This document shows, piece by piece, positions 1 through 51,663 of a stretch of 51,663 nucleotides of DNA; position 1 is the stretch's first letter; every line of letters starts with the position of its first letter. The notes under the pieces are model-generated. The model did no database searches and had not been told where the DNA came from. It saw only the letters and a list, made by a program, of their open reading frames with translations. Source of the DNA: Pseudomonadota bacterium (GTDB lineage: Bacteria; Pseudomonadota; Gammaproteobacteria; Burkholderiales; Chitinibacteraceae); assembly GCA_026399755.1 (NCBI GenBank), contig JAPLQI010000031.1, positions 1-51,663 on the forward strand. The letters run 5' to 3'. Position numbers and translations under genes: made by a program.

Positions 1-878
1 TAGCCAAGCACAGGCCCGACATTGCCATCGATTGGGTGGTAGAAGAGGGCTTTGCTGCCTTACCCGCCCTGCACCCCGCAGTGCGCACCGTGATTCCTAC
101 AGCATTACGGCGCTGGCGTAAGGCCCCGCTTAAATCCAGAGCAGAATTTATTCACTTTCGCCGTAAATTACGCCATTGCCAATATGATTTAATTCTTGAT
201 TCCCAAGGCTTAATTAAAAGCGCCTTTATTGCAAAACAAGCTCTTGGGCCAATTAGCGGTTACGATAAAGCATCGGCAAGGGAGGGCTTAGCCAGTTTGG
301 CTTATCAAAACACCTATCCCGTGTCACGTAATCAGCACGCCATCACCAGAAATCGCCAATTAAGTGCGCAGGCATTTAACTACACGATCGATGACAATAT
401 CGTTTATGGCCTAAGTGTCCCAAAGCTAGCTTTAGCATGGCGGCCAGCTACGCCTTATGCCGTCTTGCTCTCGGCCACTAGCCGCAGCGATAAAGAATGG
501 GCAGAAGAAAACTGGATTACTCTAGGCACTCGCTTGAATGCCATGGGTATTAGCAGCGTATTACCTTGGGGCAATGCTCAGGAGCAAGAGCGCAGCCAAC
601 GCCTTGCCGCAGCCATCCCAAATGCGGTTTGCCCACCACGGATGAGTTTGGAAGAAGCCGCATCACTACTAGCCTCCAGCCAAGTAGTGGTTGGCGTAGA
701 CACCGGCCTCGCCCATCTTGCCGCCGCCGTTGCCGTCCCCGTGATCGCTATTTTTTGCGCATCAGACCCAGAACTAACTGGCGTATTAGCCAGCAGCTAT
801 GCCGTTAATTTAGGCAGCAATGGCGCACCGCCTAGCTTGGAATCAGTTTGGCAAGCCACGCTGGATGGGATGAAATGA
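1..878 (+). CDS. waaC: Lipopolysaccharide heptosyltransferase I, 5'-truncated by window edge
   Basis: Glycosyltransferase family 9 enzyme that adds the first L-glycero-D-manno-heptose to Kdo in the LPS inner core, on the cytoplasmic face of the inner membrane. The reading frame is open to the left edge (frame starting at base 3), so the N-terminus is missing; a GTG at 36 is internal, because the residues before it (IDWVVEEGFAALPALHP region) are already family-like. The C-terminal half holds the donor-binding signature GVDTGLAHLAAA and then VPVIAIF. waaA follows 43 bp downstream on the same strand, the usual LPS-core pairing. C exceeds G on this strand, unlike plus-strand genes right of 13 kb. 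Confidence 0.93.
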   Translation, partial: AKHRPDIAIDWVVEEGFAALPALHPAVRTVIPTALRRWRKAPLKSRAEFIHFRRKLRHCQYDLILDSQGLIKSAFIAKQALGPISGYDKASAREGLASLAYQNTYPVSRNQHAITRNRQLSAQAFNYTIDDNIVYGLSVPKLALAWRPATPYAVLLSATSRSDKEWAEENWITLGTRLNAMGISSVLPWGNAQEQERSQRLAAAIPNAVCPPRMSLEEAASLLASSQVVVGVDTGLAHLAAAVAVPVIAIFCASDPELTGVLASSYAVNLGSNGAPPSLESVWQATLDGMK

Positions 879-921
879 GTCGCTGGCAGCTACGATGCAT
901 GGCGCTATTTGGAGATAGAGC

Positions 922-2190
922 ATGAGCCGCTGGCTTTATCGCGCGCTGCTCTGCTGCGTTTTCCCGCTTATTTTTTTATATCTGCTTAAACGCTCCAAAC
1001 GCCAGCCAGCTTATCGCCAACACTGGCGTGAGCGGCTGGGCTTTTACGCCAGCAAGCCCAATAACGCACCATTAATTTGGCTACACGCCGTATCAGTAGG
1101 CGAAACCCGTGCCGCAGCGTCCTTGATTGCGGCGCTTAAAATAGCCTATCCACAGCACCGGTTTTTAATCAGCTGTATGACGCCAACAGGCCGTGCCACC
1201 GCGCAAGAGTTATTTGCCGACTTCGCCGAAATCGTCTACCTGCCTTACGACTACCCCAGCGCGGTAGGGCGCTTTTTAGCGCATTTTCAGCCCCGCTTTG
1301 GCGTACTGATGGAAACCGAGATTTGGCCAAATCTGATCCACGCTTGTGCAGATCACAAGATGCCCTTGTTTTTAGCCAATGCACGCTTATCCGAGAAATC
1401 GCTTAAGGGCTATTTAAAAGTCTGCTCACTCATCAAACCCGCCGTCGCTCGCCTTGCCGGTGTATTGGCACAAAGCGAAATGGATGCGGCACGTTTAAAG
1501 CAGCTGGGCAGCAGCAATACGCACATCGTTGGCAATATCAAATTTGATAATCTGCCCGATGAAAGCGCCATCGCCCATGGACTAAGCTGGCGTTCAAACT
1601 TTGGCCACCGCAATGTGCTGCTATTTGCATCGAGCCGGGATGGCGAAGAAACACTACTACTCGATGCTCTCACCACTTGGCCAGAATCACTGCTATTAAT
1701 TTTGGTACCACGCCATCCGCAACGCTTCGATGAAGTCGCCACCTTGTTAGAGCATCGTGGTTTGCAAATATTGAAACGCAGCACTTGGGATGAGCGCCCT
1801 GTAGCAAACCATGTGCAAGTCTTGCTAGGCGACTCAATGGGAGAAATGACTCGTTACTACGCAGCCAGCGACCTCGCCATTATCGGCGGCTCCATCCTGC
1901 CCTTTGGCAGCCAAAACCTGATCGAAGCCTGTGCCTTGGGCACACCGGTATTACTTGGCCCATCCACCTACAACTTTAGTGAAGCAGCTAAAGAAGCCAT
2001 CGCCTGCCACGCCGCATGGCAGGGCGATGACATCCACACCATCATCAAACAAGCCATGTATTTACTTGCCCATGCAGATAAGCGCAAAGCCATGGGGCAA
2101 GCAGGCAAAACCTTCGCCAGCGCACATCGGGGAGCGACTCAGAAGCTGCTTTCATATTTGCCACCTGAAACAACAAAACCCAAATCTTGA
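922..2190 (+). CDS. waaA: 3-deoxy-D-manno-octulosonic acid (Kdo) transferase
   Basis: GT30 enzyme that transfers Kdo from CMP-Kdo to lipid IVA; membrane-associated and essential for LPS in most Gram-negatives. The 422-residue product has an N-terminal hydrophobic anchor (about residues 5-22), then the acceptor-side motif WLHAVSVGE, whose Glu61 corresponds to the catalytic base of the family. The C-terminal Rossmann half carries GGSILPFGSQNLIEACALG and GPSTYNF, typical of the CMP-Kdo site. The length is normal. The final codons and stop lie inside one arm of an ACGGAG-type repeat (2179-2227), so the C-terminus PKS may have been supplied by repeat sequence. Probably cotranscribed with waaC. Confidence 0.96.
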   Translation: MSRWLYRALLCCVFPLIFLYLLKRSKRQPAYRQHWRERLGFYASKPNNAPLIWLHAVSVGETRAAASLIAALKIAYPQHRFLISCMTPTGRATAQELFADFAEIVYLPYDYPSAVGRFLAHFQPRFGVLMETEIWPNLIHACADHKMPLFLANARLSEKSLKGYLKVCSLIKPAVARLAGVLAQSEMDAARLKQLGSSNTHIVGNIKFDNLPDESAIAHGLSWRSNFGHRNVLLFASSRDGEETLLLDALTTWPESLLLILVPRHPQRFDEVATLLEHRGLQILKRSTWDERPVANHVQVLLGDSMGEMTRYYAASDLAIIGGSILPFGSQNLIEACALGTPVLLGPSTYNFSEAAKEAIACHAAWQGDDIHTIIKQAMYLLAHADKRKAMGQAGKTFASAHRGATQKLLSYLPPETTKPKS

Positions 2191-2227
2191 ACCACTGAGA
2201 ACACGGAGTTTCACGGAGAAAAACAAG
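2179..2227 (+). repeat. Half copy of ACGGAG inverted-repeat element
   Basis: The stretch reads CCCAAATCTTGAACCAC, then ACACGGAG and TTTCACGGAGAAAA. It closely matches each arm of the inverted repeat at 27472-27672. Only one arm is present, and it overlaps the stop codon of waaA. The motif ACGGAG recurs at roughly 7-12 bp intervals. Confidence 0.75.
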
Positions 2228-2303
2228 GCTAGAATTAATTTTTTTGTAGGTTTTGAGTGTTTTAACGCCCAGCAATAAGGATTCATATCGCAGCTAGTTG
2301 CAC

Positions 2304-2551
2304 GGGGCTTAAATCTCCCCTTGAAACACGCCGGAGCGAGGAACAAGCGGGGCGGGGTTTCGGCAAGGGAGCGAGGCAGCGAGCCAATCCCGCCCGCCGC
2401 CGACTCGATTGTCCGCAGCGCAGGGGCCTTCGTGTTTTTGAGGTTGTGGCTTGGCTTCGTTTCTTGGCCACACAAGAAAGGAAGGTCCCGCGGGACGCCC
2501 GCACCTAAATCAACGTGCCGAAGGCACTATTTAAAAAAGGTGTACTTCACC
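2304..2551 (-). repeat. Core-only copy (A) of the GTAGGGCG-ended intergenic element
   Basis: About 250 bp matching the core of three other copies (6550-6930, 43820-44222, 45682-46086), in minus orientation relative to the last two. Shared landmarks are CCCCTTGAAACACGCC, CCGACTCGATTGTCCGC, the inverted pair CTTTCTTG/CAAGAAA and the small hairpin GTGCCTTCGGCAC near the end. The GTAGGG terminal parts are missing here. Relative to copy B a one-base insertion (GCTCGCTGCCTCGC against GCTCGTTCCTCGC) breaks any common reading frame, which argues against a protein. It fills the gap between the waaA and EamA genes. Confidence 0.85.
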
Positions 2552-2563
2552 TTAATTAAAAAC

Positions 2564-3415
2564 TCACCCCCTCCCTCGCTGCGCCAGCAAATGCACCGCC
2601 AGCCCCAGCAAAATACACGCTGTTCCCCAAATTAAAGAACCCGAAACTTCTTCGCCATTCAGGCTGTATCCCATCCATAAAGCCGTCGCAGGGGTAATCA
2701 GGGAAATAAGTGACACGGTAATCGGCTTGCATTCGCGGATTAGCCAGTAATACAAACTAAAGCCCAGCACCGAGCCAAACACCGCTAAGTAGCTAATCGC
2801 CGCTAAACTTTGCTTGGGGAAAGTTAAATTCGTGACATCGGTTTGCCATACGCACACTGCGCTCAGCACCACAGTTGCAATGCTTAATGCCCCTGCATTC
2901 ACTGCCAGTGGCGACTGCCCAGCGGCGAGTTTTTTAAGTTTTACTGCCGCCGCAGCCTGCATCAATACGGCAAGCAACACTACTGCCACGCCCAATACAC
3001 CTGCCGAATTTAACTTCTCAGCAAAAATAATCAGCAAGCCTGAGACACCAATCACCATCGCCAGCACTTCAAAACGACGTAATTTCAAGCCCAGCCATAG
3101 CCATGAAAAACCGGCCGTTGCTAAAGGGATCAAACCAAACAACACGGCAACTAAACCTGACGATACGGTTTGTGATGCCCAATAAACACAGAGCATAGCC
3201 AAAGAGGTAGCAATACCAGCACAGGCACTGGCTGGCCAACTGCTGGCAGGTATTTTTTGCTTGCAAACAAGAAGCACAAAAAGTGCTAAGGCCGCGGCCA
3301 GCCCAAAACGAGATGCGAGTGCGGCAGAGTAGGGCACGCCTTGTACGCTCCAGTTAATCGCCAAAGGCGTGGTGGACCAGAGTAAAACTAATATTAAATA
3401 CGCTATTTTTTGCAT
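2564..3415 (-). CDS. EamA/DMT-superfamily inner-membrane transporter
   Basis: 283 residues, almost entirely hydrophobic, with about ten predicted membrane segments arranged as two EamA repeats (roughly residues 3-130 and 145-278). The first repeat opens with LILVLLWSTTPLAINW, the N-terminal pattern of drug/metabolite exporters; the second contains the typical end YWLIRE followed by SLITPATALWMGYSLNGE. The substrate is unknown; members export amino acids, nucleosides or small metabolites. The gene stands alone, convergent with waaA and separated from it by the repeat at 2304-2551. Its divergent neighbour parC starts 250 bp away. Shine-Dalgarno support for the ATG at 3415 is weak. Confidence 0.88.
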   Translation of the reverse strand: MQKIAYLILVLLWSTTPLAINWSVQGVPYSAALASRFGLAAALALFVLLVCKQKIPASSWPASACAGIATSLAMLCVYWASQTVSSGLVAVLFGLIPLATAGFSWLWLGLKLRRFEVLAMVIGVSGLLIIFAEKLNSAGVLGVAVVLLAVLMQAAAAVKLKKLAAGQSPLAVNAGALSIATVVLSAVCVWQTDVTNLTFPKQSLAAISYLAVFGSVLGFSLYYWLIRECKPITVSLISLITPATALWMGYSLNGEEVSGSLIWGTACILLGLAVHLLAQRGRG

Positions 3416-3649
3416 GGATTTATCTTATTTTTTCCACCTTTTACATACGTCAATTTCAACAGAAACAACACAAGACATAAAAAGTGAGTAGATTCGGGCG
3501 AGTATCTAGGCATACTATCTTGCCTTCAATGCAAGCCCACTCATACTAAAAGCAAATGTTCCTGCTGCTCTTCATTCAGTTGCAAGGACATTGTGACATT
3601 TTGCATGCAGGGTGCAGGCTTGATAATTAGCTACAATCCCATCCTCAAT

Positions 3650-3665
3650 TGTTCCACGTGAAACC
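3650..3665. promoter_or_regulatory. parS-like ParB-binding site 1, abutting the parC start codon
   Basis: TGTTCCACGTGAAACC differs from the widely conserved chromosomal parS palindrome TGTTTCACGTGAAACA at two positions (T to C in the left arm, and the last base). It ends on the base before the parC ATG at 3666, where a Shine-Dalgarno sequence would be, and none is evident. The cognate ParB is encoded at 34308-35129. ParB bound here could affect parC expression; that is inference. Confidence 0.8.
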
Positions 3666-6032
3666 ATGACTCAGCACGATATAGAACCTAATGATGCCGA
3701 CGAGTTGGAAAGCATCGCAGATCAAGGCCCGCGCCGTTTTGTTGAAGCGCAGATATCTGCTACTCCAGACGACGCCGAATCCGTACAACTAGGCTTGTAC
3801 GCAGAAAAAAGCTATCTCGAATACGCCATGAGCGTGATTAAAAGCCGCGCCTTACCCCAAGTGGAAGACGGGCAAAAACCGGTACAGCGCCGTATTCTAT
3901 TCACCATGCACGGCCTTGGCCTTGTTGCTAATGCCAAGCCGATTAAATCGGCGCGGATTGTCGGTGATGTGATGGGTAAATACCATCCGCACGGCGATCA
4001 ATCTGCTTATGACGCGCTGGTACGGATTGCCCAAGACTTCTCGCTACGCTATCCGCTGATCGATGGTCAGGGCAATTTTGGTAGCCGCGATGGCGATGGC
4101 GCTGCGGCGATGCGATATACCGAAGCCCGCTTAACGCCGATTGCCGAGCTACTGCTCAGCGAGCTAGATAAAGGCACTACCGATTTTGTGCCTAACTACG
4201 ATGGCGCATTCCAAGAGCCTTCCTTGCTGCCCGCACGCCTGCCTATGCTGCTACTCAATGGCGCATCGGGAATTGCCGTAGGAATGGCAACAGAAATTCC
4301 TGCGCACAATTTGGGTGAAGTCGCGGATGCGGCCATTGCGTTGATTAAAAAGCCGACGCTAACCACCAGCGATTTGCTTAGCTATATCCAAGGGCCAGAT
4401 TTGCCAGGTGGTGGGCAGATTATCTCGCCACGCAAGGATATTGTAACGGCCTACGAAAATGGCCGGGGCAGCTTAAAAGTTCGCGCCCGCTGGACCAAAG
4501 AAGACTTGGCCCGCGGCCAGTGGCAGATTGTGATTAATGAATTGCCACACGGCACTTCCACGCAAAAAGTACTGGAAGAGATTGAAGATTTAAGTAATCC
4601 AAAAATCAAAAAGGGCAAGAAAGCCCTAACCCAAGAGCAAATTCAAACCAAGCAACTCATCCTGTCTTTAATCGATAGAGTGAGGGATGAATCAGGCAAG
4701 GAAAACGCCGTTCGCTTAGTGATTGAGCCAAAATCATCAAGGCAAAATCCAGACGATATGATGAAGCTGCTGCTGGCGCACACCGCGTTAGAAAGTGGTT
4801 TATCCATCAATATGGTGACCATCGGTCGTGATGGCCGTCCAGGACAAAAGTCGCTGCAGCAAGTGATTGCCGAATGGATTTCTTTTCGCTTTGATACCGT
4901 CACTCGCCGCACCGAGCATCGCTTAGGGCAGGTGAATGATCGTATGCATATTTTGGAAGGTCGCTTAATTGTCTTCTTAAATATCGACGAAGTGATCCGC
5001 ATTATTCGTCATAGCGATGAGCCAAAATCGGCCTTGATCGAGGCGTTTAATTTAAGCGATCGTCAAGCCGAAGATATTTTAGAAATCCGCTTGCGCCAAT
5101 TAGCGCGCTTGGAAGGCATTAAGCTTGAACAAGAGTTGGCCGATTTGGCAAAAGAAAAAGCCGAACTTGAGCATCTTTTAGCCACGCCAGATGTGATGCA
5201 AAAGCTGATCATCAAAGAAATCGAAGCAGATAAAAAGAAGTTTGCCGATCCGCGCAGAACACTGATTGTAGAAGCAGAACGGGCCTCGCTTGAGGTCACG
5301 GTAGTGGATGAGCCTGTCACGATTATCTTGTCTGAAAAAGGCTGGATGCGTGCCCGCCAAGGCCATGCGCTCGATCTGCAAAACCTCAGTTTTAAAGACG
5401 GCGATACGCTGCTGGCCTTTATTGAATGCCGTTCTATCGACCCAATTGCGATGTTTGGTACGGATGGTCGAGTCTATAGTATTCAAGCTTCTATCATTCC
5501 TGGCGGCAGGGGCGATGGTGCGCCAGTCACGACTTTAGTCGATCTAGCACCTAAGTCACAAATTACCCAGCTACTGGCCGCCAAACCACAAGATCATGTG
5601 GTGATCGCTAATTCTAATGGCTATGGTTTTTACTGCTTATTTGAAAACTTAATGAGCCGCCAAAAAGCTGGTAAGAGCTTCCTAACGCTAGAAGAAGGCG
5701 AAACGCTGCTTAAAGTTTCTACCTTTGTTCCACGTGAAACATCGCATGTTGCTTGTCTATCCCAAAACAGCAAGCTGCATATCTTTACCTTTAGCGAGTT
5801 TAAACAGCTAACGGGCGGTGGGCGTGGTGTGATTACCATGGCTTTTGACGATAAAGACTCGCTGGCAGCCATTACGGTTTGTGATGGCCTAACGCTAAAA
5901 ATCAGCGGCACCGGTCGTGCAGGTAAAGCGATTGATTGGGTATTGAATACCAATGAAATCGCAGCCTATTTAGGTAAGCGCGCTCGTAAAGGCAAGCCTA
6001 TTCATGCTGGTTTGAAGATGCCAAGGTTTTAA
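3666..6032 (+). CDS. parC: DNA topoisomerase IV subunit A
   Basis: Type IIA topoisomerase subunit that breaks and rejoins DNA to decatenate daughter chromosomes; it works with ParE, which is not in this window. The 788-residue product has the N-terminal breakage-reunion domain (about 45-500) with the active-site Tyr151 in [10 protein letters not shown], a coiled-coil gate (about 430-520) and a shorter C-terminal beta-pinwheel, so ParC is preferred over GyrA. In the quinolone-determining segment [14 protein letters not shown] the position usually held by Ser (Ser80 in E. coli ParC) is Gln112. A parS-like site lies inside the gene at 5726-5741 and another abuts the start codon. The next gene overlaps the stop codon. 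Confidence 0.95.
5726..5741. promoter_or_regulatory. parS-like ParB-binding site 2, inside parC
   Basis: TGTTCCACGTGAAACA has one mismatch to the consensus parS palindrome. It is embedded in the parC coding sequence, where it encodes the end of Phe followed by Val-Pro-Arg-Glu-Thr. parS sites inside genes are common in other bacteria (for example within Bacillus spo0J). It lies about 2.1 kb from sites 1 and 3, giving an almost regular spacing. Confidence 0.82.
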
Positions 6033-6553
6033 TGATGACCCCAATGATTGCAGCGGCTTGGGCAGATCTAGGCATTCCGCTCGATTTGCTTAGCCGCCGT
6101 CCTTTGCAATTATTTGAAGAAGCCAGCGAGCTAGTCGATGTGGCCATCAATAGTGATGGCCGCGTGTGGCAGCTCACCCCAAGTGCAGCAGCAGCATGGC
6201 TAGCAATGCAAGCTGCTGCTGCACTCGATGGCGTCGATATCCAGATCACCTCGGCGTATCGGGCATCGAGTCGGCAGTGTGAATTGATTCAAAGAAAGTT
6301 GGCACAGGGGCAAGATATCGAGCAAATCTTGCAAGTGCTTGCTCCGCCCGGCTGTAGCGAACACCACACCGGCCGCGCAGTAGATATCTACCAACCCGGC
6401 GGCCCCGTAGTTGAAGAAGCCTTTGAAAATACCGACGCCTTTAGCTGGCTAAATCTCAATGCCACGCGCTTTGGTTTTAGCCTATCGTTCCCACGCGGCA
6501 ATCCATCCGGTTATCTCTATGAGCCTTGGCATTGGTGCTGGCATGATGTGTAG
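6032..6553 (+). CDS. M15-family D-alanyl-D-alanine carboxypeptidase-like protein
   Basis: 173 residues with the zinc-peptidase signature SxHxxGxAxD at residues 109-118 (SEHHTGRAVD) and a downstream EPWHW block (164-168) that supplies the third ligand, both diagnostic of M15B (VanY/LdcB-type) peptidoglycan carboxypeptidases. ITSAYRASSRQCELI before the signature is also typical. No signal peptide is apparent; the N-terminus is not strongly hydrophobic, so either the protein is cytoplasmic or export differs from that of most relatives. The ATG overlaps the parC stop (TAATG), which suggests translational coupling; a second ATG follows at 6035. Confidence 0.85.
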   Translation: MMTPMIAAAWADLGIPLDLLSRRPLQLFEEASELVDVAINSDGRVWQLTPSAAAAWLAMQAAAALDGVDIQITSAYRASSRQCELIQRKLAQGQDIEQILQVLAPPGCSEHHTGRAVDIYQPGGPVVEEAFENTDAFSWLNLNATRFGFSLSFPRGNPSGYLYEPWHWCWHDV

Positions 6554-6930
6554 GGTGGGTGAACCCCGCGTCTTTATTCAACATTACTCGTGGATTGCAA
6601 CCCATATTCAATAACCAAATTGCTTTTTCAGTAGCAAACAGCGAAAAAGCATAACATCCACGCTCTTTGCATAGGCTTTTAAAAATCCCCTTGAAACACG
6701 CCGGAGCGAGGAACAAGCGGAGCGGGGTTTCGGCCAGGGAGCGAGGAACGAGCTGATCCCGCCCGCCGCCGACTCGATTGTCCGCAGCGCAGGGGCCTTC
6801 GTGTTTCGTGGGGTCGCCTTCTTTGGCTTCGTTTCTTGGCGAAGCAAGAAAGGAAGGCCCCGCGGTGGCTACCGCCCCTAAATCAACGTGCCGAAGGCAC
6901 TAAAAAGGTCTTTTTGACTTTAGTTAGCGC
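6550..6930 (-). repeat. Copy (B) of the GTAGGGCG-ended element, lacking one terminus
   Basis: The left end begins GTAGGGTGGGTGAACCC, then comes the AACCAAATTGCTTTTTC/AGCAAACAGCGAAAAA flank also seen (reverse-complemented) beside copy D, then the core with CCCCTTGAAACACGCC, the CTTTCTTG hairpin and GTGCCGAAGGCAC. The other end stops at CTTTAGTTAGCGC without the CCCTAC terminus. Orientation is minus relative to copies C and D. It occupies essentially the whole 419-bp gap between the M15 gene and the AraC gene. Confidence 0.85.
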
Positions 6931-6972
6931 CGATGAGATTTCATCCACGCTAAACCTAAGCAACAAACCACT

Positions 6973-7929
6973 CTATTTATCATTCACCACCGTCGTCACC
7001 AGCTTTAACAGCTCAGGCAAGATCTCTGGCAAGCGGTCTTGAATGCTACGGCCCGGTAGAAGCGGCAGGCAAAGATCGTAGCGGCCATCGTAATAGCACT
7101 CCACCCGTGGCCGCTGCGGGTCTAGCATCCAGCCCGAGTAAGGCAGCCATACCAGCATTAAATCGCGCCAACGCGGGCCAATATCTGCTCTCTCACCGAT
7201 ATGCCTGAACACCGCCCAACGCCCAGCCGGACGCTGATACTCGCCTAATAATCTAGGCAATTTAAAATGACGAGAGATGGGTACGGCTACATCGTAGCGT
7301 CGGCGCTCGGCAGGTGTCGTGGCCGGATCGCTCCAAACCAAGCCAAACCATAGCCCCGACTTGATATCAATCGTTTGGCATTGCTCTTGAAAGTCCACCA
7401 AGAGCTTCTCTAAATGAAAACCATAGTCACCGACTGCTCGCTGATAAGCCATACGCTCAGCTGGCCATTCTTCTATTTTGATGCAGGCCTCAACTTCATC
7501 CCAGCTCCAAACTCGATCAACATCGGTGCCCGCTATCGCCAAACCCGGCCGATAAGACATCGCACCTAAATTATTGGCGATCCAACAAATCGCTACCGCC
7601 CGCCCAGCACGTAAATCACTCGGCGTAAAACCAAAGCTGCGGCTAAAGGCTCGGCTAAAGGTGGCAGGAGATGAAAATCCAACTAAATCAGCCACCTGCC
7701 CAATGGATAAATGTGGCGACCATTGCAAAAGCGAAGCAGCAACTTCTAGGCGTAATTGCCATAAAAACGCCTGCGGGCTATCGCCATATTCGCTTTGAAA
7801 ACGATGTGCTAAATGCCAAGGCGAGTAATGAGTGACATCAGCTAAATCAGCCAATTGCAAAGGCGCAGCTAAGCCGCGCACCATGCGATCTATCGCTTTT
7901 TCTAAACGAAGGCAGGGAGGATTAGTCAT
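6973..7929 (-). CDS. AraC-family transcriptional regulator with GyrI-like effector domain
   Basis: 318 residues. The N-terminal 110 residues form an AraC double helix-turn-helix, with HLAHRFQSEYGDSPQAFLW followed by the second HTH block GFSSPATFSRAFSRSFGFTPSDLR. The C-terminal half (about 155-318) resembles the GyrI-like/SOUL small-molecule-binding module seen in Rob- and BmrR-type regulators. A DNA-binding domain at the N-terminus with GyrI behind it is the Rob arrangement. Targets are unknown. The ATG is immediately preceded by parS site 3, leaving no ordinary ribosome-binding site. thiD is upstream on the same strand 16 bp away, so the pair may be cotranscribed. Confidence 0.88.
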   Translation of the reverse strand: MTNPPCLRLEKAIDRMVRGLAAPLQLADLADVTHYSPWHLAHRFQSEYGDSPQAFLWQLRLEVAASLLQWSPHLSIGQVADLVGFSSPATFSRAFSRSFGFTPSDLRAGRAVAICWIANNLGAMSYRPGLAIAGTDVDRVWSWDEVEACIKIEEWPAERMAYQRAVGDYGFHLEKLLVDFQEQCQTIDIKSGLWFGLVWSDPATTPAERRRYDVAVPISRHFKLPRLLGEYQRPAGRWAVFRHIGERADIGPRWRDLMLVWLPYSGWMLDPQRPRVECYYDGRYDLCLPLLPGRSIQDRLPEILPELLKLVTTVVNDK

Positions 7930-7944
7930 GTTTCACGTGAAACA
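7929..7944. promoter_or_regulatory. Perfect parS site 3 between thiD and the AraC gene
   Basis: TGTTTCACGTGAAACA is an exact match to the chromosomal parS consensus and a perfect 16-bp palindrome. It fills the entire spacer between the thiD stop codon (7946) and the AraC-gene start codon (7927-7929, overlapping by one base). Together with the sites at 3650 and 5726 it forms a centromere-like cluster 5-9.5 kb from the DnaA boxes at 13.0-13.15 kb. Confidence 0.93.
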
Positions 7945-7945
7945 A

Positions 7946-8791
7946 TTAGAGAACCTCATCAAGCGGGGTAATCGATAAATCTTCAGCAGGCCGCGCCCAA
8001 AAGAATCGATCAGGAATCTGCTGGCCCATACCTGGCCGGTAAGCGGCAAGCAGTGTTTGCCAAGTGTAATCTTGGGCTTCTTTAACAGCTTCGATAATCT
8101 CAGCACCATTGGCTAAAGCACCAGTTAAGGCAGCAGCCAGCGTGCTACCCGCGCCATAGAAGCTGCCTGGCAATCGATCCCAAGCATCGATGCTGGCACG
8201 CCCCATATCGCTGTAAAGGCCATTAATCACCTTTGGCGTATTTTCATGGGCACCGGTAATCAATACATATTCGCAGCCAAAGTCTAGAATTCGACTGGCA
8301 GCAATATCGAGAGTTAAATCATCTTGCTCATCAGGATCGTCCGAAGCTAAGTGTCTTGCATCGATACTATTGAGCGTAACTAAGGTGGTGTGCGGCAAAA
8401 GTAATTCACGCATCATCGCGAGTAATTCTTCGGCAGCTAAATGGTCCCCAGCTTTGGTAAAAAATACAGGGTCTAGAATAAGCGGGATTTCTGGATAATC
8501 AGACGCAATCTCGGCAATCACAGTGAGTGTTTCAATGCTGCCAATCAGGCCTACTTTAATCGCATCTACTTTCATATCTTCAAGAATACAGCGTGCTTGA
8601 TCTTCTACCCATTCACTCTCAATAAGTAAAACATCTTGTTCACCTGAACTATCTTGAATCACGATGCCGGTCATTACCGGCGCCACATGGCAACCAAGGG
8701 ATGATAAAGCAAGCATATCTGCAGCAAGTCCAGCACCACCGGATGGATCATTACCAGCAAATACAAGCACAATAGGGGGGCTGGTAGTCAT
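7946..8791 (-). CDS. thiD: Hydroxymethylpyrimidine/phosphomethylpyrimidine kinase
   Basis: Ribokinase-family enzyme of thiamine biosynthesis that phosphorylates HMP and then HMP-phosphate to HMP-PP in the cytoplasm. The N-terminus VLVFAGNDPSGGAGLAADM is the ThiD substrate-loop signature, and near the C-terminus the anion-hole region DRLPGSFYGAGSTLAAAL is present. The ATG at 8791 gives 281 residues and aligns best with the family; a GTG four codons upstream (8803) is possible, and neither has a clear Shine-Dalgarno sequence. No TPP riboswitch fits in the short region before the divergent rubredoxin gene. Other thi genes are absent from the window. Confidence 0.92.
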   Translation of the reverse strand: MTTSPPIVLVFAGNDPSGGAGLAADMLALSSLGCHVAPVMTGIVIQDSSGEQDVLLIESEWVEDQARCILEDMKVDAIKVGLIGSIETLTVIAEIASDYPEIPLILDPVFFTKAGDHLAAEELLAMMRELLLPHTTLVTLNSIDARHLASDDPDEQDDLTLDIAASRILDFGCEYVLITGAHENTPKVINGLYSDMGRASIDAWDRLPGSFYGAGSTLAAALTGALANGAEIIEAVKEAQDYTWQTLLAAYRPGMGQQIPDRFFWARPAEDLSITPLDEVL

Positions 8792-8849
8792 GGGTACGTT
8801 CACTGAATCAGGTAAAATTAAATTTTAACTTACTTAATAGGTAACTCGA

Positions 8850-9014
8850 ATGAAAAAATACATGTGTCTCATTTGTGGCTTTATTTACGATCAAGCTAAA
8901 GGCCTACCAAATGATGGTATCGCCGCAGGAACTGCTTGGGAAGATGTCCCTCCAAACTGGACTTGCCCAGATTGCGGTGCCAGAAAAGATGATTTTGAGA
9001 TGATAGAAATCTAA
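8850..9014 (+). CDS. Rubredoxin
   Basis: Small 54-residue one-iron electron carrier. The iron ligands are four cysteines in two CxxC knuckles: Cys6-Leu-Ile-Cys9-Gly near the N-terminus and Cys39-Pro-Asp-Cys42-Gly near the C-terminus. The aromatic core residues Tyr4, Tyr13, Trp30, Trp37 and Phe49 and the segment EDVPPNWTCPDCG are standard for the family. An AGGTAA sequence lies about 9 bp before the ATG. Partners may be alkane hydroxylase, a rubredoxin reductase or a peroxide-detoxifying oxidase, none of which is here. Divergent from thiD; the next gene starts 10 bp after the stop. Confidence 0.95.
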   Translation: MKKYMCLICGFIYDQAKGLPNDGIAAGTAWEDVPPNWTCPDCGARKDDFEMIEI

Positions 9015-9024
9015 AAGGATCACT

Positions 9025-9861
9025 ATGAAAACGCTGATTAGCGTTACCGTGCTTTCAGCCTTATTACTAGGCTGTCAGCAGGTAAGCACCACAGAAACAG
9101 GTGCAACTAATGTCAACCGTAAGCAAAGTATGAGCATGTTATTGTCTGAGCAACAAGTCGACAATATGGCTAAACAGTCTTACCAAGAAACACTGAATAA
9201 AGCGCAAAGCAAAGGTGTGCTTAATAGCGATAAGGCCATGACAGCCAGAGTACGCGGCATTGCTAGTCGCATCATTCCGCAAACCAGCGTATTTCGCGCG
9301 GATGCCAGCAAATGGCAATGGGAAGTGAATGTAGAAGCTAGCCCAGAGCTGAACGCCTATTGCATGGCGGGCGGCAAGATAATGTTTTATTCCGGCATTA
9401 TCGAAAAATTAAAGCTGAACGACGATGAAATCGCCCAAATTATGGGCCATGAAATCAGCCACGCTTTAAGAGAACATAGCCGCGAGCGCATGAGCAGTGC
9501 GTATAACAAGCAATTAGCGATGCAAGGCTTGTCACTGCTGACTGGCGGAAAATACGATGGTTATATGGGTATGGCCGATGAGCTGATGCAAGTAGGCTAC
9601 TTTTTACCTAATAGCCGCGAGCATGAATCCGAAGCCGATTCCATGGGCCTAGAACTGGCAGCAAGAGCAGGATATAAGCCGCAGGCTGCTGTTAGCCTAT
9701 GGCAAAAAATGGCTGCAGCTAGCCAAGGCCAACCTGCAGAATTCCTTTCTACCCACCCTTCAAATCAAACGCGCATCCAAGATTTACAGGCCAAAATTCC
9801 AGCAGTACAAGCCTTATACGATACAGCAGCACGTAAGTATCCAACTAAAAAGGGAAATTAA
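9025..9861 (+). CDS. M48-family zinc metalloprotease, predicted lipoprotein
   Basis: 278 residues. A type II signal peptide ends in the lipobox LLGC with Cys17 as the acylated residue, so the mature protein should be membrane-anchored in the periplasm. The catalytic HEISH motif is at residues 142-146, with the third ligand in the ESEAD segment (201-205), matching the M48C LoiP/YggG-type proteases that act on misfolded envelope proteins. C-terminal THPSNQTRIQDL is also characteristic of M48. Good AAGGATCACT Shine-Dalgarno context. The stop codon overlaps the hemJ start (TAATG), suggesting coupling although the functions are unrelated. Confidence 0.92.
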   Translation: MKTLISVTVLSALLLGCQQVSTTETGATNVNRKQSMSMLLSEQQVDNMAKQSYQETLNKAQSKGVLNSDKAMTARVRGIASRIIPQTSVFRADASKWQWEVNVEASPELNAYCMAGGKIMFYSGIIEKLKLNDDEIAQIMGHEISHALREHSRERMSSAYNKQLAMQGLSLLTGGKYDGYMGMADELMQVGYFLPNSREHESEADSMGLELAARAGYKPQAAVSLWQKMAAASQGQPAEFLSTHPSNQTRIQDLQAKIPAVQALYDTAARKYPTKKGN

Positions 9862-10283
9862 TGCTCTGGGTAAAAGCACTGCATATTATTTTTATTACTA
9901 GCTGGTTTGCAGGTTTGTTTTATCTGCCTAGATTATTTGTAAACCATGCCATGAGTACCGATCACGAAACGATTGCACGCTTAAAATTGATGGAAAATAA
10001 GCTGATTCGCTTTATGACGCCCTTAGGTATTTTGGCGTTGATATTTGGTATCTGGCTTTGGTCTTACTTTGATTTTTATATGGGTGCAGGCTGGCGTTGG
10101 ATGCATGTAAAACTTACACTCGTAGCCGTTTTAATTGCCTATCACGGTTGGTGTTGGAAACTATGCAAAGATTTTGCCAACGATAGCAATACGCACAGCC
10201 ATCGCTGGTATCGTTTTTTTAACGAGATCCCTGTCTTAGTTTTAGCGGCCTGCGTTATTTTGGTGGTAGTAAAGCCTTTCTAA
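9861..10283 (+). CDS. hemJ: Protoporphyrinogen IX oxidase HemJ (CopD-like membrane protein)
   Basis: 140-residue integral membrane protein with about four transmembrane helices. The conserved His in KALHIIFITSWFAGLFYLPR and the Lys in WMHVKL match the UPF0093/HemJ family, which converts protoporphyrinogen IX to protoporphyrin IX using haem and a respiratory acceptor. The C-terminal block RWYRFFNEIPVLVL is also family-typical. hemL lies 0.7 kb downstream on the same strand, so two steps of the tetrapyrrole pathway sit together. Translationally coupled to the upstream protease gene. Confidence 0.9.
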   Translation: MLWVKALHIIFITSWFAGLFYLPRLFVNHAMSTDHETIARLKLMENKLIRFMTPLGILALIFGIWLWSYFDFYMGAGWRWMHVKLTLVAVLIAYHGWCWKLCKDFANDSNTHSHRWYRFFNEIPVLVLAACVILVVVKPF

Positions 10284-10305
10284 AATGCCTCAGGAGCAAA
10301 GAATA

Positions 10306-10767
10306 ATGGCGACAGAAATTGAACGTAAATTCCTATTAAATAGTGATGATTGGCGTAAAGAAGTGCAGCAGTCCAGCCGAATTGCTCAGGGCTATTTATC
10401 TAACGATCCTGAGCGGGTAGTGCGAGTTCGTTTGCGTGGGGCTCAGGGATTTATCACCATCAAAGGCAAAACAGCAGGGATTGAGCGTTTAGAATTTGAG
10501 TATGAAATTCCGTTTTCCGATGCTGAATCCTTATTAAAATTATGCCCAAACACACTGGATAAAACTCGTTATTTAATCGATTTTGCTGGATATACTTGGG
10601 AGATCGACGAATTTCATGGTGAGAATGCACCATTGATTATTGCTGAGTTGGAATTACCTAGTAGTGATGCGGCTTACACTAAGCCAGTATGGTTAGGTGT
10701 GGAAGTATCAAATGATCCGAGATACTTTAATAGCTATCTTTCTGAACATAGCTATTCAACTTGGTAA
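10306..10767 (+). CDS. CYTH-domain protein (triphosphate tunnel metalloenzyme family)
   Basis: 153 residues beginning MATEIERKFLL, where Glu4, Glu6 and Lys8 form the ExExK signature of CYTH/TTM proteins (inorganic triphosphatases, class IV adenylate cyclases, thiamine triphosphatase). Alternating basic and acidic strands such as RVVRVRLRGAQGFITIKGK and the C-terminal EVSNDPRYFNSYL follow the short bacterial YgiF-like form without a CHAD domain. Tripolyphosphatase activity is the most likely guess. The ATG at 10306 is chosen over an in-frame ATG at 10285 because CAGGAG lies 11 bp ahead of it. A terminator follows. Confidence 0.87.
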   Translation: MATEIERKFLLNSDDWRKEVQQSSRIAQGYLSNDPERVVRVRLRGAQGFITIKGKTAGIERLEFEYEIPFSDAESLLKLCPNTLDKTRYLIDFAGYTWEIDEFHGENAPLIIAELELPSSDAAYTKPVWLGVEVSNDPRYFNSYLSEHSYSTW

Positions 10768-10787
10768 TTGATTGAAACTAACTAAAT

Positions 10788-10815
10788 AAGCGCCTGCGAT
10801 AGGCGCTTTTTTTTT
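10788..10815 (+). terminator. Rho-independent terminator after the CYTH gene
   Basis: AAGCGCCT stem, loop GCGAT, AGGCGCTT stem, followed by a long run of T. It should end the rubredoxin/M48/hemJ/CYTH transcript before hemL. Confidence 0.9.
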
Positions 10816-10829
10816 GTTTAAAATTAAAC
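10816..10829. promoter_or_regulatory. AT-rich palindrome upstream of hemL
   Basis: GTTTAA, two bases, TTAAAC: perfect 6-bp arms directly after the terminator and about 115 bp before hemL. It could be an operator or part of the hemL promoter region; no regulator is assigned. Confidence 0.3.
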
Positions 10830-10945
10830 ATGTAGTCAGAAAATAAAAACTACGTAGCAACATAAAACAGGAAACAAGTGAGCAATGACGGTTTCTGCAA
10901 AAGAACGATGGCGCTATGATATTGCTTTCTATTGTGGATTTCGTC

Positions 10946-12226
10946 ATGAATCAAAACCAACAATTGTTTGCTGCCGCTCAAAAGCATATTCCTGGCGGCG
11001 TAAATTCGCCAGTACGCGCTTTTGGTTCTGTTGGTGGCACGCCACGTTTCTTTAAAAAGGGCCTTGGTGCCTATGTTTGGGATGTAGATGATCAACGATA
11101 TATTGATTATGTAGGTTCTTGGGGCCCGCTTATTCTTGGCCACACTCATCCAGATGTGCTTGAAGCCGTGATTGCAGCAGCTAAAAATGGCATGAGTTTT
11201 GGTGCGCCAACGGCCGCAGAAGTAGAATTAGCCGATTTAATTTGCGAAATGCTACCGTCCATCGAACAAGTTCGCCTTGTTTCAAGTGGCACCGAAGCCA
11301 CAATGAGCGCTATTCGTCTTGCTCGCGGTTTTACAGGTCGCGATAAATTAGTGAAATTTGAAGGTTGTTACCACGGTCATGCCGATAGCTTATTAGTAAA
11401 AGCGGGTTCTGGTTTATTAACTTTCGGCAATCCTTCATCAGCTGGTGTTCCAGCGTCAGTTGCCGCAGATACTTTAGTTCTACCTTATAACGATGTTACC
11501 GCGCTAGAAGCATTGTTCGCAGAAATAGGGGAACAAATCGCGGCCATTATCGTAGAACCCATCGCTGGCAATATGAATATGGTACAAGCAAGCCCTGAAT
11601 TTGTTCAAGCGATGCGTAAATTAACTGAAAATCATGGTGCAGTTTTGATTTATGACGAAGTCATGACCGGTTTTCGAGTCGATTTGGAATGTACCCAAGG
11701 TTTGCACGGCGTGAAACCTGATTTAACTTGTCTAGGTAAAGTAGTAGGTGGTGGTATGCCGCTCGCTGCTTTTGGTGGTCGTAGCGACATTATGGCTAAG
11801 TTAGCTCCTCTTGGCCCGGTCTACCAAGCGGGTACACTTTCAGGTAATCCGGTTGCAGTTGCAGCAGGATTAGCCACATTAAAGATTATTCGTGAAGACG
11901 GGTTTTTTAATAGATTGTCTATTCAAACTAAAAAACTATGTGATGGTTTAATTCAAGTTGCTAAAGAAACAAATACTATTTTTTCTGCACAGAGTGTAGG
12001 TGGTATGTTTGGTTTTTACTTTAGCGAAAATATTCCGCAATCATTTGCAGATGTTATGAATTCTGATCGTACTCGTTTTAATGCATTTTTTCATGGGATG
12101 TTAAACAAAGGAATCTATTTAGCCCCTTCTGCATTTGAAGCTGGTTTTGTTTCTGCTGCGCATTCAGATCAAGATATTTTGGATACACTTGAAGTAGTAA
12201 GAATGGTATTTTTAGAAATTAAGTAA
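10946..12226 (+). CDS. hemL: Glutamate-1-semialdehyde 2,1-aminomutase
   Basis: PLP-dependent class III aminotransferase-fold enzyme that makes 5-aminolevulinate from glutamate-1-semialdehyde, the C5 route of haem synthesis. The start [20 protein letters not shown] matches the family N-terminus, so the ATG at 10946 (426 residues) is preferred over an in-frame ATG at 10916. The PLP lysine is in [17 protein letters not shown]; the substrate loop GTLSGNPVA is present. The Shine-Dalgarno sequence is weak. The gene is followed by a good terminator and becomes AT-richer towards its 3' end, as does the following region. Confidence 0.96.
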
Positions 12227-12241
12227 TATATATTTTTTAAT

Positions 12242-12271
12242 AAAAAAACGGCCTATTGGGCCGTTTTTTAT
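12242..12271. terminator. Terminator after hemL
   Basis: A-tract, ACGGCC stem, loop TATTG, GGCCGT stem, T-tract. Because both flanks are homopolymer runs it could act for hemL and for the convergent tlpA-like gene. Confidence 0.9.
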
Positions 12272-12354
12272 TGTCTTTTATATGATAATTTGTAATATAG
12301 ACAAGGTTTACTATAAGGTTATTATGAATATAACTTGTTGATTTTAAATAATAT

Positions 12355-12855
12355 TTACGATTTATTAATTTCTTCTTCAATTAATAATTCAATTTCTTTT
12401 ATATCTGCAACACCTACGTATTTTTTAATAATTTCGCCCTTCTTGTTAATTAAGAAGGTGCTAGGTGTTAATCCTACATTTCCGAAAGATTTTGCAATCT
12501 TGCCATCGATGTCATGTTGAATAAAAAAGGGTAGTTTTTTTTCGGTTACATAATTAGCAATATATTCAGGATTATCGTAATCCATAGCAATCGCAATCGT
12601 TTTATATTTATTGTTATTATATTTTTCTTGTAATTTAATAAGTTCAGGCATTTCTTGGATGCAACCAGTGCAACTTGTCGCCCAGAAATTAATAAGGACG
12701 ATTTGGCTTTTTAATGCAGACAGGTTTAGTTTTTGACCTTGAATATTTGTTAATTGAATATTAGGTGCTTGTTTATTAGGTGCTTGAAAAAGTAAGTATC
12801 CAGCAATACTCATAACAGTAGCGATAGCGATTAAATGTGGAAAATATTTTTTCAT
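12355..12855 (-). CDS. TlpA/ResA-like thiol:disulfide oxidoreductase, membrane-anchored
   Basis: 166 residues: one N-terminal membrane segment (LIAIATVMSIAGYLLF) and a periplasmic thioredoxin fold with the redox motif Cys-Thr-Gly-Cys in NFWATSCTGCIQEMPEL. GLTPSTFLINKKGEI contains the conserved cis-proline loop. Such proteins reduce apocytochrome c or periplasmic disulfides. The ATG at 12855 is chosen because AAGGAAC precedes it by 6-8 bp; an upstream in-frame ATG (12876) lacks this. The gene is markedly AT-rich compared with its neighbours, with many Lys/Ile/Asn codons, and it borders the candidate origin. Confidence 0.9.
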   Translation of the reverse strand: MKKYFPHLIAIATVMSIAGYLLFQAPNKQAPNIQLTNIQGQKLNLSALKSQIVLINFWATSCTGCIQEMPELIKLQEKYNNNKYKTIAIAMDYDNPEYIANYVTEKKLPFFIQHDIDGKIAKSFGNVGLTPSTFLINKKGEIIKKYVGVADIKEIELLIEEEINKS

Positions 12856-12879
12856 TTTGAGTTCCTTATCTTGCAAGTT

Positions 12880-13160
12880 GGGGATTTTAGAACATTTTTT
12901 TGAGGTTTTGGGGTGGAAAATTTATTTACACCTTTTTTTCTTTTAGTACTTCATTTAAGAAGAAAGATATAAGAACAACTAATAAGGGGAGCTGTTTTCT
13001 GTGGATAAGTCATTTTCCTTTTGTTTTTCAACGACTTAACTTATCCACAAGGCTGGGTGTGAAATCTGTTTGGCCTGTGGACAATTTGGAGATAGTTTTT
13101 TTGCTTTTGCTGCTTCAGAGGTTTTCCACAGTGCCAGTTACTTTTATCCACAGGGCAAGT
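12880..13160. other. Candidate chromosomal replication origin (DnaA-box cluster plus AT-rich stretch)
   Basis: Non-coding gap between the divergent tlpA-like and rbgA genes. Three perfect DnaA boxes TTATCCACA lie at 13000-13008 (reverse), 13041-13049 and 13144-13152, with two near boxes, TTTTCCACA at 13122-13130 (fits TTWTNCACA) and TGTGGACAA at 13076-13084 (reverse, one mismatch). The adjoining 12880-12999 is AT-rich with T and A runs, as expected of a DNA unwinding element. Only about 0.4 perfect 9-mers would be expected by chance in the whole window on both strands. dnaA is not in the window; in enterobacteria too, oriC is separate from dnaA and near mnmG. A DnaA-titration locus is the main alternative. 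Confidence 0.7.
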
Positions 13161-13193
13161 AGTTGATTTGATGGATCGTTTGATTTTTCACCG

Positions 13194-13199
13194 TATAAT
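13194..13199 (+). promoter_or_regulatory. Probable -10 element for rbgA
   Basis: TATAAT 25 bp before the ATG of rbgA. No good -35 hexamer is seen at 16-18 bp; a TTGATG 20 bp upstream is the closest. The region overlaps the right side of the DnaA-box cluster (last box ends at 13152). Confidence 0.45.
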
Positions 13200-13223
13200 G
13201 GCTCGTTTTGACGGAGGGGTTCG

Positions 13224-14129
13224 ATGGCGATCCAGTGGTTTCCAGGGCATATGAACACTGCCCGCAAGCAGGTTGCAGAGACCATGGCCAAGGTAGACTT
13301 GGTGATTGAGGTGGTTGATGCTCGCTTGCCACTGTCTAGTAGCAATCCCATGATTGAGCCGATGCGCCGCTTAAGGCAGCGTCCTGCTCTCAAGGTTTTG
13401 AATAAAGCAGATTTGGCAGATCCAAGACTCAATAAAATCTGGCTTGAATGGTTTAAATCTCAGCCAGGTACAGAAGCGGTATTGTTGGGTGAAGATAATA
13501 AAATTCAGGGTGCTAAGCTGATTCCTCAGTTGTGTCAGGCCTTAGCTCCGCACCGAGATGGTGAAGAAAAACCACTCCGTGCCATGATTCTTGGTATTCC
13601 TAACGTTGGAAAATCGACGCTGATCAATCACTTAGCTAAGCGTAAAATTGCGAAAGTAGCGGATACCCCTGGTGTGACGAAGATGCAGCAGCGGGTTGAA
13701 ACGCTGGCAGGGATGATTTTGTACGACACGCCAGGTTTGATGTGGCCTAAGGTGCAAAATGAAGATTCTGGTTATCGATTAGCAATGGCAGGATCGATTG
13801 GTCGCAATGCCTATGATGAAGTCGATGTTGCTTTGTACGCGATTGAAACTTTGATTGAACGCTATCCTCAGCTCTTGCTTGATCGCTATAAATTGAAAGA
13901 TTTATTGGGTGATGCAGAGCCACTTTTTGAGCTGATCGGGAAAAAACGCGGGGCTATGTTGTCCGGCGGGCGTATTGATACTCAAAAAACTGCGGACATG
14001 ATACTGACTGAGTTTCGTGGTGGCACATTAGGACGAATTACGCTGGAAACTCCAGATGATTTCTTAGAAATGCCAGTCTACGATCCTAATGATGAAGTGG
14101 AAACGCCGGATCCAGATTTGGAAACCTAG
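13224..14129 (+). CDS. rbgA: Ribosome biogenesis GTPase, RbgA/YlqF family
   Basis: Circularly permuted GTPase of 301 residues, thought to act in late assembly of the 50S subunit. The motif order is permuted: G4 (LNKADL, about residue 60) precedes G1 ([12 protein letters not shown], about 124-135) and G3 (DTPGLMWP). The N-terminus IQWFPGHMNTARKQ is diagnostic of YlqF/RbgA. The ATG at 13224 is preceded by ACGGAGGGG, a strong ribosome-binding site. It is the first plus-strand gene right of the candidate origin and shows strong G-over-C excess. Confidence 0.94.
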   Translation: MAIQWFPGHMNTARKQVAETMAKVDLVIEVVDARLPLSSSNPMIEPMRRLRQRPALKVLNKADLADPRLNKIWLEWFKSQPGTEAVLLGEDNKIQGAKLIPQLCQALAPHRDGEEKPLRAMILGIPNVGKSTLINHLAKRKIAKVADTPGVTKMQQRVETLAGMILYDTPGLMWPKVQNEDSGYRLAMAGSIGRNAYDEVDVALYAIETLIERYPQLLLDRYKLKDLLGDAEPLFELIGKKRGAMLSGGRIDTQKTADMILTEFRGGTLGRITLETPDDFLEMPVYDPNDEVETPDPDLET

Positions 14130-14167
14130 TACCGAGCTTCATACTTATCATTTAATGAACAGAGTCA

Positions 14168-14195
14168 TTATCGGCGCGGCGTATTCTTGTAAAAT
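14168..14195 (+). promoter_or_regulatory. Possible sigma-70 promoter for the ZapB-like/zapA genes
   Basis: TTATCG at 14168-14173 and TAAAAT at 14190-14195, separated by 16 bp, with TG just before the -10. It lies 42 bp ahead of the first ATG. Confidence 0.4.
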
Positions 14196-14236
14196 GTTTT
14201 AGAATTCGACTGCTCTGCAGCCTATGGAAGTCTTGG

Positions 14237-14437
14237 ATGGAAGCTGAACTTTTAAATCTTGAAGACAAAGTTGCCCAATTGGCGCTGCTTTGCCGTGAGT
14301 TACGCGAGGAAAATCGTGGCTTACGTCAGAAATTATTGCTGACCCAGCAGCAAAACCAAGGCTTGCTTACGAAGGTAGAGGGTAGCAAAGTAAGGGTTGC
14401 TGCTATTCTTGCTAAGCTACCGGAGGATGCAGAATGA
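14237..14437 (+). CDS. ZapB-like coiled-coil protein (TIGR02449-type)
   Basis: 66 residues with heptad-rich coiled coil over most of the length (LNLEDKVAQLALLCRELREE onward, then QKLLLTQQQNQGLL). Short coiled-coil proteins of this kind are regularly encoded directly upstream of zapA in beta- and gammaproteobacteria and are presumed division-associated. The stop overlaps the zapA start by four bases (ATGA), indicating coupling. GGAAG lies about 8 bp before the ATG at 14237. The cell-division role is inferred from context and resemblance, not from a catalytic motif. Confidence 0.8.
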   Translation: MEAELLNLEDKVAQLALLCRELREENRGLRQKLLLTQQQNQGLLTKVEGSKVRVAAILAKLPEDAE

Positions 14438-14751
14438 GTGATGCTGCAATTAAACAACTCGATGTTTCTATCATGGGACGTGAGTTTCGTGTGGCCTGTC
14501 CTGAAAACGAAGAAGCGACTTTGGTACAAGCGGTTGAGCTCTTGGATCAGCGCATGCACGAGATTCGCGCTTCAGGCAAGGTAATAGGATTAGAAAAAAT
14601 TGCGATTATGGCGGCTCTAAATATTACACATGAATATTTGCATACGCGGGTTGATGGGGGTTTTGACATTGCCACAATTCAGCGTAGAATTGCCGTCATG
14701 AATTCATCAATAGACGCAGTGATGGGTGAGCAGATTGATATGTTTTCCTAG
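14434..14751 (+). CDS. zapA: Cell division protein ZapA
   Basis: 105-residue FtsZ-ring stabiliser that cross-links FtsZ protofilaments at midcell. The N-terminal globular part LDVSIMGREFRVACPENEE and the following VELLDQRMHEIR, then the GLEKIAIMAALNITHEYL coiled-coil segment, are hallmarks of ZapA. It is followed by the 6S RNA gene and fau, the zapA-ssrS-fau order conserved widely in proteobacteria. Translation is coupled to the coiled-coil gene upstream. Confidence 0.93.
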   Translation: MSDAAIKQLDVSIMGREFRVACPENEEATLVQAVELLDQRMHEIRASGKVIGLEKIAIMAALNITHEYLHTRVDGGFDIATIQRRIAVMNSSIDAVMGEQIDMFS

Positions 14752-14771
14752 CATGCGGCTGTTGTAAACCA

Positions 14772-14952
14772 ATGCTTTCCTGCGGTGTTTGTTACGACTT
14801 GTCTCTCTGAACCAATAATTACTTTGGTTGCCTGCCATGAGCATGCTTGTTGTGCGCATCCCCCGTTGGATGCACCTGATAGCATCCGGTCGGTGACCGC
14901 TTGAACCTTCGGTTCAAGATTGCTCGTCGGACGGCACTCGCGGGAAGCTCCT
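14772..14952 (+). ncRNA. ssrS: 6S RNA
   Basis: About 180 nt between zapA and fau. The terminal stem pairs GCTTTCCTGCGGTG-like sequence at 14774-14787 with CACTCGCGGGAAGC at 14935-14948. Internal landmarks of proteobacterial 6S RNA are present: TGTCTCTCTGAACC on the 5' side, the CTTGAACCTTCGGTTCAAG hairpin, and GGACGGCACTCG near the 3' end. 6S RNA binds the housekeeping RNA-polymerase holoenzyme by mimicking an open promoter and down-regulates transcription in stationary phase. Ends are approximate. Confidence 0.9.
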
Positions 14953-14968
14953 CATTGTTTCACATCAC

Positions 14969-15571
14969 GTGAATATCACTAGTTTATCTAGCAAATCCGA
15001 AGCACGGCGTGCTATACGCCGTGCTCGTGCTTTACTCCCCCCTCATGAAAGACATGCCGCAGAGTTAGCTGTTGCCACTATGGCTAAGCAGCTTGGTTTA
15101 TTACGCCGAGGCTTAAAAATCGCTGCGTATATTCCTGCAGGCAGTGAGTTTTCTCCTTGGGTATTAATGCTGCGTGCCCTTTTAGGTGGCGTGGATGTTT
15201 ATCTGCCTAAGGTGCCCAAGCGGGGAAGAAAGTTAAATTTTGTACGGTTAGATTCAAAAAATCGTTGGAAATTAGGTCCGCAAAATATTCTTGAGCCCTT
15301 AGATGGTGAAATATGTTCGCCACGCGATTTGGATATTGTGTTCTTGCCTTTGCTAGGATTTGATTCAAATTTAGCTAGATTAGGACAAGGCGGTGGTTAT
15401 TACGATTGCACTTTTGAATTTAGGCGCTGGCGGCGGGAGTGGAAAAAACCGCGCTTAGTCGGTTTGGCATTTGATGTACAACACCTAGAACAATTACCCG
15501 TAGATATCTGGGATTTACGTCTAGATTACATCTTGACTGGGAAAAAAATTTGGCGGCAAGCTGTTGCCTGA
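14969..15571 (+). CDS. fau: 5-formyltetrahydrofolate cyclo-ligase
   Basis: 200-residue cytosolic enzyme (YgfA) that converts 5-formyl-THF to 5,10-methenyl-THF with ATP. The N-terminal SEARRAIRRARALLPPHER and the C-terminal nucleotide loop LGQGGGYYDCTFEF are family motifs. The GTG at 14969 is the likely start; the protein needs nearly all of this N-terminus and no ATG is available. No Shine-Dalgarno sequence is visible, and the start lies just 17 nt after the 6S RNA end, so it is probably translated from a longer read-through transcript that is also processed to 6S RNA, as known for ssrS-ygfA. Confidence 0.92.
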   Translation: MNITSLSSKSEARRAIRRARALLPPHERHAAELAVATMAKQLGLLRRGLKIAAYIPAGSEFSPWVLMLRALLGGVDVYLPKVPKRGRKLNFVRLDSKNRWKLGPQNILEPLDGEICSPRDLDIVFLPLLGFDSNLARLGQGGGYYDCTFEFRRWRREWKKPRLVGLAFDVQHLEQLPVDIWDLRLDYILTGKKIWRQAVA

Positions 15572-15720
15572 TAATTTTTTCTCTTTCTAACAAGGATCAG
15601 ACTTTCAACATGTGAAAGATATAGTGCGTTCTGATACTGTCAGAGTGCAAAAATACGAATTTCATGAGAAAACGCAAATTATTGCCATGACAAAGACAAT
15701 AAATACACAGTTATTTTTTT

Positions 15721-15762
15721 CGACATAGCACTAAACTACGTCGCGATTGGCGTTAAAGCCAA
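15721..15762. promoter_or_regulatory. Two inverted repeats upstream of the GlcNAc PTS genes
   Basis: CGACATAG, 7 bp, CTACGTCG at 15721-15743 (one mismatch) is followed by the perfect TTGGC, 6 bp, GCCAA at 15747-15762. Both lie 40-85 bp before the nagF start and could be operators for a GntR- or LacI-type regulator, or leader hairpins. No regulator gene is adjacent. Confidence 0.4.
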
Positions 15763-15805
15763 CAATAGAGTCTCTACAAGCACTGCCCCCAATAATGAGG
15801 TTGCC

Positions 15806-18355
15806 ATGAATAATTCGACCCAAGCCTCTCGGCTAGATCTTTTTGCACCGCTTTCTGGTGTTGTCGTCGCTATCGAATCGGTTCCTGATCCGGTTTTTGC
15901 TCAAAAAATGGTGGGTGATGGGATCTCAATTGATCCGATTTCCAATCAATTACTTGCACCCGTTGCGGGTAAAGTAACGCAGCTGCATTCCTCACGACAC
16001 GCCATTACGATTACAACTCCAGCTGGTGTTGAAGTTTTGATTCATATTGGCTTAGATACCGTCATGCTGCGCGGTGACGGCTTTGTGGCTAAGGTTGCGG
16101 AAGGTGCTGAAGTTAAGGTGGGTCAGCCTTTAATTGAGTTTGATGCTGATTTGGTGGCTCGAAAAGCACTGAGTTTGTTGACGCAAATCGTGATCACAAC
16201 AGGGGATAAGGTTGTTAAATATATCCCTACAATTAAGAAAGCTGTGGTGGCAGGGCAGGATATTGTCATGTCTTTAGACCTTGCAGGCGCCACCGTGGTG
16301 GGTAATGCCGTTGCAGCAGAGGCGGCGATTCAATCTGCGGCCGTGATCGTACCTAATCCAACCGGATTACATGCTCGTCCAGCTGCGGTGATTGCAAATA
16401 CAGCTAAAACATTTAAATCTGATTTAAAACTTGTTCGTGCTGGCGATGAAGCAAATGCCAAATCTGTCGTATCGATTATGGGTTTGGAAGTACAACACGG
16501 TGATTCAGTGTTTGTAAAAGCGACTGGCCCTGATGCCGCTCAAGCCGTGAAAGCCTTGGCAGAATTGATTGCGAGTGGCTCGGGAGAAGAATGCGGCGGT
16601 GTATCTTCACCTATTGCAGCAAAGCATATTGCTAAGCCACAAAAACGTCCGGCATTAAAATCGAATGACCCTAATGTATTGATGGGCGTTTCAGCGTCTC
16701 CTGGCCTTGCTGTTGGACACATTTTCCAAGTTAAGCAAGAAGTGATCGACGTCGTTGAAGCGGGTGACGTGCCTGAGCTGGAAAAACGTCGCTTAGAGAA
16801 GGCGCTAAAAGAAGCGTTTCAACAGCTAGAGACATTGAAAGGCGAAATTGCTGATCCGGCTAAGGCTGAAATTTTTTCTGCTCACCAAGAGTTGTTGTCA
16901 GATCCAGATTTACTTGATTTGGCAACCTCAGGAATCAGCCAAGGTAAGAGTGCTGGTTTTGCTTGGCGTGCTGCATTTACCAGCTATGCCGATAAACTGG
17001 CTAAGCTGAAAAATGAAGTATTAGCGGGCCGAGCCAATGATATTCGCGATATTGGTCGCCGAGTATTACGTCTGATTGCGGGCATTAAAGAAGCGGCATT
17101 TGAAGTGCCGAATGATGCCATTTTGATCGCTGAAGATTTAACCCCATCAGATACCGCCTCGCTTGATCGCAATAAAGTGCTGGGTTTCTGCACAATTGGG
17201 GGGGGCGCAACGAGCCACGTTGCTATTTTGGCCCGCTCCTTAAATATCCCAGCGATTTGCGGGATTGAAGAAGCTGCATTGCAATTGGCTAATGGCACGC
17301 CGGTGATTTTGGAAGGCAGCAAAGGCTGTTTACGCTTAAATCCTTCTTCTGAAGAAATCAGTAGCATTCGTGAGCGTCAAGTGAAGTTAGCTAAGCGTCA
17401 GGCTGAAGAATTGGAAGCTGCTTTTGAACCTGCTACGACCACCGATGGGATTTGCGTTGAAGTGGTTGCCAATATTGGTGGCCTAGAAGAAGCACAGCAA
17501 TCGGTGAAGTTGGGCGGTGAAGGCGTGGGTCTGCTGCGTAGCGAATTTTTGTACCTTGAGCGTACTGACGCGCCAACAGAAGCTGAGCAAGACAAAATTT
17601 ACAGTGATATTGCTAAATCGCTAGGCAAGGATCGTACCTTTGTGGTGCGTACTTTGGATGTGGGGGGCGATAAGCCACTGCCTTACTTGCCTATGCCTGC
17701 TGAAGAAAATCCATTCTTGGGCGTGCGCGGTGTGCGTTTATGCTTGGCCGAGCCAGAATTACTGCATACGCAAATTCGCGCTATCTTGCGTTCTGCTGAG
17801 CATTCAAAGCTGGCGATTATGTTCCCGATGATCACTTCTCTGGAAGAAGTTCGCGAAGTGAAACGTATCGTTGCCGAAGAAAAAGCAGCCTTGGGTATTA
17901 CTGCGCCAGTACAAATCGGCATTATGGTTGAAGTGCCTGCAACGGCTGTGATGGCTGAAATCTTTGCCCGCGAAGTTGATTTCTTCTCGATTGGCACGAA
18001 CGATTTAACTCAATACACGCTAGCAATGGATCGTGGCCACCCTAAGCTGGCCAAAGAAGCCGATGCCATGCACCCAGGCGTATTGCGTTTGATCGCCAAC
18101 ACGGTGAAAGGCGCGCATACCCACGGTAAATGGGTAGGCGTGTGTGGTGGCATTGCATCCGATCCTGCGGCTGTGCCACTACTTATCGGTATGGGTGTGG
18201 ATGAATTATCGGTGAGCGTGCCCGCTATCCCTGCAGTGAAAGCACTAGTGCGTAAGCTATCCAAGGCGGATTGCCAGAAATTGGCGGCTGAAGTGCTACA
18301 AATGGGTACTGTAGCCGAAGTCCGTGCTCGTTTAGCTCAGCAATTGGCTGACTAA
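15806..18355 (+). CDS. nagF: Multidomain PTS protein EIIA-HPr-Enzyme I
   Basis: 849-residue cytoplasmic fusion carrying three phosphotransfer stations. EIIA(Glc)-type domain (about 10-160) has His65 and active His80 (VLIHIGLDTVML). The HPr domain (about 178-262) has His189 in NPTGLHARPA. Enzyme I (about 290-849) has active His471 in GGGATSHVAILAR, and the C-terminal PEP-binding half contains GVCGGIASDP. The same fusion with a GlcNAc EIIBC partner is known as NagF/NagE in Pseudomonas and Xanthomonas. It starts the operon with a Cys-less EIIB and NagE; GlcNAc import fits, but glucose cannot be excluded. Confidence 0.92.
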   Translation: MNNSTQASRLDLFAPLSGVVVAIESVPDPVFAQKMVGDGISIDPISNQLLAPVAGKVTQLHSSRHAITITTPAGVEVLIHIGLDTVMLRGDGFVAKVAEGAEVKVGQPLIEFDADLVARKALSLLTQIVITTGDKVVKYIPTIKKAVVAGQDIVMSLDLAGATVVGNAVAAEAAIQSAAVIVPNPTGLHARPAAVIANTAKTFKSDLKLVRAGDEANAKSVVSIMGLEVQHGDSVFVKATGPDAAQAVKALAELIASGSGEECGGVSSPIAAKHIAKPQKRPALKSNDPNVLMGVSASPGLAVGHIFQVKQEVIDVVEAGDVPELEKRRLEKALKEAFQQLETLKGEIADPAKAEIFSAHQELLSDPDLLDLATSGISQGKSAGFAWRAAFTSYADKLAKLKNEVLAGRANDIRDIGRRVLRLIAGIKEAAFEVPNDAILIAEDLTPSDTASLDRNKVLGFCTIGGGATSHVAILARSLNIPAICGIEEAALQLANGTPVILEGSKGCLRLNPSSEEISSIRERQVKLAKRQAEELEAAFEPATTTDGICVEVVANIGGLEEAQQSVKLGGEGVGLLRSEFLYLERTDAPTEAEQDKIYSDIAKSLGKDRTFVVRTLDVGGDKPLPYLPMPAEENPFLGVRGVRLCLAEPELLHTQIRAILRSAEHSKLAIMFPMITSLEEVREVKRIVAEEKAALGITAPVQIGIMVEVPATAVMAEIFAREVDFFSIGTNDLTQYTLAMDRGHPKLAKEADAMHPGVLRLIANTVKGAHTHGKWVGVCGGIASDPAAVPLLIGMGVDELSVSVPAIPAVKALVRKLSKADCQKLAAEVLQMGTVAEVRARLAQQLAD

Positions 18356-18363
18356 ATGATGAT

Positions 18364-18390
18364 CACAACAGGCTGTTATGGCCTGTTGTG
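18364..18390. other. Perfect intercistronic hairpin
   Basis: CACAACAGGC and GCCTGTTGTG form a 10-bp perfect stem around a 7-nt loop, 9 bp after the nagF stop. There is no T-run, so it is more likely an mRNA-processing or stability element that sets nagF against downstream gene expression than a strong terminator. Confidence 0.6.
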
Positions 18391-18491
18391 TCAAGCGTAT
18401 CTGTCAACATCTAATGCCTTAATTCATGCGGTGTTCAATGGATTGTGGTATTACAAGTCGTACGTGAGAATTACCGGTGGAAAAAGTAAAA

Positions 18492-18725
18492 ATGAGCGAT
18501 AGCTTTCCTATTCTGTTGGTGGCAGCCCTAGGTGGATGGAGCAATATTCGCTCCTTAGAAGCAGTGGCTTTGACTCGTTTACGAGTTGATTTAGCAGATG
18601 TAAGTCGTTTTGATGCAGAGCGCTTGCAGCAAGCAGGTGTATTGGCTGTCATGCCTTTTGCAAATCACGTTTACCATCTTGTTATCGGTCCTGATGCCCC
18701 GCGCTATATGGAAATTCTGTCTTAA
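18492..18725 (+). CDS. Stand-alone EIIB-like domain lacking the phosphorylation cysteine
   Basis: 77 residues that align over their whole length with glucose-type PTS EIIB domains (LLVAALGGWSNIRSLEAVAL, then TRLRVDL and HVYHLVIG). The phosphorylated Cys in the family motif CxTRLR is Ala26 here (VALTRLR), so phosphotransfer through this residue is impossible. It resembles the C-terminal EIIB-like domain of the following NagE, which lacks the Cys too. A regulatory or docking role in the PTS is likely but unproven. The ATG at 18492 is preferred over an in-frame GTG at 18477; GGTGGA lies about 10 bp upstream. Confidence 0.82.
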   Translation: MSDSFPILLVAALGGWSNIRSLEAVALTRLRVDLADVSRFDAERLQQAGVLAVMPFANHVYHLVIGPDAPRYMEILS

Positions 18726-18781
18726 TCTTGATTTATAGCTTGGTGCTTTTTTACGCCTAAGCAGGGTCGTACGGAGAAATT

Positions 18782-20551
18782 ATGTTTAAGAACGCATTTG
18801 CATTCTTACAAAAAATCGGCAAGTCGCTGATGTTACCGGTGTCAGTATTACCGGTTGCTGGCCTGTTGCTTGGATTTGGTGCATCCAATTTTTCCTTCTT
18901 GCCGGAGGTAGTTTCACATCTGATGGCAGCGGGCGGTGGTGCGATTTTTGGTAACTTAGCGCTGATTTTTGCAATTGGTATCGCATTAGGCTTAACCGAA
19001 AACGATGGTGTGGCTGCAATTGCTGCGGTGGTCGGCTACGTTGTGCTTGTGGCTACGATGGGCGTAATGGCTCCGCCTCTGGAACCGGGCGCTAAAGATG
19101 TCATGGTTATGGGCATGAAGTCGATGGAAACTGGTGTGTTCGGCGGGATTATTGCCGGTGCCCTGGCCGCTGGCTTATTTAATAAATACTATCGCATAGA
19201 GCTGCCAGCTTACCTCGGCTTTTTTGCTGGTAAGCGTTTTGTGCCGATTGTAACTGGTGTTGTGGCCATTTTTGTTGGTGTGCTCCTTTCCTTCATCTGG
19301 CCACCTATTCAGGGTGCGATTAAATCATTCTCAGAATGGGCTGCATATTCCGATCCACGCATTGCTGCCACACTCTATGGTTTTGTAGAGCGGATGCTGG
19401 TGCCATTTGGTCTGCACCATATCTGGAACGTACCGTTTTTCACAGAAATTGGTAATTATGTAGTGGATGGTAAGCCTGCTGTGCATGGCGATATTGCACG
19501 CTTCTTTGCCGGTGACCCTACTGCCGGTATCTTGTCTGGCGCGTTCTTGTTCAAAATGTTTGGTCTGCCTGCGGCTGCTATTGCTATTTGGCACACTGCT
19601 AAGCCAGAAAATCGCGTTAAGATTGGCGGGATTATGATTTCAGCTGCGCTGACATCATTTATGACCGGTATTACCGAGCCAATTGAATTTGCTTTCTTGT
19701 TTGTTGCTCCACAGCTTTACCTGATTCATGCCTTATTGGCAGCTTCTACCCAGTTTGTTGCTAACTCGCTCAATATTCATATGGGTTTTACCTTCTCACA
19801 AGGGGGTATCGACTTCCTGATGTTTAATGTCTTAGGTAGATACGCGCAAAACTGGTGGTTAATCCTGCCTTTGGGTGCGGTATATGCAGCGATTTACTAC
19901 TCCGTGTTCCGTTTTGTGATTGTGAAGCTCAATCTAAAAACACCGGGTCGTGAAGACGAAACAGCTGAAGAGCTGGTTATGGATAGCAGCGAGCATGGCC
20001 GCGCACGTGAATTAGTGTTGGCTTTTGGTGGTCGCAGCAATATCAACGGTTTGGATGCATGTATTACTCGTTTGCGTATTTCGGTTAAAGATATTTCAAA
20101 AGTAAATCAGCCTAAGCTAAAAGCGATGGGTGCTGCCGGTGTGATGGTAGTGGGTAACGGTATTCAGGCTATTTTTGGCACACAGTCTGATAATCTGAAA
20201 TCGGATATGGTGAATTACCTGAAAGTAGCTGGACCAGAAGCGGATGCAGTAACAGCTCCTGTGAAGGAAGTTGTAACGGCTAGCGCTCAGGCTGCTGTGG
20301 TGACTTCCACAGATGATATCAATGGTAAAGCGATGCAAATTCAAGCGGCATTGGGTGGTATCTCCAATATCCGCAAGCTGGAAGCCATTGCTGGTACTCG
20401 TTTACGTGTAGAGCTTGCAGATGCTTCACGCCTTGATGAAGCCGCATTAAAAGCAGCGGGTGTAGAAGGTGTTATGCCGCAGGGCGATCAAGTGTTCCAC
20501 TTGATTGTTGGTCAACAGGCCATTGATGTTGCCAGCGCTTTAGCAAAATAA
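18782..20551 (+). CDS. nagE: GlcNAc-type PTS permease EIIC-EIIB-EIIB'
   Basis: 589 residues. The EIIC membrane domain (about 1-375) starts [20 protein letters not shown] and holds the EPIEF motif that binds the sugar ([18 protein letters not shown]). A first EIIB domain (about 395-480) has the phosphorylated Cys427 in DACITRLR. A second EIIB-like domain (about 515-589) has Ala537 in its place (EAIAGTRLR). Together with the upstream EIIA-HPr-EI protein this is a complete PEP-dependent uptake system; the EIIC sequence and domain layout favour N-acetylglucosamine over glucose. A strong terminator follows. Confidence 0.9.
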
Positions 20552-20564
20552 ACGCTTAGCTCTC

Positions 20565-20597
20565 AAAAAAAACCCGTCAGTGATGACGGGTTTTTTT
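20565..20597. terminator. Terminator of the PTS operon
   Basis: A8 run, ACCCGTCA stem, GTGA loop, TGACGGGT stem, T7 run, 14 bp after the nagE stop. Confidence 0.93.
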
Positions 20598-20816
20598 CGT
20601 TTTTATAATGAGCAATGGTAAGCTTGATGTCAAAATAATCTGGAAAAAGCCAGTGCAGAGTCTTGCATTTTCCATTTGCTCCCATAGCGCTTCCTTTGGG
20701 GCTTCGCTGGAGCGATGTAGTTTGATTGGGGTATTTGTTTGATTATTTTTCGAGTAGAAACGTGTTATTTTTTGTGTAATGGATTGCAAATCGCAGTGCT
20801 AACTAGGAAATAAACC

Positions 20817-21011
20817 ATGAATAAAGTCTTACGCAGAAGTCGTGATGATCAGTGGATTGCAGGGGTCATGGGCGGGCTGGCTAATTATTTGGGAATAGGC
20901 TCGGGCAAGCTGCGTTTGATCTTTGTGATTGTGTCTTGCTTATCGGCGGCGTTTCCCGGTATTTTTGTTTATTTGATTCTGTGGTTTTTGATGCCTAAGC
21001 AAGGCGCTTGA
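20817..21011 (+). CDS. PspC-domain small membrane protein
   Basis: 64 residues: a basic N-terminus (NKVLRRSRDDQWIAGVMGGLA) with the conserved GVxGGLAxYLG pattern of PspC domains, then one transmembrane helix (LIFVIVSCLSAAFPGIFVYLILWFLM region). PspC proteins sense or support inner-membrane stress responses; short solitary PspC proteins are common and no pspA or pspB is nearby. AGGAAA lies 6-8 bp before the ATG. The 219-bp region upstream, after the PTS terminator, holds no recognisable gene. Confidence 0.88.
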   Translation: MNKVLRRSRDDQWIAGVMGGLANYLGIGSGKLRLIFVIVSCLSAAFPGIFVYLILWFLMPKQGA

Positions 21012-21065
21012 TCCAGTATTTGCTATGTTTTGGTTTTATCGTGTTTTTAATTATAGGCGCTGCAT

Positions 21066-21572
21066 TTGACCTTACTTACTCTTCATCGTGGCATCTATGC
21101 CAATGTGCAAATCAGACCGCGATGGCCAGCTCAGCAGGTGCAGGTCGATTCAGATGCATTTAGTAAATTGCAGCGCATTCAGACGAATTTACCTGAGCAT
21201 ATTGGTTTGATTTTGACTCGGGGCTATGAAAAAAAAGAATCTCAGCTTGGTTTCGCCCGTAATAAGTTTCGTGCTCTGGGTATTCGCACATTTTGCTTTT
21301 GTTATTCCAGCAGGCAAGGTGAGATAGATGCCATTTTTGGAAGTAATGGCCACGACGTGGACGGCACCCATATTGATGTGTCCTTTCTTCTGCATGGGCG
21401 TCGTGTACGGCTATTACCTCTGAGCGTGTTTACTCCACTATTTTGGCAAAAACGCCGAGTGGAGCGATATGCACTTCCGCTGTGTCAGGTAAAAGAGGCT
21501 CTTATCAATGAGGGTTTTCGAATTCACTTAAACTCAACTGAAAGCCTGCAAATACATTGTGATCTTAACTGA
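21066..21572 (+). CDS. Conserved-looking protein of unknown function, possible metal site
   Basis: 168 residues, not recognised with confidence. Two regions look constrained: GLILTRGYEKKESQLGF and FGSNGHDVDGTHIDVSF. The second spaces His-Asp and Thr-His-Ile-Asp like a metal-binding peptidase site (compare the SxHxxGxAxD of M15 enzymes), but the match is not good enough for a call. No signal peptide. The start is TTG at 21066 with AGGCG about 7 bp upstream; a GTG about 15 codons downstream is an alternative. The stop overlaps the start of the following EamA gene (TGATG), so the two are probably cotranslated. Confidence 0.7.
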   Translation: MTLLTLHRGIYANVQIRPRWPAQQVQVDSDAFSKLQRIQTNLPEHIGLILTRGYEKKESQLGFARNKFRALGIRTFCFCYSSRQGEIDAIFGSNGHDVDGTHIDVSFLLHGRRVRLLPLSVFTPLFWQKRRVERYALPLCQVKEALINEGFRIHLNSTESLQIHCDLN

Positions 21573-22450
21573 TGCCGCTTTCTGCTTTTGCTCTGGTTAT
21601 TCTGGCTGGCTTTATTCATTCCTTGTGGAATATTGCGGCGAAAAAAGCCGGTGGAGATGTTCGCTTCGCTGGCTTTTCTAGCCTGATAATTATGGTGGTC
21701 TGGGCGCCGGTCGGCATTTACTATGGCTGGGACGTGGTGCCAAGCTGGGGCAGGCTTGAGTGGGCTTTTGTTGCGCTCTCAGGCGTTTTACATGTGCTGT
21801 ATTTTGTGGCGCTACTGCGAGGCTATCGCAAGGCCGATTTAACTGTGGTGTACCCGATAGCACGTGGTTCTGGGCCGCTGATTTCATCGATATGTGCGAT
21901 ATTTTTGCTTGGCGAAGTGCTGTCTTTACAGGGCATGCTGGGAATGTTGGGGGTTGTGGCTGGGGTATTTTTAATTGCCGGTGGGCCCAAAATCTTTAAA
22001 ACGATGCAGGATGTTAGCCAAGGGCCACACGTAAGGCAGGGGCTGTTTTATGGCTTGCTAACAGGCTTATTTATTGCCAGTTATACGGTTTTAGATGGCT
22101 ATGCTGTCAAAGTTTTATTACTTTCACCGATTTTGCTGGATTACTTTGGCAATTTTATTCGGATTGTTTTTTTAGCCCCGCCTTTATTAAAAGACACGGC
22201 CACCACGCTTTCCCTGTGGAAAACACAATGGAAATACGCGCTGATTGTGGCGTTGATCAGCCCTATTTCTTATGTCTTGGTTTTATTTTCCATGCAGACC
22301 GCACCGCTCAGCCACGTTGCTCCTGCCCGCGAAGTCTCTATGCTATTTGCTGCCTTAATTGGTGGGCGATTACTAGGAGAGGGTGATCGGCTATTACGTT
22401 TGCTGGGGGCGGTCTTTATTGCTACGGGTGTGATTGCCTTAGCGATGTAA
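21572..22450 (+). CDS. EamA/DMT-superfamily transporter
   Basis: 292 residues with about ten membrane segments in two EamA repeats. The N-terminus ALVILAGFIHSLWNIAAKKA and the first-repeat end YRKADLTVVYPIARGSGPL are characteristic of a DMT subgroup related to 4-amino-4-deoxy-arabinose/phosphonate-linked exporters. The second repeat ends with SHVAPAREVSMLFAALIGG. Substrate unknown. Coupled to the preceding unknown gene. Unrelated in sequence detail to the EamA gene at 2564-3415. Confidence 0.88.
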   Translation: MPLSAFALVILAGFIHSLWNIAAKKAGGDVRFAGFSSLIIMVVWAPVGIYYGWDVVPSWGRLEWAFVALSGVLHVLYFVALLRGYRKADLTVVYPIARGSGPLISSICAIFLLGEVLSLQGMLGMLGVVAGVFLIAGGPKIFKTMQDVSQGPHVRQGLFYGLLTGLFIASYTVLDGYAVKVLLLSPILLDYFGNFIRIVFLAPPLLKDTATTLSLWKTQWKYALIVALISPISYVLVLFSMQTAPLSHVAPAREVSMLFAALIGGRLLGEGDRLLRLLGAVFIATGVIALAM

Positions 22451-22453
22451 AAA

Positions 22454-22476
22454 CGGGCTTGTGAATCACAAGCCCG
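22454..22476. terminator. Bidirectional terminator between convergent genes
   Basis: CGGGCTTGTG and CACAAGCCCG form a perfect 10-bp stem with a 3-nt loop, flanked by A-rich sequence on one side and T-rich on the other, between the EamA and fadH stops. Confidence 0.88.
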
Positions 22477-22483
22477 CTCTATT

Positions 22484-24903
<2,420 letters not shown>

Positions 24904-26064
24904 ATGCCTGCTTTTTGTCACCATGACCTGACGTTGCTGAACCCAGCGTTTGATTCGCCACTCGTGGATGTAGTGACAGAACTGGAGCATTTGCGACGTT
25001 TACAACTGGGTGGCACTACCCCTGCTCTGGTATTTTTTCAGCTTAAGTCTATTTTCCATATGCTGGAGAGTTTGGGCTCAGCGCGTATTGAAGGAAATCA
25101 CACTACGCTGGCTGACTATGTTGAAAGCCGTCTTGAGGTGCAGCCCGCAACTCCTTCCGACCAACTGCGTGAAATGGCCAATATCGAAGAGGCCATGACC
25201 TACATCGAAGATCATTTTGAGTCTGGGCAAAACGTGACCGAACACTTTGTTCGTGAGTTGCATGCGATTGCTGTTTGTGATCTCAAACGCGAGGGAGACG
25301 ATACCCCTGGAGCATACCGAAATGAGCCACGTATCATTTCTCAATCCGATCACCTACCACCTGAAGCCCTATTGGTTTCCCAGTACATGAGTGAGTTGGT
25401 TGCATTTATTAACCGTGCTGATCCGCCGAAGTATGACCTCATCAAAGTGGCGCTGGCTCACCATCGCTTTGCTTGGATACACCCTTTTGGCAACGGGAAT
25501 GGGCGAGTGGTGCGGTTGCTGACTTATACCCTACTCATCAAATACGGCTTCAATGTCAAAACGGGCGGGCGAGTACTTAACCCGACTGCCATCTTTTGCA
25601 ATGACCGCGACCATTATTACACCATGCTAGGCTGCGCTGACACGGGCACACGTGATGGGATGGAGAAATGGTGCGTCTATGTACTAGAGGGCATGCTGAG
25701 TGAATTGCAAAAAGTGGATAGGCTGACAGATGCTCATTATCTCAACGACCGTATCTTGATTCCAGCACTACATTACGCCCGTGAGCGTGAGCTACTGACT
25801 CAAATGGAAGAGCAGGTGCTTTTAGCAACCGCTCGAGCAGGGGTTGTCAAGGCGAGTGACTTGAAGGGCGCTATGCTGGGAATGACCGATGCTCGGCGCA
25901 CATATCAAATTCGAAAACTGGTTGAGAGCCGTATGTTGGTTCCTATTTATGAAGGGGCACGTCAGTATACAGTGGGCTTTAGCAACAACTTTTTGATCCG
26001 AGGTGTAATTCAAGCGCTTTCGAAAGAGGGATTTATTCCCGAAGCCCTGAATGGATCAAGATAG
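24904..26064 (+). CDS. Fic-domain protein with N-terminal inhibitory helix and C-terminal wHTH
   Basis: 386 residues. An N-terminal inhibitory motif of class II Fic proteins, (S/T)xxxE(G/N), is at residues 59-64 (SARIEG). The Fic catalytic loop is [12 protein letters not shown] at 193-204, where His193 is the base and the Arg residues hold the triphosphate; the position normally Asp or Glu for Mg2+ is Asn197. The C-terminal about 100 residues look like a winged helix ([17 protein letters not shown]), as in many transcription-linked Fic proteins. Expected activity is AMP transfer to a protein target. No antitoxin gene is adjacent. GGAG lies 8 bp before the ATG. Confidence 0.9.
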
Positions 26065-26193
26065 GAAAAACAGCGATCCTTGCCCTGTTTATTTCAAATG
26101 CCATCGTGTTTGACGTTCAAATAGTTTTCTGCGTTTGTTTGTTAAATGCCTGCTTTGCGGTAAGGTAACGCCTCTATTTTACCGCCAGACACT

Positions 26194-27441
26194 ATGACTA
26201 CTACTCACTGGAAATCGCTCTTGTTCTCCCGGCGCATGCTGATCTGTGTGTTTACCGGATTTGCCTCGGGTTTGCCGCTGTACATCCTGATTAACTTAGT
26301 CCCTGCGTGGTTAAAAAGTGAAGGGGTTAATTTAAAAGCGATTGGCTTTTTTGCGCTGATTCAATTCCCATTTACATGGAAATTTATCTGGGCTCCCTTG
26401 TTAGATCGCTACGCCTTGCCGGGCTTAGGCAGGCGGCGCGGCTGGATGCTACTCACCCAAGTCGCCTTGCTGGTTTTAATCGCCTCATTTGGCCTATTTA
26501 ATCCCAAGCTCGATTTATGGTCGATTGCCTATCTGGCGATGGCCCTCGCTTTCTTTAGCGCTAGCCAAGATATTGTGCTGGACGCTTATCGTCGTGAAAT
26601 TTTAAGTGATGAAGAGTTGGGCTTAGGCACTTCGGTGCATGTAAATGCCTATCGCATTGCCAGCCTAATTCCCGGTGCGTTTTCTTTGATTCTTGCTGAT
26701 CATTTGCCATGGGCGCAGGTGTTTATGATTACCGGCTTGTTTATGCTGCCGGGCGTGGTGATGACGCTGCTGGTGAGCGAGCCACAATTAGTTCGGCCGC
26801 CTAAAACACTGCGTGAAGCGGTGGTCGAGCCTTTTCATGAGTTTATGACTCGCCATGGCTGGCGTAATGCGGTTTGGATTTTGGCATTTATCTTTTTATA
26901 TAAATTAGGCGACAGCATGGCTACGGCCTTGGCTACGCCGTTTTATTTAGAAATGGGCTTTAGCAAAACAGAAATTGGCGTGATCGCTAAAAATGCGGGG
27001 CTATGGCCTGCAGTATTTGGCGGTATTGTGGGTGGCGTGTGGATGCTCAAGCTGGGGATTAATCGCGCTTTATGGCTGTTTGGCGTGGTACAGGTATTGT
27101 CGATTCTGGGCTTTGCTTGGTTGGCGACCATGGGCACGGATAAAATTGCCTTAGCCAGCGTAATTGCTTTTGAGGCTTTGGGGGTTGGGCTGGGTACGGC
27201 AGCTTTTACTGCCTTTATCGCTAGAACCACCGATCCGCGCTATACCGCAACACAGTTTGCGCTGTTCACCAGCCTAGCTGCCGTGCCCCGCACCTTTATT
27301 AATGCCAGCACGGGTTGGTTGGTAGAGCAAATGGGGTGGATTAATTTTTTCTTCCTCTGCACCGCGCTAGCGATTCCCGGCATGTTGCTGCTGTTTAAAG
27401 TAGCACCGTGGAATTCGGAACAATCAACACCCAAATCTTAA
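26194..27441 (+). CDS. ampG: AmpG-family muropeptide permease (MFS)
   Basis: 415 residues with about twelve membrane segments. The N-terminus FTGFASGLPLYIL, the segment FTWKFIWAPLLDRY and ASQDIVLDAYRREIL are signatures of AmpG, which imports GlcNAc-anhydro-muropeptides for cell-wall recycling and, where ampC exists, beta-lactamase induction. Shine-Dalgarno is weak. The last codons (PKS, stop) resemble those of waaA because both genes end in CCCAAATCTT sequence near ACGGAG repeats. No ampR/ampC is nearby. Confidence 0.9.
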   Translation: MTTTHWKSLLFSRRMLICVFTGFASGLPLYILINLVPAWLKSEGVNLKAIGFFALIQFPFTWKFIWAPLLDRYALPGLGRRRGWMLLTQVALLVLIASFGLFNPKLDLWSIAYLAMALAFFSASQDIVLDAYRREILSDEELGLGTSVHVNAYRIASLIPGAFSLILADHLPWAQVFMITGLFMLPGVVMTLLVSEPQLVRPPKTLREAVVEPFHEFMTRHGWRNAVWILAFIFLYKLGDSMATALATPFYLEMGFSKTEIGVIAKNAGLWPAVFGGIVGGVWMLKLGINRALWLFGVVQVLSILGFAWLATMGTDKIALASVIAFEALGVGLGTAAFTAFIARTTDPRYTATQFALFTSLAAVPRTFINASTGWLVEQMGWINFFFLCTALAIPGMLLLFKVAPWNSEQSTPKS

Positions 27442-27471
27442 AATGCTGCAACGAGGCAATAATGGAAAAAA

Positions 27472-27672
27472 ACCTAAATCTTGAACCACGGAGGACACGG
27501 AGAGGACGGAGTTACACGGAGAAAACCAACCTAATGAATTAGGTTTTGTTTGCATCTTTTGTGGGCTAATACTTTTGCCTTCTAAAGCTTGAGTATTGCT
27601 AAATTGCTTGGATTTTCTCCGTGAAACTCCGTGTCCTCTGTGCTCTCTGTGGTTCAAGGTTTGGGTTTAGAT
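27472..27672. repeat. ACGGAG inverted-repeat element
   Basis: Arms of about 50 bp. The left arm (27472-27536) begins CCTAAATCTTGAACCACGG and runs through GGACACGGAG, AGGACGGAG and TTACACGGAGAAAA; the right arm (27608-27672) is its imperfect reverse complement, ending CTGTGGTTCAAGG. About 70 bp of unrelated sequence lies between. The transcript could fold into a long hairpin between the convergent ampG and xth genes. A single arm also occurs at 2179-2227. Confidence 0.85.
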
Positions 27673-28449
27673 TTAATTAACTTGGTAGTCGTAATCCACA
27701 AGCAGTGGCGCGTGGTCGGAGAATTTTTCGTCTTTGTAGACCGAAGCACTCTGCGCCGTTGCTGCAATGCCAGGTGTGGTGATGTGGTAATCGATGCGCC
27801 AGCCTACATCTTTGGCATAGGCTTGGCCGCGGTTGCTCCACCATGTGTAACCAGGAATTTCTGGGTAAAGCTTGCGCCAGATATCCACAAAGCTTAGCTC
27901 GCTAAATAATTTACCCAGCCAGCTGCGCTCTTCCGGTAAGAAGCCCGAGTTTTTCAGATTGCCTTTCCAGTTTTTAATGTCGATTTCATTATGAGCAATA
28001 TTCCAGTCACCTAGCAGAACCACTTCGCGGCCGCTGGCAGCAAGCTGCTCCAAATGTGGGCGAAAGCGCTCTAAAAAGGAAAACTTCACTTGCTGGCGCT
28101 CATCTGATGAAGAGCCCGATGGCAGATAAAGTGAAACGACAGAAAGATTGCCAAAATCGGCTTGCAAATAACGGCCTTCAAAATCGATATCGGCAATGCC
28201 AAGACCTGTAATCACACGATCTGGCTCGCGGCGGCAATAGAGGCCCACACCGCTATAGCCTTTTTTTTCCGCGTAATGAAAAAAGCCTTTTAGCCCTGCT
28301 GGCTCTTTCATTTGTTGGGTAAGGTCAGCTTCTTGTGCTTTAAGTTCTTGCAAGGCCACCACATCGGCGTCTTGTTTTGCCAGCCATTCAAAAAAGCCCT
28401 TATTTGCAGCCGAGCGAATGCCGTTTAAATTAGCACTGATAATGCGCAT
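27673..28449 (-). CDS. xth: Exodeoxyribonuclease III
   Basis: AP endonuclease and 3'-5' exonuclease of base-excision repair, cytoplasmic. The 257-residue product starts [19 protein letters not shown], has the metal-binding Glu in ALQELKAQE, the GDWNIAH active-site motif and the C-terminal RIDYH and [11 protein letters not shown] His/Asp motifs of the EEP fold. The ATG at 28449 is chosen because AAGGAC lies 6 bp upstream; the open frame extends further without a good start. Divergent from pyrE with a 67-bp shared promoter region. Confidence 0.94.
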
Positions 28450-28483
28450 TCGGTGTCCTTTTGTAAGAAATGTTATGCTTCGC

Positions 28484-28501
28484 TTTATTGAGATCAATAA
28501 A
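28484..28501. promoter_or_regulatory. Palindrome in the xth/pyrE divergent promoter region
   Basis: TTTATTGAGATCAATAAA: perfect 7-bp arms around four bases, 15 bp before the pyrE ATG. It may be an operator, or AT-rich -10 sequence for either gene. Confidence 0.35.
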
Positions 28502-28516
28502 ACAGGAAAATGCAGC

Positions 28517-29155
28517 ATGAGTGATTTTCGTCGCGACTTTATTTCTTTTGCTGTAGAGCAAAATGTGCTGTGTTTCGGTGATTTTATCACTAAGGCTGGC
28601 CGTCAATCGCCGTACTTTTTTAATGCGGGATTATTTAGCGATGGCGCATCCGTAGGTGCTTTGGCGCAATTTTATGCACAGGCGGTACAAGCATCTGGCG
28701 TAGAGTTTGATGTGTTATTCGGGCCAGCCTATAAAGGAATTGTGCTGGCATCGGCGACCGCTGTGGCTTTGGCGGCACAGGGACGGAATGTACCCTTTGT
28801 GTTTAATCGTAAAGAAGCGAAAGATCATGGCGAAGGCGGCGTTTTAGTGGGCGCGCCGCTTAAAGGCCGCGTGATGATTATCGATGATGTGATTTCTGCG
28901 GGTACATCGGTGCGTGAGTCGGTAAATATGATTCGTGCTGCGGGTGCAGAGCCTGCGGGGGTTTTGATTGCGCTTGATCGTATGGAGCGTGGCCAAGGCG
29001 CGTTGTCCGCTGTGCAAGAAGTAGAACAACAGTTTGGTATTCCGGTGATTCCTATTGCTTCACTGGATGATTTGCTGGGTTATTTAGGCGCTCAGTCTGG
29101 TATGGATGAGAAGTTAGCCAAAGTAAGCGCTTACCGTAATCAATACGGAATTTAA
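28517..29155 (+). CDS. pyrE: Orotate phosphoribosyltransferase
   Basis: Converts orotate and PRPP to orotidine 5'-monophosphate in de novo pyrimidine synthesis; dimeric and cytoplasmic. The 212-residue product contains the orotate loop [26 protein letters not shown] and the PRPP motif [14 protein letters not shown]. The ATG at 28517 gives the normal family length and follows AGGAAAA; an open extension upstream is not supported. The following DUF4124 gene starts 12 bp after the stop. Confidence 0.95.
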
Positions 29156-29167
29156 AAGGTTGATCTG

Positions 29168-29761
29168 ATGCTGCGTGGTCTGTGTACTTTTTTACTACTG
29201 GCCTTGTTAACGGCCCCTGCATTCGCCAAGCTTTATCGCTGGGTGGATGAAACGGGGCGCGTGCAATACAGCGATAAGCCACCTGTTACGGTGCCAACGA
29301 GTGGCATTTCTGAGCTAAATAAGTCAGGAATGGTGAAGACCACGCCAGCCCCTGTGCTGAGCAGGGAAGAGAAAGAAAAAATTAAGATCGAGCAGGCTTT
29401 GCAAAAAGAGCAGCAGCGCAAAGATCGCGCCTTGCTACAGTCTTTTTCTAAGCCTGAAGAAATTGATCTTATTCGGGATCGGCGGATAGGCGTGGTTGAA
29501 TCGGGCATTGCCGCTAATAAAACGCGGATGCAAAATGCGGTCGCTCGTAAAACTCGCCTAGATACGCAGATGGCTCGGATTAAAAAATCAAAGCGCGATG
29601 TACCTGTTGATTTAGCTTCAGAGTTACTTTCTGTGCAAAAAGAGGTTTCTGATATTGATGCGGATAATAAAAGCAAAAATAACGAAATTGAAAATATAAA
29701 AATGAAGGCAGAGGAAGATAAAAAGCGTTTGTTAGAGCTAAGGTCACCAGCCTCTAAATAA
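29168..29761 (+). CDS. DUF4124-domain secreted coiled-coil protein
   Basis: 197 residues. Signal peptide with hydrophobic core [14 protein letters not shown] and probable cleavage after Ala-Phe-Ala near residue 19-20. Immediately afterwards comes the DUF4124 signature [19 protein letters not shown]. The remaining about 130 residues are highly charged and predicted coiled coil (repeated Lys/Glu/Gln-rich heptads). DUF4124 proteins are periplasmic and of unknown function, frequent in beta- and gammaproteobacteria. May be cotranscribed with pyrE. Confidence 0.85.
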
Positions 29762-29832
29762 AATAAGCATTCGAGTATTGGCCGATATTTTCTATCAAAT
29801 AACAATATATAGACCTAATAAAGAGTAAAAAA

Positions 29833-30609
29833 ATGACTGAGCAAATAGCCTCCCTAAAAATTGTACTTGGTATTGATATCGGTGGCACAGGCATTAAAGG
29901 TGCACCCGTTAATGTAGAAACAGGCGAGCTCATGGCGGAGCGGATTCGTATTGATACTCCCCAACCTGCTACGCCTCAAGCCGTGGGGGAAGTGGTAAAA
30001 CAGCTGGTTGAGCAATTTAACTGGCAAGGGCCGATAGGCTGTACTTTCCCAGCGATTGTACATAATGGCGTCACCTTATCAGCGGCCAATGTGGATGCGT
30101 CATGGCTAAATGCACCAGCGCAGGAGATTTTATCGCAAGTGACGGGCTTACCTTTAAAGCTGATTAATGATGCAGATGCCGCAGGCTTAGCGGAAGGCGT
30201 TTTTGGCGCTGCTAAAGGTAAAGCGGGCAAAGTGCTGATGATTACACTAGGTACAGGTATTGGTAGTGCACTCATTATGGATGGAAAATTAGTTAGCAAT
30301 ACTGAATTTGGTCATTTGATTTTTAAGAATAATGAAATTGCTGAAAAATATTGCTCGGGAAAAGTAAAAGACGATTTAGATTTAAAGTGGAAAGAATACA
30401 ACCAACGTTTAAATGAATATATTCAACATTTACAATTATTACTTTCGCCTGATTTGTTGATCATTGGCGGTGGGATCAGTAAAAAGCATGAAAAGTTTAT
30501 TCCTGAGCTAACAGGCTTGCGTTTCCCTGTGGTGCCTGCTGAGCTTAAAAACGATGCGGGTATTGTGGGGGCAGCACTAGAAGCGGCTCGCGAGTTCGGT
30601 GTGCTCTGA
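29833..30609 (+). CDS. ppgK: Polyphosphate glucokinase (ROK family)
   Basis: 258-residue ROK kinase that phosphorylates glucose using polyphosphate (and often ATP). The phosphate-1 loop [14 protein letters not shown] is near residue 15, the phosphate-2 motif [16 protein letters not shown] near 140, and [15 protein letters not shown] near the C-terminus. The shorter length and absence of the ROK zinc CxCGxxGC motif fit PpgK rather than repressors. It offers a route for glucose entry to metabolism beside the PTS at 15.8-20.5 kb. A terminator follows within 40 bp. Confidence 0.9.
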
Positions 30610-30644
30610 TTATTATGTGATGAGCTGGTTTTTTGTTCTAAGTG

Positions 30645-30678
30645 AAACGCCCCGTAAAATCGGGGCGTTTGTGTTTTA
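30645..30678 (+). terminator. Terminator after ppgK
   Basis: AAACGCCCCG stem, loop TAAAAT, CGGGGCGTTT stem and then GTGTTTT. Confidence 0.88.
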
Positions 30679-30840
30679 AGTGCTTGTTGGCAAGGCGCTC
30701 CGACTCAGATTGAGGGGAAGTATGGCAAGGAGGTATAAGGCCGCTGGGGAAAATTGCATAGGCACTTGTCGCTTCACGATAGTCGTCAGGGCTAATACGG
30801 CGTAAAATCTTGCCCCTTTGCTTGCTGGATGCTCAACGCT

Positions 30841-32739
30841 ATGCTTTATCCTACTCGATACGACGTGATTGTTGTCGGCGGCGGCCACGCCGGGACTGAG
30901 GCTGCGTTGGCGGCCGCCCGCATGGGTAACAAAACCCTGCTGCTGACGCACAATATTGAAACCCTTGGTCAGATGTCTTGCAACCCATCGATAGGCGGGA
31001 TTGGTAAGGGGCATTTGGTCAAAGAGGTTGATGCTTTAGGCGGCGCAATGGCGCTGGCCACCGATTTTGGCGGCATTCAGTTTAAAACGCTGAATTCCAG
31101 CAAAGGCCCAGCAGTTCGGGCCACACGCGCTCAGGCCGATCGCGTTCGCTATAAAGCGGCGGTGCGCCACATGTTGGAAAACCAGCCGAATTTGGATTTA
31201 TTCCAGCAGGCCGTTGATGATCTAACCCTAGATGGCGATCGCGTCACTGGCGTGATTACCCAGATTGGCATTCGTTTTGAAGCCGGTGCGGTGGTGCTGA
31301 CTGCGGGTACTTTCCTTTCTGGTAAAATTCACGTTGGCTTAGAAAACCACGTTGGCGGCCGTGCGGGGGATCCTGCTTCGGTCACGCTTGCTGCGCGTTT
31401 ACGTGATTTAAATTTACCTGTTGGCCGTTTAAAAACCGGTACGCCACCACGGATTGATGGCCGATCGATTGATTTTTCGGTACTAGAAGCACAGTACGGC
31501 GATACGCCAGAGCCCGTGTTTTCGGTGCGCGGTAATGTGGGCATGCACCCAAAGCAATTGCCTTGCTGGATGGCACACACCAATCTTAAAACTCACGAGA
31601 TTATTCGTAGCGGCTTTGATCGCAGCCCCATGTTTACCGGCAAAATTGAAGGCGTTGGCCCGCGCTATTGCCCAAGTATCGAAGATAAAATTAATCGTTT
31701 TGCAGATAAAGACAGCCACCAAATTTTCTTAGAGCCAGAAGGCCTAGATACCCACGAATATTATCCAAATGGTATTTCAACTAGCTTGCCGTTTGATATT
31801 CAGCTGGCTGCCGTGCGCTCGATTGCCGGTATGGAAAACGCGCATATTCTGCGTCCGGGCTATGCCATCGAATACGATTACTATGATCCACGTAATTTAA
31901 AAGCTAGTTTCGAAACCAAAAGCATTGCCGGTTTATTCTTTGCTGGGCAAATTAATGGCACCACGGGCTACGAAGAAGCCGCCGCTCAAGGCTTGTTGGC
32001 AGGCTTAAATGCGGGTCTCTATGTGCGTGAAAAAGACGCTTGGACGCCAAAACGCAATGAAGCCTATTTAGGTGTGTTGGCCGATGATCTGGTCACCAAT
32101 GGCGTGACCGAGCCTTACCGTATGTTTACCAGCCGCGCCGAATACCGCCTGCAATTGCGCGAAGACAATGCCGATTTGCGCCTGACCGAAATGGGCCGTG
32201 AGCTGGGCCTGATTGGCGACGCGCAGTGGGAAGCCTTCTGCAAAAAACGTGATGCAATTGATTTAGAATTGGAACGCTTGCGCACGACATGGGTAAATCC
32301 ACGTATTCTTGCGGTAGCCGACGCTGAGCGGGTGCTGGGTAAAGCGATTGAGCGTGAATATACGCTGGCCGATTTACTGCGCCGCCCGCAAGTCTCTTAC
32401 GATAGCTTGATGTCTATGGAAATTGCCAAACCAGCCGTGGAAGACCCACTCGTGGCTGAGCAGGTAGAGATTCAACTGAAATATCAGGGTTATATCGAGC
32501 GGCAACAATCTGAAGTGGCTAACCGCGATAATCTGGAAGAATTCCTGTTGCCAGCAGATCTAGATTTCACCGATGTATCGGGCCTATCCAAGGAAGTGCA
32601 GCAAAAGCTGATTAAACATAAGCCAGAAACCATGGGCCAAGTGTCCAGAATTTCAGGTATTACGCCAGCGGCCATCGCTTTAATGCTGGTTCATTTAAAG
32701 AAAAAGCAAATGCTTGATGCTAGAAAGGTTACTGAATGA
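30841..32739 (+). CDS. mnmG: tRNA uridine-5-carboxymethylaminomethyl modification enzyme MnmG
   Basis: FAD-dependent partner of MnmE that modifies the wobble U34 of several tRNAs (GidA). 632 residues from the ATG at 30841: FAD fold [20 protein letters not shown], then [19 protein letters not shown] and the second motif YCPSIEDKI, with the helical C-terminal MnmE-binding domain. An alternative in-frame ATG is four codons upstream (30829). mnmG-rsmG-parA-parB is a classical origin-proximal block. rsmG overlaps the stop by four bases. Confidence 0.96.
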
Positions 32740-33392
32740 CTGTATCTACTCCTGATTCCCTCTTCGCCGAACTGGCCGCAGGCCTCGCTGAACTTAAATT
32801 AGACTTATCCACAGCACAAGCGGTGAGCTTGCTGGCGTATACCGCGCTGATTGCTAAGTGGAATAAAACCTATAGCCTGACCGCAATTCGCGAACCAGAA
32901 CGCATGGTTTCGCATCATCTTTTGGATTCACTTGCTCCATTGCCGCATTTTAAGGGCGGAGCGAGTGAAAAGATTCGCATCTTAGATGTGGGCTCCGGTT
33001 TTGGTACGCCGGGGATTCCATTGGCGATTGCACGGCCTGATTGGCAATTATTTTTGCTCGACTCAAATCACAAGAAAACGACGTTTTTGCGTCAGGTGAT
33101 TGCCGAGCTAAAACTCACCAATGTGACGGTACTGACTGAACGCGTTGAGCTTTACAAGCCAGAAGCACCATTTCAAATTATCACTTCCCGCGCGTTTGCT
33201 GAATTGGCTGAGTTTATTAAGCTCACCCAGCACCTACTTGCGCCAGAAGGGGAGTGGGCTGCTTTAAAGGGTGTTTATCCTTTTGAAGAAATCGCACACC
33301 TGCCAGCAACCGTAAAAGTAACGGCTGTGAATCATTTGAAAGTGCCTGGAATCGATGCAGAACGCCATTTAGTGCATGTGGTTAAGGCTTAA
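32736..33392 (+). CDS. rsmG: 16S rRNA (guanine-527-N7)-methyltransferase RsmG
   Basis: 218-residue SAM-dependent methyltransferase (GidB) of 16S rRNA G527; loss causes low-level streptomycin resistance in many bacteria. The SAM-binding loop is [19 protein letters not shown], and the neighbouring [15 protein letters not shown] and [12 protein letters not shown] are typical RsmG sequences. ATG overlaps the mnmG stop. An isolated perfect DnaA box (TTATCCACA, 32805-32813) lies in its coding sequence, probably by chance. A REP-like hairpin separates it from parA. Confidence 0.95.
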
Positions 33393-33419
33393 CAGGCCTG
33401 TGCATCTTTTACGTCGTTT

Positions 33420-33492
33420 CGTAGGGTGCACAACGACGTAGTCGTTGCGCACCATCATTCGGTGCGCAAGAAACGCATTTGCACACCCTACG
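33420..33492. repeat. GTAGGGTGCGCAAC-type REP-like hairpin
   Basis: Ends CGTAGGGTGCACAAC and TTTGCACACCCTACG are inverted; internally AACGACGTAGTCGTT and GGTGCGCAAG/TTGCGCACC pair as well. Arrangement and termini resemble the REP/BIME-like elements mobilised by RAYT-type transposases. A related unit with its halves in swapped order is at 47155-47243. Located in the rsmG-parA gap. Confidence 0.8.
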
Positions 33493-33525
33493 TGAATAAA
33501 TTATGTACTTCGTAAAGGTATAACG

Positions 33526-34311
33526 ATGAAAATTCTGGCAATTGCTAATCAAAAAGGCGGCGTAGGTAAGACCACTACAGCTGTCAATTTGGCTGCAAGT
33601 CTGGCGCATCTTGGCAGAAAAGTGCTGCTGGTTGATCTGGACCCGCAGGGCAATGCCACGATGGGCGTTGGAATCGATAAGGCTAAATTAGCTAGCTCGG
33701 TTTACAACCTTTTACTTGGTGCAACACCGATTCAAGAAATTATTCAGCGCTCAGAATCCGCTGGCATTGATGTGCTGCCAGCCAATCGTAATTTGGCTGG
33801 GGCAGAAGTTGAGCTGGTGAATCAAGAACACAGAGAATCACGGCTTAAAAATGCTTTGGCTTTAGTTGCAGATCAATATGATTACATTATTTTAGATTGC
33901 CCACCTGCGCTAACTTTATTAACCTTGAATGGCTTAGTGGCGGCTGATGCAGTTCTTATCCCGATGCAGTGTGAATATTACGCGCTGGAGGGTTTATCTG
34001 ACTTGGTAAATACGCTTAAACGCGTTAAACAGTCGATGAATCGTCATATCGAGATCGAAGGACTGCTGCGCACCATGTTTGATCCACGTTCCACCCTTGC
34101 ACAACAAGTGTCAGATCAATTAATTAAACATTACACCAGCAAACTGTACCACACTGTCATACCACGTAATATTCGCTTGGCCGAAGCACCATCCTATGGC
34201 CGCCCAATCTTGTCCTACGACAAAAACTCCAAAGGCGCACTGGCGTATCTTCAACTTGCTGAAGAGTTGCTGGCCCGTCACAACCTGCTAGAAGAGACTC
34301 CCACAGCATGA
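33526..34311 (+). CDS. parA: Chromosome-partitioning ATPase ParA (Soj)
   Basis: 261-residue deviant Walker-A ATPase that moves ParB-parS complexes on the nucleoid. The Walker A is [17 protein letters not shown] at residues 10-26, preceded by IANQ; Walker A' [13 protein letters not shown] and Walker [14 protein letters not shown] follow. It lacks the N-terminal HTH of plasmid type Ia ParA, so it is the chromosomal Soj type. AAAGG lies about 8 bp before the ATG. parB overlaps its stop by four bases. Confidence 0.96.
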
Positions 34312-35129
34312 AAATGAAAGGACTTGGACGCGGTTTAGATGCCTTGATGGGAGATAGTCAGGATTCTTTGCAAAATCTGCCGATTCATTCTTTGCAGCCA
34401 GGTAAATATCAGCCTCGCTTGCAAATGGATGAAACGGCTTTAGATGAGCTTACTGCATCGATTCAGGCTCAAGGTTTAATGCAGCCTGTATTGGTACGGC
34501 CGATTGGGCTGGATAAGTACGAAATTATCGCTGGTGAGCGCCGTTGGCGTGCATCGATTAAAGCGGGTTTGGTAGAAATTCCTGCTCTAGTTCGTGAAAT
34601 TGCCGATGAAGCCGCTTTGGCAATGGCTTTAATCGAAAATATCCAGCGTGAAAATTTAAATCCGCTAGAAGAAGCGCTGGGTATATCGCGCTTAGTAGAA
34701 GAATTTGGCATGACGCATGAAGCGGCCGCTTTGGCGGTTGGCAAATCCAGAGCCAGTGTTTCAAACTTATTAAGACTATTAAGTTTATCTGAGCCACTGC
34801 GGAAGATGCTAATGGCCGATCAGCTCAGTATGGGGCATGCTCGCGCCTTGCTGCCTTTGGATGATTTGCTGCAATTAGATACAGCGCGTATGGTGATTTT
34901 GAAAGGCTTATCGGTGAGAGAAACCGAGGCTTTGGTGAAAAAACAACAAGGAGTCGCACCAGTAAAATCGCTTAAACCTGCGGATCCCTTGTTCTCTCGT
35001 TTGGAAGAGGAAGTATCAGCAAGGCTAGGCAGTAAAGTGTCAATTAAGGCGGGAAAGCAGGGTAATGGTCGAATTACCATTGAGTATAGTAGTGTCGAGC
35101 AGTTAAATAGTCTGCTTGGCAAGATGTAA
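34308..35129 (+). CDS. parB: Chromosome-partitioning CTPase/DNA-binding protein ParB
   Basis: 273 residues. Starts [15 protein letters not shown], then the ParB/Srx CTP-binding fold with [19 protein letters not shown] and GERRWRAS, the [14 protein letters not shown] motif, the parS-reading HTH ([21 protein letters not shown]) and the C-terminal dimerisation domain. It should bind the three parS sites at 3650, 5726 and 7929 in this window and spread from them. Coupled to parA. The atpI gene begins 164 bp downstream from a separate promoter. Confidence 0.96.
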
Positions 35130-35235
35130 TAAAGTTAAGGTTAACTATTGATCAGTTTGGTGCAAGTTTTGATTTAAATACTCGCACCAAGATTGAATGA
35201 CAAGTAAATTTTACGTAAAAGATCAATAGGTAAAA

Positions 35236-35265
35236 TTGACGCAACACAAATCAGGTCAGTATAAT
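35236..35265 (+). promoter_or_regulatory. Sigma-70 promoter of the atp operon
   Basis: TTGACG (35236-35241) and TATAAT (35260-35265) with an 18-bp spacer, predicted start near 35272 and atpI ATG at 35294. Both hexamers are near consensus, suiting the high expression of ATP synthase genes. Confidence 0.75.
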
Positions 35266-35293
35266 CGCGGGGTTTTTCCCTAGTGGTGAAGCA

Positions 35294-36829
<1,536 letters not shown>

Positions 36830-36858
36830 TCTAGCCCGTCTTTTAGGAGGACATCAGC

Positions 36859-37329
36859 GTGGATATTAATCTGTCGCTTTTTGGCCAAATGATCACATTT
36901 GCGATCTTGGTCATCTTCACGATGAAATTCGTGTGGCCTCCGCTGACCCAGATTATGGACGAGCGTGCTAAGCGCATCGCCGACGGTTTAGCCTCTGCTG
37001 ATCGTGCCAAGCAAGATCTTGAATTGGCCGAGAAAGCAGCGGCTGACAAGCTTCGCGAAGCAAAGCAGCACGCGGCCGAGATCATTGCGCAAGCTGAAAA
37101 GCGTAGCGCGCAATTGGTTGAAGAAGCCAAGGGCCATGCAAAGGCAGAGGGCGAACGCCTTGTTGCCGGCGCTCAAGCGGAAATTGACCAGCAAATTCAA
37201 CAGGTAAAAGAAGCTTTACGTCAACAGGTCGCAGGTTTGGTACTACAAGGTACTGAACAAATTCTGCGCCGCGAAGTTGACGCAAATGCCCATGCCGAGT
37301 TGTTAGCATCCATCAAAGCGGAACTGTAA
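36859..37329 (+). CDS. atpF: F0F1 ATP synthase subunit b
   Basis: 156-residue peripheral-stalk subunit: one N-terminal membrane helix ([19 protein letters not shown]) and a long right-handed coiled coil rich in Ala, Glu, Lys and Gln. Starts with GTG at 36859 preceded by a full TAGGAGG at about 8 bp, the strongest ribosome-binding site of the operon, in line with the need for two copies per enzyme. Confidence 0.95.
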
Positions 37330-37336
37330 GAGCGTC

Positions 37337-37873
37337 ATGGCAGAACTCATTACCGTCGCAAGACCCTACGCCGTAGCTATCTTTCGTCTAGCCAAAGAAA
37401 CCAGCACACTCCCACTATGGTCGGATGTGCTGGCACAACTCGCCCTGATTGCAGGCAACGAGTTGGCGCTAGAAGTGGTAGCTAATCCAAAGTTTTCCGT
37501 GGCTCAGGTTAAGGAGCTGTTGCTTGGATTATTGGGTGGTCAGCAGAGCGATGAAGTGCATAACTTCATCGATGCCTTACTTGAAAATCGCCGCTTTACT
37601 GCCCTACCGGCAGTAGCAGAGCTATTTGAAGAGTATAAGGCAGCGGATGCAGGCGAAGTTGAAGCCAGCATCGAATCCGCTTTTGCTTTGACCGATACCC
37701 AGGTTGCTGAATTATCAGCAACTTTATCCCAACAGCTGCACCGCAAGGTCACGGCCCAAGTCAGCGTTAACCCGGAACTCATCGGGGGCGTGAAGGTGAC
37801 GGTAGGTGATCTGGTCGTAGACGCATCTGTCCGCGGCAAGCTAACCGCTCTCGCCTCGAGCCTGAAGAGTTAG
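37337..37873 (+). CDS. atpH: F0F1 ATP synthase subunit delta
   Basis: 178-residue stalk subunit joining b2 to the alpha3beta3 head. It starts [17 protein letters not shown], the family N-terminus, and ends with the C-terminal beta-domain [23 protein letters not shown]. Placed between atpF and atpA as in other proteobacteria, with gaps of 7 and 8 bp. Confidence 0.95.
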
Positions 37874-37881
37874 GAGAAATC

Positions 37882-39423
37882 ATGCAACTTAATCCGTCCG
37901 AAATCAGTGAACTGATTAAAGCTCGGATCCAGAATTTATCGACTGCAGCAGAAACACGTACCACGGGTACTGTAGTTTCCGTAACAGACGGTATCGTTCG
38001 TGTGCACGGCCTTTCAGAGGCTATGCAGGGCGAAATGCTGGAATTCCCGGGTAATACCTTCGGTCTTGCGCTCAACTTAGAGCGTGATTCCGTTGGTGCC
38101 GTTGTGCTTGGTGATTACAAGCACATTCAAGAAGGCGACGAAGTCAAATGTACCGGCCGTATTCTGGAAGTTCCAGTCGGCCGTGAATTGATTGGTCGTG
38201 TTGTTAACTCTCTTGGCCAGCCTATCGACGGTAAAGGCCCATTGGGTACAACAGAATCTGCACCAATCGAAAGAATTGCGCCAGGCGTTATTTCCCGCCA
38301 ATCTGTGTCGCAACCACTGCAAACCGGTATCAAGTCTATTGATACCATGGTGCCAGTAGGTCGTGGTCAGCGCGAGCTGATCATTGGTGACCGTCAGACC
38401 GGCAAAACTGCCGTTGCTCTGGACGCGATCATCAACCAGAAAGGCAATGGCGTGACATGTATTTATGTTGCGATTGGCCAAAAGGCTTCTTCGATCGCTA
38501 ACGTAGTGCGCAAGTTAGAAGAGCACGGCGCGATGGGTCACACCATTGTGGTTGCTGCTGCTGCTTCTGAAGCTGCTGCTCTGCAATATATCGCTGCATA
38601 CTCCGGTTGCACGATGGGCGAATACTTCCGCGACCGCGGCGAAGATGCTTTGATCGTTTATGACGATTTGTCTAAGCAAGCTGTAGCTTACCGTCAAATT
38701 TCCCTGTTACTGCGCCGTCCTCCGGGCCGTGAAGCGTATCCGGGCGATGTTTTCTACCTCCACTCGCGCTTGCTGGAACGTGCTTCCCGCATTAACGAAG
38801 CAGAAGTAGAAAAACTGACTAAGGGCGCAGTAAAAGGCAAGACTGGTTCTTTAACCGCTCTGCCAATTATTGAAACCCAAGCGGGTGACGTATCTGCTTT
38901 CGTTCCAACTAACGTGATTTCGATTACTGATGGTCAGATTTTCTTGGAAACTGACTTGTTCAACGCGGGTATTCGCCCAGCGATGAACGCCGGTATCTCG
39001 GTTTCTCGCGTAGGTGGTGCAGCGCAGACCAAGGTTATTAAGAAGCTCGGTGGTGGTGTACGTTTGGCTCTGGCTCAGTATCGTGAATTGGCTGCGTTTG
39101 CGCAGTTCGCGTCTGACTTGGACGAAGCAACACGTAAGCAGCTTGAGCGCGGCAAAATGGTTACAGAGCTGATGAAGCAGGGCCAATACAGCCCGCTGAA
39201 AGTTTCTGAATTGGCCATTACGTTATTGCTGATCAACAAAGGTGTGTTTGATGACATCAAAGTTGAAAAAGCCTTGGCGTTTGAAGCTGCATTCTTGGCT
39301 GAATTGAAGACTAACCATGCAGATGTGCTGGCTCGTGTAGAAGACAAGGGTGACCTCGCTTCTGATGACGAAAAAGCGATCGTTAAAGCCGTGGAAGCCT
39401 TCAAGGCCAGCGCCGCGTATTGA
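37882..39423 (+). CDS. atpA: F0F1 ATP synthase subunit alpha
   Basis: 513-residue non-catalytic nucleotide-binding subunit. Walker A is [13 protein letters not shown], with the preceding [11 protein letters not shown]; the Arg-finger region [13 protein letters not shown] is present. N-terminal beta-barrel [20 protein letters not shown] is typical. AGGAGAAATC lies just before the ATG. Full length, as in E. coli (513). Confidence 0.97.
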
Positions 39424-39451
39424 TTTGATACGTTGAGACAAGGATCAAATC

Positions 39452-40321
39452 ATGGCAAGCGGTAAAGAAATTCGGACCAAGATCAAGAGCGTAAAAAATA
39501 CGCAAAAGATCACCCGTGCTATGGAAATGGTTGCGACATCAAAAATGCGCAAGGCTCAGGAACGCATGCGAGCGGCACGCCCTTACGGTGAAAAAATCCG
39601 TAATGTGGCTGCCCACCTGAGCGCTGCCTTTGTTGATTACACGCATCCTTATTTGCAAAAGCGCGACGTTGTTAAGCGTGCGGGCCTGATTACGATTACT
39701 TCAGACAAGGGGCTGTGTGGTGGTTTAAACACCAACTCCCTGCGTCTGGCCGTGAACCGTATGAAGGAATGGCATCAAGACGGCGTAGAAACCTCTGTCA
39801 CCGCGATCGGTAACAAGGGTATTGGGTTTATGAACCGTTACGGCGCAAAGGTTTTATCCTCTGCGCACGGACTCGGCGATACCCCGCACCTTGAGCAGCT
39901 GATTGGCCCGATCAAAGTAATGATCGATGCCTTTATTGCTGGTGAAGTAGACGAAGTTCACCTCGTTTACACTCGCTTCGTGAATACCATGAAGCAAGAG
40001 CCAGTTATGGAGCAGCTGTTGCCGCTATCAGACAACGCATTTGGCGAGCCTAAAAAAGGCTACAACTGGGAATACCTGTTTGAGCCAGATGCGAAGACTG
40101 TGATCGACGAATTAATGAGCCGTTACATTGAGGCATTGGTTTACCAAGCCGTAGCGGAAAACATTTCTTCTGAGCAAGCGGCCCGTATGGTGGCGATGAA
40201 AGCGGCGACTGATAACGCAGACAATGTGATCGGCGATCTACAGCTCCTTTACAACAAAACCCGTCAAGCAGCGATTACGAAGGAACTCTCCGAAATCGTT
40301 TCTGGCGCGGCAGCGGTGTAA
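39452..40321 (+). CDS. atpG: F0F1 ATP synthase subunit gamma
   Basis: 289-residue central rotor shaft. N-terminal helix [20 protein letters not shown] and C-terminal [20 protein letters not shown] form the antiparallel coiled coil; the middle segment [17 protein letters not shown] is the conserved Rossmann-like part. Starts 28 bp after atpA. Confidence 0.96.
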
Positions 40322-40344
40322 TGGCCCTGATGCACAATGAATAA

Positions 40345-41742
<1,398 letters not shown>

Positions 41743-41753
41743 GGATTAGTGCC

Positions 41754-42179
41754 ATGGCAATGACAATGCATGTGGACGTGGTAAGCGCAGAAGCACTGAT
41801 TTACTCTGGCGTGGCTGAGTTTATCTCGGCACCCGCCGAAAAAGGTGAAATTGGTATTCTGCCGCGCCATGCCCCACTACTCACTCGTGTGAGGCCCGGA
41901 GCGGTGCGCATCAAAGTTGCCAATAGCGATGAAGAAGTGATTCTTTATGTTTCAGGCGGCATGTTAGAAGTGCAGCCTCATATCGTTACCGTGTTGGCAG
42001 ATACTGCTATTCGCGGCAAAGATATCGACGAAGCTAAGGCGCTAGACGCCAAACGCCGCGCCGAAGAAGCAATTAAGAACCACGGCTCATCGATGGACTT
42101 TGCGATGGCTCAGGCCGAGCTGGTCGAAGCGGTAGCAAAACTTGCCGTGATCGACAAGCTCAAAAAGCGTGGTCACTAA
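41754..42179 (+). CDS. atpC: F0F1 ATP synthase subunit epsilon
   Basis: 141-residue rotor subunit that can inhibit ATP hydrolysis through its C-terminal helices. The N-terminal beta-sandwich shows [34 protein letters not shown] and [18 protein letters not shown]; the C-terminal helix pair is Ala/Lys/Glu-rich. Starts [10 protein letters not shown] at 41754 after AAGGATTAG. Last gene of the operon; a terminator follows within 20 bp. Confidence 0.95.
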
Positions 42180-42198
42180 GAATCTTTAGTGTGGTGAT

Positions 42199-42226
42199 AA
42201 AAAAGGCAGCTTCGGCTGCCTTTTTT
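42199..42226. terminator. Terminator of the atp operon
   Basis: A6, GGCAGC, UUCG-type tetraloop TTCG, GCTGCC, T6: a textbook intrinsic terminator. Confidence 0.95.
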
Positions 42227-42301
42227 ACGTTTGGAGAATGTGAATAGGGTTCAAAGCAATTGCACTTGCCATACAAGCTGGCATGATAAGTATTCTTACC
42301 T

Positions 42302-42314
42302 ATAGGGACCCTAT
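42302..42314. promoter_or_regulatory. Palindrome over the ribosome-binding site of the M32 gene
   Basis: ATAGGG, one base, CCCTAT directly before the ATG at 42318; the left arm includes the only Shine-Dalgarno-like AGGGA. It may be an operator, or an mRNA element masking the ribosome-binding site. Confidence 0.35.
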
Positions 42315-42317
42315 TTA

Positions 42318-43805
42318 ATGAGCCAAACCGCTTACCAAGCTGTTGTTGCAACCTTCACCCGTATTTATCGCTATGAGCATTTAGGCGCCTTGGCTGGCTG
42401 GGATCAGGCCGCCATGATGCCGTCCAAAGGCAATGACGCGCGCGGTGCGGCGATGGCCGAGCTAGGCGTGTTGATTCATAACACGCTGACCGATCCGGCC
42501 TTGGATGCGTTGATCAAGGCGGCTGAGCTTGAGAACTTAAGTGCTGCCGAGCAAGCCAGCCTGCGTGAAATCAAGCGCCAGTGGGAACATGCCAATTTGC
42601 TGCCTGCTCGTTTGGTAGAAGCCAAAACGCTTGTGGGGTCGCATTGCTCACACGAGTGGCGTACTCAGCGAGCCAATAATGATTGGCAAGGCTTCTTACA
42701 AAATTTCCGTGAAGTAGTGCGTTTATCTCGCGAAGAAGCACAGCTCTTGGCTAAGCAAACCGGCTTATCGCCTTACGAATCACTATTAAATAAATACGAG
42801 CCAGGCATGACATGTGCCGAGCTGGATCGTATTTTTGGCGATGTAAAAAGCTGGTTGCCAGGGCTGATTCGCCAAGCTATGGAAAAACAAGGCACCGAGC
42901 AATTGCTTGCAGCAACTGGCCCGTTTGCGGTCGAAAAACAACGCGCCTTGGGCCTAGAAGTGATGGCCCTGCTGGGCTTTGATTTTGAAGGTGGCCGTTT
43001 GGATGTTTCCACGCATCCATTCTGCGGTGGCGTGCCAGAAGACGTTCGTATCACCACCCGTTATCGCGAAGATGATTTTATGCAAAGCATGATGGGCATC
43101 GTGCATGAAACCGGTCACGCCCGTTATGAGCAGAGCTTGCCGCGTGAAACGGTAGCCTTGCCGGTTGGCCGCGCCCGTTCTATGGGCATACACGAAAGTC
43201 AGAGCTTATCGTTTGAAATGCAATTGGGCCGAAACCCAGCATTTTTGGTACTGATCAGCCCGCTGGTTAAAAAGCATCTTGGGGACCAGCCTGCGTTTGA
43301 AGCGGCTAATTTAGCCAAGATGTATACCCGCGTGCGTCCTGATTTTATTCGTGTTGATGCCGATGAGCTGACTTACCCTGCGCACGTTATTTTGCGTTAC
43401 GAAATTGAGCGCGCGCTGATCGATGGCGAAATCGAAGCCGATGATGTACCCGCGCTGTGGGATGAAAAAATGCAGGCTTATTTGGGCGTGGATACCAAGG
43501 GCAATTTCAAAAATGGTTGCCTGCAAGATATCCACTGGACCGATGGTGCGTTTGGATATTTCCCTAGCTACACGCTGGGCGCAATGTATGCAGCGCAATA
43601 CTTTGCCACGATTCGTAAGCTGCACCCAGATCTGGACGAGCGCATCGCTGCGGGTGATTTAGAGCCGATCTTTAATTGGCTGAATGCCAATATCTGGAGC
43701 CAAGCCAGCCAGTGGGAAACCGGTGATTTAGTCCGCCGCGCCACTGGTGAATCGCTAAATCCAGCGCATTTCCGCAAGCATTTAGAGCAGCGTTATTTGG
43801 CTTAA
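42318..43805 (+). CDS. M32-family metallocarboxypeptidase
   Basis: 495-residue cytosolic zinc carboxypeptidase (carboxypeptidase Taq type) that trims C-terminal residues from peptides. HETGH is at residues 263-267 (GIVHETGHARYEQ), followed by the third-ligand region GIHESQSL. Conserved DVRITTRY, HVILRYEIERALI and the C-terminal GYFPSYTLGAMYAAQ are family blocks. The N-terminus LGALAGWDQAAMMP is also typical. Expressed apart from the atp operon, judging by the terminator between. Confidence 0.94.
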   Translation: MSQTAYQAVVATFTRIYRYEHLGALAGWDQAAMMPSKGNDARGAAMAELGVLIHNTLTDPALDALIKAAELENLSAAEQASLREIKRQWEHANLLPARLVEAKTLVGSHCSHEWRTQRANNDWQGFLQNFREVVRLSREEAQLLAKQTGLSPYESLLNKYEPGMTCAELDRIFGDVKSWLPGLIRQAMEKQGTEQLLAATGPFAVEKQRALGLEVMALLGFDFEGGRLDVSTHPFCGGVPEDVRITTRYREDDFMQSMMGIVHETGHARYEQSLPRETVALPVGRARSMGIHESQSLSFEMQLGRNPAFLVLISPLVKKHLGDQPAFEAANLAKMYTRVRPDFIRVDADELTYPAHVILRYEIERALIDGEIEADDVPALWDEKMQAYLGVDTKGNFKNGCLQDIHWTDGAFGYFPSYTLGAMYAAQYFATIRKLHPDLDERIAAGDLEPIFNWLNANIWSQASQWETGDLVRRATGESLNPAHFRKHLEQRYLA

Positions 43806-43819
43806 TAAGGCCAGAAAAT

Positions 43820-44222
43820 GTAGGGCGGGTTAGCCAGTTTTTTTGGCGTAACCCGCCATTGCATGTGCGCTAACTAAAGTCAAAAAGATCTTTTTAGTGC
43901 CATCTTTTTAGTGCCTTCGGCACGTTGATTTTGGAGCGGTAGCCACCGCGGGGCCTTCCTTTCTTGCTTCGCCAAGAAACGAAGCCAAAGAAGGCGACCC
44001 CACGAAACACGAAGACCCCTTCGCTGTGGACAATCGAGTCGGCGGCGGGCGGGATCAGCTCGTTCCTCGCTCCCTGGCCGAAACCCCGCCCCGCTTGTTC
44101 CTCGCTACGGCGTGTTTCAAGGGGACTTAAAGCCCTATGCAGATAGTGTGGCGATTATGTATTTTCTTTGCGTGCTATTAAATAAAATCGGTTAGCACCT
44201 ATGGGCGCTTTACGCGCCCTAC
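43820..44222 (+). repeat. Complete copy (C) of the ~405-bp GTAGGGCG-ended element
   Basis: 403 bp. Starts GTAGGGCGGGTTAGCC and ends CTTTACGCGCCCTAC. Inside the ends are CGCTAAC and GGTTAGCACC flanks, then the core: AAAAAGATCTTTTT palindrome, GTGCCTTCGGCAC hairpin, CTTTCTTGCTTCGCCAAG hairpin, CCACGAAACACG, GACAATCGAGTCGGCGG and CGTGTTTCAAGGGG. Same orientation as copy D. Fills most of the gap between the M32 gene and glmU, ending 82 bp before the glmU start. Confidence 0.88.
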
Positions 44223-44304
44223 AGAGTTCACATTACATTTTGCCGCAAGTTTGTCGCACAAAAAGGGTTAAAATAATGTCTTTTAGCTTACTAGGTCTTG
44301 TCGC

Positions 44305-45672
44305 ATGAGCGCTTTGCTTGATGTTGTTGTTCTCGCTGCCGGCCAAGGCAAGCGTATGTATTCCAAAATGCCTAAGGTTTTGCATCGCTTGGCGGGCAAG
44401 CCGCTGTTGGGGCATGTGCTTGATACTGCGCGAGATTTAAAACCGAGCAAGTTGGTGGTGGTGTATGGCCACGGTGGTGAGCAGGTGCAAGAAGAATTGC
44501 TAGATAGTACAGATCTGGCTTGGGCACATCAGGCCGAGCAGCTAGGTACGGGGCACGCGCTGGCGCAGGCTTTGCCGCATTTGCAGAGTGAAACCACGCT
44601 GATGTTATACGGCGATGTGCCTTTGACTCGCCTAGCCACGCTGCAAGCGCTGCTAGCCGCCAGCAGCCAAGGGCAGTTAGGGATTTTGACGGATATCTTG
44701 GACGATGCGACTGGCTATGGCCGTATTGTTCGCGATGCTGCGGGTAAGGTAACGTGCATTGTTGAGCAAAAAGACGCCAGTCCTGAGCAAGCCGCTATTA
44801 CGGAAATGAATACAGGTATTTTGGCGCTGCCAACAGCCAAATTGGCAGGCTGGCTTTCCGAGCTTAAAAATGACAATGCCCAAGGCGAATATTACGCCAC
44901 CGATTTGATTGCCCTCGCTGTGCGCGATGGGATTGAGATCGCCACCGTGCACCCGCAAGATCATTGGGAAGCGGAAGGCATTAATAATAAGGTGCAACTG
45001 GCTCAGCTGGAACGCATTCACCAAGCCGAGATCGCCCAATCTTTATTGCTGGCGGGTGTAAGCCTGATTGATCCTGCGCGTATCGATGTTCGCGGCACGT
45101 TGCGCCATGGCATGGATGTGATCATCGATGTGAATTGCGTGTTTGAAGGCGAAGTATTGCTTGGGGAAAACGTAAAAATCGGTGCGAATTGCGTTTTAAA
45201 GAATGTAACGATTCATGACGATGCCATCATTCACCCATTTAGCCATCTGGAAGACGCGGTAGTAGGCAAGGGTAATCTAATCGGCCCATTTGCCCGCCTG
45301 CGCCCCGGCGCCGAGCTGGCTGACGATGTGCATATCGGCAACTTCGTTGAAATCAAAAAAGCCACTATCGGCAAAGGCTCTAAAGTAAATCACCTGAGCT
45401 ATATCGGCGACACCACCATGGGCAGTAAGGTGAATGTGGGCGCGGGTACGATTACGGCGAATTACGACGGCGTGAATAAATTCCGTACCGTGATTGAAGA
45501 CGAAGTGCGCATCGGCTCGAATAATGTGCTGGTTGCACCCGTCACTATTGGTGCAGGCGCAACTACAGGCGCAGGATCGGTGATCGGCAAAAACGCACCG
45601 GCTGGCGAGCTGACTGTGGCACGAGCTAAGCAGGTAACGATTTACGGCTGGCAGCGGCCGGTGAAGAAGTAA
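44305..45672 (+). CDS. glmU: Bifunctional GlcNAc-1-phosphate uridyltransferase / GlcN-1-P acetyltransferase
   Basis: 455-residue cytosolic enzyme that makes UDP-GlcNAc for peptidoglycan and LPS. The N-terminal pyrophosphorylase has [29 protein letters not shown] and the metal site YGDVPLTR. The C-terminal left-handed beta-helix (about 250-455) has imperfect hexapeptide repeats and the acetyltransferase residues around [24 protein letters not shown] precedes the ATG. glmU downstream of atp genes is also seen in E. coli. Substrate supply links to GlcNAc import by the PTS. Confidence 0.97.
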
Positions 45673-45681
45673 GGTTGCTTA

Positions 45682-46086
45682 CGTAGGGCGGGTGCAACCC
45701 GCGAGCTGTATTGAAAAATACGCGGGTTTCACCCCATACGTGCTAACCAAAGTCTAAAAGACCTTTTTAGTGCCTTCGGCACGTTGATTTTGGAGCGGTT
45801 AGCCACCGCAGGGGCCTTCCTTTCTTGCTTCGCCAAGAAACGAAGCCAAAGAAGGCGACCCCACGAAACACGAAAGCCCCTGCGCTGCGGACAATCGAGT
45901 CGGCGGCAGGCGGGATTGGCTCGTTCCTCGCTCCCTGGCCGAAACCCCGCCCCGCTTGTTCCTCGCTCCGGCGTGTTTCAAGGGGATTTTAAAGCCCTAT
46001 GCAGAGGGCGTAGTCATTACGTTTTTCGCTGTTTGCTAATGAAAAAGCAATTTGGTTAGCGCGTATGGGGTTTCACCCGCCCTACG
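45682..46086 (+). repeat. Complete copy (D) of the ~405-bp GTAGGGCG-ended element
   Basis: 405 bp. Ends CGTAGGGCGGGT and ACCCGCCCTACG are exact inverted repeats. A longer subterminal inverted repeat pairs CCCCATACGTGCTAACC (left, 45731-45748) with GGTTAGCGCGTATGGGG (right). The core is nearly identical to copy C. The right flank AGCAAATTGG-type sequence (GAAAAAGCAATTTGGTTAGC) recurs reverse-complemented in copy B. It occupies the glmU-pseudouridine synthase gap and contains no convincing gene. Confidence 0.88.
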
Positions 46087-46118
46087 CATGAATCAAGCGA
46101 TGCCTTTTAGATCGACTT

Positions 46119-47027
46119 CTATTCAGGCCAGCACAGTTCCCGCTGGCTTTCAAAACGCCTGTTTTCACCCGTAAACGGATCAACAAACTCAATCGCCCTT
46201 GCTAATAATTGCAAGGGGCGGCTGAAGTCGTCGCCTTTTTCGGGCAACAATTCTGGATACCAAGGATCATTCAAAATAGGCACGCCTAGGGCGCTTAAAT
46301 GCGTGCGTAGCTGATGCTTTTTGCCTGTGTGTGGCTTAAGGCGATAACGCGCCCAAGCGCCGCGTTGCTCAATCAGCTCGATATAGGTTTCGCTATTGGG
46401 CTCACCCGGCGCTTCTTCCATGGTGAACATGCCTTGCTGCTCCTGCATAAAGCTGCGATGCACGCGGGGGAGATCCAAATCAGCGTGAAACGGCGCGATC
46501 GCCTCGTATTCTTTTGCCACATCGCGTTCAGAAAACAGCGCATGGTAGCCAGCGCGGCAGGCCGGATCGAGGCTGAACAACATAATCCCCGCTGTTTCTC
46601 TATCTAAGCGATGAATTGGTGCAATGTCGGGCGCGCCTAGCGACTTACGTAATCGAGTCAGCAGCGTTTCTTGCAAATAACGCCCAGCTGGAATGCAGGC
46701 CAAAAAATGCGGCTTATCCGCCACCAGCAAGCGTTCATCCTGATAAATAATATGCTCAGCAAATGGCACAGGCGTTTCTTCCGGCACTTCGCGGTAATAC
46801 CAGATGCGGCCATTAGGCTGGTAGCTACTCGCAACATTTAATACCTCGCCCTGATGATCAACAATCTCACCGCGCTCTAAACGCCCACGCAAAATTTCGG
46901 CAGGCATGTGCGGAAAGCGGGTGATTAAAAACGTCAGCAAATCAGGCCATTGCCCAGCAGGTAGCTGCAAAAAACTCGGGGCAATGCCATCGCGATGCGG
47001 CAGGGGAGAAGTACGGCGTTTACTCAT
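46119..47027 (-). CDS. RluA-family RNA pseudouridine synthase
   Basis: 302 residues. Catalytic motif HRLDRETAGIMLF carries the nucleophilic Asp; GKKHQLRTHLSALGVPILND is the conserved uridine-binding end. N-terminal residues (LRGRLERGEIVDHQGEVL) look like a reduced S4-like segment. Probably modifies 23S rRNA or tRNA uridines; the exact position cannot be told. The ATG at 47027 is preferred over an in-frame TTG at 47048. Convergent with glmU across repeat D. Confidence 0.9.
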   Translation of the reverse strand: MSKRRTSPLPHRDGIAPSFLQLPAGQWPDLLTFLITRFPHMPAEILRGRLERGEIVDHQGEVLNVASSYQPNGRIWYYREVPEETPVPFAEHIIYQDERLLVADKPHFLACIPAGRYLQETLLTRLRKSLGAPDIAPIHRLDRETAGIMLFSLDPACRAGYHALFSERDVAKEYEAIAPFHADLDLPRVHRSFMQEQQGMFTMEEAPGEPNSETYIELIEQRGAWARYRLKPHTGKKHQLRTHLSALGVPILNDPWYPELLPEKGDDFSRPLQLLARAIEFVDPFTGENRRFESQRELCWPE

Positions 47028-47154
47028 GAGCTGGGCAATAAAAGGCAAAGGAGCTGCAGTTTACGGGGCGGGGGCGGGGAAAGGAACCTTAGCTCTTCAA
47101 AAGGGTAATGAGCGCTTATGGGGCAAGGTCGTATTTTGTAGGATGTAGCAAGAG

Positions 47155-47243
47155 CGGTGCGCAAGAAAAACGACTTGCACACCCTATAAGTGCTACGTGA
47201 TTTGCCCTTTATAGGGTGTACAACGACGTAGTCGTTGCGCACC
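47155..47243. repeat. REP-like unit with halves in swapped order
   Basis: Contains GGTGCGCAAGAAAAACGACT and TGCACACCCTATA first, then TATAGGGTGTACAACGACG and GTCGTTGCGCACC. These are the right and left halves of the element at 33420-33492 in reversed order, separated by about 25 bp. Located between the pseudouridine synthase gene and ychF. Confidence 0.7.
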
Positions 47244-47388
47244 GATGTCGGGTTTTTTTGCAGAATACGAGCAACTTACCCCCATTTGACTATGGGATTT
47301 GTGCAGGGTGGGAGCGGCGGCGGTCACAATCGGGTAAAATCCCGCTTTTAAGTATATGTTGGCCGCGATTTGCGGCAAAAGGATTGAT

Positions 47389-48480
<1,092 letters not shown>

Positions 48481-48540
48481 ATTGATAGTCCTGTTTCATG
48501 CTATTTAATGTAGTTGCATTTTTAGCGTGAAAATATGAAC

Positions 48541-48565
48541 AAGCCCTGATAAATCAGGGCTTTTC
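48541..48565. terminator. Terminator after ychF
   Basis: AAGCCCTGAT, AA, ATCAGGGCTT then TTCTGTTTTT; perfect 10-bp stem with a minimal loop. Confidence 0.88.
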
Positions 48566-48657
48566 TGTTTTTTATAGCGTGTTTTTCTTCGTACTCTCGT
48601 ATAAGTAAAGTGAAAACTGACGTGTATATTTTATGACGCATCCCAATAAATTTAATG

Positions 48658-48686
48658 TTGATACATCCCTCTTTGGGATATATACT
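48658..48686 (+). promoter_or_regulatory. higBA promoter with operator-like repeat in the spacer
   Basis: TTGATA (48658-48663) and TATACT (48681-48686) with a 17-bp spacer. The spacer holds the inverted repeat ATCCC-TCTTT-GGGAT (48665-48679), extended on both sides with one mismatch. Such placement is usual for autoregulation by a HigA antitoxin that binds its own promoter. Confidence 0.72.
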
Positions 48687-48719
48687 TTCTCTATGAACTA
48701 AGCTTAGTGACCCGACTAC

Positions 48720-49007
48720 ATGCAGTTACTCAACGTTGTAGCCTTAGACAACTTTAAACGCGACCATGCCGATGCAAGAGTGTCGCTAGATGTCTGGCGT
48801 ACTGAAGTTGAAACTACGAACTGGAAAACACCGCAAGACATTAAAAATCGCTATGGCTCTGCTGATTTTCTGGCAAAAAATAGGGTGATTTTCAATATCA
48901 AGGGCAACAGCTATCGACTAGTAGTGGTGGTGAAATATTTGATGGGCGTGGTGGCCGTTGAATGGGTAGGTACACATGCTGAGTACGATAAAAAGAAATT
49001 CGAATAA
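48720..49007 (+). CDS. higB: HigB-type type II toxin (mRNA interferase)
   Basis: 95 residues related over their length to E. coli HigB (YgjN) and the RelE superfamily: basic N-terminal helices, then IFNIKGNSYRLVVVVKYLMG, the central strands of the family, and the C-terminal VGTHAEYDKKKF with the conserved His-x-x-Tyr-Asp. These toxins cleave mRNA on the ribosome. Toxin-first order is characteristic of hig modules. The start has little Shine-Dalgarno sequence, in contrast to the strong one of the next gene 19 bp downstream, which should bias synthesis to the antitoxin. Confidence 0.88.
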   Translation: MQLLNVVALDNFKRDHADARVSLDVWRTEVETTNWKTPQDIKNRYGSADFLAKNRVIFNIKGNSYRLVVVVKYLMGVVAVEWVGTHAEYDKKKFE

Positions 49008-49026
49008 TTGAAGCAAAGGTGGAGAG

Positions 49027-50271
49027 ATGGATACAACAATTAAGGTCATTAAAACCGAGCAAGATCACGCTTGTGCTGTGGAGAGCCTGTTGAATCTGAT
49101 GACTGCCGATGGTGATGAAAATACTGAAGCTATCGAGTTGCTCGCTCTGCTTATTCAGGATTATGAACGTAAAATTTCACCTCGCCCCCTTGTTGACCCT
49201 ATTGATGCCATTCATTTCCGCATGGAACAAATGGGAATGGTGGCGAAAGATTTGATTCCCTATTTGGGTAGCCAAAGTAAAGTTTCCGAGGTGCTTAACC
49301 GCAAGCGTCCTTTAACGCTGGCGATGATCCGTAACTTGCATCAGGGACTTGGCATTTCCGCCGAAATTTTGCTGAGTGAAGAGCACCGCCAAATCGATTT
49401 AAATGTCGATTCTGATTTTGATGTCGCAAAATTTCCTTTGTCTGAAATGGCAAAGCGTGGATGTTTTGGTGAGCAATATAAATTCACACCTATTCAGCAA
49501 ATTAAAGACAGTGCTGAAGAATTGATTCGCTGGTTTTTTGGTTCGAACAATGTTGGCTATCATGGCGGTCTTGCGTACCTGCGTGCCCCTCAATCTCAGA
49601 GTGGCGTTCGTACAATGAACGACAATGCATTGCTTACATGGACTGTTTGGGTTAAGCAGAAAGCTCGAATGGAGGTCATTGATGCGCCATATCGAGATGG
49701 CGTGATTACTGATGATTGGGTGCGTGAGCTGGTTAAATTATCCCGTTTTAAGAATGAAGGCCAACAAGGGCCAAAACTTGCCAAAGAATATTTGGCGCAG
49801 TATGGCATTGTGCTGGTAATCGAGCCCCACTTTAAAAAGACCTATCTGGATGGTGCGGCGATGCTAGATGGTGATCGTGCGATTATTGGCATGACACTGC
49901 GGTATGATCGTTTGGACAATTTTTGGTTTGTGCTTTTGCACGAACTTGCCCATATTAAGCTACATCTGAACGCCGATCGTACAAGAATGATCGACAATTT
50001 AGATGACAAAGTGCAGCAAGCTGAAGAGTTTGAAAAAGAGGCCGATTTGTTTGCACAAGCAGCATTAATTCCTGCTTTGAGCTGGAGTGGTAGTGCGGTG
50101 AGCAATTCGCATTTGCTTGCAGATGCTCAACAGCTGGCTCGTGAGCTCGATATTTCGGTAGCGATTGTAGCGGGTCGCGTTCGCCATGTAACAGGCAACT
50201 GGCGTCTGCTGCAAAATGTGCTTTGCAAAGGGGAAGTAAAAGGGATGTTTGGTATTGATGTCGATCGATAA
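49027..50271 (+). CDS. higA: HigA-type antitoxin fused to an ImmA/IrrE metallopeptidase domain
   Basis: 414 residues. The first about 125 match HigA: acidic helices, then the XRE helix-turn-helix LIPYLGSQSKVSEVLNRKRP and LTLAMIRNLHQGLGISAEIL. Residues about 220-380 form an ImmA/IrrE (COG2856) zinc protease domain with HELAH at 305-309 and a following EFEKEADLFAQAALIP that supplies the third ligand. Ordinary HigA ends near residue 135, so this is a fusion. GGTGGAGAG precedes the ATG. The protease could act on the antitoxin part, or sense damage; this is inference. Pairs with HigB upstream. Confidence 0.88.
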   Translation: MDTTIKVIKTEQDHACAVESLLNLMTADGDENTEAIELLALLIQDYERKISPRPLVDPIDAIHFRMEQMGMVAKDLIPYLGSQSKVSEVLNRKRPLTLAMIRNLHQGLGISAEILLSEEHRQIDLNVDSDFDVAKFPLSEMAKRGCFGEQYKFTPIQQIKDSAEELIRWFFGSNNVGYHGGLAYLRAPQSQSGVRTMNDNALLTWTVWVKQKARMEVIDAPYRDGVITDDWVRELVKLSRFKNEGQQGPKLAKEYLAQYGIVLVIEPHFKKTYLDGAAMLDGDRAIIGMTLRYDRLDNFWFVLLHELAHIKLHLNADRTRMIDNLDDKVQQAEEFEKEADLFAQAALIPALSWSGSAVSNSHLLADAQQLARELDISVAIVAGRVRHVTGNWRLLQNVLCKGEVKGMFGIDVDR

Positions 50272-50280
50272 GGAAAAAAT

Positions 50281-50308
50281 TGCGGTAGTACTTACTGCCT
50301 CTACCGCA
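50281..50308. terminator. Hairpin directly after higA
   Basis: TGCGGTAG and CTACCGCA pair across a 12-nt loop, 10 bp past the stop, with TTTCT afterwards. A weak intrinsic terminator or mRNA-stabilising hairpin. Confidence 0.5.
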
Positions 50309-50406
50309 GTTTCTATCTGCTTGCGAGAAGGCGTCGATTCGACGTTGCTATTCAAACGTGCAAAGCATAATCAGCAATTAATAAAATAAATTAATTGCTT
50401 GAAAAT

Positions 50407-50437
50407 AAAAAGCCCAGCAAAATATGCTGGGCTTTTT
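50407..50437. terminator. Bidirectional terminator between higA and the barrel gene
   Basis: AAAAAGCCCAGC, loop AAAATAT, GCTGGGCTTTTT; A- and T-tracts serve both converging genes. Confidence 0.9.
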
Positions 50438-50446
50438 ATTTGTGGA

Positions 50447-50932
50447 TTAAAAATCCCAGCGTAATTGCAAAGTAGCAATGCTTTTAGATTTGTTTTTGCT
50501 ATTAAATGCTTGGGCATCGGGTACATAGCCAAGCTCGATGGCTATATTTTTATAAGAAGCATAAATAAACGGCAAAACAACAGCACCATTTTGATGGGGG
50601 CTATTTAAATAGCCACCCATGATGCCCAGACCGGCTTTAAAAGAATCATTAATAGGCCAATCTTGGCGTATACCCACCGTGGCATAAGCTGCCGTATCAG
50701 AATAAGAATCCCTATAAGCACCTACCCGCACAAATGGCTTTCCCCAATCCTGAGTCTTGGTAGAAAACTCTATGCCTAATCCAGGATTAAATTCGTTGTA
50801 ATCACAAGGATTACCTTTTTTCTTTTCGCAGCCAAAATGTTTGGATAGGCCGTTTACAGTCATTGCAACATCAGCAAAGGCGGCTTGATTGAATAGGCAT
50901 AGCAGTGCTGCTATTAAAGAAAGGTGACGCAT
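50447..50932 (-). CDS. Small outer-membrane beta-barrel protein of unknown function
   Basis: 161 residues with a signal peptide (HLSLIAALLCLFNQAAFA, cleavage near residue 20). The mature part alternates polar and hydrophobic residues in about eight strand-length segments and ends in the aromatic LQLRWDF, the usual outer-membrane assembly signal. Two cysteines (GCEKKKGNPCDY) are close enough for a disulfide in an external loop. Size resembles PagP/PagL or OmpW-like small barrels, but no catalytic signature is seen. The ATG at 50932 follows AAGGGA at 6-8 bp; an open extension upstream is unlikely to be translated. Confidence 0.8.
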   Translation of the reverse strand: MRHLSLIAALLCLFNQAAFADVAMTVNGLSKHFGCEKKKGNPCDYNEFNPGLGIEFSTKTQDWGKPFVRVGAYRDSYSDTAAYATVGIRQDWPINDSFKAGLGIMGGYLNSPHQNGAVVLPFIYASYKNIAIELGYVPDAQAFNSKNKSKSIATLQLRWDF

Positions 50933-51354
50933 ATAATCCCTTGCGTATTTGTTACCCAGCCGAAAGCCGCTATGCAAAGCTGCCTTAGCAAAGTAATTGG
51001 TCGATGCTCTATGAGATCCCAAGTAAGCCGTATGCCTTTTTTAGCAAAAGGATTTATTTATATTTTTAGGCTTTACTGGTTTTTATATACTAGGTCAAAA
51101 AAATAGCGGGCGCGGGATTTTAATAGAATTTAGTCTCAATTTATTTTTAAAAAGTGAATGGACATAGAATTACAGGCAAGGCCTCAGACAATAGAGGCGA
51201 CCGCTAGGGCGTACCATGATTTGTAAGCTAATGTCGGAAGTGTAAGGGATGTATGTTAAAAGCAGGTTACAAGTTGTTGGCGTGGGCTTGGGTGAGCTAG
51301 CTTGCGCAAGCGAGTAAAAACTAGCGTAAGCCAAGATTATGCAGCGTATCTGTT

Positions 51355-51421
51355 GTAGGGCGGGTGCAACCCACCGGTCTTTGCTGAAACACGAAAAATG
51401 GCGGTTTGCACCCGCCCTACG
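51355..51421. repeat. GTAGGGCGGGTGCAA hairpin repeat
   Basis: 67 bp with perfect 15-bp terminal inverted repeats, GTAGGGCGGGTGCAA and TTGCACCCGCCCTAC. The termini match those of the ~405-bp element, so this may be its minimal form lacking the core. Confidence 0.82.
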
Positions 51422-51530
51422 ATGGCTCAATGCTTGTTATTTGTGCGGCAACGGCATGAGATATGGCTAAGTTGATAGGGTTGGGGAGCAAGCCAACTCT
51501 ATTAACTGAAGCAAAAGCCACGATGTTTTT

Positions 51531-51550
51531 CGTAGGGCGGGTGAAACCCA
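51531..51550 (+). repeat. Single GTAGGGCGGGT end
   Basis: CGTAGGGCGGGTGAAACCCA: half of the repeat above, without its partner in the window. The remainder of 50933-51567 shows no convincing gene. Confidence 0.6.
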
Positions 51551-51567
51551 ATCCTATCAACTTAAGC

Positions 51568-51663
51568 TCAAACCCCTGATTTATAGGCTGTAAAATCATG
51601 CGGCTTAGGGTGTTTGGGGCGATCTTTTTTTGCATGAGGGTCGAAGTAAATCACTGCTTTGCA
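51568..51663 (-). CDS. 3' end of a gene entering from the right edge, unidentified
   Basis: On the minus strand the last 93 bases read open for 31 codons (VIYFDPHAKKDRPKHPKPHD, then FTAYKSGV) to a TGA at 51568-51570. The composition looks protein-like, with a polar, Pro/Lys/His-rich tail, but it is too short to name. The rest of the gene lies beyond the window. A chance open stretch cannot be excluded. Confidence 0.45.
   Translation of the reverse strand, partial: CKAVIYFDPHAKKDRPKHPKPHDFTAYKSGV

Follow-up and report, generated by a model that had tools for sequence, protein, structure and literature searches.

Among the closest described systems is oriC of Escherichia coli, which lies between mioC and mnmG and in which an AT-rich element (TGTGGATAA) stands to the left of the DnaA box R1, set off from it by a spacer, with an IHF site to the right of R1; the labels R1 and IHF are those used in a passage of PMC10380432, and part of PMC6669920 describes this origin as also lying apart from dnaA. 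DnaA boxes occur as well in sites that control DnaA: in the relevant passage of PMC10380432, datA consists of boxes with one IHF site, and DARS2 of boxes with IHF and Fis sites. A further point of comparison is the basal unwinding system of Bacillus subtilis, for which the DnaA-trio was taken as defined in passages of PMC8287927 and PMC6669920. For Laribacter hongkongensis, a predicted oriC with eight boxes is given in a passage of PMC3135505. No paper on the origin of Chitinibacteraceae was among the matches listed in the open-licence literature, and a prediction in DoriC may exist.

The DNA analysed here is a stretch of 51,663 nucleotides (the window) from a strain of Iodobacter, a genus placed by taxonomy look-up in Chitinibacteraceae, Neisseriales, Betaproteobacteria. 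The YlqF protein encoded in it is 98% identical to that of Iodobacter sp. BJB302, followed by that of Chitiniphilus eburneus at 71%. An initial annotation had proposed a candidate oriC between divergent genes, here identified as ylqF and a redoxin gene for which the name TlpA is our own label, and the analysis reported below makes it very probable, as judged from sequence, that the region upstream of ylqF is the chromosomal oriC of this strain. A motif scan recovered all five of the DnaA boxes then claimed, three perfect and two with one mismatch, at the same positions and on the same strands within this gap (Table 1). The gap itself runs from 12877 to 13223 by the longest-ORF call, but is more likely to begin at 12856, for an ATG read backwards at 12855-12853 is provided with a ribosome-binding site. 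The AT-rich region said to adjoin the boxes was likewise found, and by composition it is the kind of element that accompanies the boxes of a DnaA-type origin, the GC content of the whole gap being 0.37.

Table 1. Features of the proposed origin and its surroundings (positions in the window unless a contig is named; an empty strand cell means that none was assigned)
Feature	Position	Strand	Basis
Intergenic region with proposed oriC, between tlpA-like gene and ylqF	12856..13223		profile R1 match 12941-13190, 170.6 bits (profile made from 24 sequences, this one included)
AT-rich stretch, proposed DNA unwinding element	12880..12990		GC 0.29
A-rich block TAAGAACAACTAATAAGG, conserved, 12 bp to the left of R1-like box	12970..12987	+	family alignments
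DnaA box 1 (R1-like), perfect TTATCCACA	13000..13008	-	at most one mismatch in 23/24 family sequences
IHF-like site 1 TTTCAACGACTTA, one mismatch to WATCAANNNNTTR	13026..13038	+	family alignment
DnaA box 2, perfect TTATCCACA	13041..13049	+	at most one mismatch in 11/24 family sequences
DnaA box 3, one mismatch TTGTCCACA	13076..13084	-	at most one mismatch in 20/24 family sequences
DnaA box 4, one mismatch TTTTCCACA	13122..13130	+	at most one mismatch in 17/24 family sequences
DnaA box 5, perfect TTATCCACA, faces box 1	13144..13152	+	at most one mismatch in 16/24 family sequences
IHF-like site 2 AATCAACTACTTG, exact consensus match	13156..13168	-	motif scan
TATAAT, probable -10 of ylqF promoter	13194..13199	+	ATAAT or ATACT in 25/25 aligned family sequences
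ylqF/rbgA, ribosome-biogenesis GTPase	13224..14129	+	TIGR03596, 318 bits
TlpA-like redoxin, longest ORF, start probably 12855	12355..12876	-	PF08534, PF00578
parS, perfect palindrome TGTTTCACGTGAAACA	7929..7944		motif scan
parS-like site inside parC	5726..5741		motif scan
parS-like site just upstream of parC	3650..3665		motif scan
parA and parB	33526..35129	+	parA NF041546 (E 2.6e-32, yet under the curated cut-off), parB TIGR00180
Second profile matches right after ylqF, genus g10	G036:C16:117738-117970, G037:C1:2382851-2383089, G038:C1:2761747-2761986		ylqF flanked by two copies

The clustering of the boxes stands out at the scale of both the window and the genome. When one mismatch is allowed, the window contains 25 boxes, whereas 100 shuffled versions gave 10.6 ± 3.4 and never more than 19; it has four perfect boxes, where about 0.86 would be expected from the density in the genome (82 in 4,946,219 bases on 145 contigs) or 0.24 from that of a reversed control pattern (23 in the genome); the earlier estimate of about 0.4 by chance is in line with these figures. 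Nowhere in the genome except in the cluster at 13000-13152 do three perfect boxes fall within 600 bp; the next closest pair, on contig C12, is spaced at 558 bp, and an equally tight triplet arose in only 4 of 20,000 simulations in which 82 boxes were placed at random.

The layout of the gap resembles that of E. coli oriC, with which it shares the AT-rich element to the left of R1, the spacer and the IHF site to the right of R1; in E. coli, too, the last TTATCCACA box faces R1. In a search of the 10 kb around E. coli oriC with a profile of the family sequences (profile R1, described below), run with filters off, the best match was oriC itself, though a weak one at 10.9 bits (E 0.0013 for those 10 kb); its alignment needs one inserted base and extends over the spacer, R1 and the IHF site. 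The right end of oriC came second, at 9.7 bits and in reverse only. As a comparison of sequences, this match shows the same layout but is no demonstration of common descent. There are also clear differences: E. coli oriC has other neighbours, in place of the tlpA-like gene and ylqF; the gap contains one GATC against 11 in E. coli oriC; and the block nearest R1 is T-rich on the other strand. As for the B. subtilis system, the A-rich block, 14 bp away from a DnaA box, carries NAN triplets, and at least three such triplets within 16 bp of a box are found in 18 of the 24 related family sequences and in 87 of 200 shuffles, a comparison that establishes no excess over chance.

Conservation was examined in 43 genomes from 11 genera of the family, which is taken from its named relatives to be Chitinibacteraceae. 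A first alignment contained 25 family sequences; the second contained 24, genome G027 having been dropped from it, as its region lacks boxes. From the left, the conserved order is A-rich block, R1-like box, IHF-like site, boxes 3 to 5, a second IHF-like block and the -10 element of ylqF, so that by sequence likeness the parts follow one another as in E. coli oriC, where the unwinding element and R1 are followed by an IHF site and further boxes. The case for the two IHF-like sites rests on their conserved position, since a match in the window alone is not significant (five occurrences of the motif against 2.9 expected). At the first site, the CA-N5-TT core is present in 24 of 24 aligned family sequences, of which 21 have the full motif when one mismatch is allowed; the second is present with at most two mismatches in 22 of 24, an alignment gap being scored as one. 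The 24 aligned sequences were used to build profile R1, which is based on sequence only. It matches all 43 family genomes, and in 42 of them the best match lies directly upstream of ylqF; among the 19 genomes that took no part in building the profile, the corresponding number is 18. The exception is G027 (680 contigs, 6% contamination), in which there is no box cluster upstream of ylqF.

The gene dnaA was said to be absent from the window, and it does indeed sit elsewhere, on contig C20, where its neighbours, as read from the sequence, are dnaN to one side and, to the other, rpmH and rnpA. This locus has one perfect box upstream of dnaA and no profile R1 match, so the module does not lie next to dnaA as it would in a dnaA-adjacent oriC. 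The same holds across the family: profile R1 matches none of 17 dnaA loci (flanks of up to 1.5 kb each, with three of the loci starting where their contig starts), and all three control dnaA loci from other families are matched. The search for dnaA covered 16 relatives, and in every one the gene shares a contig with ylqF; in three of these the dnaA match begins close to the contig start, at base 22 in two and at base 107 in the third. The distance between the two genes, measured in 15 relatives, is 27-412 kb, with dnaA on either side; for G024 it would be about 0.4 Mb on the assumption of a circular contig. Four genus mates were examined for both genes, and their origin locus is 217-240 kb away from dnaA. 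A second protein of the Iodobacter genome has a weak DnaA-family match (40.8 bits; locus L002, G000:C22:33036-33659); it is possibly Hda.

GC skew was sampled in eight single-contig relatives. A minimum at dnaA instead of at the boxes had been named beforehand as an outcome that would tell against the candidate; what was found is a change of sign at the ylqF locus, clear in four of the eight (G031, G028, G009 and G022), weak in three (G041, G014 and G017) and ambiguous in G037. In G031 (4,726,850 bases), the signs of 40 of 40 stretches for raw skew, and of 39 of 40 for third-position skew, fit one origin and one terminus: skew is negative from 2.54 Mb until 12 kb before ylqF (stretch centres), then positive from ylqF through dnaA and on to 1.19 Mb, the terminus falling between 1.19 and 1.41 Mb. 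The ylqF-linked cluster of this genome is at 3.952 Mb, and dnaA, at 4.192 Mb, is inside the positive arm. In G028, G009 and G022, ten of ten stretches each agree in both raw and third-position skew; in G041 one downstream stretch is zero and the rest agree with small values. The records of G014 and G017 begin at dnaA, and four of five and six of seven stretches, respectively, between dnaA and ylqF have negative skew, the sign that an origin at ylqF would give; beyond ylqF the skew is near zero and of mixed sign. In G037 the skew is weak, dnaA is 27 kb away and the minimum lies 7.6 kb to the right of ylqF.

The strand composition thus switches at the locus in relatives, while the switch in the window itself is at 8.8 kb: cumulative GC skew falls until 8769 and then rises, with its minimum 4.2 kb to the left of the boxes. 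Together with minima 4.4-4.8 kb to the left of ylqF in G031, G028 and G009, this might be taken to mean that replication starts near 8.8 kb and that the box cluster is merely its neighbour. Such an arrangement appears very improbable, given that a single one-mismatch box (8490) is found nearby and that the minimum is only 1.3 kb from ylqF in G022 and 1.8 kb in G014. Overall, minima lie 1.3-4.8 kb to the left of ylqF in seven of eight genomes (the window included, G017 left out), G037 being the exception, and the offset would come from the co-oriented genes there (9025-12226 in the window), which can shift a minimum.

Beyond the family, a first scan of the order for two same-strand boxes 25-55 bp apart gave 16 of 250 genomes; this pattern cannot fit the spacing in the window, and profile R1 was substituted for it. 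With the profile, 94 of 150 genomes match at E 0.01 or better, five of them family members, and 80 of the 89 others were analysed, the nine weakest being left out. In 57 of these 80 genomes, representing 29 of 38 families, the 500 bp that follow the 3' end of dnaA contain a match, with E values down to 2.3e-19; for 53 genomes it is the best one, and these 53 matches all have the orientation opposite to dnaA. The same profile therefore picks out the presumed dnaA-dnaN oriC of other families and, in Chitinibacteraceae, a module upstream of ylqF. By their listed coordinates, no profile R1 match adjoins ylqF in the 49 of the 80 non-family genomes in which that gene was found. In 23 of the 80, a profile R1 match beside dnaA is absent; their matches elsewhere may be relocated origins or spurious hits. 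The initial annotation was thus right to set the origin apart from dnaA; its view that this would be noteworthy for a betaproteobacterium may need tempering, since, going by these 23 genomes, the situation may be less exceptional.

These comparisons also bear on two other roles for the boxes. The cluster overlaps the promoter region of ylqF, whose -10 element is conserved, and DnaA might act there on transcription, of either ylqF or the tlpA-like gene. Among named ylqF loci from public genomes (the best 80 of 597), a box cluster was found only in the two from family members; of the 78 others, 72 lack a box altogether and six carry a single one (at most one mismatch, 600 bp upstream, three loci being shorter), so that none has more than one. 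Transcriptional control would moreover leave the skew switch unexplained, and the same layout is matched beside dnaA. As the sole function of the boxes it is hardly credible, though it could be an additional one. Alternatively, the cluster might bind or reset DnaA in the manner of E. coli datA or DARS, with the origin elsewhere nearby. Its ingredients are partly common to such sites, those of datA and DARS2 being similar in the passage of PMC10380432 concerned; however, the AT-rich element adjoins R1, the skew of relatives switches at the ylqF locus, outside the family the profile selects the region 3' of dnaA, and the genome has no second triplet of perfect boxes within 600 bp. We consider a DnaA-control site at this position highly unlikely.

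Second copies of the module occur in several genera. In genus g10 a second profile match follows ylqF directly in three of three genomes, with E values of 1.6e-27 to 7.1e-22 (Table 1), and in genus g5 a second module lies about 1.4 kb further upstream in two of two (G011:C3:268202-268409 and G012:C11:527162-527367). G026 has a second module beside hisD, 50 kb away (E 1.7e-28; G026:C16:92979-93220, in L263), and in G027, of the same genus, the only good module is the one beside hisD (G027:C110:19935-20168, in L264). All seven genomes of genus g8 (G018-G024) contain a weaker, partial second module, 110-136 kb from ylqF in the three that have both on one contig, which could be a DnaA-control site; one example, G022:C1:242680-242848 (in L268), adjoins a cheD gene. 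Three further profile matches in the family are weak, with E above 0.006. In other families, G151 (C23), G150 (C35), G062 and G089 have a module 3' of dnaA together with a better-scoring one elsewhere, 5.6 kb (G150) or 24.6 kb (G151) from the 3' end of dnaA and on another contig in G062 and G089. Skew in genomes with two copies is weak, and leans to the ylqF copy in G026 and to the dnaA copy in G151. The neighbours, examined through 20 proteins encoded beside modules, are mixed, with 7 of 10 and 3 of 10 having no family at the thresholds used.

Since 29 of the 38 other matching families have the module at dnaA, the most economical history, read from the distribution of matches, is probably that oriC left dnaA-dnaN for ylqF in an ancestor common to the family. 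The second copies (after ylqF, beside hisD, or at dnaA and elsewhere) lend themselves to a fuller proposal, in which the module moved as a unit from dnaA-dnaN to the ylqF promoter before Chitinibacteraceae diversified, origins in the order move by copying, and intermediates of relocation may be visible; we put the chances of this evenly for and against. Some of the likeness between modules could reflect shared binding sites and not copying.

Of the partition sites and genes that had been reported near the locus, parS-like sites, parA, parB, mnmG, rsmG and atpB are present, mnmG at 17.6 kb from the origin locus. With at most one mismatch, six parS-like sites are found in the genome, three of them in the window and 5-9 kb from the box cluster; a reversed control gave none. 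Other genes in the window include one for a fused EIIA, HPr and enzyme I phosphotransferase protein (15806-18355), followed by a glucose IIBC gene, and one for a protein with weak Fic-type family matches, under cut-offs (24904-26064).

By analogy with E. coli, initiation would begin with the binding of DnaA-ATP to the R1-like box and the other boxes; IHF would bend the DNA between boxes, the AT-rich element to the left of R1 would open, and DnaB helicase would be loaded, so that two forks could leave. ParB bound to the parS sites would then segregate the copies. Opening to the left of R1, bending by IHF and loading of DnaB are carried over from E. coli, in part from a passage in PMC10380432.

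Against placing oriC at the boxes may be counted the offset of the skew minimum, the relatives with weak or ambiguous skew, the exception of G027, and the presence of box 2 in only 11 of 24 family sequences. The proposal made at the outset is supported by the unique cluster, conservation in the family, the skew switch in relatives and the nearby parS sites. The region is thus predicted to be an ordinary DnaA-type oriC in a place specific to Chitinibacteraceae, upstream of ylqF. The origin of this betaproteobacterial family would then sit where records begun at dnaA would miss it, and would have kept to the same gene in 42 of 43 genomes although its distance from dnaA varies between 27 and 412 kb in the 15 relatives measured. 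The same module at dnaA in many families, together with the second copies, offers material for studying how origins move.
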